Shown piece by piece: positions 1 to 64,000 of a stretch of DNA of 64,000 bases. A program made the position numbers and the translations under genes. Position 1 is the stretch's first letter; every line of letters begins with the position of its first letter. The DNA is from Anthopleura xanthogrammica (lineage: Eukaryota > Cnidaria > Anthozoa > Actiniaria > Actiniidae): assembly GCA_964019055.1 (NCBI GenBank), contig OZ025207.1:19183730-19247729 (forward strand), read 5' to 3'. Under the pieces are notes generated by a model. That model was not told where the DNA came from. It worked only from the letters and a program-made list of their open reading frames with translations, and did no database searches.

Positions 1-144
1 TGAGTTTGTTTGATGTGCTGTACTTCCCCTTCCCAAGAGGGTTTTTCTCAAAGATTCTAGAGTTTTTCTTGCATTAGGAGCAAAGCTCACAGAAGAGCCC
101 CTTTAATATAGGGAGTGATGGTGGTAAAAGTAATATAAACCTAC

Positions 145-3100
145 CCATGCAGCACCATGTTCCTCGGCACTTTGTACGATAACAGGAGCAGAACCAATAA
201 CACTGAATCCAAAACTCCCACTTCTTCTTGCTATTGTAATAGATCTTGGTGTGCCCAAGTTACTGTCAGCATTAAAGATATGTACTGGACCCTAAAATCG
301 AAAAATACTAATGTTGATGATCTGTTTTGGGTCCTTCCCAAATTCCCTTGATGGTATGCCTGTGGATAATGCCCCCAAAAAGGGCTAGCAATAAAGATTT
401 AACCCTTTCGGCGCCATAGGCGACTGTAGTCGACATGTAGGAAGAGAGTGCCATTGTCAACTATAGTCGACAACATGTCACTTCCGATTTAAATATCTTT
501 TCATTCTGAAAAAATGATGGCAGCCATGACAGGAGGCAGGAACAATTGAATCTGGTCTAATCTGATTTACATGAGAAAGAATTCAGTTTCCCAGGGGAAA
601 AAGACTCAGTCTGTTGTGCCTCCTGTCATAGCTGCCATCACGTGATGGTGCAAAGCCTCTATTTCATTCCCTAAAACTGTCCCACAATGCACTGCAATGC
701 CAACTACACCCAGTTTTTTCCCTCAACCTCGTAATGGCTAGTAGAAAATAAATCTTGATCAAAAATACTAACACTGTCACTATTTGGAGTGAATTAAAAA
801 ATTCTCTCTCCTGCAATCACTCTGAATAACAGAATTTTCCAAGATTCCTAGCTATTTTACACTTACCAGTCTGTGGAACATGTCTTCTACTGGTGCACAG
901 CTGAAGTCAGGAGGATGAGGGTGAGCTTTTTGTTCTACATGCGCTGAAAGGAAAAGATAATTCTTCACTCATTGATTCAGATAATATTCCATTTATTCAT
1001 CCATTCATTTTTTCAGTTGAATATTCCCTTCATTGTAAGACAGAACTCCTACCTTTGACAGGAGTAGGAGACATTGGATCATCAAAATCATCCTCTTCCT
1101 CCATTGATATTAACTTACTCATTGACCGATTTCTAGACTCTGAAAGAACCTGAAATTAAAATCAATCAATCTGTATCAATTGAAATCTAAGAAAAGAAAA
1201 CTCTAAAAGATATCAGCTCTTTCTTGGTGTTGCACGACATGTGAGACATGAACACAAAAAAACAATAGCCAAGACCAAAGAACTTAACAAAGCAATAGCC
1301 TGCAATACAAAGAACCCTAACCTTGAATACAATACTTCCTGTAACACTACACAGACCCAAGATAACAGTCTGATCTTTACCTTTTGTAGAGAGGTCATTT
1401 TCCTGCAAAATCTACACAATTGTTTGGCTCGAATAGCTTCTTCATGGTTACGAAGTGCTGTGTGTAAATGTGCCTTGGCTGCAAGCACAACATAATGGGA
1501 CACTTTTAGTTCCACTTCATTTAATAAATAAATTATTTATTTATTACATTATCGAAGGCTACTTCTTGGGTGATTGAAGTCAGGATACCATATTTGCCTT
1601 ACAGTTTGGACAACAAATAACAGAAGAACCCTGAGAAAAAAACTCAAATCAAGAGAGACCCTAAAACTTTACTCAGCTCTATCATTGTTGATTCCAAGAA
1701 ATTTAGACTTTAATTTATCTTTACCATCCCCATTCCCCAACCCAAACTCAACAATTAAGGCAATACTTTACCTTGCTTGTTTCTGATATTTCCACTATTT
1801 GACTGGGACATGTATAATGATGGAATCATTTCATGTAAGCTGTTGTCATCCATCTCTGGTACTGGATTAGAAAATAAAACATTACTAAAAAAATACAACT
1901 GGTAAAAAAACAAACAGACAGACAGACAGATAGACGGACAGACAGACAAAAAGGAGAAATAGATAGATGCTTCAAGACTAATAGACTTATGGATAATTCT
2001 AAGCATGTTTTCTAACTACAGTGGAGTCATATCTTGAACCTCCTGGGGACCAGGGAAAAGGTTGAAAATAACTGAGGTTCGAGATAATCCAGAATAACAC
2101 TGTAATCATAATAAAATAATCTTTATTGAGGAAACTTTTTCACTAGAATGATTTTCAAAAAGGACCTTAGGACTGTAGTGATGCAAGACCACAGGATCCA
2201 GCCTCAAGTTTGAGATAACAGGAAGTTTGAGATAACAGGAAGTTTGAGATAACAGGAAGTTTGAGATATCTGGGGTTCAAGATAATGGAACTCTACTGTA
2301 TTGTTTTGTCAAGCATGTACCATGTGACTAGACTGAGAGTCTTGTCATATCATCAATAACAATACCATAGTGTATTATACATCTCCAAAACAAGATTCAA
2401 GGACTTTTTAAGGAATTTTCAAGGTCCAAAATGATGATTTCAAAGGATCAATTTTGGTTGTGAATTTTTAATAAGAACAGCTAGGGTAAGTCATTGTTAA
2501 AGGGTTTTTTAGCTTGTTAACATGAACTTAAAATGATGGAAAGTAACATAAAAACCTTGTCATTCTTGGAACAAAGTTACAATAAAATTAACATGTGAAT
2601 TGTGAACAAAAATAGGTTTCAGATGATCATAATAAAGTAGGTATAGAGGACTTTTCAAGGGTTATTCCAGGAGTATTCAACAACATTTCTATTTTAAAGG
2701 GCTTTTCAAGTGCACTTAAAAATGGGTTTTGAATTCAAGGGCTTTTCAAGGATTTCAAGAGGTAACACGAACCCTGATTATAACATGAGCAAGATGGTTG
2801 TCTGGACTTACTTGGACACTTGAGTAGCCCTACAGCTGTGTAGTAGTGTGAAAGTGCTTTATAATAAAGGCTCATAATCTGAAACAGGTGAAAGGTATAT
2901 GCATTTACTGACAATAATTTCTCTCATTATTTCCCCAATAATGTAACTAAAAAAAGTGGAAATTAGAATAACTGAGAGGTGTTGAATAAAATATTAAAAT
3001 AATGAAATCATTAAACAAACAAATGAACAAATAAATGGAATGGAATAGATGGAACAATGAGATAGGATAGATGGAATTATATTTATGGTTTGATTGATCA

Positions 3101-6100
3101 ATTGATGTATGGATTAGATAGATTGATGGGTAGATTGGATAGATGAAAAGATGGGATGAATGGATGGGATGAGATGAGATGGATGAATGTTGGATAGGAA
3201 GAAACAATTAGAATCAATTGAGAGTTTCATGGCATTTTCACTGTTTGGGAAAACGCATTAATGCATTTTAAAAATAAAATTCAAATACATTAATTTGTAC
3301 TCACTTTGACCATATTTCTCCAAGCTGAAGGGATTGCATCCATACAAATACCAGTGTTCATCAATAAGAATACTCTATTATACCCTTGACTGACCTGTGT
3401 CAACAACAGTAACAAAAGTACTCAGAAATACAACTTAATTAATCTGTAAAAATTATACACTCACACTATATTCTTGACTAATATTCTGAACATGCAAGAC
3501 TACCGACTCAACTCCTGCATAAATTAATATGGAAGGAGGAAAATAACCAGGGAGGAAAATAACCAGGGAGTAACATCCTTGAAGCTAGCAAGAGAGAAAA
3601 TGAAGTCCCCTTACAAGAAGCACCCATGCAGAGGTGATTAAAAATATTACACTCTGTGGTTTTACTTTTTCCTTACTGCTCTTCACACTACGAGGCACAT
3701 GAGGTGTGGTTTTGTTAAATTACAAAAAGATTCTGGCATCATGTTGCAACTATTGCACAGTGTACCCAACTCTGAAAGAATGGTGTGCAACATGTAGAGT
3801 CGTTTTCATTAACACATGAAACAAAATCTAGTTATGAAAGTGTAATAGTCAGATAAACACAATAGTAAACAAAAGAATAAGAGTTAAGTAGTGCATGACA
3901 CGCTAAAGTATATTTCACAGGTTTATGAGAGTCACTCTATAGGTACACACAACAAGCTTCATCCAAGACCTAAGGTGGTTATGACCTTTCTTACATACCT
4001 CTGCACATTCTTGCCCTGCTTGTATGTTATCTTGGAAGTCATCCTGGATTTTATGGGTTTGCATTCTCTTTTCCCAAAGGCAAGCCTGTGCCTGCACCTA
4101 AAATGGAAAACAAAACACATTAGCAGTTGCACATGGGAAAACACATGAAATATGGAATGCAACTCAAACAAAGAATTTTATTCTCAAGAGAAAGACAAGT
4201 GGTCGGAAATGGGAAAACCTTGTATCCAAGCTAAAGGGGTCACTGTATTGTCTACCAATCCGTCCATTAATGTTTCAATATTTTGCTAGAAAAACTATGA
4301 ATCAGAATTTTTGTTCTATACCTACCATCATCAGTGACATAAGAGCCTCTAATGTATCTTGTGTCATGTCTACACTGGGAGAGTTGATGAAGTTATCTCT
4401 GGTATAGCCAAACACACCTATAATACATAAACTATTAGTATTCTGGTTATTCTAGAATTCCATGCATTATCTTAAAAGGTAGCTGTGCCCTTGCATTGAA
4501 ATAAGACAAACGGCAACCTGACAATGATAGAAACCTTATTCATACTTCTCTATCATTGCAAGCTCACCATTCGTCTCACTTCAAGGCAAAAGTACAACTA
4601 CCTTTCAAGATTGCATGGGGAACTAGGAAATGGACTATTGATTGGATAATATTCATGATTGTTAGGGACCTATGCACACTTAAGACGTGGACACATGGTG
4701 CAACATTGTACACAATATTGCAGGCAATGCTGCTGATTCAGAAGTAGGATCACTTTCTACTTCAGCAACATTGCGTGCAACAAATTACAATGTGTGACAT
4801 GGCTCACAACATTGATTGCCTGTGACATTGTGCACAATGATGCATCATTTGTCTGTAGTTTTAAAAACCCACTCCTCCCTGAAAAATATATTTACTTTTT
4901 ATAATCTATATTCAGTGGCTTTGATACAAATAACAGATTACTATCTCTGGCATTGCTGAAAGTTCATATGGGACGAGGACATTTATGTTACAGATAGTAC
5001 ACAATATATAATAATACAGGTTTTATTGACGGCATTGGAAGAAAATATATTCCGTATTGGCCTTCATTGCTTTGCGACTATGGCCAATACAGAATATATT
5101 TTTCTCACAAGTTATAATTATCACTTTGCAATATACCTGCCGCTTTCTGAAAACAAGAGAATGCAACCTTTACGCCTTCTTCTGTGTTTCTATCCTATTA
5201 ACACACAAAAGAATGGTTTTGCAGTGGTCAACATTCAGTTATCACTTTAGTAAGTTATCTTGATACAGGAGTATTTCTCCTGGATACTTGATACCAACAA
5301 GTCTATACTAGTTATACTAGTTATTTACCTGTTTTGTCCCTATTTGTGATAATAGAGCTCCAATGTTGAAAAGAACACTGGCCTGTGAAACAAAAATCAC
5401 TAACGTTACTGGAAGTATAAAAGAAAATCCTTCACTACACTCCAAATTCACATGCAACAAAATATGCATATTAAGTCATAAGTCTAAAAGCCGATTTACA
5501 CAGTACGACTTTTGCTTACAACTGTCGCATGCAATCTGCTTACACCACGCTAACAACATGAATTGCTTTGTGTAAATCAACCCTACAACTTGCTTACAGC
5601 TGTTGTGTACGACAAGAAAAAGTAGACTGTCTGTTGTATTAAGTTGTAGGGTTGATTTACACAATACAATTCGTGTTTGTTAGCATGGCGTAAACAGATT
5701 GCATGCGACAGTTGTAAGCAAAAGTTTTACCGTGTAAATCGGCCTTAAGATAAAGTAAAAATAAGCAAAGGAAAAAGCTACAAGGATGGATGGATGGATG
5801 GGTGGATTGATTGGTGGGTGTAGTGTTTACCTTCTCAAAAGCAACAGATCTTTGTATTTTTGGAAGCCCTGACAAAGCATCATACCTGCAGAGAAAAAAA
5901 AAAGGTATTCAACATTCCTTTGGGTCAAGGATGTAATCATTTACCCTCTCCTTATCTATACAAAACAGCACAATATCTGGGATACAAAATAGAGTGTCTA
6001 ACACTCAGCCCTCAGTGTTACTCATACCCCAAGATTCCAGTCACATTTTGCCCTATCCATCTTCAAATTTTATCAAAACCCTGAAACAACTTCTTGGCTG

Positions 6101-6768
6101 ATCTAAGTCAGGGCATGGCTAACTCACAGATCAAATTGCAATTTAGCTTGTTAAGTTTTGTGGAGGGAGGAAAACCAGAGCACTCAAAGAAAAACCCCTA
6201 GAGTCAAGGGAGAGACCTAACAGGCTTTATTTAAATGTGATGCTGAGTCAAAGAATGGAACCTGAGAGCTGAGAATCTCCAAGATATCCTTTCAAGATAT
6301 ACTTTTTTTGATGAGAGTGTCAAAAAATATCAGGCTAGAGTTGGGGTGCGCCTTGTACGTGAGATATGCCTTATATGTGAGGAAATACCCAACGCTCCCA
6401 ACGCTCTCTGAACGGCGTGAATCACTTTGCCGTGGTTTTTATAAATCAATGTTGACAAAAGGAGACAAAATGAACGATCTTCTGCCAAAGAAAGTCCAAC
6501 GGAAGTATTCAACAAGATTTCCCAGAACATTCCCCATTATCAAATGCAACAATAAACGTTTTCAAACTAGTTTCATGCCCTATGCAGTAAGAAAGTGGGA
6601 TGCTGATCCATAAGTGGAATGTTGTACATATGCACATTTGACTTTTTTATATTTTTATATTGACTTTTTTATATATGTATATTAATATTATCTCTTAGTT
6701 TTCTTTTTATATCATTGTAAACTTGAGTTTTTCAATTTGTAAATTGCCATTCAAGTACCTTAATAAAC

Positions 6769-6799
<31 letters not shown>

Positions 6800-9700
6800 A
6801 GTATCTCCTAACTTATGCAAGTACTGTGAATCAATAATATCTAATATCTGGAACCTACCAGTGAAAGTAGACAGGCATGGGAGTTTTCTTGGGAAAGAAC
6901 TTCTTTTCTATAAAGTGCAACTGGTTGAAATACTGATAGAGCTTTTGGATACCCTTTTCGTCTCGAGTGGGGTTGCAGATACCCTTCAAGAAATAAAATA
7001 ATTTTAGCAAAATATTTGATAACCTAGTCTCCCTTTTTAATTTTGGGATTCCTGTGTTGAGTAGTTTAGAAGGTAGAGGAGAACTGGAAAGCAATTTTTC
7101 TTTCTTGTTGATCCTAGTCCCTCTCATCAAATGTTATACATAGGGAACTCAATTACAAAACCTGATTACAGGTTGCAATGCAAAGGTAGTATTCAAAGGT
7201 GGCTTTTATCCCCCTGGGAATATGTTTCTTTTCATAGACTCAGGTATACCGGTATTGAATTTTTTCATTTGAGTGATACTGTTAAACAAAGAAATAATAC
7301 TCAAGAGGAAGAACCTAGTGTGGAATATAGAAACACTACTCCTAATAAGAATAAGGCCTAGAGTACAAGGTACAGTATCACTGATTATTATATAGCTTAG
7401 ATAGTAAACATGCTCTGTTTAGTTGAGAACTGTGCTGTTGCCATGTTTGCATGCAAGCAGCTTCGCAATGAAGTGCAAAAAACAGCATTGAAAATTTATG
7501 TATTTTTTTCTTCCTATATTAAAAAATATATATAACAGCTTTTTCCATGCTTGCCCCAAGCTCATGCTTCCCTTCCTAATTCTTTTGTGTTTTCGTCAAG
7601 GAGCATGGACAAAGTTGTTTTATTTCATAAATACCATATGTCTAGTTTTACCTTTCTCATTTCACTGAAGTTTTGAAGCTCCACCTCATGTAATTCTGGG
7701 TCTTCAGAATAATGCTCTGTGATGAAATCCTAACAAAATGCAAAAAAATATATATAGAAATTTTAGAACGAACATTTAGTTTCAGAAAATATCTATAAAT
7801 GTTGAATTGGTTGCAATTGGATGATCACGAAACAATGGTCTCAAGTCAAGGTTGGCCTTGATAAATAAAAGAATCAAGTTCAGTCTCGACTTGAAACCAT
7901 TGTTTCGTGATCATCCAACCGAATTTGGGAAAGGTCTATTGATCTATAGCTTGCGTCACGTCCGGACAAATTCCTTGGTAACAGACTTTTCCAAGGTATT
8001 TGTCTGGATGTGACGCAGGCTAGATGATCTATGGTAAAAAGTTCTCAAACACAAAAGAAAGTGTTTAGCTTAAGTTTATGGAATGAAAATTGAAGTAGAT
8101 TTAGATTTTAATAATTATGCAAAAGGGTGATGAATCATCAGTGTTGCAAAGATTTCCTTGTGTTTAAAGAATCAATAGTTAATCTTTCCTGTAAATCTTA
8201 GTCTCAAAAGCACAAAGAATGTTAGTATTAGACAATAAATTATGGTCCTAACAACAAATATGTAAGCCTTACATATAGTCTTGCAAAGTCTTATTGTAGT
8301 ATATAATTATTCAACATAGTTTAAATTATAATGTACTATTTGTATCTTGTCTCAGGCTGAGCTTGTTTCGACTTCAAGTCTGTTCCCAGCCTGTGTTAAG
8401 CCGTTAAATAAAAATAATACAAATAATAATAATAAAAAAACACATCTCTAATATATGATTCAATTTTACCTACCATGAATGGAACCCTATAATTTAATTC
8501 TGCTGTTTCTCTTAAGCCAAGAGAGATCATGGGTATTTGTTTCTCCATACTCCTAGAGAAATACATTTAAAAAATATTATAACACTGTCTGGTACCTTGT
8601 TGAAAATTACAATATTATGGTGAGGGACTGAGTGTGTGCGAATAATTCTGGTATTTCTCTTAAGCCAACTTGAGAGTTATCATGGGTATTTGTTTTTCCA
8701 TGCTTCTGGAAACAGGTACAAAATGATATAAGTCTGGTACCAGTACGTTTTTGAATATTGAAAGTTTGAGCAAATGAAGAAACACTTTCAACATTGGATA
8801 TGCTGCACTAAAATGTCTATTATTAGGAACAATTATAATTCTTGGAATGGCAGGGTTTAAGTGTCTTTAATAACACTTGAGATTGATAATGACAGTATAT
8901 CAAATGTTGAGTAGAAAATGATTCAGCAAATTTGAACCTGTTCGCTATCAGAGTGTGGTATTTTACTGTACATTACATAACTATTCCTGTAGTATCATGT
9001 ATGGGTTGTCGCTACAGTAGTTAATATTGTACCACAGGGAGCCCACAGTCACTGGTAGAATCAGTGATTAAAATAAAATCTATCATGCATAAATGCATGT
9101 GCTCCTGCATGAGCTCAGCAGTGCTTCTGGATTGGTTGAAGTTCAAGTCTGAGCATATTATCAGCTGCTTACATTCCTAGTGTAAAATATAGTTTAAAGG
9201 GACAAAACTTTCAAAATTTCTACTAATATAAATGTGTACTGAGCTCATGCTATTTACGCATGAAAGATCTTATTTTAATCAATGATTCTACCAGTGGCTG
9301 TGGGCTCCCTGCGATTGTACATTTCCCAATCATATGAAAATCACTGTCCTTGACATGGAATGAGACATGGTCACACTTGACTTCAGACCATCATTATGCA
9401 TCATGTCTGTTAGGGATTCTAAGCCTGATTTCCTGGTTACGCTTTTTCTGTTTTATCCAGTGTTTTTATACCCCAAAATTTCTATTTTGCATTACATTTA
9501 ATATATAGACCCCTTGCAAGTGATGTCAAAGCAGCTCAATTTGAAAGACAAAATAAAAGAAGTTCAATATCCTGAGAATTAGAACCTATTGTTTTGTCCT
9601 CCAAATTGAGCTGCATTTCAAAGTGCTGCAAGGGGTCTATAAATAGAATTGTTGACTGAAATACTAATGGAAGTATGGAAACCCTTTCCTTTGCAGATTT

Positions 9701-12700
9701 GCTAGCTCTGATTATAGAATATTTTCTAAACATAATTTCTGAATTTTTTTTTAAAAAGGGTTTAATTTTTTTAGTATCATAACCCAGGTGATTATAGAAA
9801 ATCATGCACAATGATTGGTCGAGAACTTTGGAATATTTTTCTATAATCACCTACAGGTGATTTGTTTGTTCATGTGCTTCATTTGTTTCTACAAGTCTCT
9901 CTCAAAATATTTTAAAAAATCAATGTTTTCAAATAGTCACCTGTGTAATGATACTAATACAATTATTCACCTCAGCCTCAGTGATCACTGGTGAAGATTT
10001 ACCTCACCATTCAAGGACTTGCGGCTTGGCAAATATTCACCAATAATCAATTATTCAACTTTGGTAAATAATTTTTAAATAAAGCAAATTAATGTACTTA
10101 TTTAGCCTTACTCATCAAACTGATAAACATCAAAGGCAGAGTTGATCCCCTCCAGCTCTTCTCTCAGCTGGTTAAGCTGTGTGCTGGCAAAGTTGAGTTC
10201 CATCTTTGCTGCTTTTTTAAGTCTGCGGTCATTGGTGGCCCTGCAAGAGGTTAGCAATCAAAATTACCTTAATGATAAACATAAATAGTAACTTGAGTGA
10301 TACAGAAATAAAACACTCAGAATCTTTTTATGGAACATTGAATCCATTTTTTACAGCTATTTTCAAAAACATGCAAACTTCGTAGTTGGAGTTTCCTGTT
10401 GGAATTTGGTTTTTCACTGCCGCAAGTCAAAAATATAAAAGGTACCAACTGATTATTCTTGATTGACGGAAGTGAAAAACCAAATTTCACCGTGCTGCTC
10501 GCAGCTACCGAGTTCGCATGCTTATGAAAATAGCAGTAAAAACATAGAGGGAAGGAGCTGAAGGAATCTGGAGAAGGTCACTGACAGCAAATGTAACCCT
10601 GTTCCTGCGTCATTACTCTCAAGAAACCTTGGTAGGGAGACAGAGAGGAAGAAAAAGCAAACCTATTTTTTCTCAGATAGCATTTTGATTGGCCAAAAAT
10701 AAATAAGGGGTCAAACATATTTTTTTCCCTTTACTAGCTTAATGGTTTTACAGAAAAGGAAAGTATATTTGGACAGAAAAAATTATTATTAACAATCTTA
10801 GTAGTTAATAAGGTTATCGCATTAGTGAATTTCACTAGTCAAAACAAAAAATTCACCTTTGACTAGCCGATTACTGTCAAGTTCAAGCCCGGCTAGTAAA
10901 TAATATAGAATACCTGGTTCAAGAATGTTCTACAATTCTTGAATAACAATTCTAAAGTCTGCTAAAATGCATTAAACCTTTGCTGGCAACCTCCAGAGAA
11001 AATGTGTTCTTTGAAATTTTTTGAAGCACATTTTGTGTTTTCATGATATTTATACTTCAGTGATACACAACATTTTCTTCCTTGAGAATGCAACACTGTA
11101 GCTAGTATTACAGACAAATAGAAAAACAGATTCATCTAGATTCATTGCTGTGAGGTCTAAAAAGCCAGAGGGATTCTTACATCCTCCCTTCCAAAAAATG
11201 AAGGCTATGGAGGTTGTCATGCCAACAGTGATGAAGTGATAACCTTACAATGCTTTCTAAATTAAGTTTTCTACGCTTCTCACTTGACAATCAAGCCTGG
11301 TTTTCATTAAGCAAGCACAAGTGCAAGCATAAACACAAATGCAAGCACAAGGAAAAGGAAAAAAAATTTTTCTGCCTTTATTAGATTAAATACATCATTA
11401 ATTTTTGATTTAATTTAAAAATTTTAATCTTCATTACACCTGTCCTGCTTTCACAATTAGGTAAGAACATCTTTTGAGTCACTAGTGAAATGAAAACCAG
11501 ACTTCATTCAATCAACAGGGTATTTGGTAAGCAGAATGGAATTGGAATTGGAAATAAAATGAGTTCTAATTTTTGATTGAATGACATCCATCAACACCCA
11601 CCAAGACATGAATGTCATATTGGATGAATAGAAATTGAGAATTTATTTATTCATTTATTTATTTAGCTTCGCCATTTAAAAACCCACGCACACACACACT
11701 CAATGAGATCATTATTCCTTGTTTGCAATCATTCACATAAGAATGAACTAACAAAAAACATCAACAGTCACCATGTGGAAAGACAAAAATCAAAGAATTT
11801 GATGGAAACACTTTTGTCCATTTCTTCCAACATTGCAGCTCGGACAACGATATTTTGTGTAAAGCAAGAACTTGAAGTAATATTAGTATAAATATAATAT
11901 ATAATGATACTAACAAAAACATGGTAGCCATGTTGAAAGAGAACAAGCAAATAATTCAATGGAAACTCTCTTATCTATTTCTTCCAACATGGCAGCTGAC
12001 ATTGATGTCGTGTGAAAAGCAAGACCCTAAAGTCATATTATAAATATATTCATGATCTAGAGCATTCTGAAGTACCTTAAGGACATATTTCAAGTAGCCA
12101 TAACTTTATAAATAATCTTTATAATTACATATTAGATATTTAGATAATAAAATGACATCAAAACAAAAGAAAGGACCATAACTATCTTGGTAAATAGCAA
12201 TATTTTATAGGTATAGCCATAACAGAAATTGCCTTAAAAAAATTTCTGGCAGGCTTATTTGGCCTTATCCATAAACTCTGACCTAATTTATTGATAACGC
12301 AATCAAAACTTGTCACTAATAATACATCTGTTTCAATTTATAACTCAAAAGTATCCTCTCTTCCCAGTAGCCTATGAAGGGACTTTCCAAGGTATGTGGG
12401 AACAGTTGGAAATGGTCAAAATATGGTATTCTCTTTATGAGTTTCCTGGTAGTGGGGATCCGGAGTCTAGGAAGTTTAAGGTGCTTTGACAAGGAATGAT
12501 TTCTATCAGCAAGGCATTGATCTAGAACTATGTAATGGTCTTGCAACATGATTTAATAATAGATAAAGGAATTTAAGTGGTAAAATATATAGTTACTGAC
12601 CATAATACTGTCTACTCACCAACTCAAGAGGTTGCTATTGATGATAAGATATTCATTTTAACCATATATACACACTGATAAACTACTACACTTGTACCAT

Positions 12701-15700
12701 GGTTACCTTATCATTTTGATATTACCAACATTATGATATTTCTTCAAGTTTGCATCACATTCTTCAATAAATGTAATTCATCACTCAGCTGTTATCACTA
12801 CTTGCATGACTTTTCAAAAATTCCTAATATAAATAAAAACTCAAATTTCCTGATATGGTGGAGATAATGCACTGATTTTGAAAACAAAGTTTTAGAGAAA
12901 TAGATGAAAATAGCTGGATGTATATGTATTGCTTGCCCATTTTTGATTTTTTTTTCAAAAATTATAAATTTTCCTTAAAGTTTTGAAAGGGGAAACAAAA
13001 CTTTTAGTTTCTGGACTTTTAATTTTTAACTGATGATAATTTAAAAAATGTTTCCAATCTTGTTTTTCTCACAAGATAAGCACTTCAAAGTAATGACAAG
13101 GGCATGGTGATAGCTGATAATAACTTAGTAATGAATACTTGTACATATATAGCACCCACCAACCTCCACTCTGTTGATAGAGGAGGTCGAAGGATCAAAT
13201 CTAATTTAGGAAAATTGATAAAGATCAGGGAGAAACCTGTCTATTTTTAATATTATATCATATTATTTTTATCTTTGATTTGAGCTAAAAATAATATACC
13301 AATTCAACAATCATTATTTATAAAATAAACTCACTTAGGTTATAGAGCAGAATTTTAAAGAATGTATACACCGAATCGAAATATGGCAACCAATTTGAAT
13401 AACTATTGTTCTTGACTGACTAGCCTTGTGTTCATGTGGAACATAAAAGCATTTTCACATGTCAAGAGGCTAGTTAGTCCAAAACAATAGTCATTTAAAT
13501 TGGTCGCCATATTTCGATTCAGTGTATATGGTAGCAACACTTTCAGGGTTTTTTCACATGGTGAATTGAATTGTCAATCACTTATAGCAAACCAAACTGC
13601 AATCCTGAAATTTCTGACAAGTGCATGTGCATAATAAAAAGTACAGTATATCATGCATGGTGCATAACACCATCACAGGGCTTAAAATAATGTCTGGTCA
13701 GTTGCTGATCATGATGCCCAGCCAAATTAGTTTTAGCTTGGTCATGCATGCCCCGTCATTCTGGCTCAATGTTACTAGTCAAAATGACTGGCCAGGGACT
13801 GTGCGAGGGGAGGGGCTTGTAGGGTTGTATCCCTTTTCCCATACTAGTCTCTTATATTTTCCAATCTTAGCCCCACCAATTTTTCCCATACAATGCTATG
13901 CACTAATTGAGACAACAGTCCCGACATGGAAATTGGGCAAATAGAAAAAATTTGTCTGAAGGTACAGGTACATCAGAACCTACTGTTACGTTTTCCCTTT
14001 GATAGACAGTAGTCTGTTGCTTGATTTCCCTGTTGCAGTTGTTGTCTCAATCAGCATGTAAAAAAGAAAACAGTGGTAACACTGAGTTTTGGCCTGGCCG
14101 TGGATTGAACGCACAACTTCCTGCACAGCAAGCAGTACCAACAACTGAGCCAATCAGGAGTCTACACAACATTTCAGCCCAGGGTTCAAAATTCCCACAA
14201 GATAAATGGCTAAATGCAAGCTGAAGATTACAAATATTGAGTGAAGAGAAATTGAACTTGCACTTTCTAGCAAGTTCCCTTTTTAGAAAATAATGATATG
14301 CAAAGGGAAGTAACCTTTCAGTTTATGATATATTATCTGGGATTCTCTTCATTTATCTTGTAGTTGCTCAATGCACAGGATAAGTTTATCTTGCCATTAA
14401 AAAGATGAAATTCTAACCCTGCAGCCTACAAACTAAATAATAAATTAATTTGAATTGTTGAGTGTGTGATCTGCTTGATCTACAGTAGTTATTTGACCAA
14501 TTTATCCATACTTTGTGATACTACAACAGAACACCTACAGCCATCATTTCCTTATTCTATTTCCTCCTGGGTCTTCATATAGGCACACATATAGCCTTAT
14601 TGCCAAGCAAAGCAAGAGTAGCTAAAGCTATTATAAGTAATTATGACTAAAGCTTTAAATAGAGGGAGTATACCCTCAGCTTTCACTATAGCCAGCTGCA
14701 AGGTGAAGACGAACCAATGTAATACAAAGCATTTCCCCTTTTAAGAATATTGTGCCAAAACATAAAAACTTCAAAATTTGTATGAGTTTCTTGAAGAAAC
14801 AGTGCATTGATAATGCAAACACAAGATTAATGAACTTAATATAAAAAGAAATATTGGAGTCCCTTTACAACTATCCAATAGATATCTGCATTGCTCAGAT
14901 AAATGACGTATCATTAGAAACTAATTTATCTTGCAGTTTTATACATGCTATAATATCTTAGCTAACAAGTTGAACAAGAAATTATATCATCATCTGTCAT
15001 TTCTTACTAAATACCTGGTTTCATTATTTTCTTCTTTAAAGGTTTTTGGTTCACTTTATTTCTAGTTTCCACTGCACGGAAGCTATTTAAAATCCATACC
15101 TCTTTAAATCATTCCTTTTCAACATTCTTTACAGAATAGGGTCCAATATTATCATGAATAAAGCTGAATAAATCTACATTCTTAAAATTTATCTCAAGAG
15201 CAAATATTTTAAATCAATAGATAAAACGATGCATACCTTTTTTTAACAAAAACCATTATCAAAATAAATAAATAACATTCAATACCACAATAAATCTCTT
15301 ATCTTTCCACGCCAACAGATATCAATAAACACAGAAGAAGAAAAAAAGATAAGGTACTCAAAAATATTTGACAGCACGCAAGAAAGAATTTCTAAAAAAT
15401 ATTTTTCTAGAGATGATATAGATATAGATGATTTACGGAACCAACGATTCGTAAACTTCTAAGACAAAACAAAGTTTTTTTGAAATATTTTTTAAAACAA
15501 ATTCTTTTCTGGAATTTGGAAAATTTTAATTAAACGTAATCGAATTGTCACAAACTTAGTAAGATCGAAATAATACTTAAGTCTTTTCATGCAGTAAAAC
15601 TCAATTAGGGTAATACTTTCGAACCAAAATAGCTACCTTTTTCAAAATGGTTTTAAGTTAAGTATATTTTGGAGAGGGTTAGTTTGTTTTGGTTTCAGAT

Positions 15701-16460
15701 TTAAATCAAATATTTGGTGAGCAGTCTATAGACAGTACTCGTATGAGCAGGTCAAACAACAAATCATTAAAGTTGCTGCTATTCAAAGAAATATCGTCTA
15801 ACTCCAGGTAGCCAAGCTAAACATAAACAATCCTTCTTACTTACCTGAGAGCTTTCAATAAGTTTTCAGCGCCATCTCTTAGCTTCATTTGTTTGTATAT
15901 TTTTTGGTTCAAGTCTTGTCGCTTGTGTTGAAGTCGCCAGCGAGCTGATTTTCTGAACGCGAATTCTGCGTCGTTCTGAAAGAAGCCGGTTATAAAAGAT
16001 TGCTTCAAGTCACAGAAAAACTTACTTAATGAGCTTATCAACCTTGTGAAGCTTCCTATTTACATCTCGATATTAGCTGACACAGATCCTTGTCAATAAA
16101 CTATTTTTGGAATTATTTTTTGGGCAACACAACATTTGACGTGATTTCTTAGTTACTGTACTCTCTTGTGAAGTCCCGGGAAGAAAAACCATTTTGCCGG
16201 CGTTTGGACCCATTTCCAGCTAAGGAATACGTGGAATATCGAGTGTTTGGTTACTCCAGAATTAGTAAGTGTCATTTTTAAAAGGTTTTAAAGCTGTTTT
16301 TAACCACGAATACCCAGCTAAACTTAAGCCCGTGACCTGACTTGCTTACCAGAGCGCGTGTTAGTTCCTTGACGTCGTCATGTGAGGGCTTTTGCGCCAA
16401 ATTTTCCATCTCAGTATTTTCCGTCCCTTCCATTTGTGGGTCTTCACATTCATGACTCAT
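145..16460 (-). CDS. RHPN2: Rhophilin (Rho-GTP-binding HR1-BRO1-PDZ scaffold), 3' end off window
   Basis: Rhophilins bind GTP-loaded Rho through HR1 and act as cytoplasmic scaffolds for actin regulation. Eighteen coding exons join in one open frame of 571 residues: 16350-16460, 15845-15975, 10112-10240, 8474-8552, 7652-7729, 6859-6983, 5831-5885, 5329-5382, 5137-5194, 4326-4417, 3999-4097, 3305-3394, 2812-2878, 1772-1861, 1381-1514, 1053-1149, 867-943, 145-291. All have GT-AG borders and compatible phases. HR1 is about residues 40-120 (KLRDGAENLLKAL). BRO1 starts near residue 128 (PMISLGLRETAELNY) and includes EKASVLFNIGALLSQIGT. PDZ begins near residue 537 (GSFGFSVIG) and is cut by the left edge. 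Motif order and length match vertebrate rhophilins (about 690 residues). RHPN2 and RHPN1 cannot be told apart here. The start ATG at 16460 is the first in the exon and precedes HR1 at the usual distance. Confidence 0.93.
514..640. repeat. Palindromic MITE-like repeat
   Basis: Arms at about 515-543 and 612-640 are inverted copies (gatggcagccatgacagg against cctgtcatagctgccatc), separated by about 70 bases. It lies in a rhophilin intron and has no coding capacity. Confidence 0.6.
1908..1950. repeat. (GACA)n microsatellite
   Basis: A run of imperfect gaca units (acagacagacagacag) next to rhophilin exon 1772-1861. Simple repeat only. Confidence 0.85.
2017..2300. mobile_element. MITE with TACAGT...ACTGTA ends (Tc1/mariner-pogo style)
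   Basis: The element starts tacagtggagtcatatcttg and ends with its inverted counterpart caagataatggaactctactgta (last 20 bases shown in part), with TA at both borders, as in Tc1/mariner-type insertion. It has no ORF. Near its right end a 17-bp unit (agtttgagataacagga) is repeated about 3.5 times at 2207-2270. Confidence 0.65.
2390..2790. repeat. Interspersed repeat with recurring caagg/tttcaagg words
   Basis: The stretch repeats words such as ttcaaggactttt, gggcttttcaagg and cttttcaaggatttcaag. No ORF or terminal inverted repeat was found. It is probably a decayed repeat; the class is unknown. Confidence 0.3.
3040..3195. repeat. Imperfect GATGGA/TAGAT simple repeat
   Basis: Low-complexity sequence of gatgg, tagatt and gatgag words between rhophilin exons. 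It gives Ser/Ile/His-rich spurious ORFs on the minus strand. Confidence 0.75.
5041..5105. repeat. Short hairpin
   Basis: gaaaatatattccgtattgg at the left is matched by the inverted ccaatacagaatatattttt at the right, with about 20 bases between. It lies between rhophilin exons 5137-5194 and 4326-4417. Confidence 0.55.
5487..5747. mobile_element. Palindromic MITE with aaggccgatttacac ends
   Basis: Long inverted arms: gccgatttacacagtacga and gcttacaactgtcgcatgca on the left return as tgcatgcgacagttgtaagc and cgtgtaaatcggcctta on the right. A more diverged relative (gcttacaccatgg, gcagatcacatgcaat, gatgtaaatcaggc) lies at about 50190-50352. Confidence 0.7.
6075..6290 (-). mobile_element. SINE copy with one 57-bp unit (tRNA-like family)
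   Basis: This shares accctgaaacaactt, ctgatctaagtcagggcatg, gctaactcacagat, the gaggaaaac-cagag block and tgtgatgctgagtc with copies at 18116-18600, 27085-27285 and 28847-29815. The tRNA-like head (reverse complement of a B box) is at the high-coordinate end, so the copy is read on the minus strand. Confidence 0.6.
6308..6798 (+). mobile_element. 3' end of a CR1/L2-like non-LTR retrotransposon
   Basis: The plus strand encodes a C-terminal fragment with LPTLSERRESLCRGFYKSM, LLPKKVQRKYSTRFPRT and RFQTSFMPYAVRKWDADP followed by a stop. This resembles the last residues of CR1/L2-type reverse transcriptase ORFs. An AT-rich 3' UTR follows and ends in an (ATT)n tail at 6770-6798, typical of these LINEs. 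No reverse transcriptase core remains, so this is a 5'-truncated copy inside a rhophilin intron. Confidence 0.65.
7816..7920. repeat. Hairpin repeat (ggatgatcacgaaacaatgg arms)
   Basis: Inverted arms of about 23 bases (ggatgatcacgaaacaatgg on the left, ccattgtttcgtgatcatcc on the right) with 60 bases between. It is immediately followed by a second, unrelated hairpin. Confidence 0.65.
7941..8031. repeat. Hairpin repeat (gcgtcacgtccggacaaa arms)
   Basis: Arms gcttgcgtcacgtccggaca and tgtctggatgtgacgcaggc, with outer gatctat matched by agatgatc. It sits only about 20 bases from the preceding hairpin. Confidence 0.65.
8340..8440 (+). mobile_element. Possible LINE 3' tail
   Basis: The words tcttgtctcaggctgagctt and gttaagccgttaaataaaaa run into an (AAT)n-like tail (8405-8440). 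This looks like the 3' end of a non-LTR element, but no coding sequence remains. Confidence 0.35.
9033..9312. mobile_element. MITE with CAGGGAGCCCACAG ends
   Basis: The left end cacagggagcccacagtcac, then tggtagaatcagtgatta, is inverted at the right end (taatcaatgattctaccag, tggctgtgggctccctg). The interior has no ORF. The terminal word cagggagccca recurs elsewhere in the window (22962, 34203, 52579). Confidence 0.7.
9505..9643. mobile_element. MITE, ATAGACCCCTTGCA family (copy 1)
   Basis: It starts tatagaccccttgcaag and ends ctgcaaggggtctata. The interior has gtcaaagcagctcaattt, cctgagaattagaacctatt and gttttgtcctccaaattgag. Copies 2 and 3 are at 25551-25688 and 33145-33270. Confidence 0.75.
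9765..10070. repeat. Interspersed repeat with cacct/aggtgattat inverted words
   Basis: Contains aggtgattatagaaaatca against tttttctataatcacct, then attattcacctcagcctcag and gatttacctc. The same words appear at 52112-52410, so this is a dispersed repeat in a rhophilin intron. Confidence 0.5.
10351..10538. mobile_element. Palindromic MITE, TACTG(C)...TGAAAATAGCAGTAA family (copy 1)
   Basis: Outer arms ttacagctattttcaaaaac and cttatgaaaatagcagtaa. Inner arms atttggtttttcactgccg and gaagtgaaaaaccaaattt. Three relatives lie at 18926-19120, 19371-19552 and 50662-50838. Confidence 0.7.
10560..13360. other. Rhophilin intron sequence without recognised features
   Basis: Part of the 5.6-kb intron between exons 15845-15975 and 10112-10240. 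It is AT-rich, with short simple runs (for example atttatttattcatttattt near 11641) and two related blocks near 11810 and 11970 (cattgcagctcggac, catggcagctgacat). No exon, RNA gene or defined transposon end was recognised. Confidence 0.5.
13364..13528. mobile_element. Palindromic MITE with tgtatacaccgaatcg ends
   Basis: Left arm tacaccgaatcgaaatatgg and caatttgaataactattgtt; right arm aacaatagtcatttaaattg and ccatatttcgattcagtgta. The centre also pairs (gactagcct, aggctagtt). Confidence 0.7.
14070..14165 (-). mobile_element. tRNA-like SINE fragment
   Basis: On the minus strand the piece reads gattggctcagttgttggta ... gcgttcaatccacggcc, which resembles a degenerate tRNA-derived A box and B box (GTTCAATCC). 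There is no full cloverleaf, so it is a SINE remnant, not a tRNA gene. Confidence 0.45.
14180..14421. mobile_element. MITE with CAGGGTT ends (copy 1)
   Basis: It starts cagggttcaaaattcccaca and ends gatgaaattctaaccctg. The interior words gaagagaaattgaacttgca and ctcaatgcacaggataag recur at 28605-28846. Confidence 0.65.
14430..15844. other. Rhophilin intron, nothing recognised
   Basis: The last part of the first large rhophilin intron. It is AT-rich, with long A/T runs around 15240-15620. I saw no exon, repeat end or RNA gene. Confidence 0.5.
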
Positions 16461-16620
16461 TGAAAGAATTTAGTTAGGATTGTTTTGCAGTTTGAAGTCT
16501 TAAGTCAGTTCATTCCCGTAGCGGACTCTTCGACCTTTCATTTTCAAGTTTTTCGACAATGACTTTTCAAACACACACACAAGCATCACTTGACACGTGA
16601 TTGGTAGACAGTAATCCCGC
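16461..16620 (-). promoter_or_regulatory. Presumed 5' UTR and promoter of the rhophilin gene
   Basis: This is the sequence directly upstream of the rhophilin ATG. It is more GC-rich than its surroundings towards 16610-16670 (several CpGs, ccgcgggcg, gcgacccgcg). No TATA box was recognised. The placement rests only on position. Confidence 0.3.
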
Positions 16621-18110
16621 GGGCGTACACGCGACCCGCGTGACATGTCTCAAGGCGCCGGTCCCGGTCTCAGAAAGTCTTAGATTAATCGTTAATCTTA
16701 CTGAGAAATTTAATCAAGAACTTTTCGTATCACTTAAAACCGAAAAAACCCACCACGTCGCGTCAGTTTTTCACAATCTTCAGCTCACATGCTGATTTCG
16801 AAATTTATGTGACGAAGTACTTGAAACACTCCCTTTTACTTCTGATTGTCTCATCCCATTTTAAAGTTGATTTTCTTTCAGGATTTTTATGTAAATATTT
16901 TTTCAAAGCCTCTAGGCTTACAGCTGTTACTATCTCAGAAAAATCTCCCTGTTTGGGATACTTTGATAGAGAGAAAAATAATGATTGAACAGATGATAAA
17001 TAAAAGTGTTGAGAGATCACTTTAGCAAAAACACAAATCATTAATTTTGTTCATTTCCCACAGAAATATGAATCAATAAGTTTTAAGAAAAATACACAGT
17101 AAGGCATAATTATTTTTGTTAGATATAACACTGCACTTTTATTGTTATTGTCAATGCTTTACCGTTAATGGTAAATTCTATTCAATGTTTTAGAAAACTT
17201 GTTATCATTATGTGTGGGCGGCCATTGGGATCTCCCCTTTAAACGCAAACTAAAATCTTCCAGCACCTGCTCTGCGTTTTCACTAGATGTCAATCAAAGA
17301 AGGTATATTCAAAAACAACTAAGTGGGAGAACTACCCTCAATTCTGATGATGTAGATAAAATAAAATGAATTTCATAGACTATGAATGATAGGTCTGGAC
17401 CCCTTGTGTTCTTTAAACCAAGATAAAACCATTTCCTAGTTTCAATAAAAATTTAAAAAATATGCAGGAGACCCGACATGTGTGTTGAAAATAACCCATT
17501 TTCTTGAGAAAAGGGGTCGTTATTTCCTGAAACACTTTAAAAGAGAGCAATTATAGGCAAGATAGGGTTATATGAATTTTAAGCAGCAGTTATTTTTTTT
17601 AGTAGAAGTTAGAGTGCCAAGTAAAAGTTCTTTCTAATTTATACAGAAAATCTTCTCTACAAAAAGCCCTAAGGGTTGGTACAAATGACTCTTCAAAGTA
17701 AAGAATATAGCTTTAGAAACTGAGAATCTGAATGCATACATCTCCCAACCAAAACGAGTTACATTAACACAGTCTGCTAATTTTTTTAGGTGGACATCAC
17801 CTGTCTCAACGGTCTCCTTTTTTTTTTTTTTTTTTGGTATGGCCATAGCTTGTAACTGTCTCCTATTCATTTAGATTTTTTAGATCAAGAATTACATGTA
17901 AACTCCCTCCCATTCTATGATTGATGTTAGACTGATTCTGACCTCCAGAAAAGTCAATAAAAACACACAATATAACATTCATGATGCCTTATTGGGAAAC
18001 TGGTATCTTGGAAGCCGTGGGTACTTTGTACCTATAATATCAGCAATCGCACATGCAATACACAATACTAGTTACCGGTAAGTCATTTCTGAGCCAAAAC
18101 CATCAAATCT
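16621..18110. other. Spacer between rhophilin and RAB5IF, mostly unassigned
   Basis: No gene is supported. Minus-strand open stretches at 16805-17041 and 17634-17870 contain exon-like pieces (LEALKKYLHKNPERKSTLKW; HLKKLADCVNVTRFGWEMY) but no recognisable family and no clear joining. A T-run of about 20 occurs at 17818-17836. Confidence 0.4.
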
Positions 18111-18115
18111 TATCA

Positions 18116-18600
18116 AACCCTTCGACAACTCAGCTAACTCAAAGATAAAACCCTGAAACAACTACTGGGCTGATCAAAGTCAGGGCATGGCTAACTCACA
18201 GATTGAACCCTGAAACAACTACTGGGCTGATCAAAGTCAGGGCATGGCTAACTCACAGATCAAACCCTGAAACAACTACTGGGCTGATCAAAGTCAGGGC
18301 ACGGCTAACTCACAGATTGAACCCTGAAATAATCTCTCGGCTGATCAAAGTCAGGACATGGCTAACTCACAAATCAATTTGGAATTTAGCTGGTTAGGTT
18401 TTGCAGAGAGAGGAAAACTGGAGAACCCAAAGCAAAACCAGTGAATCAAAGGAGGGACCTAAATTTACTCACATGTGATGCTGTGTCAGTTGTGTGACAG
18501 CGAGTGATAGCGATGCCACATTTGACAATATGTCCAGGAATCAAACCCAAGACCCCATAGGTGAGAGGTGGAATGTACTACCACAATATATGCCTCCCTT
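18116..18600 (-). mobile_element. SINE copy with about four 57-bp units
   Basis: Read on the minus strand: a tRNA-like head with a B box (gggtttgattcctggac, about 18538-18553), a body containing catgtgagtaaatttagg, then about four tandem copies of the 57-bp unit (18125-18375) with the word gagttagccatgccctgac. The array produces a spurious plus-strand ORF at 18203-18397. Confidence 0.7.
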
Positions 18601-18925
18601 GATTGAGCCAAAAGGATAATATAGCCACTGCAACTAGGACCTTTCTCTTGCGGCAGCCATATATTTCTTTCCCTGTTTAGCCTCAGATTCATGTGCTACA
18701 GGGTAAGCTTATCTGATTCAACAAAGGTTTTATTCACATGAGAATAAAAATGGATGTCACATATGGAAGTTCAATGAAGTGGTAGTATCCTTCCCCCCTC
18801 CCCCATGGAAGGGATGCTAGCTTGTACATCACAGCACACATACAAGCACCTACATGTAACCATCATTTAGTTTGCTGAATACAAAATCAGAAAATACATT
18901 TTACAAAATGGAAATGTTTCCTTTG

Positions 18926-19120
18926 TTACTGCTATTTTCATAAACATGCAAACTTGGTAGTTGCGCAAGCTGCATGCTGAAATTTTGTTTTTCACTTCCG
19001 TCAATCAAAAAATAATCAGACAGTACCTTTTTTATATTTTTGACTGGCGGCAGTGAAAAACCACATTCCAACAGCCAACTTGCAACTACAGAGTTCACAT
19101 ATTTATGAAAAAAGCAGTAA
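18926..19120. mobile_element. Palindromic MITE, TACTGCTATTTTCA family (copy 2)
   Basis: Outer ends ttactgctattttcataaac and atttatgaaaaaagcagtaa, inner pair tttgtttttcacttccgtca and ggcggcagtgaaaaaccaca. Same family as 10351-10538. Confidence 0.7.
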
Positions 19121-19370
19121 TATTGTCCACACAGAACCATCTGATATACTTTGAGTCTGATTTTTGATTTTCCTGATGTTACAAAAAACAATTAAGTAGG
19201 TTATACCTAAATCAACAAAGAGATCAGGTAAAAAGCTCAACTTACGAATAATCAAAATTTTTAATGTAATAGTAAGGATTGGGAAACAAAAGGTCTTTAC
19301 TGTTCAAGCACCACTCACTGCTGTTACTGTGGGTTCAATCCTTAAACATGCCATAAAGTGTATTTGTAAA

Positions 19371-19552
19371 TTACTGTGATTCTAAATATTCTACAAACTC
19401 GGTAGTTGTGAGTTGCTCATTGAAATTTTTTCTCACTGCCACAAGTCAAAAGGTACCAACTAATAATTATTAGTTTTGATTGATGGCAGCAAAAAAAAAA
19501 TTATACGCTATCAAAATACCTGAGTTTGCAGAATATTTAGAATTGCAGTAAT
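19371..19552. mobile_element. Palindromic MITE, TACTG family (copy 3)
   Basis: Outer ends ttactgtgattctaaatatt and aatatttagaattgcagtaa; the centre has cactgccacaagtcaaaagg and tgattgatggcagc. Diverged member of the family at 10351 and 18926. Confidence 0.65.
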
Positions 19553-19979
19553 TAGGATTTAGACCCTAAAAACCGATGTTGGTGGCATGCTGATCAGTAC
19601 ATGTATGTAGGTGATCAGTGGGTTGTTGGTAGGCTGACACCCTTCCACCATTAATATTGTTTGTGGTACTATTTTCAATCACATTTCTGATAATCAAACC
19701 CAGGCTCAGCCCAGAGGTGAAAGAGAGTGCACTACTGAAGTGACAACCTTGACTTTTAAGCGCAAGCTTTCTTTGGCTATAAGAAATAGCTAAGCCATAA
19801 CAAAGAAAGCAACAAATGAATGGTAGAACTAACCACACACAAGCTACTAAAATAGCAAGAACCTGGTCTAACTTGGGGCTGGCTTGTATTGATCACAATA
19901 TAAACTTTTACAAAGTTATCTAATGAGAAATAATGCAAAATATTAATGATGGGGAATATTCTCTAGATTAGGATTGGCG

Positions 19980-21488
19980 TCATTGGGAGAGTGCTGAGTA
20001 AACAATTATCCAAAATACCTGAAATGAAGAAAAAAAACAATTTCAATTTCCAAGTGGTAAAGAAAGTGGAAATCATATTTATATAATTTGAATTCTCTGT
20101 GGGATCAGCAAAAAGAAATTCTTGAATATATTCTTGTTCTGACTGGTGTAAATTTTGGAAAATCAAAATTTTTTGAATTGGGTATACTGACTCAGATATT
20201 TAATACAAAGACAAGTTTTGCAATGGATTCAAGTTTGTTTAAGTTCAAATCACCGCCCGGTTGCCTCAGTTGCTTGAGGATGAGACTTTCATGCAGGAGG
20301 TCATGGGTTCAAGCACTGGCTCGGATGATCACGTTAATGGCGTTCCTGTCCCTTTGAACTTAAGAGACGTTAAAAGAGGGCCACAGGTTTGTCAGTTGAA
20401 TTACTGTTAAGTGCTACCCTCTATAAACAAGATTGTTTTTTTTTGTTTTTTTTGATAACCTTACCAAAAAAACAGCAAATGATGTCATGAAGCCTTCTTT
20501 TGTAAGTTCCCAAGCACCACCATACTCATCTTCATCAATCTTTTGAAAGTTATTGAAGTATACATAAGCAACACCTGCATTTATTAAACAAAACCTAGGA
20601 AAAACATTAGAAACATACATTAGGTTATACTGTATATCTGGGAAACCATATCAGGCCATAGGTCTTTTCTCTTGGTTCTCCTGTTTTCCTCCCTCCATAA
20701 AAATGAACATGTGAGATGAGTGTTGTTTGCTGTAAATAAAAGATGCGGTGGTATTGCAAGTAGAGCAAACTTCAACCCCTTATAGCGAATGATGGTTATA
20801 AAATGATAGTTTTCTATATGCCAGTTCAAAGCTTAAGAATCATTTTCACGGGCATGTGATTTTATCCCGAATTTCTCACCTTTTGTTTAGTTAAAAACAA
20901 AAGAAGGTTTTAAATAAAAGAAAGTGAGAAATTCGGGATAAAATCGCATGCACACAGAAAACGATTCTTAAACTTTGGACTGGCTTATACAGTCATGACA
21001 TGCAATACTTACAGTCCAATAGCTAAAATTCCTTTTAATGGGATAAGACCCCAGGTAATACCAATTATCAAAGCCAAAATCTGTCGTAACCAGTATATTA
21101 CATCCAAAAACTCTTCCTGAAGTAAATAAAAACATTGGTATTAAATTCTTTAAAAAATTGAAAAAAAGAGATAAAATTAAAACACAAAAAGTGTTAGACA
21201 ATCTTAATAATTGTTTCAGTGGTTATTTTAGGGGATTTTTTTTTCAGCCAATGACAAGATGGTATCCTATATCTTTTAACAGGGTAGTCTGATTGTCAAA
21301 AATAAAAATACATGGCCATTTTTACGATTTTCTGCAGTAAACTTATTGTTTTAAGACGAAACCACAATCTCATTATTCACCTTGTCCTCCCAAGTAGAAC
21401 CAGATTTCAACGCCTTGTGAAAGGTCTCAGAGACAGAAACTTCCCCATTGGAGTCTTGAGTAGTACTTTTTCTTTTCTGTGTCGACAT
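19980..21488 (-). CDS. RAB5IF: RAB5IF / OPTI (RCAF1), small two-pass membrane protein
   Basis: In humans this protein (C20orf24) is described as a factor for respiratory-chain assembly in mitochondria, and as OPTI, the TMCO1 partner in the GEL complex of the ER multipass translocon. Four exons join in frame to 126 residues: 21381-21488, 21013-21116, 20465-20594, 19980-20018. After a short polar N-terminus come STWEDKEEFLDVIYWLRQI, a hydrophobic stretch with ITWGLIPLKGILAIGLF, FCLINAGVAYVYF, the signature DEDEYGGAWELTKEGFMTSF, and a hydrophobic tail VFWIIVYSALSQ. Length and motif order match the animal family. The ATG at 21488 begins the only exon that supplies the conserved TWEDK. Confidence 0.93.
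20253..20385 (+). mobile_element. tRNA-derived SINE
   Basis: Begins accgcccggttgcctcagtt and has A-box-like tgcctcagttgcttgagga and B-box-like gggttcaagcact at a tRNA-like distance. The body that follows is unrelated to tRNA. It sits in an intron of RAB5IF on the opposite strand. Confidence 0.55.
20818..20990. mobile_element. Palindromic MITE with gccagttcaaag ends (copy 1)
   Basis: Outer pair gccagttcaaagcttaagaa and cttaaactttggactggc; inner pair gattttatcccgaatttctc and gagaaattcgggataaaatc. A half copy with the same words is at 32538-32655. Confidence 0.75.
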
Positions 21489-22664
21489 TATTGGGTAAAA
21501 AGAAGGGAAAAAACGTAAATTTTTATGATAAAGTGGAAAGAATTGTTACCTCATGGCTTAGAAAATAGTAATAGGGAACTAATGGGGGTAACCGCTGCTT
21601 GATATCCTACAGGCTCATGTACTGCCCATAATACCCCGCGCGCCGCTCGTTCGTTCTCTTTCTCTCAATCTGGTGGATATTTAGAAACAAGGTTGGTATT
21701 ACCAAAATAATCGGCCAAAATCTTATTCATCCTTCATGATATCGGGTTCAAATAAAGCTAGAACGAAAGAATAAAGGTCACTTAACGATGCTGAGTTGAT
21801 ATTTTCTTTCTGAAATGTATTTGAAGTTGCAAGCCTTCGATAGTAGTCGGAGCTATATCAGTATAAAGTTTCATGTGACTTGCAGACTTCGATAATTTTA
21901 GTTTCAAAGATTATATTTTCATTAGCCTAGAGTAAGGGAAGGTGATAGATTTGTATGATCTTATCCCCATTTTCAGAAGTGAGTTTATATTTCACGAGGT
22001 AGAATACTAATATGCTTCTAAACTATCGTTGAATTATGTTATCTTGTAGCAATATTCTCAGTCTTTTTATTCTTGTTGTAGTTTATGTCGAGATATGTAT
22101 TGTAAAATGTTCTTAACTAAATTGTATTCTGAAGAAATATGTTGTATATTATTTTGCCGTTGGAAACACGTTTGACAATTTGCAGTGCATTTGTTGGACG
22201 TACGTTTACGTACATACATTCATTGTGTACAGTCCTTTTATATGACCATTATGCAGAGCTTATATTATTAGATGTTTTTATTAATGCTTACCTAATGATA
22301 TGTGAATTCAGTAGATTCTGTAGAAGTGTAGTCAATAATGTCACAGAATTAAAACTGTCTATTTTATAGATAGCACAATCAAAATTTTAACAGATACTAT
22401 GATATGATATACATATATCTGTTAGAGGTCTAAAAATAATGGCTAGTCAATGGAGAACGTCAGGCCAAATGCCTCTTAGGCCAGTCCTCTTGACTGTGCA
22501 GATGTTGAGCAGTCCAATGTTCCCAGTGATCATGTCTGCCCATTGTGCAGCCGTGTTTTTTTTTGCCCTACAAATTCTACACAAACTCTTTTGTCTACAC
22601 TCAAGGTTTTCAACAAATGCATACCTTTTCTTTATCAACAGGGTAATCCCTTAACTAAACCACC
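21489..22664. promoter_or_regulatory. Shared divergent promoter region of RAB5IF and RPL13, with RPL13 5' UTR
   Basis: The two start codons face away from each other. A GC-rich spot with a pyrimidine tract (gcgccgctcgttcgttctct, about 21641-21665) is a good candidate for a ribosomal-protein TOP-type transcription start. A likely 5' UTR intron runs from about 21691 (aacaag/gttggt) to the acceptor tatcaacag at about 22641, just before the ATG context accaccatgg. The exact starts are inferred. Confidence 0.45.
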
Positions 22665-23861
22665 ATGGCTCCCAAGCGAAACAATGTAATTCCCAATGCC
22701 CATTTTCACAAAGACTGGCAAAGGTTTGTCAAGACCTGGTTCAACCAACCTGGACGCAAGAAGCGTAGACGTATAGCCCGAAAAGAAAAAGCCATAAAGA
22801 TTGCTCCTCGCCCAGTGACTGGTGCCATTAGACCCATTGTACGATGTCCTACATTTAAGTACAACACCAAAATCAGAGCTGGTAGAGGTTTTACTCTTGA
22901 CGAGCTGAAGGTACTTTGATGAAACACATTTATGATTAAAAACAATGCTCGCTTTTATAGCAGGGAGCCCAAGCAAAGCCACAGGGCTCTTATTCTTAAC
23001 AGTGGATTGAGATTGAGCATTTAACGGTGCCGTTTGTCACGATCGTTGCAACTGTTAAATTTACACATATCTATGCAGAATGCACAATGTTTCTAGGAGG
23101 CTGGGAGCACTTCCGGCTGATAAAATCAATTTAATGGTCGCAACAATCGTGACAAACAGCGCCGTTAAATGCTCAATCTGAATCCGCTGTAATGAGCAAG
23201 GATAAATTGCTTTATATTATAATACCCTGCAAGTCAAATTCACTTTTCTACTGTAATCAGATATACATTTAACTTAACTAATGACATATTGCAGGCTGCT
23301 GGCATTCCTCGTAAGGTTGCCCCAACTATTGGAATTGCTGTAGACCACAGAAGGAAAAACAGATCCACTGAGTCTCTACAGGCCAATGTACAGAGACTTA
23401 AGGAGTACAAGAGCAAACTGATTGTCTTCCCCAGAAAGGCTGGCAAACCCAAGCAGGGAGATAGTGAGGTATGGATAAAAATTCAGTTGACTTTGCATGA
23501 GAATACACCTTTAAAAATTCTTTAGTCCTTGAATATTCCATTAACTTTATTTTCTCATCATGAACCCTGTTTGGTGTTGCTAAAAAGTGGGAAAATCAAT
23601 GATTACCATAGTACTTATGAAACATTTTCATTTCATTTTTTGCAGGCTGCTGATTTGGAAAATGCTGTACAGCTTCAAGGAGAGGTCATGCCAATCCAAC
23701 AACCAAGTGTACAGATCAAGGCTCGTAAGATCACTGATGAGGAGAAGAGCTTCAGCGTATTCAAGACCATGCGTATTGAGCGTTCTAATGCTCGTCTAAT
23801 TGGTATCAGGGAAAAGAGAGCTAAGGAAAAGGCCGAAGCTGAAGCCATGAAGAAGAAGTAA
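22665..23861 (+). CDS. RPL13: 60S ribosomal protein L13 (eL13)
   Basis: A structural protein of the cytosolic large ribosomal subunit. Coding exons 22665-22910, 23295-23468 and 23646-23861 join in phase 0 to 211 residues, the same length as the human protein. The start [18 protein letters not shown], the basic segment [53 protein letters not shown] and the C-terminal Lys/Ala/Glu-rich tail are all diagnostic. The ATG is in a strong context (accaccatgg). A probable polyadenylation signal (aataataaaaatg) follows the stop at about 23876. Both introns start inside the conserved segments common to animal eL13 genes. Divergent neighbour of RAB5IF. Confidence 0.98.
22997..23191. mobile_element. Palindromic MITE inside an RPL13 intron
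   Basis: Arms of about 60 bases: tgagcatttaacggtgccgt and tttgtcacgatcgttgcaac on the left, gtcgcaacaatcgtgacaaa and gcgccgttaaatgctcaatc on the right. It fills about half of the 384-base intron. Confidence 0.75.
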
Positions 23862-24440
23862 ATTTGAGAGCAAAATAATAAAAATGTACATTTACAGATA
23901 TTGGTCTCTGCGTGTTTAATGGGTGTGCATCTTTTACTCCAACAAATGTTTGAAATAGTCGGCATAGTTCAAAACTTTCTTTTTACACCTGCTTATTCGT
24001 TTGTTGAATTCAAAACACCAAAGCATTTCCAAGTAGTAACTGCTAGTTATTATTTGTCTCTGCTTTGGAGTTTTTAATTTGTTTGTTTGGTGGGTTGCCT
24101 GTGGTGATTTTGTTTCTTTTGCGGGCTACCTGTGGTATGTCGGTTAATCATGACCGAGGGAGACTGAGAACTAGCTACCTCCAGTCTCCTCATCCTTCGT
24201 CACAAAGGAACCCTAAACACCGAAGAAGGTAAAAGATAGAGGCTAGGTCTGTGAAGGAATACCCTTCCTAGTCGAGGTCTTTTTTTGCCCTACCAACCTG
24301 CCGCTCAGCCCTACGGAGAGGAAGAAAAACAACCTCTGCTAGGGTAGTGGAGGAACCACCTTACCTCACACCCTTACTTATTAGGACCGACTATAAATAA
24401 TATTTTCCTTTTTATTTCTACTAAATATTAAATATTCATA
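23862..24440. other. Spacer downstream of RPL13 with an unexplained GC-richer block
   Basis: After the RPL13 poly(A) signal comes a block at about 24115-24390 that is clearly richer in GC than its surroundings. Its words include gcgggctacctgtggtatg, gactgagaactagctacctc, aaccctaaacaccgaag, cagccctacggagaggaag and attaggaccgactataa. No long ORF and no known RNA was recognised. Confidence 0.4.
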
Positions 24441-24454
24441 ATTATATTAGGTAT

Positions 24455-24500
24455 AATTCCGTGGGTTCGAGTCCTGCCAAGGGCATATGATATTTTTCTC
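24455..24500 (+). repeat. tRNA-like B-box fragment
   Basis: gtgggttcgagtcctgcc followed by aagggcatatgatatttttc. The same join (attcaagtcctgccaagggc) occurs at about 45768-45800. It is a shared SINE remnant; there is no tRNA body. Confidence 0.45.
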
Positions 24501-25057
24501 TTAATTCTTTAGGTATAATCAGTTCTTCATTCATCGTATATACTTTTACTTTGATTTGATTTGTGAGAATGCCAGAACGGCGCGACAGCATGGAAGCGCA
24601 CAGGCTTGACGTACAGTACATTTCGTGCAAATCATCAAAACAAAGTTACAATTACTGCTAAGAATTTGCCGTATCGTATTCCACTCATACTAAGTCTGCT
24701 GTAGGCGGTGCCATGTTTATGACCGTCCTTTTAATAGACCTCTTTAAATTGGGCCTAACGTTTTACTATTTCAGATCAGGTGTCATTTCCTTGAGTATCA
24801 TTTCTTTGTTCAATGGTTGCGCATGAGAAGACAAATGAATATGGATACAACTCAAACAAAGAATCTGAAATGGGAAAACATTAAGCCCCAACTTTAGAGG
24901 TCTATTAAAGTATAAATTTCGTGTGCGTTAGAGTACATGGATATCACTGATGACGTGAACGTCATGAGAGATAGAAGGGTTACGGTACGGAAGACATTCG
25001 CTAAACTAATCCAAGCGCGCGCGCAGATCACCATTCATTGAATTCAAGTGCTCGGAC

Positions 25058-25275
25058 ATAGAGTGTTTTTGCGTATAAGTGGGAAACGATACGACAAAAT
25101 CGTAGCCGTAGCGTATCTTACCGTAGCCGTAACTATACGCGATGTGATTGGATGAATAGCTATGAGGCAATGAGAAGCCATTTAAATGTAACGGCATGTG
25201 GCGTAGCGTGTACGTGTTGTAAGTCAGTACCGTACGTTTACCACTCATACGATGATACGAAAACCGCTCTATCAC
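25058..25275. repeat. Inverted repeat with cgtatcgt words
   Basis: ttgcgtataagtgggaaacg near the left is matched by gtttaccactcatacgat at the right. Similar words (tttcgtatgagtgggaaaca; cgtatcgtattccactcata) occur near 47300 and 24665, suggesting a dispersed family. Confidence 0.45.
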
Positions 25276-25550
25276 AATCACGATAGAAATGTTTGTACCG
25301 TGACTTTTTCACAGTTAAATACGGACTTTGCTCTACATGCTGCGTGTCATGCCAGGACTTTTCACACAAAATTTACTTCAACAGCTCCAACAGAGCTACA
25401 GTGCACATGTTGGTTGGTACCTGTGTTGTTTGGTTGGCGCAGCTCAAAAGGAAAAGGGAAAGTAATAGATGGAAATGAGTCTGTAGCTTGGTCATTAAGT
25501 CTCAGGATAAAATCACATTAAAATATCAAATACAAGGATATAGACCAGAG

Positions 25551-25688
25551 TATAGACCCTTTTCCCGTGACGTCAAAGCAGCTCAATTTTGAAGACAAAA
25601 CAAAAGAATTTCAATCTCCTGAGAATTGGAACCTATTGTTTTGTCCTCCAAATTGAGCTGCATTCTGACGTGCTGCAAGGGGTCTATA
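25551..25688. mobile_element. MITE, ATAGACCCCTTGCA family (copy 2)
   Basis: Starts tatagacccttttcccgtga, ends gctgcaaggggtctata, with the shared interior cctgagaattggaacctatt. It lies just downstream of the TMX3 stop. Confidence 0.75.
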
Positions 25689-25808
25689 CATCTATCCTCT
25701 CAGTCTTTAGCTCTTATTTTTGTATGATTTCTGCATGTATTCCCTCTAAGGGAATAGCAAGCGCCTTTTACAGTAGTTGTAGGCATCACTCCCATCCATC
25801 TTCAAATC

Positions 25809-28800
25809 TCACTCAGTCTTGGGCTTTCCCGGTTGCTTGTCAGTAACATCCTGTTCTTGTGCTTCTGGAGGCGAATCAAGCGGAGTGTCTCTGTTCTCCA
25901 CGTTACCGTCCTCGTCATCGAACTCGTCTTCATTGTAATCCTGATCGTCTCCTTCCTCAGCAGTACACAACATGTATGTGATGAAAATGAACAAAAACAA
26001 AGGGAGCCCAAACATGATACTAGCAATGATTGGTTGAAGTGTCCAGATTTCCTGGAAAATATAAACGAAAGGGATTTGTTGGTATAATTCAAATAAGTTC
26101 ACGATTTTTGCTGTTTCATGAAATGTTCTGATATTTTGTGAAACATTGTAGGTTAAAAAAGCTGAAATTTACTTACATAACCTGAGGTGACCATTGAATA
26201 GACTCCCTGAAAAACATAATATAGAATGTAAAGGATATTTGCCATGAAAAATATCATCAATGTAACGATGAAGATAACTGATGATGTTGATGATGCTTAA
26301 AATGTTGTTCATAATGGTGATGATGATGTTGATAATGATGATGACGATGATTTTGATGACGATCATGTTATTGATGATGATCATAATTTAACATATATAT
26401 AGATTTTATCGATACCCTTTAAAAAATTGTGGCCGATCAAAGTTATGCGCTACAGCTACACCACCCTTGATCCCCAAAACGGGAGGAACGTAAATAAAAA
26501 TGATGAAAAATGATGAAAAATGAAGATGATGATATTGTTATCGTTGATGATGATGATGGTGATGATGATGATGATGGTGATGGTGATGGTGGTGGTGATG
26601 GTGGTGATGATTGTGGTAGAAGTCAGGTAGTGCTGGTGATGATACTCACTCGTATCAGCCGCTGTAGGTACGAATCTCCACCATAGCCCTAAATACAAGA
26701 CAAGCAAGAAAATTAAAATACAAAGTTTGTTGAGCAAAAAAAACTTGCCAAGTCAGAGAATCGCACCCAGGCACCCAGGGTACCCTTCAACGTGAAAATC
26801 ATGTTAAATCAGGAAGAAATCACCAGCTCCTTTCTTCTTTCATTTTCTTTCCTTTCCTTTCTTTTCCTTTTCTTTTCTATCTTACCCTTTCTTCTCCAGA
26901 TAGCACATTGTCCAGGAAGGTTACCATCTTTTCTTCGATAAAACCGTCCTTGATATCCTTGTAAGGTAACAGATAATACACAAGAGTGGTTGTATTGTAC
27001 ACCATGATGTAAGGAGAAGCCATTGAACTGTAATGCAATAATAACAACAATCATCTCAACATTCCCTTAGCAACTTCAAATTTGATTGAAACCTGAAGTC
27101 TAAGTCAAGGCAAGGATAACTCATAGATTAAATTGAAATTTAGCAGATTTGGTGCAGGGAAGAGAACCGGAGAACCCAGAAAAAATCCTTGAATCAAGGG
27201 AAAGGCCTAACAAACTCTACTCACATGTGATGCTGAGTCCAGGAATCGAACCTGAGATCCCAGAGGTGAGCGGTGAGTGCTTATTGACAAACGAAAATAA
27301 GGATACTCAAGGGGATGACTCGTGGTCTCAAGGGTATGACACATGGATTAAATGGGAAAGTGATTACTGGTAGATGTGCAGAGCTTTCAATAAAAGGCGG
27401 CTACCGGCGGTTTATCGCTGGATACTTCACCTTAAACTGCCGGCTATTTTGACAAAAAATTAATTCATTGCCAAATAAAGTTACGGCCCCTTGGGGGATA
27501 CGGACACCTACTTTTTTGGATTGACCGTCTACTCCAAATATTATTGAAAGCTCTGGATGTGGCATGAGGGAAAAAATCCAAAAAAACCCGAACATTTTCA
27601 ATGTACCTCATCATAATATTAGTTGTTATTTCATCTCCTAGTGTCCAGCCAAACTGCAACAGCCTGAAGACAAATTAGTAAAATAAATAAGTAAAATATA
27701 TCTATATCTATATAGAAATAAATATCACGTATCATGTAATGAAAGCTGTTGTGGGTCTATGACAGTCTGAAACTCTGCTAAATAAAGGTCACTAGTGATG
27801 CAAGCACAAACGCAAGCACAAGAAAAAGGAACCATTCCATTTTGTGCTTATGCTTGCATTGAGCCATTTTCACGATGCGATAGGGACATTTAAGATTGTT
27901 AGGCCCAGTTGAAAAGTGTTGATCTTCACATGACCCGAACCTGATGACGTCAAAGAAGAATGTCTTATTACCCACTGTTTTCAATGCGTTCAGCACATGA
28001 GAAGTTTTTTATTTGAACTGGGCCTTATTACCTAAACTTGTATTAATGCTTGCTCCACTAGTGAGAAACCTCAGATGGTATGAGATGGGAAATCAAAGCC
28101 TTTATGTATTCAATGTTTGGACAGTCTCCTATTTACAAAAATTTGGATGTGGTCTGGGTGAAGAATAATTATATTTTAATAATTTTTATATATTTTAACT
28201 TAAAAGTACTCTTAAGTATAATATACCTGTGATATTTGTCCCTTTGATGGAAAGCAGTCAGCTTTGCAATCTTTCCCACTCTGGTAATATACAGATTTTA
28301 GATTAGAATTTTAAATTAAGTTAGACATACTAGTGCATCTTGACACTGTGAATCATCACCGGTAATGAAAATAATAATTATTAATAAAAGAATGAAAAAA
28401 GAAAAGAATGAAATAAAAGAAAAATTCCTACCTTTCATTATCTTTCTTCTTGTTCTTATCTTCAGCAAACACAGTGAACAAAATAGATTTTCCTAAAAAT
28501 TGTAAGAAATTTTATTATTTACACTGATCACTGCCTTCTGACACATGGATTTCATTTGTAGTTTTTGTTAATGGACAAATAATCAGGGTGGTGTAGTAGT
28601 AGTGCAAGGGCTTGAAATTCCCACAATTGGCTAAAATTAATGCGAGTTGAAAATTACAAATATCAAATGAAAAGAAATTGAACTCGCATTTTCTAACTAC
28701 ATGTAGTTCTCTTTTTGAGAAAATGAATGATATGCAAAGAAAAATAAAGTATTTGCCTTTTCATTTATGACAATCCATTATCTTGTAGCTGCTCAATGCA

Positions 28801-31800
28801 CAAGATGAATTTATCTTGTCGTTAAAGAAACGAAATTCTAACCCTGAGTGCACTTGCCTCTGGGGTCTCAGGTTCAATTCCTGGACTTGGCATCACATGT
28901 CAAAAGAGTTTTTTAGGTCCATCTCTTGATTCAAGGGTTTTTTCTGAGGTCATGGTTTTCCTCCCTTCACAAACCCTAACCAGCAAAGTTCCAATTTAAT
29001 CTGTGAGTTAGCCATGCCCTGACTTAGATCAGCCCAGAGGTTGTTTCAGGGTTCTATCTGTGAGTTAGCCATGCCCTGACTTAGATCAGCCCAGAGGTTG
29101 TTTCAGGGTTCGATCTGTGAGTTAGCCATGCCCTGACTTAGATCAGCCCAGAGGTTGTTTCAGGGTTCTATCTGTGAGTTAGCCATGCCCTGACTTAGAT
29201 CAGCCCAGAGGTTGTTTCAGGGTTCTATCTGTGAGTTAGCCATGCCCTGACTTAGATCAGCCCAGAGGTTGTTTCAGGGTTCGATCTGTGAGTTAGCCAT
29301 GCCCTGACTTAGATCAGCCCAGAGGTTGTTTCAGGGTTCTATCTGTGAGTTAGCCATGCCCTGACTTAGATCAGCCCAGAGGTTGTTTCAGGGTTCTATC
29401 TGTGAGTTAGCCATGCCCTGACTTAGATCAGCCCAGAGGTTGTTTCAGGGTTCGATCTGTGAGTTAGCCATGCCCTGACTTAGATCAGCCCAGAGGTTGT
29501 TTCAGGGTTCTATCTGTGAGTTAGCCATGCCCTGACTTAGATCAGCCCAGAGGTTGTTTCAGGGTTCGATCTGTGAGTTAGCCATGCCCTGACTTAGATC
29601 AGCCCAGAGGTTGTTTCAGGGTTCTATCTGTGAGTTAGCCATGCCCTGACTTAGATCAGCCCAGAGGTTGTTTCAGGGTTCAATCTGTGAGTTAGCCATG
29701 CCCTGACTTAGATCAGCCCAGAGGTTGTTTCAGGGTTCTATCTGTGAGTTAGCCAAACCCTGACTTTGATCAGCCCCGAGGTGGTTTCAGGGTTCAAACT
29801 GCAAATTAGCCATGCCCTATATGTTGGATGTTGTAGATATTTTGTGAGCTTGTCACTTACCAGTTTCTGAGATGTCATGAATATTAGACCTTGTGATCTG
29901 GATGAAAGCACTATACTTCTCCTGGTCTATCCAAGCAGTAACATTGTCTACCATAATATTTGATTTCACTGTCACAAACATGAAAAGTTAGTCAAGATAT
30001 GGAAGAATGGCAAAGAATGGATAGATGAAATTAAAGGCTACCCTTACTCTGGAATGGAAAATTGGAGCCATCTTTGAATACTGAAATTACAGGAGCTGTT
30101 AGCCTCATTGCCTGTGGGAATATGAAATGGAGGATTTCTTAGAATGTGAATCAACTTGTATCAATGGAAGAAAGCATGGGATGGAGGGTGTGGTGTATGA
30201 AATTGAATAGATGGCTGGATTGGATGAAATGGGTGAGTGGGTTGGTGAATAAATGAATGGGTGGATGAATGGATGGATGGATGGATTGGATAGGTTGGTG
30301 GGGTGATGGATGGATAGAATAGATGGATGGACGGACAGACAGACAGATGGATGGACGGACTGATGGACGGACAGACTGATGAATGGATGGGTAAAATGGG
30401 TTGGTGGTTGAATGGATAGATGAATGGATGGATTGGATGAATACATGTGTGGATGGGTTGAAGAGACTTTCCAGACAAATGAACTTGAGGATGGATAGAA
30501 AAATGGATGGATAGGAGGGAGTGAGGGGATAGATAAGATAGAAAGAAAAAAAGAAATAGAATTGATGTACAAAATGGATAGATGGATGAATGGACAGGCA
30601 TGTACAAATTGATGGAAAACATAAATAAAAAATAAACAAATGACCATCATCTACCTTCGGAAGATTTTTTTCTGATATGTTGTAAAAATCTGCCTCTGTA
30701 ACTCTCTTCACTGCTGCGTTAATGAAAACTTCCTGAAGTTTTATACATTAAAAACATTAATACACAAAACCAAAAGCTCTAGAAGCAATTGCTTAATGTT
30801 TGATAGTTTTCTTACCTTTAAATTATCTGACATATCATTTTCTTGGCTGCTCGTCACCAACAAGAAAAATACTGTTCTATCTCTCTGGACATTCCGTAGT
30901 TGTTCTCCACTAGTGAGCTCTGTAACAGCTGGTCTAAAACATGTAATGTTATATCATGAGATATCATGAATAAAACAAAACTTTTCTCAGTTTTAAAGGT
31001 AAATCTTAATTTATCTTTAAATATAATGGGTTACCTGTGGTTTATCTTACACAGGTAGCCCACCCTTAAACATTTTATGACACAAACAACAAGGCTTAAA
31101 AACATATGCTTATGCACCAAATTGTCCAAGAAACAAACATGGCTGCTGCAAAACTACTATCAAAATCATTTGAATATTTTATCTATTAAGAAATGACCCA
31201 CCCATGTTTTTTTCAATGCTCAAGATTTAATAATTCTCTTATAAGGTATTGGTGTATCTTACCCTCCAGCCTTTTTAGCAAACTGTACAATGTCTTCAGC
31301 AGTACGGTCACCTTGATAAGTCAATACAAGTTCTCCTTTCATACTAAAATAACAAATAACATAATCTTAAAAATACTGAAGTTGCAGCCATATCCACACA
31401 TTTCAGCTTCATCTTCAGCCTCCTTCAGTAGTAAAAAAGACTGTTAGTTGCATGAGCAGCAGATTTACTTTTTTGTGATTTTTTAACACAGACTGTCAAA
31501 AATAGCCAGTGTAAAGGTTATAAAAAAATTGACAGACAAATATCACCCTAATTATTAATCATGTGACAGTCACAAAATATCATGGGATTGATTCCCAAAC
31601 TTGCATAGTTAATGTTAGTAAGTGTAGGTGATTCTTCCCTAGGCCTGTCAAGGCTCTCTTCTGGGTTCTCTATTTTCCTTCCTCCACAAAAATCAATTTC
31701 TAAATTCCAATCATATTTAGTGGAACAAGAGCCACGACTATGTGGAATAAACTGTGAAATCCTTTTTCTATATATTTCTGTACTTACAACTTTATGGTTG

Positions 31801-33971
31801 GAAAACCCCTAACATTATATTCCCTTGCAATACCTGATTGAAATAAGAAAAACAAAGAGTATCAAGGCTTGATGTGTCAAACAATATGTAATTTGTATGT
31901 GAGGATAAACATGAAAATAAAGAAGAAATGTCACAAATACACCAGTTTCACATTCAATGTCAACCGCTATTTTTGAAGACCACAGACTCATTTGCACAGG
32001 CTTAGCCTCGTTTATAAGACAGCTATTCAAAGACACTATTAAAAGTTTGTGGGATTGATATTATTCAACTTGCACAATTTTTTTCACATGATTTGCAAAT
32101 TAAAGTCAACTTTAATGTAAAGAATGTGCAAGATGAATAATACGAATGTTTTGAGATCCCATGGACTCTTAATGGTGTCTGTGAATAGCTGACTTATAAA
32201 AACAGCGGTTTGCATTGAATGCAAAACTGGTCTATTCCATATAGAGAAAACGTGTGATTTCCGTGAAAGGGGTCTATTTTGTCCGTATCAATATCAAAAG
32301 AGCTCAAAACAAATTACTATTTTATAATTACGATTTTGTGAATAATTATATTCTTTTGTACTCACCAGTGTATATAGTAGCATCAACCTTCGCAACATTA
32401 ACAGACGTTCCATATAAAACCTTGCCTACTTCCTCCCATATTGGTTCTAACTTGCGGCAATAACCACACCAGGGTGCATAAAACTAAATTAATTTTAGAT
32501 ACAAACTGTTAACAGAATTAACACAGGAGCTAGTGGCTCCTATAAGCCAGTTCAAAGTTTAAGAATCATTTTCAGTGTGCATGCGATTTTATCCCGAATT
32601 TCTCACCTTCTTTTGTTTAAACCTTCTTTTGTTTTAAAGAAGCTGGCTTATACTAGCTGGGGTAAATAAACTTGGCCCCTGTATACTTGGCATCCAAATA
32701 TGCAATTCTTTGGTATATTGCATTCAGAATTCGCTTAACGGTATGTTATCTTTAATATTTAATTAAAATTGTGCTTGACAAGAAAGATATGTCTAAAATA
32801 TAGCTTATTTTACAAAATATTATCCCACTTTTTAATCCCCTGAGCATGTGCTTAGAGCAGTAGCATAGAATTCTTGATGTGTGTATTCATGTAGCACAAT
32901 AATATGAAAATACAGAAACCTGAAGAGAAGGGTATCCTCACTACCTCTCATGATTACTTACTTCAACAAGCCAACTGCCTTGGTTCTTAACCTCTAAAAA
33001 TCTATAAATGTGTGATAATAAATTATTAGTTCATTCATATGTGTGATATAACAAGATTTGAAGTGAAATAACAGGAAAACAAAGGGAAACCATTTCAGCA
33101 TATAAAGTAACATAATTATCATATATGTTCAGTTGGTTTTATGACATGATGTCAAAGAAGCTCTGACAATTTGTGGGACAAAACAAAAGAATTTCAATCT
33201 CCTGAGAATTAGAACCTATTGTGTTGTCCTCCAAATTGATTTGCATTCTGATGTGCTACAAGGGGTCTATTCTTGGTGCAAAATAAGCAAATTTATTTGA
33301 CGAGAAGTAATATATGCAGAAATTACCAAAGTAATTTAAACTAACTCAGCTTGTGTTGCTGCATATTACCATAGGTACCTCAAGGTGTGGTTGCTAGTGT
33401 TTGACAGTTCACTATCTCAATATTACCAAATGAATATCTATTTGAATAAAATAACCATCTCTATCAACTTCATAACTATCATCTTATCTATCATCTTATA
33501 ACATAAAGATGGTTGATTTTCGGTTCTTAGAAATTGTTCTTATCAAAAGAAAAATAAGCATTGATCATACAATAGAACAAAACATACGAAAAGTTCATTA
33601 AAAAATTAAAACAAAGAAATTTCTCGTTCTAAATGAACTAAAGTCTTAAATTTCGTTTGTTCGATTAAAACTAAGACTAAAAACAAACGCCAAATGTCAA
33701 AAATGATTCCAGATAATTTCAAACGTAACGTTAGGACATATTTCTTACAGGGACAAAAAGAAATGAAAGGGCAAATGATGACAGTACTTTAACCTTACCT
33801 ATTGTCGAGCTCTTGAACATATGAAGAGCCGTCCAGGCATGATATATACGCTAAAATAACACAAACGGATATAAGGTTATACATATTATTGAATGGATGG
33901 CTTTGTGTTGTTGAGTTCTTACCGAAGAAAGGCAGAAAAAACATTGGAAAAGAAGACATTTTGACTGCCAT
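25809..33971 (-). CDS. TMX3: TMX3, ER transmembrane thioredoxin-family oxidoreductase
   Basis: A protein disulfide isomerase relative anchored in the ER membrane with its thioredoxin domains in the lumen. Seventeen exons with matching phases give 459 residues (human about 454): 33923-33971, 33799-33850, 32962-33001, 32366-32483, 31788-31833, 31263-31343, 30816-30933, 30655-30732, 30048-30111, 29861-29968, 28432-28492, 28227-28280, 27607-27663, 26886-27027, 26650-26688, 26177-26206, 25809-26051. The first exon codes a signal peptide ([16 protein letters not shown]). The active site is FYAPWCGYC, with cysteines 53 and 56, followed by [12 protein letters not shown]. Redox-inactive thioredoxin-like regions follow, then one membrane segment ([20 protein letters not shown]), an acidic cytosolic tail and a final KPKTE that fits a KxKxx ER-retrieval signal. 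An in-frame upstream ATG at 34034 is less likely because it would bury the signal peptide. Confidence 0.94.
26265..26635. repeat. (GAT)n trinucleotide microsatellite in a TMX3 intron
   Basis: Two blocks of imperfect gatgatgatgatggtgatga repeat flank a short unique piece. The tract gives Ile/Asn-rich spurious ORFs on the minus strand. Confidence 0.9.
27085..27285 (-). mobile_element. SINE copy, same tRNA-like family
   Basis: gaaacctgaagtctaagtca, aactcatagattaaat, aaccggagaacccag and acatgtgatgctgagtccag followed by gaatcgaacctgagatccc, the inverted B box. It carries one degenerate 57-bp unit and lies in a TMX3 intron. Confidence 0.6.
28605..28846. mobile_element. MITE with CAGGGTT/CAAGGGCTT ends (copy 2)
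   Basis: Starts caagggcttgaaattcccac and ends acgaaattctaaccctg. Shares gaaaagaaattgaactcgca and gctcaatgcacaagatgaa with the copy at 14180-14421. It directly abuts the SINE that holds the 57-bp array. Confidence 0.65.
28847..29002 (+). mobile_element. SINE head upstream of the 57-bp array
   Basis: A tRNA-like B box (aggttcaattcctggac, 28870-28886) is followed by the family body (catcacatgtcaaaagag, ggttttcctcccttcaca). The 57-bp unit found once in other copies begins at its 3' side and is here expanded. Confidence 0.65.
29003..29815. repeat. 57-bp minisatellite, about 14 tandem units, inside a SINE and a TMX3 intron
   Basis: Each unit contains ctgtgagttagccatgccct, gacttagatcagcccagagg and ttgtttcagggttc(t/g/a)atc. 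The first 13 are almost identical; the last one or two are diverged. Units differ mainly at the base after gttc, in an order that suggests blocks of three. The array ends about 46 bases before TMX3 exon 29861-29968. Other SINE copies in the window carry one to four units, so the array grew from the SINE body. Confidence 0.92.
30150..30612. repeat. (ATGG)n-rich minisatellite in a TMX3 intron
   Basis: Imperfect gatggatggatgg and gacggacagac words over more than 400 bases. On the minus strand all three frames stay open (His/Pro/Ser/Ile repeats); these are products of the repeat and not proteins. It lies between exons 30655-30732 and 30048-30111. Confidence 0.9.
32538..32655. mobile_element. Partial MITE, gccagttcaaag family (copy 2)
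   Basis: gccagttcaaagtttaagaa and gattttatcccgaatttctc match the copy at 20818-20990. The right arm is reduced to gaagctggcttata, so it is a deletion derivative in a TMX3 intron. Confidence 0.65.
32690..32892. mobile_element. MITE, 'cagaattcgcttaacggta' family (copy 1, partial)
   Basis: Shares ttcagaattcgcttaacggt, aaatatagcttattttacaa, ttaatcccctgagcatg and gcttagagcagtagc with the fuller copy at 49480-49757. Confidence 0.65.
33145..33270. mobile_element. MITE, ATAGACCCCTTGCA family (copy 3)
   Basis: cctgagaattagaacctatt, gttgtcctccaaattgat and the right end ctacaaggggtctatt identify the family. The left end is degraded. It lies in a TMX3 intron. Confidence 0.65.
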
Positions 33972-35232
33972 TTTGTTGGAAAACACCTGGCTGTCACAGG
34001 ACTGCGCGGACAGATCGATATAAAGGAACCCCATCGATCTGCACAGAATTTAGACGACAGGCAGTTTTTTTAATAGTGAGCAAGTAACCCAAGTAACCGG
34101 CTTACTGAGCTTTAACTTGTGATTTCATAAACTACAAAAGGATAAAAGATTCATCGAATAAAAAAATCATAGTCTTGAAATCTCACAATGTCTTTCAGAC
34201 ACAGGGAGCCCAATTTCTTACTTGTGATTGACAATGTTGTCAGGATGACACAGGTAAATAAGTATACTACTCTTGTGGGTATATCAGAATACAGTAAGTC
34301 TTCAAATATGCGACATCATAAAGATTAACTGATTCCCCCCCCCCCCCCCCCAAATTGCTACTCCCACATATTTACACATGATCCCCCATAGTTGACCCCC
34401 CTCCAGTTGACTAAAAAAAAAGCATGTGAACCCATTATATCTTCCTCCCTATTAAAATACATTTGCTTTGGACAAAAGACTGCTCTATCAATTTTAAACC
34501 GATTTTTTGACATCAGCCTATTTACAATAATCATGGTCATTTTTTCTTATTTTATCCAGTAATTACTCATAACAAAATGTTTTCATTTTTAGACCAAATG
34601 CACTGTATATACATGTGGGATGATAATTTTGGCATTTTGGAGTGCAGATGTTTAAAGTCATCAAACGAATGTTGATTTAATGGCGAGACTCCAGGTTACG
34701 AGACAACTGTTCAATAGGACAATAACATGAGTTTTGGAGGGCATATTGTTTATTTGTGGCCCGAGTAGCATCAATATTATTTTGCGCCCGCGCGAAGCGA
34801 GGGTGCAAACGATGCTACAATAGCCACAAATAAACAATATGTACGACAAAAGTCATGTTATTATTATTATCATTAATATACAAGACCAAATTATACAAAG
34901 TCTTCAACATCAAAAGTTAGAATTTTAATAAAACATTTTCATTCAAAAACAAACATAAAAACAAGGAAACATCAAACGCACGCGCTTTGAAATGGTTTCC
35001 TTAAGATCTGATTGGCTGACAGCAGTCGTAAGACATTCTCTCGACCAATGAGATCGAAGCAGGGCGGTAAATGCAGTTTATTTATTAAAGAAATTAATTT
35101 TTTTGTCCTTCTTGGTGTTTTAAGTGAAGTTCGATTTGAGTTTTTCTGGTATAGTAATATACAAGTTAAAAAATTTCACATTTCTTTCAAAGCACTAAAA
35201 CTGCCAGTAGTGAGTTTAAGCATCTCGTTTCA
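33972..35232. other. Spacer between TMX3 and the epimerase gene
   Basis: Contains the TMX3 upstream region, a cagggagcccaat word at 34203, a run of 17 C at 34335-34351 and a palindrome at about 34720-34865 (catattgtttatttgtggc against gccacaaataaacaatatg). No gene is supported. Confidence 0.5.
34720..34865. repeat. Palindromic repeat with a GC-rich centre
   Basis: Arms aataacatgagttttggagg / catattgtttatttgtgg and ccacaaataaacaatatg / caaaagtcatgttatt enclose gcgcccgcgcgaagcgaggg. Confidence 0.65.
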
Positions 35233-35393
35233 AGGGCGGATCTAGCCTGGATGTGTGCAAGGAAGGGGTGCACACCCCCACCCACTCCCTCCAGATAAGC
35301 TGATGATCATTGTTGTGCGAGTCATCAATTTCAGTCCTGATCGTAAGGGTCGCACCCCCTTCTTAAAAAATCCTGGATCCGCCGCTGAGTTTA
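35233..35393. mobile_element. MITE with AGGGGCGGATCCAG-type ends (hAT-like)
   Basis: Left end agggcggatctagcctgga and right end tcctggatccgccgct are inverted. The body has the typical cacaccccc/gggtgcac words. The same family is at 57613-57775. Confidence 0.6.
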
Positions 35394-35604
35394 CGGCAAA
35401 CGTCACTTCACAAGCAAAAGATTCTTCAGACTAAGTGAAAAAGAATCGAAAAAAGTGGTAGATAAATATAAGAAAAACTTGTCTTTGGTGAGAGGTTTTG
35501 CATGAAAACGTACGCCTGATCATGTCTGCCATTTGCGGGAAAAGAAAACGTGATGCTTATAAACACTGTCTACTAGTACTAGAAGATTGAGCTATATGTG
35601 ACTC

Positions 35605-35880
35605 AACTGCATAGACCTTTTCTGAGATAGCGAACATGGTGCATTGTGGACTACCTTGGGTACAAACATCTTTTGTTCACCACAGGTATTATTATATATA
35701 AATATACCTTCCTCAGACTCTCCCTAACCTCTACCATAAGCCTTTTCTGAGATAGGTAATAGTGCATTATGGACTAGCTGGGATACAGATATCTTTTGTT
35801 CACCATACCTTATATGGTGTTGTTTGTACTAAAGCTAGACCACAATGCACCGTGTTTATGGAACTCAGAAAAGGCCTATG
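35605..35880. mobile_element. MITE with cataggccttttctgag ends (copy 1)
   Basis: Left end catagaccttttctgagata and right end cagaaaaggcctatg. The interior words ggtgcattgtggacta, catcttttgttcacca and gaccacaatgcaccgtg are mutually inverted. The centre (ctccctaacctctaccata) matches the copy at 46497-46690. Confidence 0.7.
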
Positions 35881-35957
35881 CCCGACTAGCGCGATCTTAT
35901 TTCCCTGTCTTGCGCACCGGGCACTGATTTGAGGAATTTGAGTTTAAGTTGTAAATG

Positions 35958-38900
35958 TCACTTCTGTTTATATCTTAGTTGCGACATAACCAAAGAACAT
36001 ATGCTTTCAATTTCTCGAATTTCGTTCGGTTTTAAACTCTTTTTCCACGAATTTAACATTCCCGGGCCCACATGCTCGTGCGTGGTGCTGAATTTAAACT
36101 GTCCAGTCCGTGTTATTTGCTGAAACCGGTTCTCCATGGAGGGTGACGGGGGGAGCGCAAGAAACTGAAACACTCTCTGGGTAGTTTTCTTGGGTCTGAG
36201 AATAAGGTCCTCAAGTCGAATAACCCGTATGTAGTTTTTTGGAACGCTTTTGGCCATGCGCAAGACAGCATTTGTATGAGCGGCCCAAAAATGAGCCAAT
36301 AACTTGCTTCCTAACACATCTCGTTGTCCTTCGGGTTCTGAGAAAAAAAGTTCTTGGATAGCTCCGAGTTCTGAGGCATAGCCATTGCCATCTTGATTCA
36401 CACACCGTGCCTTTGCTAGTTTCATTACAAAGTCTTTTGTATTCCTTAGTAAGATAGGATTGAGTCTCAGTTCGTTCAACCAAGTGCTAACCCAGCTCCT
36501 TGGATCACGAACCACGATTATAGCTTTCATCCGGGACCCTAAAATTCTGCGCAACCAATGAAAGCGCAGTCCCCATCCGGGATCTTTCAAATGTACAGCT
36601 GGAAGAGACGTCTGTGCTCTTTGAGGAAAACTGGGATTGAGGGACTTAGGATCTCTAAGGTAACGACGAAACCAATTAGAAATGTTTAAGGACTTCTGGT
36701 CTTGTTGTTGTATCTGGAACATGCTACAAGGATCTAATGGCTCGTTTGAAGAATCAACTCGCCGAGCTTTAGTCCCACTTTTTACTCCAAAAATTTTACC
36801 AAAATCTTGGTTTTTCATTTCAAGATGGAAAAAGTCGTCGCTGTTTTTGAAAAGTTCGCCCAAAATCTCCCCACCGGCCCATGGTAAGGAAGTATAGACA
36901 ACGAATGGAGGACTTTGCCTGTTAACTGCTCTAAGAAAAGCGTTTTGGTATCGGTTGTTCAACACAATCTTTGACGGACTAAGATTCCATAAGCAGCTAT
37001 CCAGACTAGTGCAACCATGTAAAAACTCTACTATTGCAACCAACACATACGCTATGAGGAGAAACACAATAACAATCTTGAAATAGAAACGAGATGTTAG
37101 TTTCCTGACAACTTTTAAGTAGCAAAAGAGAAGCGACAAAAAAGACAATGTAGGTACCAACAGAAGTAGTATAGAATGGCCGTGATCTGGGGCTTCATGT
37201 AGATGACGCTTGCGTCTCATGAACGCCTTTTTAGTTTCGTTAGCTGCACCAGCCACGAATCGGATGGTTTTTGCTTTAACTCCCGAACCACGTTGACCTG
37301 CTTTATCAATAGTAACTTTAGCAAAACCGCCGAAGCCTAACCAATCAAACCGGACAGTTGTAAGGGCGTGTTTGGTTACTAAGGCAACCGCATACCTTAC
37401 GCCGTTGATTACTGTTGAAACGTGCACGCCATGATCCTGCGCACTGGATATGCGCAGTGACTTTATGTCGTTCCCAGGCCCTGCGAATAGGTATGCCACG
37501 CGAGTGTATTTGTCATGAAGCGGTGTTGTGATGTTCACAAAGTTTGTTTTCCCGTTCTTGAACTGAGAGAAATCATATTTTCCAACCAATGCAGTGCTTT
37601 TAGTCCCGTGCGAGTTCACCCAAATTGTTCTGAAGGTTTTGTTCCCGATGTTCATTCCCGCGCATGCGTATTGATGGCTATCCCAGCATTCCTCGAGGTG
37701 AAACTCATTTTTCACATTATGAAAGAATGCGCTCATATAATTGGTTGTGCTTTCTTTCTTTCTTTCCGAGTGATCTACAACAAGTAGAACACCAGGTGAC
37801 AACAAGATCAGACATCGATACACGCTAGCTAGTCCCAGATCCCCTCGATACCACGACGCCATTTCCCCACACATTAAAACCAGTCCCTCCTCGCTTGAAG
37901 ACGTGACGATCTTTCCCCGCGCTCTCCAGGGTATAATGGATCTATAATCAAACCACTTCAAGCACTCCCCTATCTGTCCCTCCAGGGGCTTAGAGCAGGG
38001 TGATGCAAAGGAAGGACCAAATAGTATAGCATTGTTGAGCCATGTATATTTGGGTCCATAGTATGTCTCTGTTATAAAAGGTATTCCATATGGCGCGAAC
38101 ACGAAGGAACCCTGATCTAAATGCTCGTGCCCTGGATTAAAATTTCTCCAGCTTTTAATCCATGGTACTGGGGGCCTACCTGTTACCATTTGATTGACAG
38201 CCCCGCCATGCAAAACACCGCACTTGAATGACAAATACACAGCATCTTCATCAACACTGGACTCAACACCAAGTCGAGGGTAAGTAGACATCCCATTTCT
38301 GTAAACAGCCACACCCCAGTCATTAAAGATATGCATATGTTCCGTGGTGAAATATGGCGGTGGTTTTGGCGCAATTCTCGGGTCAAAGAAGATAAATTCA
38401 GTATGTACAGTGGACGTAAGACCTGACATTGAGTTCACGAATCCAGATTCGTGTATCTTCGACGCCAGCCAATTCGCGTAACCATTTTTTAATATATATT
38501 TATCAAGAAAAAAAAGCTGACTTTGAGGTCCGTAATACCAACCAACTCCAGAATCTCCAATCCCTATTGTCTCCCTAAAACCAGGAAGAATAGTGTAGTA
38601 CATAAACCAGAAATGTTCCTGTAGCCAAATGTGTTTACGGAACGTCATCTTTAAGTGTCTCAGAGCAAAGAAAAGGTATTGCGTGAGCGAACGAGTTGTG
38701 TACGAACCGTAGGAAACTCCCTCGTTCATTGAACCATCTACAACGTAATTCAAGATGTAAATATTCCTGGCTAGCATTTGGTGGGCCCTTAGCTTCCACT
38801 TGGTGGCGAGTTTGGAGTATCTCGCGTGTCTTGATGCTACGAGGGATCCAGTTAGTAAGGCCATGTAATTTGTAGCGACATGATTCTGGATGTAACACTT

Positions 38901-39464
38901 TCCCCACCACACGCTAAACGATTTCTCATACAACTCTTCAGTTACGTTGACAATTTTTTCCATATATTGGATTCTCCGTTCTTTAGTCATATATTGATAA
39001 AGAAAGTCGTAGGCAGTTGCAATTCCAGTGAGGGAATGTGCAACAGGGACATCGTCACGCAAGCTGGCCTTTACTCTCCAATTAGGCAGGGCGGACAAGA
39101 TATCCATTGATCGAAAAACCATATTCCTTGCTTCTTTGTCGTCCTCGTACAAAACACAATACATCGCCATAGCACAAAGATTGTTGCCGTAAATTTCGTT
39201 CCATTTGGAAGAAAATTCATTCCAGTCAGAAGGAGGAATATTCGCTTTAGGGAACTGCTTGATACGGTTAACTACCTTGACGATTCTCGCAGCTATTGTT
39301 CTGTGTGTGGTGTTAGCTTCACGTCTCATTCGTAGAATATCCCCTTCGTTGAAGTAAAGGAACGGATGGAGAGAACGCGAAGGCTTGGGCTTCTTTCTCA
39401 AGCTAGAAATAAGCGAACAGATCGACAGCAAGAGAACGCCATTGAGCATAACATCCAGCTTCAT
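35958..39464 (-). CDS. DSEL: Dermatan-sulfate epimerase-like protein with C-terminal sulfotransferase domain
   Basis: One uninterrupted ORF of 1168 residues (human DSEL about 1210, also intronless). DSE family enzymes epimerise D-glucuronate to L-iduronate in chondroitin/dermatan sulfate in the Golgi lumen. Residues 1-21 look like a signal peptide. The epimerase region (about 30-740) shows NHVATNYMALLTGS (His195), EGVSYGSYTTRS (Tyr252/255), and PGHEHLDQGSF with His446/448 followed by PYGIPFITETYYGPKYTW; these match the positions of the catalytic His, Tyr and His in DSE. Two membrane segments lie at about 764-784 and 793-813. The C-terminal part (about 850-1168) has the sulfotransferase nucleotide-binding signatures TSLPWAGGEILGELF and IIVVRDPRSWVSTW. 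Sulfotransferase activity is inferred from family features only. Confidence 0.93.
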   Translation of the reverse strand: MKLDVMLNGVLLLSICSLISSLRKKPKPSRSLHPFLYFNEGDILRMRREANTTHRTIAARIVKVVNRIKQFPKANIPPSDWNEFSSKWNEIYGNNLCAMAMYCVLYEDDKEARNMVFRSMDILSALPNWRVKASLRDDVPVAHSLTGIATAYDFLYQYMTKERRIQYMEKIVNVTEELYEKSFSVWWGKCYIQNHVATNYMALLTGSLVASRHARYSKLATKWKLRAHQMLARNIYILNYVVDGSMNEGVSYGSYTTRSLTQYLFFALRHLKMTFRKHIWLQEHFWFMYYTILPGFRETIGIGDSGVGWYYGPQSQLFFLDKYILKNGYANWLASKIHESGFVNSMSGLTSTVHTEFIFFDPRIAPKPPPYFTTEHMHIFNDWGVAVYRNGMSTYPRLGVESSVDEDAVYLSFKCGVLHGGAVNQMVTGRPPVPWIKSWRNFNPGHEHLDQGSFVFAPYGIPFITETYYGPKYTWLNNAILFGPSFASPCSKPLEGQIGECLKWFDYRSIIPWRARGKIVTSSSEEGLVLMCGEMASWYRGDLGLASVYRCLILLSPGVLLVVDHSERKKESTTNYMSAFFHNVKNEFHLEECWDSHQYACAGMNIGNKTFRTIWVNSHGTKSTALVGKYDFSQFKNGKTNFVNITTPLHDKYTRVAYLFAGPGNDIKSLRISSAQDHGVHVSTVINGVRYAVALVTKHALTTVRFDWLGFGGFAKVTIDKAGQRGSGVKAKTIRFVAGAANETKKAFMRRKRHLHEAPDHGHSILLLLVPTLSFLSLLFCYLKVVRKLTSRFYFKIVIVFLLIAYVLVAIVEFLHGCTSLDSCLWNLSPSKIVLNNRYQNAFLRAVNRQSPPFVVYTSLPWAGGEILGELFKNSDDFFHLEMKNQDFGKIFGVKSGTKARRVDSSNEPLDPCSMFQIQQQDQKSLNISNWFRRYLRDPKSLNPSFPQRAQTSLPAVHLKDPGWGLRFHWLRRILGSRMKAIIVVRDPRSWVSTWLNELRLNPILLRNTKDFVMKLAKARCVNQDGNGYASELGAIQELFFSEPEGQRDVLGSKLLAHFWAAHTNAVLRMAKSVPKNYIRVIRLEDLILRPKKTTQRVFQFLALPPSPSMENRFQQITRTGQFKFSTTHEHVGPGMLNSWKKSLKPNEIREIESICSLVMSQLRYKQK

Positions 39465-39852
39465 GTTCGGTCTTTAACTTTGTTATTACTATACGAAGCT
39501 TGATTGAGGTCACTTCAGTCCACTGATGTGTGATCTTTGACAAATCCTTATTAAAATCTATGCTTGCACCTCGAGGGGAATTCCTTCTGACTCGGCCAAA
39601 TTCATGTATCTGTTCTGGTGTTTATCTGGTACAAGTGACGCGTTGTATTTTATATCAGTCTGGGATTGCCGTGTATCTGGCTAACCTTGTTTATCAAATG
39701 CGATTCGCTGGCTAGCCAGACAATATTTGAAATCTGAGAAGCCGCAATTAAAATTTAAGCCACAAATCTGATATCACTTCCTTGGACGACCGCAGAAAGA
39801 ATGCAGAAATAATGATATAGTGGAAACTGAAACAAGAATTTCTATGTATCTA
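39465..39852. promoter_or_regulatory. Upstream region of the epimerase-like gene
   Basis: Directly upstream of the ATG at 39464. No TATA box, repeat or other gene was recognised. Assigned by position only. Confidence 0.3.
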
Positions 39853-40271
39853 GTTAAGGACAGGTCATTATTTATGTGGGGAGGGGGGGGGGGGGGTGAG
39901 GGAGAAATCAAGTCGGGGTCAGGCTTATATTTTTCAAATAAAAGGGGTGGGTCAAAATAAAATTTCAGTTGTAAAAATGCAAGAATATATTCAAGCAAAT
40001 GTAAATGTACAAGAATATATTCAAGCAAAAACAGGTATTCGGACCCAAGCTATGGAATGAGGGAGGTTGTTTAAGAGATGTGTAATTTTTTAACGACTGT
40101 ATAATGAATGGTATAATATATACAGAATCGAGAAAAGATACCTCTGAAATGAATTCCATATGGGGTGGGTCAAAAATTTAATATAATACTTCAAGGGGTG
40201 GGTCAGGGGAAAATGTTTAAATGCAGACAAAAATCATCCCCCCCACATAAATAATGCCGACCGGTCCCTTA
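39853..40271. mobile_element. MITE with TTAAGGACAGGTCATTATTTATGTGGG ends, shortened here
   Basis: Left end ttaaggacaggtcattattt then atgtggggaggggg; right end ccccccacataaataatg then ccggtccctta. The interior holds direct repeats (aagaatatattcaagcaaa twice, ggggtgggtca several times). The G-run on the left pairs with the C-run on the right. Confidence 0.7.
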
Positions 40272-40974
40272 GGGTGACGAGAACTGGCTGCAGTAACGTC
40301 CATTTATGGTTTCCTCCACTCCCTGATATGCAATAACCGCGGGATTTTGTATTTAAACAACAGAATCGGCACGAATTTTCACATTTTCCCCTTTAAAAGC
40401 AAATATTTTACTTTATACTTGTGTATTTATGATCAGAAGAAACAGTTTAAACTCCAGAAGTCGTCACCATCCTGTTATTCAGCGTCAAAAACGTGATTTA
40501 TGAATTTGATTTAAAATTTGTTTGGGTGGCTTTGGTTCGAGTAGTCGCACTGTAATAGATGGCATAGAATTAAGGGGACTTTGTCTTAACAAATGAGTTC
40601 TGTCTAAAGTTACAAAAAGGACAGGAAGCCCAAGTCATAAACCGAAGCAAGATCTGAGCCAGGAGGTCAATCAATTTTCTTTTCTCCTTGATAATTAATG
40701 TTCACGCACAGACAGTAAATTAGTTCTTGATAACAAGCCACACTATGTGATAACGTATCAAGTAAAGAATGATTTGAGTTGAAGTGCGCAAAATTATGCA
40801 TGATCAGTTAAGCTAGAATGATCTTGACACAGCTGATAGTCATCCATTGGACAAAACTACACTACAAGGGACAGCTGTAAAACCGTTAATGTGGGATGAT
40901 TGTGATGCTAACGAGCCGCCGTCAAACAGGAATTTATAAAAAATTTCGAATTTCCAAAGTAAAAAATAAGCTTA
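40272..40974. other. Spacer, nothing recognised
   Basis: AT-rich unique sequence. The only notable word is acaggaagcccaagtc at 40622, which is shared with the inverted arms of the element at the right edge. Confidence 0.4.
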
Positions 40975-41309
40975 GGGAGCATTCATTTTTTAGGGGGGAG
41001 GGGGGCCGGAGGAATTAGAGGAATCAAACAGAAAAAAAATGCTAGCCCCCATGGTAAGGAATTGAATATTTTGATAACCCCCCCCCCCCACTTCCAAATG
41101 TAAAAATTTTCTAGCCCCCCCCCCCCCCCCCCTCCAGAAAAAGACTCAAAAAAAAAAAAAAAAGACTGTATTCTTATTCATGACCCCCCTGGTTCAACGT
41201 TAAAAACAAGTTGACCCCCCCTTTTTATCTAGTAATTTTTTGATGACCCCCCCCCCCTAATTCCTCCGCCCCCCCCCCCCCCCCCCTCCTAAAAAATGAA
41301 TGCTCCCTT
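40975..41309. mobile_element. MITE with AGGGAGCATTCATTTTTTAGG ends and C/G homopolymer runs
   Basis: Left end agggagcattcattttttag followed by gggggaggggggccggagga; right end ctcctaaaaaatgaatgctc preceded by long C runs and aattcctccgcc. Several C tracts of 9-20 bases occur inside. Confidence 0.75.
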
Positions 41310-41599
41310 AGTGGTGTAGAGAGAGTTTCACTGACATCGAATTAATGGACTGTTTTACTTTGGTCGTAATGTTTTCTCATTTCAGGACCTCTGTCCTTCC
41401 AATGAGTATTCAGGTTATTTATGTTTTCCTTTCAGTTTAGCCTGAGATACAATTCTAGGATAGATGCTTTTTTCCAATGGGTTAGTTGAGATGGGAAAAC
41501 ATTTCATCTCCTCTTCCCTCTCCTCCCCCAACACAAAGAGGAAATGAGATTAGGATGGGATGAAACTCAAAAAAGAGCAAATTTATATTTCATGTGGTG

Positions 41600-41884
41600 T
41601 GCAATGCTCGCGGTTATTGCCCGCACTCGAATGCGATTCTCGATATCTCTTGATTGACAGGAGCACAATAGACGATTGACGTCATATCTTCCCAGGTGCC
41701 CTCGCGAACGTGTGCCGTCTGGTAGATACAAAACAAAAACAGAAAGTAGAAAATGGCGACCAGACGTCGAACTTCTCCTCTTTTAACCCTTATTTTCGCT
41801 CCAAATTAGCCTTCAAATTTACTCTTCGAATGTCCCTGAAGTAGTCTAGTTATTAGATAACAGAACTGTCAAATTTGGCCAGGA
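41600..41884 (+). promoter_or_regulatory. Promoter region of the ZNRF gene with a consensus CRE
   Basis: A palindromic cAMP-response element TGACGTCA is at 41677-41684, about 200 bases before the ATG, in a CpG-bearing stretch (gcgattctcgat, cctcgcgaacgtg). CREB/ATF control is plausible but inferred from the site alone. Confidence 0.45.
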
Positions 41885-44800
41885 ATGGGAGCCAAACAGT
41901 CGTCTGCGAGTGCAGTGAATGGTCGGAGTAATAATCGTCATTCTGGGCCAGTTGCTAATGGTGAACACAGTAGAGTCGTTTCTTTAGATCCTAGGACTCG
42001 AACACGTTCTTTGAACAGCGTAGAACATTCTTTGTCAATACCTTCGCACCAAGACTCGTTTCAAGAGTCGGATTTGTCTTCGTCGAACGATGATAATTCT
42101 TCTCAACTTCGTAATCTTGGTTATTCAATGCAAGGAGCTCATTCCCTCCCGGCGCAGCTCTTTGCTACATCTTTTTTCACGGGTAAGACGAACTATATAC
42201 AAACCGAGTTATACTTTTTTTCTAGCGTACATCCATCCTTGAATCTCTATACAAAGCGGTTCTCTTGTAGCGAAGAGATTTAGTAGTGTTTTTCTGTTGT
42301 TTGAGGGCTGCATGTTGAGAAAGCATGATGACCTTATTTTGTCTTTTTTTCATACAGGAGTGAAATGCCCTGTGTGTTCAAAAGTCGTCATATCGGAGGA
42401 TATAGAATTACATCTAGTTCTTTGCCTTACCAAACCAAGACTGTCTTATAACGGTAAGATTAATATTCCATTTTTAGGGGTATATTTACTCAGTGATCCA
42501 GCCAAGTATAGATAGAATCCCCGGTTATAATCCCCACAAAAGAAACCGAAAGACGAGATATTTTGTTCTCGTATGCTAAAAAACAACCTCTCCAACACTC
42601 GATGTAACTAGAACACATCTGAACACGTCAAATCTATTCAACTTTCCTTCACAATGGAATCCTATTATCTGCGTTGTCTTCAAATTACGTCCAATTTGCA
42701 CACATGGCGTTCTGTGGTGAACTCTTCTCGCATACAAAATGAAAACAAAATAAGCTTAAGCTTACTTCCAAATTAAACATCCGCGAAAATTCATATTTTT
42801 ATACAAAAATTTAAAAGCTAGCTCACTATTATTTTAATACTCTGCTAAGAATTATTGCAACTACTTTTATTAAGGCAGTCGACAGCTTTGCAGTGCTTTA
42901 ATTTGTCATCTTAGCACGGTGTAGAAAGATTAGTGTTTAATCCTTGCAGAAAAGTATTCCTATCAATATTTAATAAGTTTTGCTAAGTGGCGGTAAAATT
43001 ATCTTCAGTTTTTCTTATCCTCCGAACAGTTTTTCAAGTCAACTATATTTTATACTTTTCTTATCGAAATTGAAATCTCCAGGGGCTAAACGCGGTTTCA
43101 GAACATGCATTCTGGACTTCTATCATTTGACTTTGCGATCAAATTTGTTCATGCGTTTGTTCTGACCTTTCAAGCATGGAAAATTAGTTGTCAGGTATTT
43201 GTTATTTACAAAATAATCTAATTTTGAAATCTAGATTTACAAAAGACTTGTTTTTTATCAGTTCTTTAGGAAATAGCTGTCAAAATTTACTCTAGTGACA
43301 AGTTGTCATAGATACTAGGATGGTTTTAGTCTTGTCTTAAACTGGAATTTGTATTGAAGATTATCATCAATTTGAAGCTTCGTACTTGAAAGATTATGGT
43401 ATTTAAGAGAGTTACATCACTTTGGTGAGATGTTTCAACTGGTCCATTTAAAGGTGTATTTACACACTCTATTGTCATGGTGACCCTAGGACAGATCCAG
43501 GGGTAGATTGGGTGGCTAGTCACCCACCTTTGGAGATGAAAAAGAATGAGAATAAAGGACCAGTGCCTTCATGGATTATTTAAGGGTTTGATAAAATTGG
43601 TCACGATCATGTCAGATGATGACATGGCATTTTTAATCTTGTGAGTTTTTCACAGCCTTTAAAAGCTTGCTCTAAATATCATTAACTTTTGCATTTCTTT
43701 TTCAGAGGATATTTTACAGTTAAATACTGGAGAGTGTGCAATATGTTTGGATGAGCTGAAAAAAGGTAGGTCATGAATTCTTGCAAGCATAATAAAGTCA
43801 AAAGGGCACTTGGATGAAAATCAATGAACATTGGAAATGACTTGAAACTTGGTTAAACTTATCTATTATATGGCCCCAATATTAGCCAAGTAACTTATTT
43901 TGTTCACAGTCAAAAGTAGCGGATAAAAATGATCAATTATTTTAGCATTTGTGAGTAAAATTTTTGACGTCATATATTCAACCCTATTGTTCTTTTAGCT
44001 TTTAAACCAAAATTTCTCAACTGCAAGAGGCTCTCAAGCTAAAACGTTTGCCAATCTGGTTTTCATAATAATAATTAAGTCATATACTTAAATTATTCGG
44101 ACTTTAAAAAATTTGGGTGTTTTCATCCAAGTGCTCCTTTAAGGGATGGTCAGTGCTTGGCATGAGTATATATACACTTATTTCAAAAAATGTTGTTGGA
44201 TGGAACGACTAAAGGCAAAAGGAACTATGATTGCGCTCATCATGCATGCAAAAAGTTTGATTGAAAACATGGGTACATCAAGTATGAAACATTAATTTTG
44301 TTTGTGACACCTACTTGAGAGGTATTTATAAGGAATATTCCAGCTCCTTTTAGTCATGCAATCCACATTCAACTTTCTCTCTGACAACCTTTTTTAAGGT
44401 GACTTACTACTTTAGCAAGGAATAATTACAAAATGTTCTTAGAAAGATATTTTACGAAGAATTTAACGCTGATTCCATGCAAACATGAAAAGTAAAATGG
44501 GGTGTCCCGAGCTCGTTTTCGAGATAATGAATTTTGAATATGACCATCTTGACAAGTTTTCGAAAGAAATATGGTGGAAATCAAGCTTTGCACACAAAAA
44601 ATCAGAACTCAAAAATTAAAAAAGCTCTGGACACAATTTTCTCAGGAAATATACTTTAAACATTATTTTCGAAGACTGACTAAAAATATTTGAAGAAAGT
44701 TTTAAAAATAAGCTAAATATTCAGCATCTCATTAACTTATAAACCGAAAATTGTACTCAAACAACAACAAAAACACATAAAACGCTTTTTTCATAAGTTC

Positions 44801-45956
44801 TAATAATTACGTTATTTTCAAACTTTCTCAAAAGATTGATTTTTACCTATTGTTTTAGGAATTTCAAAGAAAAATATTGAGTCCCGTGCAAAATTCAAGG
44901 TTTTTTCCCTGTTGAAGTTCAAAACGTGTATGGTTCCTCAATAAAATCTTAAAGGTTGTTATGCAGTTTTAAGCAGATTTTGTGCTTTTGTTCAAAAGTA
45001 GTCAGTCACCTTAAGCCTTAAGTAAATGTATATATGTGGATGGACCTTGTACATGGTTAATAAGAGATATCTATTGATCTGTGTTTCATTCCTTTTTTCT
45101 TTCCTTCAGGGGAAACAATTGCCAGGCTTCCTTGCCTTTGTATATACCATAAAAAGTAAGTTGAATACATATTTTTACCATAATTGTGAAATCTCTCACA
45201 CGCTGATTAGTAGAGAGCTGTGGTAAATAAAAGGACTTACACTCAGATAGAATGACAAATCGCTCATGCATGGAGCCAGGGCGTGCTTGAAATGTTTTTT
45301 TTTCCAAGATTTCAAACTTTTTCTTCATTTTTGGATATTTTATTTGACAGAAAAAATTATGTGCCACACAGCGCAAGTTAGCAAAACTTGAGCTCGGCAG
45401 ACCTTAACCTTTACCAGCTCACCAAGCTTGCCTTCACCCTCCACAATAGTCTCCTTCAAAGTTCCCTGCGCCATCTTGAAAGTTAGCCGGGCCTTTGCAT
45501 CGAAGCGAGGCGAACAATGAGCTTGCAATGATAGAGACATGCAAATAGTTGTCTAAGGTGTTAAAAAAGGTCTCTATCATTGCAAGCTCACTGTTCATCT
45601 CGCTTCGATGCAAAGGCCTGGCTACCTTTCAAGATGGCACAGGGAACTGTGAAGAGGACTATTGCTAATGAGGTAACTCAGATCATTTCATCATAGCTGC
45701 AGAGCTGGGTGTCACTAGTTTATGAGTCTTGGGCTGTAAATTCTCATATCTTTGGATATTTGGGATTCAAGTCCTGCCAAGGGCATATGGTATTTTTTCT
45801 CTTAGGATGATCGAGATGATCCCACTTATCTTGCTAAATTGTGGCAAAAGCCATCAAATCCTTTAGTAAAGAATTAATCAAACATGACCTTTTGTTTAAA
45901 GGTGCATAGATAAATGGTTCCAGAAGAGTAGGACATGTCCAGAGCACCCATCCTAG
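41885..45956 (+). CDS. ZNRF2: ZNRF1/2-type membrane-associated RING E3 ubiquitin ligase
   Basis: Five exons join in frame to 184 residues: 41885-42182, 42358-42453, 43706-43765, 45110-45155, 45902-45956. It begins MGAKQSSASAVNGR, the N-myristoylation signal shared by ZNRF proteins, which places it on endosomal/lysosomal and other membranes. A Ser-rich disordered region follows, then the zinc finger CPVCSKVVISEDIELHLVLC (103-122), the linker LTKPRLSYNEDIL and the RING domain CAICLDELKKGETIARLPCL plus CIYHKKCIDKWF (Cys142, 145, 160, 162, His165, Cys168, Cys179, His182). It ends CPEHPS, as in vertebrate ZNRF1/2. Vertebrate proteins are slightly longer in the disordered part. ZNRF1 and ZNRF2 cannot be separated, so the symbol is approximate. 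A poly(A) signal AATAAA is at 46042-46047. Confidence 0.94.
43801..44142. mobile_element. MITE with AAAGGGCACTTGGATGAAAA ends
   Basis: Left end aaagggcacttggatgaaaa; right end ttttcatccaagtgctcctt. The first 80 bases (ggaaatgacttgaaacttgg, ttaaacttatctat, atggccccaatatta) are closely matched at 59902-59985, the outer border of the nuclease element. It lies in a ZNRF intron. Confidence 0.75.
44394..45014. mobile_element. MITE with TTAAGGTGACT(T/G)ACTACTTT ends (copy 1, complete)
   Basis: About 620 bases with terminal inverted repeats ttaaggtgacttactacttt and aaagtagtcagtcaccttaa. The interior is AT-rich and has no ORF. A partial copy lies at 50927-51125 (gaggaaccatacatgttttg is shared). It sits in a ZNRF intron. 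Confidence 0.75.
45431..45666. mobile_element. Palindromic MITE, tctatcattgcaagctca family
   Basis: Arms of about 95 bases: cctttgcatcgaagcgaggc and gagcttgcaatgatagag on the left, ctctatcattgcaagctca and cgcttcgatgcaaaggcctg on the right. A single arm of the same family is at 4545-4640. Confidence 0.75.
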
Positions 45957-46496
45957 TAACTAACTAACAGGTATACAAGTATATCATGTATTTATTCACT
46001 TTTGTCTCTTGTACTCTCTCATTTTCTGATGATGTTCCTGTAATAAAGATAGAAATATCAAACGTCTAAGGATAAATTTCCTTGCATTTTGTTTAACTGA
46101 ATTTCAGTTAAAATGCAATTCTTCAGATTAGCTTTTATTCTATTTTTTCTCAAATTACCAAATGGTCATTGTTGATAAAGACAAATTTATAAAAATAATA
46201 ATTTTCGTTTCTTTTATTTCCCCTTGATCTCAGGAATTCTCCTTACTTGTGAATAGTTACATCTTGTTATAGTCACTACACTAACAGTGGTAAATGGCTC
46301 ATAGACTATGAACACACGACAAAGGTCTGAGGCCACTCTAGTAATGCACATTTAGAAATTACAGATATCTGCAAGGACAGTCCAAGAACACTTGCAAACC
46401 ATTGCATGGATGGTAACAATATTAAAACTGTTTATTTACAAACCAAAACAATTGCTTTTTATTCTCTTATAAATGTTCCAGAAAATATTCATGTCT

Positions 46497-46690
46497 CCAC
46501 TACAATAGGCCTCTCCTGATCTATTCAAAAACAGGATGCATTGTGGTCTAGTTTCATTACAAACAACACCATATAAGACATGGTGAACAAAGATGTTTGT
46601 ACCCAAGCTAGACCATAATGCACCATGTTCACTATATCGCAAAAAGGTATATGGTAGAGGTTAGGGAGAGTCTGAAGAAGGAATATCATA
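46497..46690. mobile_element. MITE, ggtgcattgtggtctag family (copy 2)
   Basis: aataggcctctcctgatcta, gatgcattgtggtctag, catggtgaacaaagatgttt, gctagaccataatgcacca and gtagaggttagggagagtct match the copy at 35605-35880 in inverted order. Confidence 0.65.
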
Positions 46691-48984
46691 CCTGTGCTTT
46701 TATGTTTGGATTTCTAGACTGTGGGGGAGGGATAATGTATTTCACCCCAATCCACCCTTTTGGGGGGAGGCATAGATATTTTCTGGACTTACACCATCCA
46801 ACACAGGTATATTATTATAATAGACTGCTATCAAAATTATCCTGAAAATAATAAAACCAGGAAAAAATTCCTGGATCAGTTACAAGTAATTGCAATAATG
46901 GGAATAATAATATTTTTAGGAAAAAAAACTACTATAATAAAATAATTGAAATTATAGATTAAAAACATCGTTATTTTTTCCAGCCTAGAATCCTAGGAAA
47001 TCCCACGCACTGATTAGTTGTGGTCAAAAACAATGGAATTTCAATTGGAAGAAATAAAAATGTTCTTTGCTGGATTAGCTTGGTCTGTATTGCTCTGCAC
47101 TGCTATGCAGGCTATTTTGATTTATACAAGATCTAAGGGGGAAAATTACTCAATACAGACCTCGTGATCAGTAAAGAACATGTATATTGTAAAGTATAAC
47201 ATACAATTGTTTTTGTAAAAATTTTGAATAAGTTTTTATTTTACCTCACTAGCTAGCAGTAGCTCTAAATACAATTCATGTACAGCAGCTTTCGTATGAG
47301 TGGGAAACAATTAATACAGCAAATTAATAGCCATACTGTAGCTATATCTTATCTTACCATAGGCGTAACTAAGCTTAATTCATGGTTCCGACTCCGACTC
47401 TAGTGAACCAATCACTATTGCAGCAGTTTTTCCAGTGATATTTAAATCTTGTCTCACGAACAACTACACAGTATCTGTTTTAAAGAGTACTACAAGGATT
47501 ACGAGGCAATTTTATTTTGTTTTCACAGGACAGTAAACAATATTAAATTGAAACAATTTATAATCAATTTTTATAATCAAGTTTAGAGTTCTGAGATATT
47601 CCAGCTAATTTTTTGAGCTTGTGGGACATAGAAACGGTAACTAAGGGGAGTCGGAACCGTGAATTGTAGTTGGATTAATTACTGAAAGGCAATAGGATTT
47701 TTCCCACTTATACCAAAACTGCTCTATCATCAGAATGTCTGGTTAGAACTCGTCTCTGATTGGATGAATACATCATAACATACACATATATTATATAGGT
47801 AAAACTGAGTGACTATATATCAAAACATACATTATTATATTCTTTGGTGCAACAAAGCGACTCAAAATCCCTTGAGATATAAACAACAATGAAACAGCCG
47901 CCATCTTGGTTGATATAACAAGAGAATTGTAATGAGGAATGCTTTGTATAGTTAACCAATATGGCCGCTAGTGACATTTACTGCACCCAAAAATGGTCAC
48001 ATTTTGGCGACAAGGCCAAATATTTTACTCACAGTTGTGAAAAAAGTCTTACTTACTTTGTAAAAAAAAAAGACAATTTGGTGATTAAATTAAAAGTCTT
48101 GTTGCACAATGAAAGAATTCAAATTCCAAACCCTGAATTTTTTGGAATATGGTAGGTGCTAAATCATCCAATCAGAGCCAGTATACAGAACTTTGCCCGT
48201 GGAAACAGCACTTTTCTTGACAAATGCCTTTGAAAACATCAATGGCAAGTCATATTTAACATTAATTTTGTCATACTCAATACCAGAGTAACAATATCAT
48301 CAGGACTTTTTGTACGTCTTCCAATTTTATTCATAATGCAGTGCATTAACTAACATGTATAAAACACATTAATTTACTTAAATATTTTATTTTTTAAAGG
48401 ATACAGTGATAAGTAATATCTTAGAGCAATCTTCATGGTTCATCAACACCTTATGTATACATATTTGGCTTCAAACAGTGTAGAGAAAAGCCTCACAAAA
48501 AGAAAGTCAGAGTCGATATAATGATATTTTTCTCTGAATGTGTGAACCCAGGCCATAAAATACTGCTGTTGTTTGGGCTGGAGTCACTGAAAAACAGTAG
48601 AAAGGCATCTGAATCGAATTCAAAAGGTTTTATTATTGCATTTGTTATTTAAGCTACACTTAAATTTTCTTTCTTTACTTTCTTTCATTCTGTTTTTGTG
48701 ACGTAGGGACCTGAAAGTCTAGTATTTGGGCATTCATTTTAATTTTTCTAACATTCATAGATTTTTTTAAATAGTAGACAATAATTATTATTGTGTACAG
48801 TATTTCTGGGCAATGCAATTTATTTGTGGTGTTGTTGATGAACCATGAAGGGTATCAGAGGAAAATTATGTTTTTTGGTTGGTTATTGAAAGCATGACAG
48901 GGAACCTACTATCAGCTTCTTTCCATGCTGGGAGAAGCAGGTATAATAGTGTTTACAATCAGCTTTAAATGACAAACGTCTAGA
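46691..48984. other. Spacer downstream of ZNRF, repeats only
   Basis: AT-rich sequence without gene support. It includes a tttcgtatgagtgggaaaca word (47299) shared with 25058-25275, two similar stretches (agcaagattcatggttccga; gagtcggaaccgtgaatt) that form an inverted pair at about 47376-47665, and open stretches without family likeness. Confidence 0.4.
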
Positions 48985-49220
48985 AATTTTATACCCCTAT
49001 TTCAAAAAACATTTGTCAGTCAAAAATCTAGAATCTGAGAGATCATTGCGGTGGCATATTAAGATTATTAACGTGTTGTGAACTACTTATTAAAAAGACA
49101 AAACAGTTATCACTTTCCTTCATATTTAAATTCACAGCTCAAAGTCCACAATTCATTACAGTCTCAGATTTCAGATCTCAAACCGGGAACGTTTTTTGAA
49201 ACAGATGTATAGTTTTAAAA
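48985..49220. mobile_element. Inverted-repeat element with atacccctatttcaaaaaac ends
   Basis: Left words ttttatacccctatttcaaa and atctagaatctgagag; right words ctcagatttcagat and gttttttgaaacagatgtat, in inverted order. No ORF. Confidence 0.55.
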
Positions 49221-49479
49221 GCTTAAAAGCTTGCTGTAACAGGAAAGTTGCTGTAACAGGGAAAAGGCCGTAAAAAAATTTATAATTTATAAATATGATA
49301 ATATTACCATGATACCATTTTTCATTTACCAAAACACTGAACAAACCCATGATTTATTTGTAGATATATGAATTAATTTTATAGATGATATGCATGATTA
49401 TCAAATTGTTTTGAAATAATATTAGAGCAAATTATAGCAAACTAAGACTGATTTACATTTTAAGGTTTAGATAGACCAT

Positions 49480-49757
49480 TTTACCAATAGACGCATCAAG
49501 AGTTCCGCGCTGCTGCTCAATGCGCATGCTCAGGGGATTAAAAAGTAGGATGATATTTTGTATAATATGCAATGTTTCGGTATATTTGATTCAGAATTCG
49601 CTTAACGGTACGCAATTTGAATATTTAGTGAAAATTGTACTTTCATGAAAGATACAACTAAAATATAGCATATTTTACAAATTTTATCCCACTTCTTAAT
49701 CCCCTGAGCATGCGCTTAGAGCAGTAGCGCAGAACTCTTGATGCGTGTATACATCAG
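49480..49757. mobile_element. MITE, 'cagaattcgcttaacggta' family (copy 2)
   Basis: Ends taccaatagacgcatcaaga and tcttgatgcgtgtatac are inverted. Subterminal pair caatgcgcatgctcagggga and tcccctgagcatgcgctta. Same family as 32690-32892. Confidence 0.75.
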
Positions 49758-49799
49758 CCATCTTAAATTAAGGGATGCAAGGGGGCAAACATGGAAATA

Positions 49800-50440
49800 C
49801 TTTCTCAAATAATTTTACACTTTGGTGTTTTACACATCGCTTCAACTACTAGCAAACTAGTATTTAGCGAGAAATCAACAGGGCGGCCACGGACCTGTCC
49901 CCTGATTGGCTTGATTCCGACGAAGGCTGTCTGAATTTTTCTTAAATTCAGGAAAACGACTAACTTTAAACAATTCAAAACATTTGGTGTTTCACATATC
50001 GCTCCAACTACTAGCAAATTCAATTGGTTTTTAGATGTTTTTCTTATTGGATAACATTAAATTATATGAAAAGATATTTGACAGTTGTGCAGTCTATAAA
50101 TTTTCCAATAATTGCCCCCTCTGCATCCCATAATGTCTTACTTAAAACAATAGAATTTAAGATGGCCCCCATATATTGGTAACAAGGTATATTGCAACTG
50201 TTGCATGTGCTCTGCTTACACCATGGATTACTTTATGTAAATCACCATGGTTACAAATATTTTTAAGAATCAACATAAGTGGTTTGTATATCATGGTGTT
50301 AGCAGATCACATGCAATATTTTAAAAAGTCGCAATCATGATGTAAATCAGGCAATAGTGGACATGATGATGTTAATTAGTAGCTAATAAATCTTTGCATT
50401 GCAAACTTGTGATAGTACAATATAATAGTAATGCACTCAT
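49800..50440. other. Repeat-derived spacer
   Basis: Contains a short direct repeat (tttggtgttt-cacat-atcgcttc/ccaactactagcaaa twice, near 49822 and 49985) and words related to the MITE at 5487-5747 (50190-50352). Nothing coding was recognised. Confidence 0.4.
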
Positions 50441-50458
50441 TTGTTAATAACAGAGATC

Positions 50459-50572
50459 TTAGCCTGCATAGCGGTGCATTATGGGGTTTTTGGGGGGAAG
50501 AGGAGGAGGGAGCCCCTCCCTTCCCCCACCCCCTCCCCCTAATAAATAAAATGTGCTGCTACGCAGGCTACA
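50459..50572. mobile_element. Short palindromic MITE with TAGCCTGC ends
   Basis: Left end tagcctgcatagcggtgca, right end gctgctacgcaggcta, with G-run and C-run halves between them. Confidence 0.7.
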
Positions 50573-50661
50573 GAGATCTGTGTGAATAGACCCTTTTCTT
50601 TTCCATTGCTGACCACATTCATTCATTGTATCCATATTCATGCAACTTCTCATGTGCAACT

Positions 50662-50838
50662 GTTACTGTGATATTCTCAATATTCTGCAAATTCAGACAT
50701 GTAAACAGCTTGTGAACTTGGCTTTTTGCTGCCATTAATCAAAACTAATCTATTGGTACCTTAAGTTATAATACATTTGACTGGTAGCAGTGAAAAACTT
50801 CAAATATGGGAAAAAAACTCTATTGAGAATCGCAGTAC
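50662..50838. mobile_element. Palindromic MITE, TACTG family (copy 4)
   Basis: Ends ttactgtgatattctcaata and tattgagaatcgcagta; interior ggctttttgctgccattaat and ctggtagcagtgaaaaact. Relative of 10351, 18926 and 19371. Confidence 0.65.
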
Positions 50839-50926
50839 TTGTTAACAAAGAAATGATACTCTTTGAAATGACGTGACGCGGTTTGAAATGGAAAAAAAAC
50901 ATTACACCCAAGCTAATTGAGTCTAT

Positions 50927-51125
50927 TAAGGTGACTGACTACTTTTTAAGGTTCAATCTGAGACCACAACGTGCGCACCCACAAAAACTGGTGAGTAAAG
51001 TACAATGTTTTATTGAGGAACCATACATGTTTTGAACCTCACATTGGAAAAACTCTCAAATTTTGCACAGGACTCTATACTTTTCATAAGCTTATTTGAA
51101 AAAACTTCTAAAAAATTTAGACACC
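50927..51125. mobile_element. Partial MITE, TTAAGGTGACT family (copy 2)
   Basis: Starts ttaaggtgactgactacttt and shares gaggaaccatacatgttttg with 44394-45014 in inverted order; the far end is missing. Confidence 0.55.
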
Positions 51126-51439
51126 ATGTAAACAAGTTTGTAACCATACTGACATTTCGAACATTTGTTCTTCAGAGGAAAATCCTGGGGGGCACAAATA
51201 AATATTAGATGTAAATATTAGGGGGGGGGGGGCTACCAAAACGGTACCACTTCCTGAATCCACATAGTCCCTCCCCTCCCATAAATTAGGAAGAGTCTCA
51301 AGAAACATAGCCTCCTTTGCAGATGTTCTTAGGGTCATCACGCAATGTTAGAAGCGTTGTGTGACAACCCTAAAGAGCGTCTGGGTAGAAAGCTACGAGG
51401 AACACTACTCCCCCTTTTAAAAAATCAAAGCTAGGCGTT

Positions 51440-51973
51440 TCAGCATGCAACTCCAAAGTACAGCAGTACCAGGTTTCTGGTTCCATTGTTGTGCAGTGAG
51501 TGATAGAACTGTGGCACCACCGTAACACAGCTCCCTGCAATCAGCTCCAACACCTCATCCTCACTGCCAGGCTCTTCTGTCCTACCTATTTTAATATATC
51601 CCTGGCCTTCTTTGCAGAAAAAAGTCTCATACTTCGCTAAGTGTACATGTCTTTCGACCGATGCAGCAGGAGGAATTATGGCTTCAGAGAATCCGACAAT
51701 ATGTGGAATTGCTGAAGGTCCCAAGAGCGAACGCTTTCTCACAACTGAGTCACTTGGACCATGAGAGAGTTTAATTTCCTTTACGTCTCCTAATCTTTGA
51801 TATAAGAAGCCTTTTTCGGGAGCTTTTAGAACACTTTTTTCTGATTCCTTCGTGTTGAGATTTGAGCTGAATGTTCTGCTTAAGAATGCTACGGCAATTT
51901 CGACTGTCTTCACGATTCCCAACAGGAGAACACCATGTTTGATCCAGGTAGAACCTTTTGCGATGAGAGACAT
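51440..51973 (-). CDS. Single-domain cupin protein, intronless
   Basis: A 177-residue ORF in one exon. A hydrophobic N-terminal stretch (about 13-35, HGVLLLGIVKTVEIAVAFL) could be a signal anchor. The cupin fold is indicated by motif 1, ASVERHVHLAKYETFFCKEG (His109, His111, Glu116, Gly125), and motif 2, PQFYHSLHNNG (Pro154, His158, Asn162). Together these give the two-His, Glu and His metal-ligand set of the cupin superfamily, so metal binding is likely. The substrate is unknown and I do not recognise a named orthologue. It begins near the ATG at 51973, the first in frame. A broken duplicate lies at 57778-57985. The short form and lack of introns could reflect a retrocopy or transfer, but neither is shown. 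Confidence 0.8.
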   Translation of the reverse strand: MSLIAKGSTWIKHGVLLLGIVKTVEIAVAFLSRTFSSNLNTKESEKSVLKAPEKGFLYQRLGDVKEIKLSHGPSDSVVRKRSLLGPSAIPHIVGFSEAIIPPAASVERHVHLAKYETFFCKEGQGYIKIGRTEEPGSEDEVLELIAGSCVTVVPQFYHSLHNNGTRNLVLLYFGVAC

Positions 51974-53461
51974 CTTGAACTGTTCAATCCTTCTGTTAAG
52001 CTAAGTTTTTCTAGTATTAAGCTAATATCAGGATGACGAGGACGACGAGAAATATTTTATCATGTCAGCGGTTGTGTAATCTGCATAATACATACTTATA
52101 GTATAAATACAAAGGTGATTATACAAAATCGCGCGCTCTGATTGGTTTTCTATCTCGGATTATCAGCCGATAATCACCTTTTCGGACAAAATGGCTGTCA
52201 GCGTGACCGTCGCGCTTTTAAAAAATAAAATATTTTCACTTTCAATGTTGTTTCCTTCTTTCTTTTTTGAAATAATCACCTTTTTATTTATACTAAAACA
52301 ATTATTCACCTCAAGCTCAGTGGTTATCGATGAATATTTACCTCGCAGCTCGAAGACTCGCCGCTCGGTAAATATTCATCGATAATCACTTCGCCTTCGG
52401 CGAATAACTGCTAAGTAATGCAATAGATGATATAGTGGTCACGCTCGCCTTCATTTTCCAGATGACACTGAAATAAAATTTATAACTAACTTAAATTGAT
52501 TTGCGAAATCTGGCATACTTGCTTGCTCAACTGATTTAAAGATAAAATGTTTCAGTCTAAAATGTCTCAGTCTTCGCCACAGGGAGCCCAATTTAGATAA
52601 AAGTAAAAGGTGAAAATAAAATCAGAAAAAAATCGCGTTTGATCAATTTTTTTTATTCCAGGTCAAGATAATGTCTTCTATAATACGAACGAGCAAAAAA
52701 ATCAGTAAAAGATGCACTAAAACATTTTTTTTAGGAAAACGACTAACTTTTAATAATTCAAACCATTCAATCTTTAATTTGTTAAGAATTGTCGAGCGCT
52801 TTTCATGAGCTTAATGGATTTGAAATTGCATGAGCAATTTCTCAACATGGGCAAACAAAAGATTATTCATTATTTTTTATTTTTTACAATGTTATGGTGG
52901 GCGTTTGTTCTCACCAAGACCCACTCCCTCACCCTCCCTTTGACTGAGTATTTCGTCTTAGTTTGGCTCGACTCTCTGCAAAAACCACATGCAATCAGTT
53001 GCTGACGATATCTAGGGAAGAAGGGAGTTGTGTCCAAGAACCGAATTATGGAGGGAAGGATACGATAGACAAGAGAAAAAAGAAAAATGTAAAAAACAAT
53101 CCAAAAAATAAGAGAAAGTCAGTGTTTTTTTCCATCAGTGAAGCTTTTATTGGTTTGTTCGTTGTTGTTGTTGTTGTTGTTGTTGTTTTGTTTTTTTTTA
53201 TTTGGACATTTATTTCTTTACTTTATTTCATCGAATTTTAGCCGTTACAACCCGCTTAGTTAAGTTTTTTCTTGTGGGTCTTTTCACCATGATGGAAGCT
53301 GTGGACGGAACTGAAATGACACAACCGCATTATTGAACCGAATACCTTCAATCGGAGGATAGGGAATGGCGAGAAGAACTTTGAGCTCTTTCAAGTTTAC
53401 TGGAGAAAAACACTTTATAGTTGGTTCCTATTAATCTCTTGTTTGCATTTATCTATTACCT
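51974..53461. other. Spacer upstream of the cupin gene
   Basis: Holds an inverted-repeat element at 52112-52410 (aaggtgattatacaaaatcg, gccgataatcacctt, acctcgcagctcgaagactc, gtaaatattcatcgataatc), a cagggagcccaat word at 52579 and a (GTT)n run at 53163-53194. No gene is supported. Confidence 0.5.
52112..52410. repeat. Inverted-repeat element with GATAATCACC words
   Basis: Two nested hairpins: one from aggtgattat to gataatcacctt, one from atcgatgaatatttacctcg to cggtaaatattcatcgataa. The same words occur at 9765-10070. Confidence 0.6.
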
Positions 53462-55269
53462 TTACTGTGCTGCACCTTTCTTGCAGATGAACCTTCCATA
53501 CTTGTAGGTACATGGTCCATCATTATAACGACCAATGGTAGTGTCAGAAAAAAGGCATCCACAGTTTGAAGATCTACCTCCATTTGGTTCACCATTTTTC
53601 CATTTTAAGAATGAGACATCGCTGCCATCGGTATACTTCCAGTGGCCTTCGCTTGCTACATCAGTCATGCCGATCATGTACTGAGCGTGTATATCGCCAC
53701 CTCGTCGAAGATGGCTCTTCACAAACTGCCATTCATCTTCGCTACGGATATCAACCAAGTGGCCACCGAGAAGCTTGCATGCTTGCTCTGCATCGTTCCA
53801 ATGAGCTTGTCCATTTGAATCATGATTGAAGAAGTAGCAGTTGTTACCGAACTGCATCCACCCTTCATCACAACCTGAATGTTCACAATATAAATAAGAG
53901 CCTATGAAATACTAGAAATTAGTATACGAGGTGTGACCCTAAACTGGCTCATAATAAACCATCCCAAAGCAAAAACAATATCGAAGGCAGAACAGCAGAA
54001 GCTGATGCTGAGAAATCCGTTATTGAGCCGGGATTGGAATCTGCCAAGGTAAGCACAAGGTAAGCTCCTATAGGGATGGACCATTAGATAGTTGATGGGG
54101 GGTTGCGTAAATCCCCAAAAAAATATCGAGCAAACTCTTAAACCTCAAAAAACATATATCGAGCAAGCATAACTCAAAGGTAATGTAATAGCACGAACTT
54201 TATAAATATGTTGCGAATGCCCCGCTATCGCTGGAAAACGCATTTCCTAGGGTCTCCATTTTCAATTTTTTTCGGGGGGCAAACCCCCTACGTTCGCCCG
54301 CCTTTGGTGGTCGTTTAATTTAATTTATTTGAAATAATATTTATTCAGTAGGGCTCTGGAAAATGGAAAAAATATATATATATAAACATATAATAACTAA
54401 AATCATCAATACTACACTTTAGTAAACTATTAGAAAAATATTCGATAAAATATAAAGAGAATTTAAAAAAATTCCTTAATTTCAATAGAATAGGAATAAA
54501 AATCGATAAAGAAAAACTAAAGCCTAATTATTTACTATGAGGGAGCTTTTAGCCTTCTTCCCAATAAACAATTACGCTCGACAGTCCCTGATAATGCATA
54601 ATTACATTGAACATCAGAATATGATAAATTAGAACAGAATTCGGACTCTAATATTCAGTTTTCAATGGCTGAAGTAGTATTAGTTATCATCTCTTTCAGT
54701 GGTAAGAGTGGTTCCAAGAAGCCAATTAAATAAATTATAATATTACATATTTATTTGTTTTGCCTAAAAGCCCTCCTTGATTAATCAATCGGTAATTTCG
54801 CCCTCTGTATGATTAATAATATTACTCATTCCATACTAGTTTCTTTTTTAAATATCGTGCAAGTTCTAGATATTCAAAAAAATAACCTGCAGGGGGTGGA
54901 GGAAAAAATATATCATGCAACTAAAATTCCTGTAACCCATCAATTATCTGATGGTCCGTCCCTTATTGTCGAGCTCAGATGCCTCATACAGTGTCCAAAT
55001 TATTTATTTACCAAATTTTACCTTATTTTTTCTCTGTCATTACTTTTTTCTCCGCCGTTATTTCAGTTACACGTCACAAAAAGGTGGTAAATTCAGGAAT
55101 AAAAGTAAAAGAATTTGATTTGGGCCCCTTAAATTTGATCTATGCTCTTCCCGCTAGGATTTAGTGGAGTTGTGGGGTTTATAGAAATGAGGATATACCT
55201 ACAGGATTGGCCTCGCGACGGAAAGCCAACAGAAATGGCCAACAACAGCAAAATCTCGAGAAAACGCAT
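53462..55269 (-). CDS. Secreted C-type lectin with EPN motif
   Basis: Two exons (55203-55269 and 53462-53874) join in phase to 159 residues. Residues 1-20 are a typical signal peptide (MRFLEILLLLAISVGFPSRG). The rest is a single C-type lectin domain: CDEGWMQFGNNCYFF, WNDAEQACKLLGGHLVDI, MIGMTD in place of the usual WIG, WKNGEPNGG with the EPN calcium/mannose-type motif (118-120), YND (139-141) in place of WND, then the last conserved cysteines and FICKKG. Calcium-dependent binding of mannose-like sugars outside the cell is predicted from the EPN motif. In cnidarians such lectins are often linked to immunity or symbiont recognition. The first exon is assigned by phase and signal peptide; its donor (tcct/gtaggt) is not ideal. 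An upstream in-frame ATG at 55317 is less likely. Confidence 0.82.
53881..55202. other. Intron of the C-type lectin gene
   Basis: About 1.3 kb, AT-rich. It includes repeated ggtagg-free low-complexity sequence and short tandem words near 54100-54180 (atcgagcaa twice), but no transposon end or gene that I can define. Confidence 0.45.
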
Positions 55270-55319
55270 TCCAAACACTTGTCTTGAAACCTCGCGAAAA
55301 ACTTCAGGACTTAACATAG

Positions 55320-55640
55320 ACTAAGTCTAAGTGCGGGCATTTTAATAGGGACTCTTTAACAAAGATAGCCAATCATGATCTGGAGTGAAAACTAGGGCCA
55401 ATTAGGAGAGAGCAGAACCACTAGCATATTGACGTTAGCCAATTACAATGTTTCATTCCCACGTGCTCTCTTCACATCTAAGGCTGTCTGTCAGATATGT
55501 GAATGACATCTTGACTTCGTTGCTTGCTCCTGATTGGCTCAAGTTGAAACGCGCGCTTTGTTTCACCATTCTGCGTTATGATTGGTTACATCCCGGATTA
55601 GTGAGTCCGCCCAGAAATTTGAATTCATAACTAACCTAAG
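55320..55640 (-). promoter_or_regulatory. Putative promoter of the C-type lectin gene with CCAAT boxes
   Basis: Upstream of exon 1 there are several CCAAT/ATTGG words in both orientations (agccaatcatg at 55359, tagccaattaca at 55437, tgattggctcaag at 55532, tgattggttaca at 55578). This is denser than the surrounding sequence. Function is inferred. Confidence 0.35.
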
Positions 55641-56932
55641 ATGAAAGAATCTGTGGCCGAGTGTTCGGTTCTGTCCGAAATTTATTTTTTCCCAAAAAAT
55701 CTTTACATGCTCTCGCTACTTCCAGATTTGGATGAAACACACAATTTTTGACGCACAGGAGTAGCGTATGGCGAAAATTGTTTGTACGCGGATGCTAAAA
55801 ATAGCCCAACCGGGAATCATTCACATGGAGTTTCCCTCTCTTATTTAGGCTGTCTTGGGAATGGGCAATATGCCAAAATCCATAGCAGTGGTTCTTAATC
55901 GCTATGAAAATATTTGATAAAAAGAAGAGTGATAATCAGTATCACTTTCTAAAACAACTGTATAGTTAATTTTTCTGAAAAATTAAGCAACGTGTCGTTT
56001 TGTGCAGCAACGAAGCCTGCGGGCAAAATTTCAAATAAATAGGCACTTTTCATCATCACGTTTATTGTTAAAGACAAACAATTAAGATATAGTTTTAATA
56101 ACGTATATTAAGATTTAGATATCTTGTTTGTTCAAAAACCAATTTCATATGCATACAAAATACCATGAATTTTTCACTAGTGAAAAAAGGTGTTATTGAT
56201 ATTAAATGATATTATTATTAATATTATTATTATTATATGATAAGTATAGGTAATAGCATGGTTTGGAGTGATATTTGGCATAAATACATACCACGAGTTA
56301 TATTTCAAAATTGTTGTAATTTCACGAGGCGTCCTCGGCGAGTGAAATTACAACAATTTGAAATATCATGAGTGGTATTTATGCCAAATATCACGCGGAA
56401 CAAACCATGCTATTATTTGTTTAAGAAATTTACTGAAAAATCTGTATAAGTTTGTTTGTTCATCGTTTGAGCAGCCGCTTCATCACGTATGGAGCACAAG
56501 ATTTAATTAGCTTTTGAGGAGGCTAGAAAGGGTTTTTGAACTTGCATATAGACTAACAAAAAATGACCCTGAAAAACTTTATATGGCTAATATATGACCG
56601 TAAGTTGACCCAGAAGACGAAAGACCATAAAGTAAACGTTGGAATAAAAAGAAAAATATGATGTAACACGTTGCTATGACAACGATAGAACACTTAAAAT
56701 GTGTGCAAATTTTTTCATTTAAAAAATCATAACAATGAAGTCAATGAAGTTAGAGGGGGTGGTCTATCTCATCTCGATTTTAAGATATCGAACTAAAACA
56801 TTGACATACCAAAAATATGTACAATGTAAATAATGTTGTGCTGGTTGTCATAGAGACAGGTAATGTGACCTCTGAACTCGGATTTCAAGAAATTCCGAAA
56901 AATGGTTTCGGGAAAATAGTAGAACGTTTTTA
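55641..56932. other. Spacer with a palindromic repeat
   Basis: Contains the palindrome at 56251-56418 and an (ATT)n-like run at 56205-56237. The remainder shows no gene. Confidence 0.45.
56251..56418. mobile_element. Palindromic MITE with aatagcatggttt ends
   Basis: Left arm gtaatagcatggtttg and atatttggcataaatacata; right arm gtatttatgccaaatatcac and caaaccatgctattattt. The centre aattgttgtaatttcac pairs with gtgaaattacaacaatt. Confidence 0.75.
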
Positions 56933-57350
56933 TTAAAGTGCACCTAACCCCAGATACAATACTTTCTGCATCGATTCTACATGAAGTGACTAGTTGATAT
57001 GAAGGTTTATATTTCCAATATGTTAATGACTGTGATGTCAGGCTTCATTTAATATACAAACTTTAACAGGTTCACAGAAAAAGTATTTAAAAAGCATCAT
57101 CATTATACTCATGGTTTCCACAATGTTTACAGTAAATTTTGGTGTCTCATAATGGCCAGTGTTTAGTATTACGAGTAAAACAAATATACTCAAAAGCCTG
57201 GGGTGACGTCACGGTCATTAACATATTAAAGTATAAACCTTCATATTTTAAAGACGCAACACTCAAATGAGGAAATATTTGACCATTCAACTAGTCACTT
57301 CATGTAGAATTGATGCAGAAAGTATTGTATCAGGGGTTAGGTGCACTTTA
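56933..57350. mobile_element. MITE with long arms, TTAAAGTGCACCTAACCCC ends
   Basis: Left arm ttaaagtgcacctaacccca, gatacaatactttctgcatc and acatgaagtgactagttga; right arm tcaactagtcacttcatgt, gatgcagaaagtattgtatc and ggggttaggtgcacttta. The arms are long and similar, which suggests a fairly recent insertion. No ORF. Confidence 0.8.
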
Positions 57351-57612
57351 AGGACATATTCTAGTGTAAATAGATTAAGCATAGTCCTCCTCATCTGGTG
57401 CCAACTTATATGCTTTGAAATTATCTATGGCTAAGATATTATTAAAGGGTATTATATTTCACCAATACCTTAATTAGGGTTATGGTTTATTTTGACATGT
57501 TTTCTAGTTGGATCCAGGATATGCGCACGATGTCGCGTAAGAAAAGTAAGCTGAGTTTTCAAAAACTTGTTATTACACTTGTATTTAATCGTGAGTATCT
57601 TGGAAACCACCT

Positions 57613-57775
57613 CAGGGGCGGATCCAAGATTTTGTTCAGGGAGTCAGCCCAGGGAGGGGTGCAACTATGAGAATCAAAGAAAAGAAAACATTAATTGTAT
57701 AGGTATCTTCAAAATAGGGGGACAAAGTTTGTCCGAGGGGGAGGGGGGGTGCACACCCCCTGCACCCCTCCCCTG
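57613..57775. mobile_element. hAT-like MITE with CAGGGGCGGATCC start, abutting the cupin pseudogene
   Basis: Starts caggggcggatccaagattt and ends gcacccctcccctg. The interior has a gaggggggtgcacaccccct hairpin. Same type as 35233-35393. Its right end touches the point where the cupin pseudogene stops. Confidence 0.6.
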
Positions 57776-57777
57776 TG

Positions 57778-57985
57778 TCATACTTCGCCTGTGTCGCACG
57801 TCTTTCGACTGATGCACCAAGTGGAATAATGGCTTTAGAGAATGCGCAATATATGGAATTGCTGAAGGATCCAAGAGCGGACGCTTTCTCACAACTGAGT
57901 CCCTTGGACCATGAGAGTTTGATTTCCTTTACGTCTTCTAATCCTTGATATAAGAAGACTTTTTTGGAAGATTTTAGAACGCTTT
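57778..57985 (-). pseudogene. Truncated, frameshifted copy of the cupin gene
   Basis: On the minus strand the segment matches the middle of the intact cupin gene (about 51629-51835): GFLYQ-like VFLYQGLEDVKEIKLS, then, after small indels, RKRPLLDPSAIPYI, then SKAIIPLGASVER. The HVH metal-binding pair is lost (replaced by RATQ), the frame shifts at least once, and the copy ends at AKYDT where the CAGGGG-type MITE begins. The second cupin motif is absent. It cannot encode a working cupin. Confidence 0.8.
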
Positions 57986-58040
57986 CTTGTATTTCATTGT
58001 TGTGATTAACAACGAGTCGGGCCATACCAATGCACAACAC

Positions 58041-58530
58041 TTACGTATGCTGAAATTATGACCTGACTACAACTATTGTCCAACAACAATGAAATACAAG
58101 CATCTTTTGTTCAAATTCTAAAGATGTTCAAATTTCGTTCAATCTTTGATCTCACCTATTGTTTTTTTTAGTGCTCGAAGTCGAAAATAGTGGTAAAGCG
58201 AAAAGGTCTATTGTGATACTGCCTCGTCCTATCGTTTTATAATATAATGAAGGTCCTTTCAGCTAGTTTCCTCATTGCAGCAGTTCTTAGTGTCGGCCTA
58301 CTGTACCTTTCGGCCTATGTGAACGAGTACTGACCGCACTGGAAAAACATACGGCAAGACCGCGCCGCGCCGTAACCGTGCCGTGTGCCGTGACTTTTCA
58401 CACTCATACGAAATCTGTTCTATCAGGGATAACCTAGATTTTATTATATAAAATTTCTTTCAAAGACCTCACCGCATTTCTGTTGTTTATTTATAATATA
58501 CACTAGGGTTTCTATTAGATAAGATAAATA
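58041..58530. other. Spacer between cupin pseudogene and EF-hand-like gene
   Basis: Contains a gtactgaccgcactgga/ccgcgccgcgccgtaaccg GC-rich patch at 58325-58395. No gene or defined repeat was recognised. Confidence 0.4.
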
Positions 58531-59829
58531 TTAAGGCTTCTTGCCTATTCTTTTAATGCTGCCTGTTTGTAATCTCTTCATCAAAAGAGTCGTTTCAATT
58601 TTTGCCGTTGGTTCGATTTTGTCGACAGATGAATCGAAGCCTCGCTTGATGTATTTGTCTAAAAAGTCTTGCGTGATTTCCGGGTCTATAGACTGGATTG
58701 CGTTACGTACTTCGTCGAGCGTGACTTCGCTGTAGGAAAAAAAGAAAGTAATATTATTGAAGGGAATGGTCTACAGAATTCAACCTCCCCTTGAAATTGC
58801 CCCGTCATCCTGAAGTCCCTTCTCATTCACCTACTCGTGAGACTACTTTTTAGAAGCTTTTTTTTCAGTTTTCTGATTTGTTTTATACCATAATACATGC
58901 ACACCATTTCACTTTCAGAGATGTTGGGTACCCGGGGACCGGGGCTGGGTCCCGGGTATCCCCACCCCTCTATAACTTGGGTCCAGTCAGATGACAACTA
59001 ACGTACCTGCCAGTCCCAAGCGCTGCTGTGATGTCCTTGATGTACAAAGCTTGTTCTAATTTATCTTGTTCGCGAATCTTGTCAACAAATGGGCCGGCAC
59101 GACCTTCCTCATCCTGTTGAATATATAATCATGCATACATTAAGGTAATACAAGCAACAAAATCGTGCGATCCCGACTTGTCGTGCAACATTGTTGCACT
59201 GCAAGTTGCAGATTAATTGTTGCTCATATTACAGCTAATTTACGTCACGCGTGACCAGTAACCCGAATGTTTTGATAGGAGTTTCGGCGGCTTCGTCTGA
59301 AATTCCAAATTTCGGCGCAAACTATGATCAAAACTCCGGTAACTTTTTTTTATTTTAAAAATAATTTTTTTACTTAGCGATGTGGTTGGCAAGTGAATTC
59401 TTTTGGTAATTATTTCACAATCATTCTTGATAGCGGGCCCAAAACATAATTTTTAACTGATTTTTTTTTGAATATCGGAGCTGATATTGGAGATTTGAAT
59501 TTGAATTGAATTTGAATTCTCAGATTTATTGGTCACGCGTGACGTAAATTAGCTGTAACACCCCGCGCACAATGCAACAACATTTTTATAGCGCGAACAA
59601 AGAACATTTGTTGCGAGCGTAATACGAGCAACATTCGTTAATGATGGCTGCAACGATGGCTGCTGTACGTATGCATAAACCGTACCTCTGTAAAAAGGTT
59701 CTTATACTGAATGGTTTCACCAGGCGATTCTTGCTCCGCTGCTTTGAGTAGTGCTTCAATCGAGTCATCATCTTTCAAGGGGAAAAATGCCCTCAGACAC
59801 TGCTCCATGTCTGACCGTGACAATGATCC
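58531..59829 (-). CDS. Unrecognised protein, C-terminal exons only; possibly EF-hand-like
   Basis: Three exons join in continuous frame: 59686-59829, 59007-59113 and 58531-58729, ending in a TAA at 58531-58533. They encode 148 residues. The sequence is acidic and helical (SRSDMEQCLRAFFPLKDDDS, EALLKAAEQE, LYIKDITAALGTGSEVTLDE, VRNAIQSIDPEITQDFLDKY) with a basic tail RLQTGSIKRIGKKP. The spacing resembles degenerate EF-hand helix-loop-helix pairs, but no loop has a full calcium-ligand set, so the family is uncertain. The exon at 59829 has a good acceptor and no start codon fits, so upstream exons must lie to the right, beyond the large mobile element or outside the window. Confidence 0.65.
59231..59557. 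mobile_element. MITE with ACAGCTAATTTACGTCACGCGTGACC ends
   Basis: Left acagctaatttacgtcacgc then gtgacca; right tggtcacgcgtgacgtaaat then tagctgt. Each end therefore carries a CACGCGTG-containing palindrome. It lies between two exons of the EF-hand-like gene. Confidence 0.75.
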
Positions 59830-60106
59830 CTGCAAAGAATAATTACTGGGAGTTATCATAAAGGTATTTCAAAGTCCAATATAAGGTTTTATTAGCTGGT
59901 TTAAAGGGGCACTTGGACGAAAATCGATGAAAATTGGAAATGACTTGAAACTTGGTTAAACCTATCTATATGGCTCTAATAGTATTAGTCCGGCAGCCGG
60001 CATGGCATACCTTGCATGGTAGTCAATACAATTGTTTTTGCTGTTTTATTACTCTATGAGGTGTGGACTTTAAGAAAATGCCGAATGACACTTTGTCATC
60101 CTTGGG

Positions 60107-60493
60107 CATCACGAGATAATGAGCTATTTTTACATTTTTACATTTCATAGCTTGGGCTTCCTGTGGTGAAAAACTTAAATTCATTTAAAAGCACTTATTC
60201 TAAACAAAAACTAAATTTTCTTTTTAGTGTGTAAACGATCTAAAGTCTGAGCCTTAGGAATATGATTGATGACACTTTGTCATCTTTGGGCATCACCATA
60301 TAATTAGCTTTTTTTGAATTTTTGATTCCATGCGTTGGGCTTCCTGTGGTGAAAAACTTAAAATCATTCAAAGGTGCTTTTCTTGTGATGAAAACTAAAA
60401 TTTTAACCTCCAGTGCTAGTTATATGGAGTCAGTGCAATATATACAGACTATTATGTTATGATAGGAGTCAAATCTGCTGATTTTAGAATGAT
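60107..60493. repeat. Left inverted arm of the nuclease element
   Basis: Runs from gggcatcacgagataatgag to gctgattttagaatgat. It contains two related sub-blocks, each with a gacactttgtcatc word and a tgggcttcctgtggtgaaaa word. The outer limit cannot be fixed because the right arm leaves the window. Confidence 0.9.
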
Positions 60494-60732
60494 AATTCCT
60501 TGTTATTTGATTGTACATGATGGCCGTTGGCTCGATTTGAGCTCATCCGCCCTTTGACAGGTCTTGTTTTTAGTCCTGCTGGGTGACATGCCACCCTCCT
60601 CACCAATACAAAATTGGTGGGGAAGTCAGTTTAGACGCCGACCACCCGTCCATGTGGCAGGTAGCACTGGGTTACATGGTACCAGTAGCAGGTTTCAAAA
60701 ACCTGACCTGACTTCAACTAGAAGGAGTGTCA

Positions 60733-62280
60733 TCAAGTCAACTTGTTTAGGCAGTCGTTTCCTGCATTGCAATTACAAAATATGGTACATGGAAGCTTGG
60801 AGCTATTGCAACTACATCTCAAGGTACGGCAAGGGTTTTTAGCTGTATTACAGTTGCATCGAATCATCTTGAGAACACAATCTGGAGCCAATTTCACACC
60901 ACAAGGTGCAGTTGTTGGAAGCAGGGTCTTGAGTGCTTCATCCTTGTCATACCCATATTCTGTCGGGTCAAGTACTGGTGGATGAAAGGAAGTCGCAGAT
61001 TTCCAGATGGATGTTTGCAGGTGTGCTCTCTTAACATTCTCAGCAAATGCTTCTGTTGTTGGAGGAAGTGTAGGGAGCTTAGGTGCAGTAGTAAAACCGT
61101 TGCCAAACTTTGCTGCCCGCATCTTGTAGCGCATTTCTGACATTGACTTAGCCTTGATCTTTTCACTATTATAGCAGGAGGCAATGAAGCTGGTTGCCTG
61201 GTTGATAACATCACTCATTTGGGCATCAACACACCCCATCTTTGACAGAGAGTTTGGATTGGCAGTCAGCTTTTTTAAAACAATGGCTTTACCAATTCCA
61301 AAGTAAGTGGGAACAGTGTCACACCCAGATAATGCATGCATTGCCAGAAGACCAGGAATGATTGACTTATGAGCTTCAACAGAGGCTTTTATGTCAATAA
61401 CAGATCTATTTTGGATGGGAGACCGCATAGTGAGCTCACAATTGAGATTCTCTTTATGGTAATGGTGCAACAGAAGGACGAAGACATCTGTGTCATCTGC
61501 CACAACATCAATGGCATAGGAATTCATCTTTGCGCACATAATAGCTTGCTGGACGATGATGTTGTCCGCTTCTTCGTGAGACGTTGAAATATCACGCCTT
61601 TGAATCACCACACCTTGATGTATCTCAGTAGAAACATTGCTGCTACCAGTAATGACTAGCTTGTTCACTGATGTATGGACATGAAATGACTGATCGTTAA
61701 TGATGTTGTTGCAAATGATAGATGTCAGCTGTTTCTTGTTTGATGCAACGGTAAGGATGGCCTTTTGTGATGGCAGAGGCATATTTTTTGTGAGCTGATA
61801 GACTCTACTTGCTTCACATTCTCGTTCATCTCTTGTTGAAGATTTAGTACTGTACTCTCTGTATCTGTCAAAAACCAGGTACACATCACTAGTACGCAGC
61901 TGTCTTTGGAGGTAGGACTTGAAATTGTTGACGAAATCTGACACGACACCTTTTACTGGCCAGTGGACTACCCATAAAACAGCAGAGCCATCCAATATTG
62001 TTGCTCCATGGGTTGTAGCAGCAGCAACCCTAGATGATTCCAACCTTGCGAGTCGATTTTTTAGGTCTGCTTTGGTCTTGCACAATCTCATCTTACCAGA
62101 ATCTTGAAACATTGAGGTAGGAACTGGGGACAATTCATGGCTCATCACGTCTTGAACATCGATGTTTCTGGAGCTAGCTTGGATGCCAATGACTCTACTG
62201 TATATTATGGTTGTATCATACAGCTTTTTGGATCCAATCCATTGCCAGAAATATTGGACATTGTCAGCGGTGTTACGCAT
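60733..62280 (-). CDS. FEN1/XPG-like nuclease domain with C-terminal CXC (tesmin/TSO1-like) domain, element-encoded
   Basis: A 515-residue ORF, probably the last exon of a longer gene; a good acceptor (tttttcctctag) at 62302 would extend it by seven codons. The motif series of the FEN/XPG 5' nucleases is present in order: ATILDGSAVLW (Asp97, like FEN1 Asp34), VYLVFDRYREY (Asp138, like Asp86), HEEADNIIV (Glu237 and Asp239, like Glu158/160), VVADDTDVFVLL (Asp263 and Asp265, like Asp179/181) and ALSGCDTVPTYFGIGKAIVL (Asp321 and the helix-hairpin-like GIGK, like Asp233). The C-terminus (475-510) is a nine-cysteine CXC region: CNCNTAKNPC, CSCNSSKLPC, CNCNAGNDCLN. From memory, uncharacterised repeat-associated proteins with this motif order occur in other invertebrates and fish. 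Role in transposition is inference. Confidence 0.75.
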   Translation of the reverse strand: MRNTADNVQYFWQWIGSKKLYDTTIIYSRVIGIQASSRNIDVQDVMSHELSPVPTSMFQDSGKMRLCKTKADLKNRLARLESSRVAAATTHGATILDGSAVLWVVHWPVKGVVSDFVNNFKSYLQRQLRTSDVYLVFDRYREYSTKSSTRDERECEASRVYQLTKNMPLPSQKAILTVASNKKQLTSIICNNIINDQSFHVHTSVNKLVITGSSNVSTEIHQGVVIQRRDISTSHEEADNIIVQQAIMCAKMNSYAIDVVADDTDVFVLLLHHYHKENLNCELTMRSPIQNRSVIDIKASVEAHKSIIPGLLAMHALSGCDTVPTYFGIGKAIVLKKLTANPNSLSKMGCVDAQMSDVINQATSFIASCYNSEKIKAKSMSEMRYKMRAAKFGNGFTTAPKLPTLPPTTEAFAENVKRAHLQTSIWKSATSFHPPVLDPTEYGYDKDEALKTLLPTTAPCGVKLAPDCVLKMIRCNCNTAKNPCRTLRCSCNSSKLPCTIFCNCNAGNDCLNKLT

Positions 62281-63115
62281 GAATGAAAATGAAGTGGTTT
62301 TCTAGAGGAAAAATATAACTACATGGTTTCCAAGCACATATTTATATTCAACTATGATGTTAGTAAAACAATTCTTACCAAAAAATAGTTACTTGACAAT
62401 ATCAAAAGAACAACTATTATTTTTCTGTTGATAAGCCTCACCACAGGAAGCCCATGAAGGACAAGAAACAAGTTTCAAACGTAAATCGTTACTTTAAGCT
62501 TCCTTTTTGTATCTCAGCAGTCAATAGGAGCTTGTAAAAACAAAATTGCGATATTTAGGGGGTTTTGAAGCTGTTTGGAGCAGTTCTCTGGTTTCTTGTC
62601 ATTTTTAACTGAAAACTACGAGCTAACAACGCGTCGAATCGCTTAAAATTTAACCTAACTTCAAGCTTCTTGGGAACCTACATTCTAAAGGCATGCTGTC
62701 TATTTTGAGCGGTTTTGGATTTATTAAACACTCGTTTGGTGATATCGAGGTGGAGCTCTTTTACTTTTAAATTTTTTCGAGCTCAAATAAGACGATTTTG
62801 GGGTCAAGTGTGGCCAGATTTATAGACGATGTATGGAATCTAGAGCTTTCGAAGCCTTTCGAAGGCAAGTAGTCCGGGAACCAATATGTCGCATGATTCA
62901 ATGATCATTTTAGGCTTATTTAGTAGCTTGTAGGGTGGGTTGTTTGTCGCGATGTGGAGCTCAGAGGAAATAAAACCCTATTCGCCGTAAATAGAGGAAG
63001 CTCTATATTCCCCATACATTTCCTATAAGACTCGGCGGCTATTTTGTAAGCTGAAACGCATCATTGCGCATGTATGAGCAGGCTCATGTCCCATATTTCT
63101 GGCAATGTTGATGTG

Positions 63116-63610
63116 CTATTTTCTGTCAGCAATGGTTTTCACCCCTTTTGAAATGGTGTTGTAGAAACCTGTTGGCCATCCACTCTCGTACTCACTCATT
63201 TTCTTCTTTCCAAGGTTCACATCATCATGAACTGTTACAGCTTCATCAGCAATCTGGCCACTTACGATGTTGATGATGCTTGGGGGATGTAAAGCAGGAT
63301 CGAGGGGATTTATGCACAATTCAAGTTTCTTCCTGATGGCATCTCTGTCCGCTGCGTCTGCTTCAGTTCTTGTCTTCCTCTCTTCCTTGTGGATTTCTTG
63401 TGTCGTTTCTTCTCCATCACTTGTAAGGCTAAAAACGTCTTGCTCAAGATGTGAACAAATGTGTAGACCAAGTGCCCATGTCTTCAGTGTTTCAGGTTTC
63501 AACGTGATCCCAATGATTCCACCAGGGCCGTGTCCATAGCGCATAAAGGTGGTCTCTATGTACATGTCACTCCATATACCATTCCATAAACCAGGGACAT
63601 GCCGCATCAC
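63116..63610 (-). CDS. Upstream coding block of the element protein (GGIIG region)
   Basis: An open block of 164 codons ending in a stop at 63116. It contains WSDMYIETTFMRYGHGPGG then IIGITLKPETLKTWAL and ends GWPTGFYNTISKGVKTIA. As I recall, uncharacterised element proteins related to the block at 60733-62280 have a GGIIG/GGLVG region and a W-P-x-x-F motif just before the nuclease domain, so both blocks probably belong to one gene. The first residues follow a splice-acceptor-like gattttag, so earlier exons should exist to the right. A donor is possible at aaaggg/gtgaaa (phase 0), but the true junction with the next block is not certain. The stop could also mean decay. Confidence 0.55.
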   Translation of the reverse strand: MMRHVPGLWNGIWSDMYIETTFMRYGHGPGGIIGITLKPETLKTWALGLHICSHLEQDVFSLTSDGEETTQEIHKEERKTRTEADAADRDAIRKKLELCINPLDPALHPPSIINIVSGQIADEAVTVHDDVNLGKKKMSEYESGWPTGFYNTISKGVKTIADRK

Positions 63611-64000
63611 ATCATTCTAAAATCAGCAGATTTGACTCCTATCATAACATAATAGTCTGTATATATTGCACTGACTCCATATAACTAGCACTGGAGGTTA
63701 AAATTTTAGTTTTCATCACAAGAAAAGCACCTTTGAATGATTTTAAGTTTTTCACCACAGGAAGCCCAACGCATGGAATCAAAAATTCAAAAAAAGCTAA
63801 TTATATGGTGATGCCCAAAGATGACAAAGTGTCATCAATCATATTCCTAAGGCTCAGACTTTAGATCGTTTACACACTAAAAAGAAAATTTAGTTTTTGT
63901 TTAGAATAAGTGCTTTTAAATGAATTTAAGTTTTTCACCACAGGAAGCCCAAGACATGAAATGTAAAAATGTAAAAATAGCTCATTATCTCGTGATGCCC
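63611..64000. repeat. Right inverted arm of the nuclease element (continues past the edge)
   Basis: Begins atcattctaaaatcagcaga and mirrors the left arm to the last base of the window. Its inner edge falls on the likely splice acceptor (gattttag) of the coding block at 63116-63610. Confidence 0.9.

Follow-up and report, generated by a model that had tools for sequence, protein, structure and literature searches.

The window, a 64,000-nucleotide stretch of the Anthopleura xanthogrammica genome, contains near its right end a mobile element that spans positions 59986–64128, the final 128 bp being read from the adjoining genome sequence beyond the window end. Two inverted arms enclose two minus-strand open reading frames (Table 1). 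Inside the window, these arms cover 390 nt (60104–60493 and 63611–64000, 99% complementary), and inclusion of the adjoining genome sequence extends them to 485 bp at 99.38% identity (60009–60493 and 63611–64095), in agreement with the near-identical arms of at least 390 bp reported in a preliminary description of this locus. The left border had been placed at 59902 in that description; however, the interval 59903–59984 belongs to a different repeat hosting the insertion, and the true start lies at 59986. An uninterrupted relative of the host repeat at 43800–44142 represents a paralogous empty site. The element termini begin with TAGTC, and the same 13 bases are found at both ends in all six short copies of the element in the genome. 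A TTAA-like edge would point at Kolobok, yet this edge is part of the neighbouring repeat and lies outside the element, and the assignment was therefore dropped.

Table 1 Features of the element and its insertion site (positions in the window)
Feature	Position	Strand	Remarks
Host repeat (~343 bp), first part	59903..59985	+	Interrupted by the element and separate from it; remainder resumes right of 64128
3-bp target-site duplication TAT, left copy	59983..59985		Right copy at 64129-64131, beyond the window
Left terminus TAGTCCGGCAGCC	59986..59998	+	Inverted partner closes the element at 64128, beyond the window
Left arm, 485 bp	60009..60493	+	99.38% identity to right arm
Open frame for the nuclease part (FEN/XPG-like domain plus Cys-rich tail) of the ancestral protein	60733..62239	-	Profile comparison, alignment
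Unrelated 868-bp repeat with 22-nt inverted ends	62240..63107		Inserted in the window copy only
Remnant, end of transposase region, contains SDMYIE	63116..63610	-	Stop codon closes the frame before the nuclease frame
Right arm (485 bp), initial 390 bp inside the window	63611..64000	-	Extends to 64095, beyond the window

The longer reading frame (60733–62280, minus strand) encodes 515 amino acids. Its first ~14 codons (62240–62280) belong to the inserted repeat, and the nuclease frame continues to 62280/62301 only by way of this repeat; other near-identical copies match the 515-aa protein solely from residue 14 or 15 onward. The second minus-strand frame (63116–63610) was overlooked when the locus was initially described as a single gene, and stems from the same ancestral protein. 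An intron between both frames was rejected, because the interval 62240–63107 is taken up by an abundant repeat, which the five other short copies and a full-length relative (L009, see below) lack at this place.

Seven acidic residues had suggested a FEN1/XPG-like nuclease. All of them (D97, D138, E237, D239, D263, D265, and D321) are located as described and are invariant in 7/7 distinct aligned proteins (D81, D122, E221, D223, D247, D249, and D305 in A1 numbering). The GxD...GIG motif of FEN/XPG nucleases reads GIGK in four of these seven proteins and has diverged in three. Comparison of a seven-member nuclease profile with FEN1/EXO1/GEN1 via hhalign yielded a probability of 81% (E 1.2e-5, 211 columns) at 13% identity across aligned columns; none of 200 column shuffles scored as high, and, as controls, neither the reversed profile nor the transposase profile gave a signal. 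The FEN/XPG signal was obtained only with the seven-member profile: single-sequence hhalign of the window protein remained at shuffle level (90/300 shuffles as high), and the single protein found no useful match in Pfam, NCBIfam, PHROGs, or PDB. Pfam XPG was matched by 0/7 nuclease proteins, and in PDB, EXO1 was reached only at E 0.17. Two single-sequence AlphaFold models (pLDDT 34 and 37) resulted in no meaningful Foldseek fold match. A pre-written motif expression matched FEN1 and 0/20000 shuffles, but not the window protein, by our reading since its spacing before the last Ala was too strict. The profile comparison supports the initial assignment of a FEN/XPG-like protein, with putative nuclease activity. 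It shares with FEN1, EXO1, GEN1, and XPG nucleases the order of acidic motifs, the GxD...GIG motif, and profile similarity, yet it is very divergent, has a Cys-rich tail, and is fused to a transposase-like region in full-length relatives. The 290-Mb genome contains 95 matches to the protein; searches of viral_contigs and genome_contigs by protein and degenerate motif confirmed no relatives, and none were found in the phage records searched.

The full-length relative L009, located in the same genome, harbors a single 1501-aa frame and the same left end as the short copies. Both frames of the window form the continuous C-terminal part of this protein, which upstream of the nuclease comprises a transposase-like region, whose candidate D, D, and E residues are conserved in the full-length relatives. 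Among the proteins reaching each motif, DNxD is present in 4/4, the DxxxY-type Asp in 6/6, GxxH in 6/6, and DxxxE in 7/7; only the E part of these D, D, E candidates is left in the window copy. The transposase region displays a sub-threshold Pfam match to DUF6589, a family of unknown function, and no match in PDB. A genome search with L009 residues 1–903 returned one full-length near-identical match, namely L009 itself, and the six short copies retain just residues 831–903 of this part. The right terminus of L009 is damaged and a matching duplication is absent; as L009 is the sole full-length relative of this family, the assembly revealed no mobile parent that is complete.

The six short copies share one common deletion junction and are 99.36–99.91% identical, which supports a young age. 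Each resides at an unrelated site with its own 3-bp duplication (TAT, TCT, CTA, AAG, TAA, and TCC). These duplications and the paralogous empty site bear out the view of a mobile element taken in the preliminary description. Overall, 3-bp duplications were identified in 13 of the 14 elements examined from four sets, including the window copy, the exception being L009 with its damaged right end. Sequence comparison shows that the short copies arose by deletion from an element such as L009. Short copy L012 consists of parent positions 1–2759 (99.13%), inverted parent positions 508–24 (98.97%), and the outermost right bases of the parent, whereas the two ends of the full-length parent itself are alike over only 160 bp (84%). 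The near identity of the arms, which had suggested recent activity or gene conversion, results from inverted copying of the nuclease-side end combined with youth of the element. Among known systems, non-autonomous DNA transposons with internal deletions, as well as foldback-type derivatives, have lost the transposase while keeping their ends. The short copies resemble them as a young, uniform, and multiplied family with long inverted arms and a lost transposase, but differ in that a long accessory coding region is retained and that the second arm is the inverted nuclease-side end.

As a longer relative with both protein parts is present in the same genome, an ordinary non-autonomous transposon is the most likely identity of the window copy. 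We consider it probable (roughly 0.85) that it is a rearranged derivative of a DNA transposon of the AcademX lineage encoding a ~1500-aa transposase and FEN/XPG-like nuclease. The full-length form would produce one ~1500-aa protein, in which a DDE-type transposase region is followed by the C-terminal FEN/XPG-like nuclease and its Cys-rich tail. This transposase may act in trans, recognizing the TAGTC termini and moving the short copies, and the nuclease of full-length elements might serve as an accessory that processes DNA flaps, hairpins, or branches arising from excision or repair, either trimming or opening them. The derivative presumably originated once, by a template switch during repair of a broken element, through which the opposite side would have received an inverted copy of the nuclease-side end and the first ~830 codons would have been lost, and multiplied thereafter.

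The nuclease of AcademX elements is of the XPG type. The putative nuclease, FEN/XPG-like by profile comparison, and the 3-bp duplications fit the published AcademX description (nuclease and 3–4 bp duplications; Kojima 2020, Mob DNA 11:15, as cited in the passage of PMC10045372), and the AcademX lineage of the Academ superfamily appears to be the best label. In the elements described here, transposase-like region and nuclease share one long protein, whereas the window copy deviates from AcademX in lacking most of the transposase region and in its second arm, a copied end. The label is based on nuclease presence and duplication length from one published passage (PMC10045372), which leaves a small chance that the same non-autonomous derivative belongs to another superfamily. 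Other candidates fit less well: AcademH is characterized by a helicase and, in the passage of PMC10045372, by 9–10 bp duplications, but duplications here are 3 bp and Pfam scans of six long frames revealed no helicase family. Kolobok, including its nuclease lineages, generates TTAA duplications according to the passage of PMC9587614, in contrast to the varied 3-bp duplications observed. KolobokP, KolobokE, and KolobokD are likewise DDE transposons with an accessory nuclease, yet theirs are of His-Me finger, PD-D/ExK, and DEDDh folds (PMC9587614). A nuclease in Academ is mentioned only in the passage of PMC10045372, and not in those of PMC9587614, PMC10799480, PMC9143410, PMC10294476, PMC5704228, and PMC8290104; in the literature collection searched, no paper contained the whole words Academ and XPG together, and none contained DUF6589.

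The preliminary description raised the nuclease as a possible driver of an element without transposase, with hairpin or flap cleavage at the inverted arms as a hypothesis. In such an element, the enzyme would cut the folded arms and suffice for mobility, and the transposase would be dispensable. We regard this as very improbable, even though the nuclease frame is open in 5/6 short copies and a second long-arm family with nuclease frames, for which no transposase was found in the stretch, has multiplied as well. The full-length relative carries both transposase-like region and nuclease in one frame, the short copies derive by deletion from an element of this kind, and their ends and 3-bp duplications are the same as in elements with a transposase region. 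In 6/6 short copies, a stop codon lies between the upstream remnant and the nuclease frame, and the seven replacement versus four silent nuclease differences among the five open copies give no sign of protection, in numbers too few to decide. A host gene lying by chance between inverted repeats, for which the open 515-aa frame and the invariant active-site positions could speak, is refuted by the six near-identical copies, which occupy unrelated sites and have duplications of their own, by the empty site, and by the 95 genome matches, and has a negligible probability.

On this interpretation, a striking pattern reduces to one derivative of a DNA transposon that carries a nuclease. The full-length relative, together with the six derivatives, the empty site, and the duplications, constitutes a clean set for studying the origin of such derivatives and their long arms. 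If the nuclease is active, these elements would make it possible to test directly what certain DNA transposons gain from the fusion of transposase and structure-specific nuclease. The second palindromic, transposase-less family of this genome is of independent origin and has also kept the nuclease end. Transposase loss with inverted copying of the nuclease-side end would accordingly have occurred in at least two independent events, both with multiplied products, and, as a speculative and rather doubtful suggestion, perhaps not by chance. If so, such derivatives may be favoured by the nuclease-side end or by an action of the nuclease on foldback arms and their repair, and would then be partly self-helping parasites of full-length elements.

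Using the arm as query against the whole genome (an assembly of 290 Mb in 125 contigs, with the window at C2:19183730–19247729), we obtained 15 matches. Six short copies, namely the window copy and L011–L015, account for twelve of these with their two arms each; a further pair marks both ends of a single full-length relative, L009 (485 bp matching at 99% identity, 160 bp at 84%), and the last match is a 275-bp fragment. Four of the short copies are 3275 bp in length and L015 has 3628 bp, the window copy being longest; identity among the six is 99.36–99.91% across 3261–3275 common positions. The search for further copies, ends and target-site duplications suggested in the preliminary description thus revealed a separate 3-bp duplication for every short copy (TAT, TCT, CTA, AAG, TAA, and TCC; 6/6), with TAT bordering the window copy at each side. 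An empty site is seen in an uninterrupted relative of the ~343-bp repeat that the window copy splits, where positions 1–85 match the left flank (87%) and 84–343 the right flank (78%). The left border had been placed at 59902 and is corrected here, as the bases up to 59985 belong to that repeat. The inverted arms, described as near-identical over at least 390 bp, indeed cover 390 nt within the window and 485 bp once adjoining sequence is included (99.38% identity). The termini, TAGTCCGGCAGCC at both sides, lie outside the arms and are followed by linkers of unequal size. Collectively, these results identify the window feature as a real, recently mobile element. Within each arm (60085–60403), an internal direct repeat with a period of ~184 bp is about 81% identical, possibly representing transposase-binding repeats.

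Coordinates of the element, its relatives and other features (window positions unless a locus or contig is named)
Feature	Position	Strand	Details
Whole element	59986-64128		4143 bp; 128 bp past window edge
Arms	60009-60493 / 63611-64095		inverted
Nuclease ORF	60733-62280	minus
Second ORF	63116-63610
868-bp repeat	62240-63107		22-nt inverted ends (CATTGCC...); inserted beside remnant/nuclease stop-codon site of window copy
Start of interrupted ~343-bp repeat	59903-59985		immediately left of element; remainder continues right of element
343-bp repeat, uninterrupted relative	43800-44142		inverted ends AAGGGCACTTGG-like
Open frame	35958-39473	minus	1171 aa
L009 element	about C2:4854295-4860378 (contig carrying the window)		left end same as short copies'; single 1501-aa open frame, stop to stop
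L016, L017, L020			frames 1595, 1593, 1398 aa; arms 714-716 bp, 99.4-99.7%; duplications TTA, CTC, TTT
L018, L019			1399-aa frames; duplications ATA, TGT
L026 palindrome	L026 1820-5817		3998 bp
L027 palindrome	L027 1689-5686		3998 bp

The preliminary description found no transposase, which does not hold for the family, since L009 encodes a transposase-like region. The nuclease ORF is the counterpart of the C-terminal part of the L009 frame, and the second ORF that of the stretch immediately preceding it. With the first 903 L009 residues as query, the single full-length near-identical match is L009 itself; the six short copies retain just residues 831–903 of these and therefore miss about 830 codons of the frame. 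A motif survey of seven distinct proteins of the same genome, several with incomplete frames, revealed DNxD in 4/4, the Asp of DxxxY in 6/6, GxxH in 6/6, and the Glu of DxxxE in 7/7 of the proteins reaching each motif. This pattern resembles DDE-type transposases, and these residues may accordingly be regarded as candidate catalytic positions. Pfam returned DUF6589 for this region at sub-threshold level in 2/7 proteins (best E 7.3e-6), and a PDB search nothing beyond one chance-level match. Long proteins of similar kind are common among invertebrate and fish sequence sets.

Comparison with L009 also traces the short form. L012, one of the short copies, matches L009 over 2759 bp (99.13%), followed by 485 bp of the nuclease-side end inverted (98.97%) and by L009's outermost right bases; in L009 itself, similarity between the ends is limited to 160 bp at 84%. 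Near identity of the arms, for which recent activity or gene conversion had been suggested, hence reflects youth together with the copying of one end in inverted orientation. The simplest route would be a switch of template while a broken element was being repaired. All six short copies share a stop codon between transposase remnant and nuclease frame, and the window copy is most likely a derivative of an already known kind of transposon. Its 868-bp repeat entered between a C and a T and left no visible target-site duplication; it has at least 41 genome matches at 97–100%, its own copy included (40 of 525 candidates scored), and contains the ATG (62280) of the ORF as first described. A 20-nt motif (TCACCACAGGAAGCCCA...) is common to this repeat and the arms of the larger element.

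Searches of Pfam, NCBIfam, PHROGs, and PDB with the window nuclease alone returned nothing significant, FEN1 scored at shuffle level against it, and a motif expression fixed in advance did not match; two structure predictions reached pLDDT values of 34 and 37. Pfam XPG models matched none of the seven nuclease proteins aligned as A1. The FEN1/XPG relationship was nevertheless probably guessed correctly, as the A1 profile matches a FEN1/EXO1/GEN1 profile over 211 columns (probability 81%, E 1.2e-5); its score of 48.8 exceeds both the best of 200 column shuffles (25.3) and that of the reversed profile (14.2). A transposase profile used as control gave no match to the FEN1/EXO1/GEN1 profile. The seven acidic flap-nuclease positions proposed earlier are invariant throughout A1. 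A PDB search with A1 aligned EXO1 in register at GCD...GIG (E 0.17), ranking behind a CXC domain (E 0.032), and the Cys-rich tail of the nuclease weakly resembles CXC domains. The protein is thus likely related to FEN/XPG, its activity being predicted from sequence. Its frame is open in five short copies and broken in L015; the five open frames show no sign of protection in these small numbers (7 replacement versus 4 silent differences, too few to decide).

The AcademX nuclease is XPG-like, and the features testable here agree with this lineage of the Academ superfamily. One publication gives duplications of 3 or 4 bp for AcademX and 9 or 10 bp for AcademH, and ties these lengths to the encoded nuclease and helicase, respectively (PMC10045372). 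Kolobok elements, of another superfamily, are also described with accessory nucleases (PMC9587614). Most likely, the DDE region of the full-length protein cuts and joins at the TAGTC ends, yielding 3-bp duplications, and mobilises the window copy in trans, while the nuclease may process branched or flapped intermediates. Duplications of 3 bp flank 13 of the 14 elements examined. The exception is L009, the window family's sole full-length relative, where none is readable and the right terminus (near 7869–7879 of the locus) is without its last bases.

Additional relatives (L016–L020) begin with TAGTC and carry 3-bp duplications. L016, L017, and L020 were probably active recently, and their arms demonstrate that long near-identical arms therefore also occur in elements with a transposase region. 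L026 and L027 form a second young palindromic family, with 1793-nt arms (98.8%) and TAC and AAA duplications. This family has a pair of nuclease frames in inverted orientation (610 and 364 aa) and lacks a transposase region within the stretch examined. The arms of L026 and L027 share 99.5–99.9% identity with the nuclease part of L022, an element that has a transposase-like region; a genome protein search yielded five inverted pairs of this type, details being drawn from these two. Hence, this genome shows at least two cases of transposase loss with a kept, inverted-duplicated nuclease-side end, and this repeated outcome is the remaining point of interest.

Elsewhere in the window, a 33-nt inverted repeat (59229–59261 / 59526–59558; 97%, spacing 264 nt) is possibly another small element. 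By eye, the product of the 1171-aa frame is reminiscent of a dermatan-sulfate-epimerase-like protein whose end resembles a sulfotransferase.
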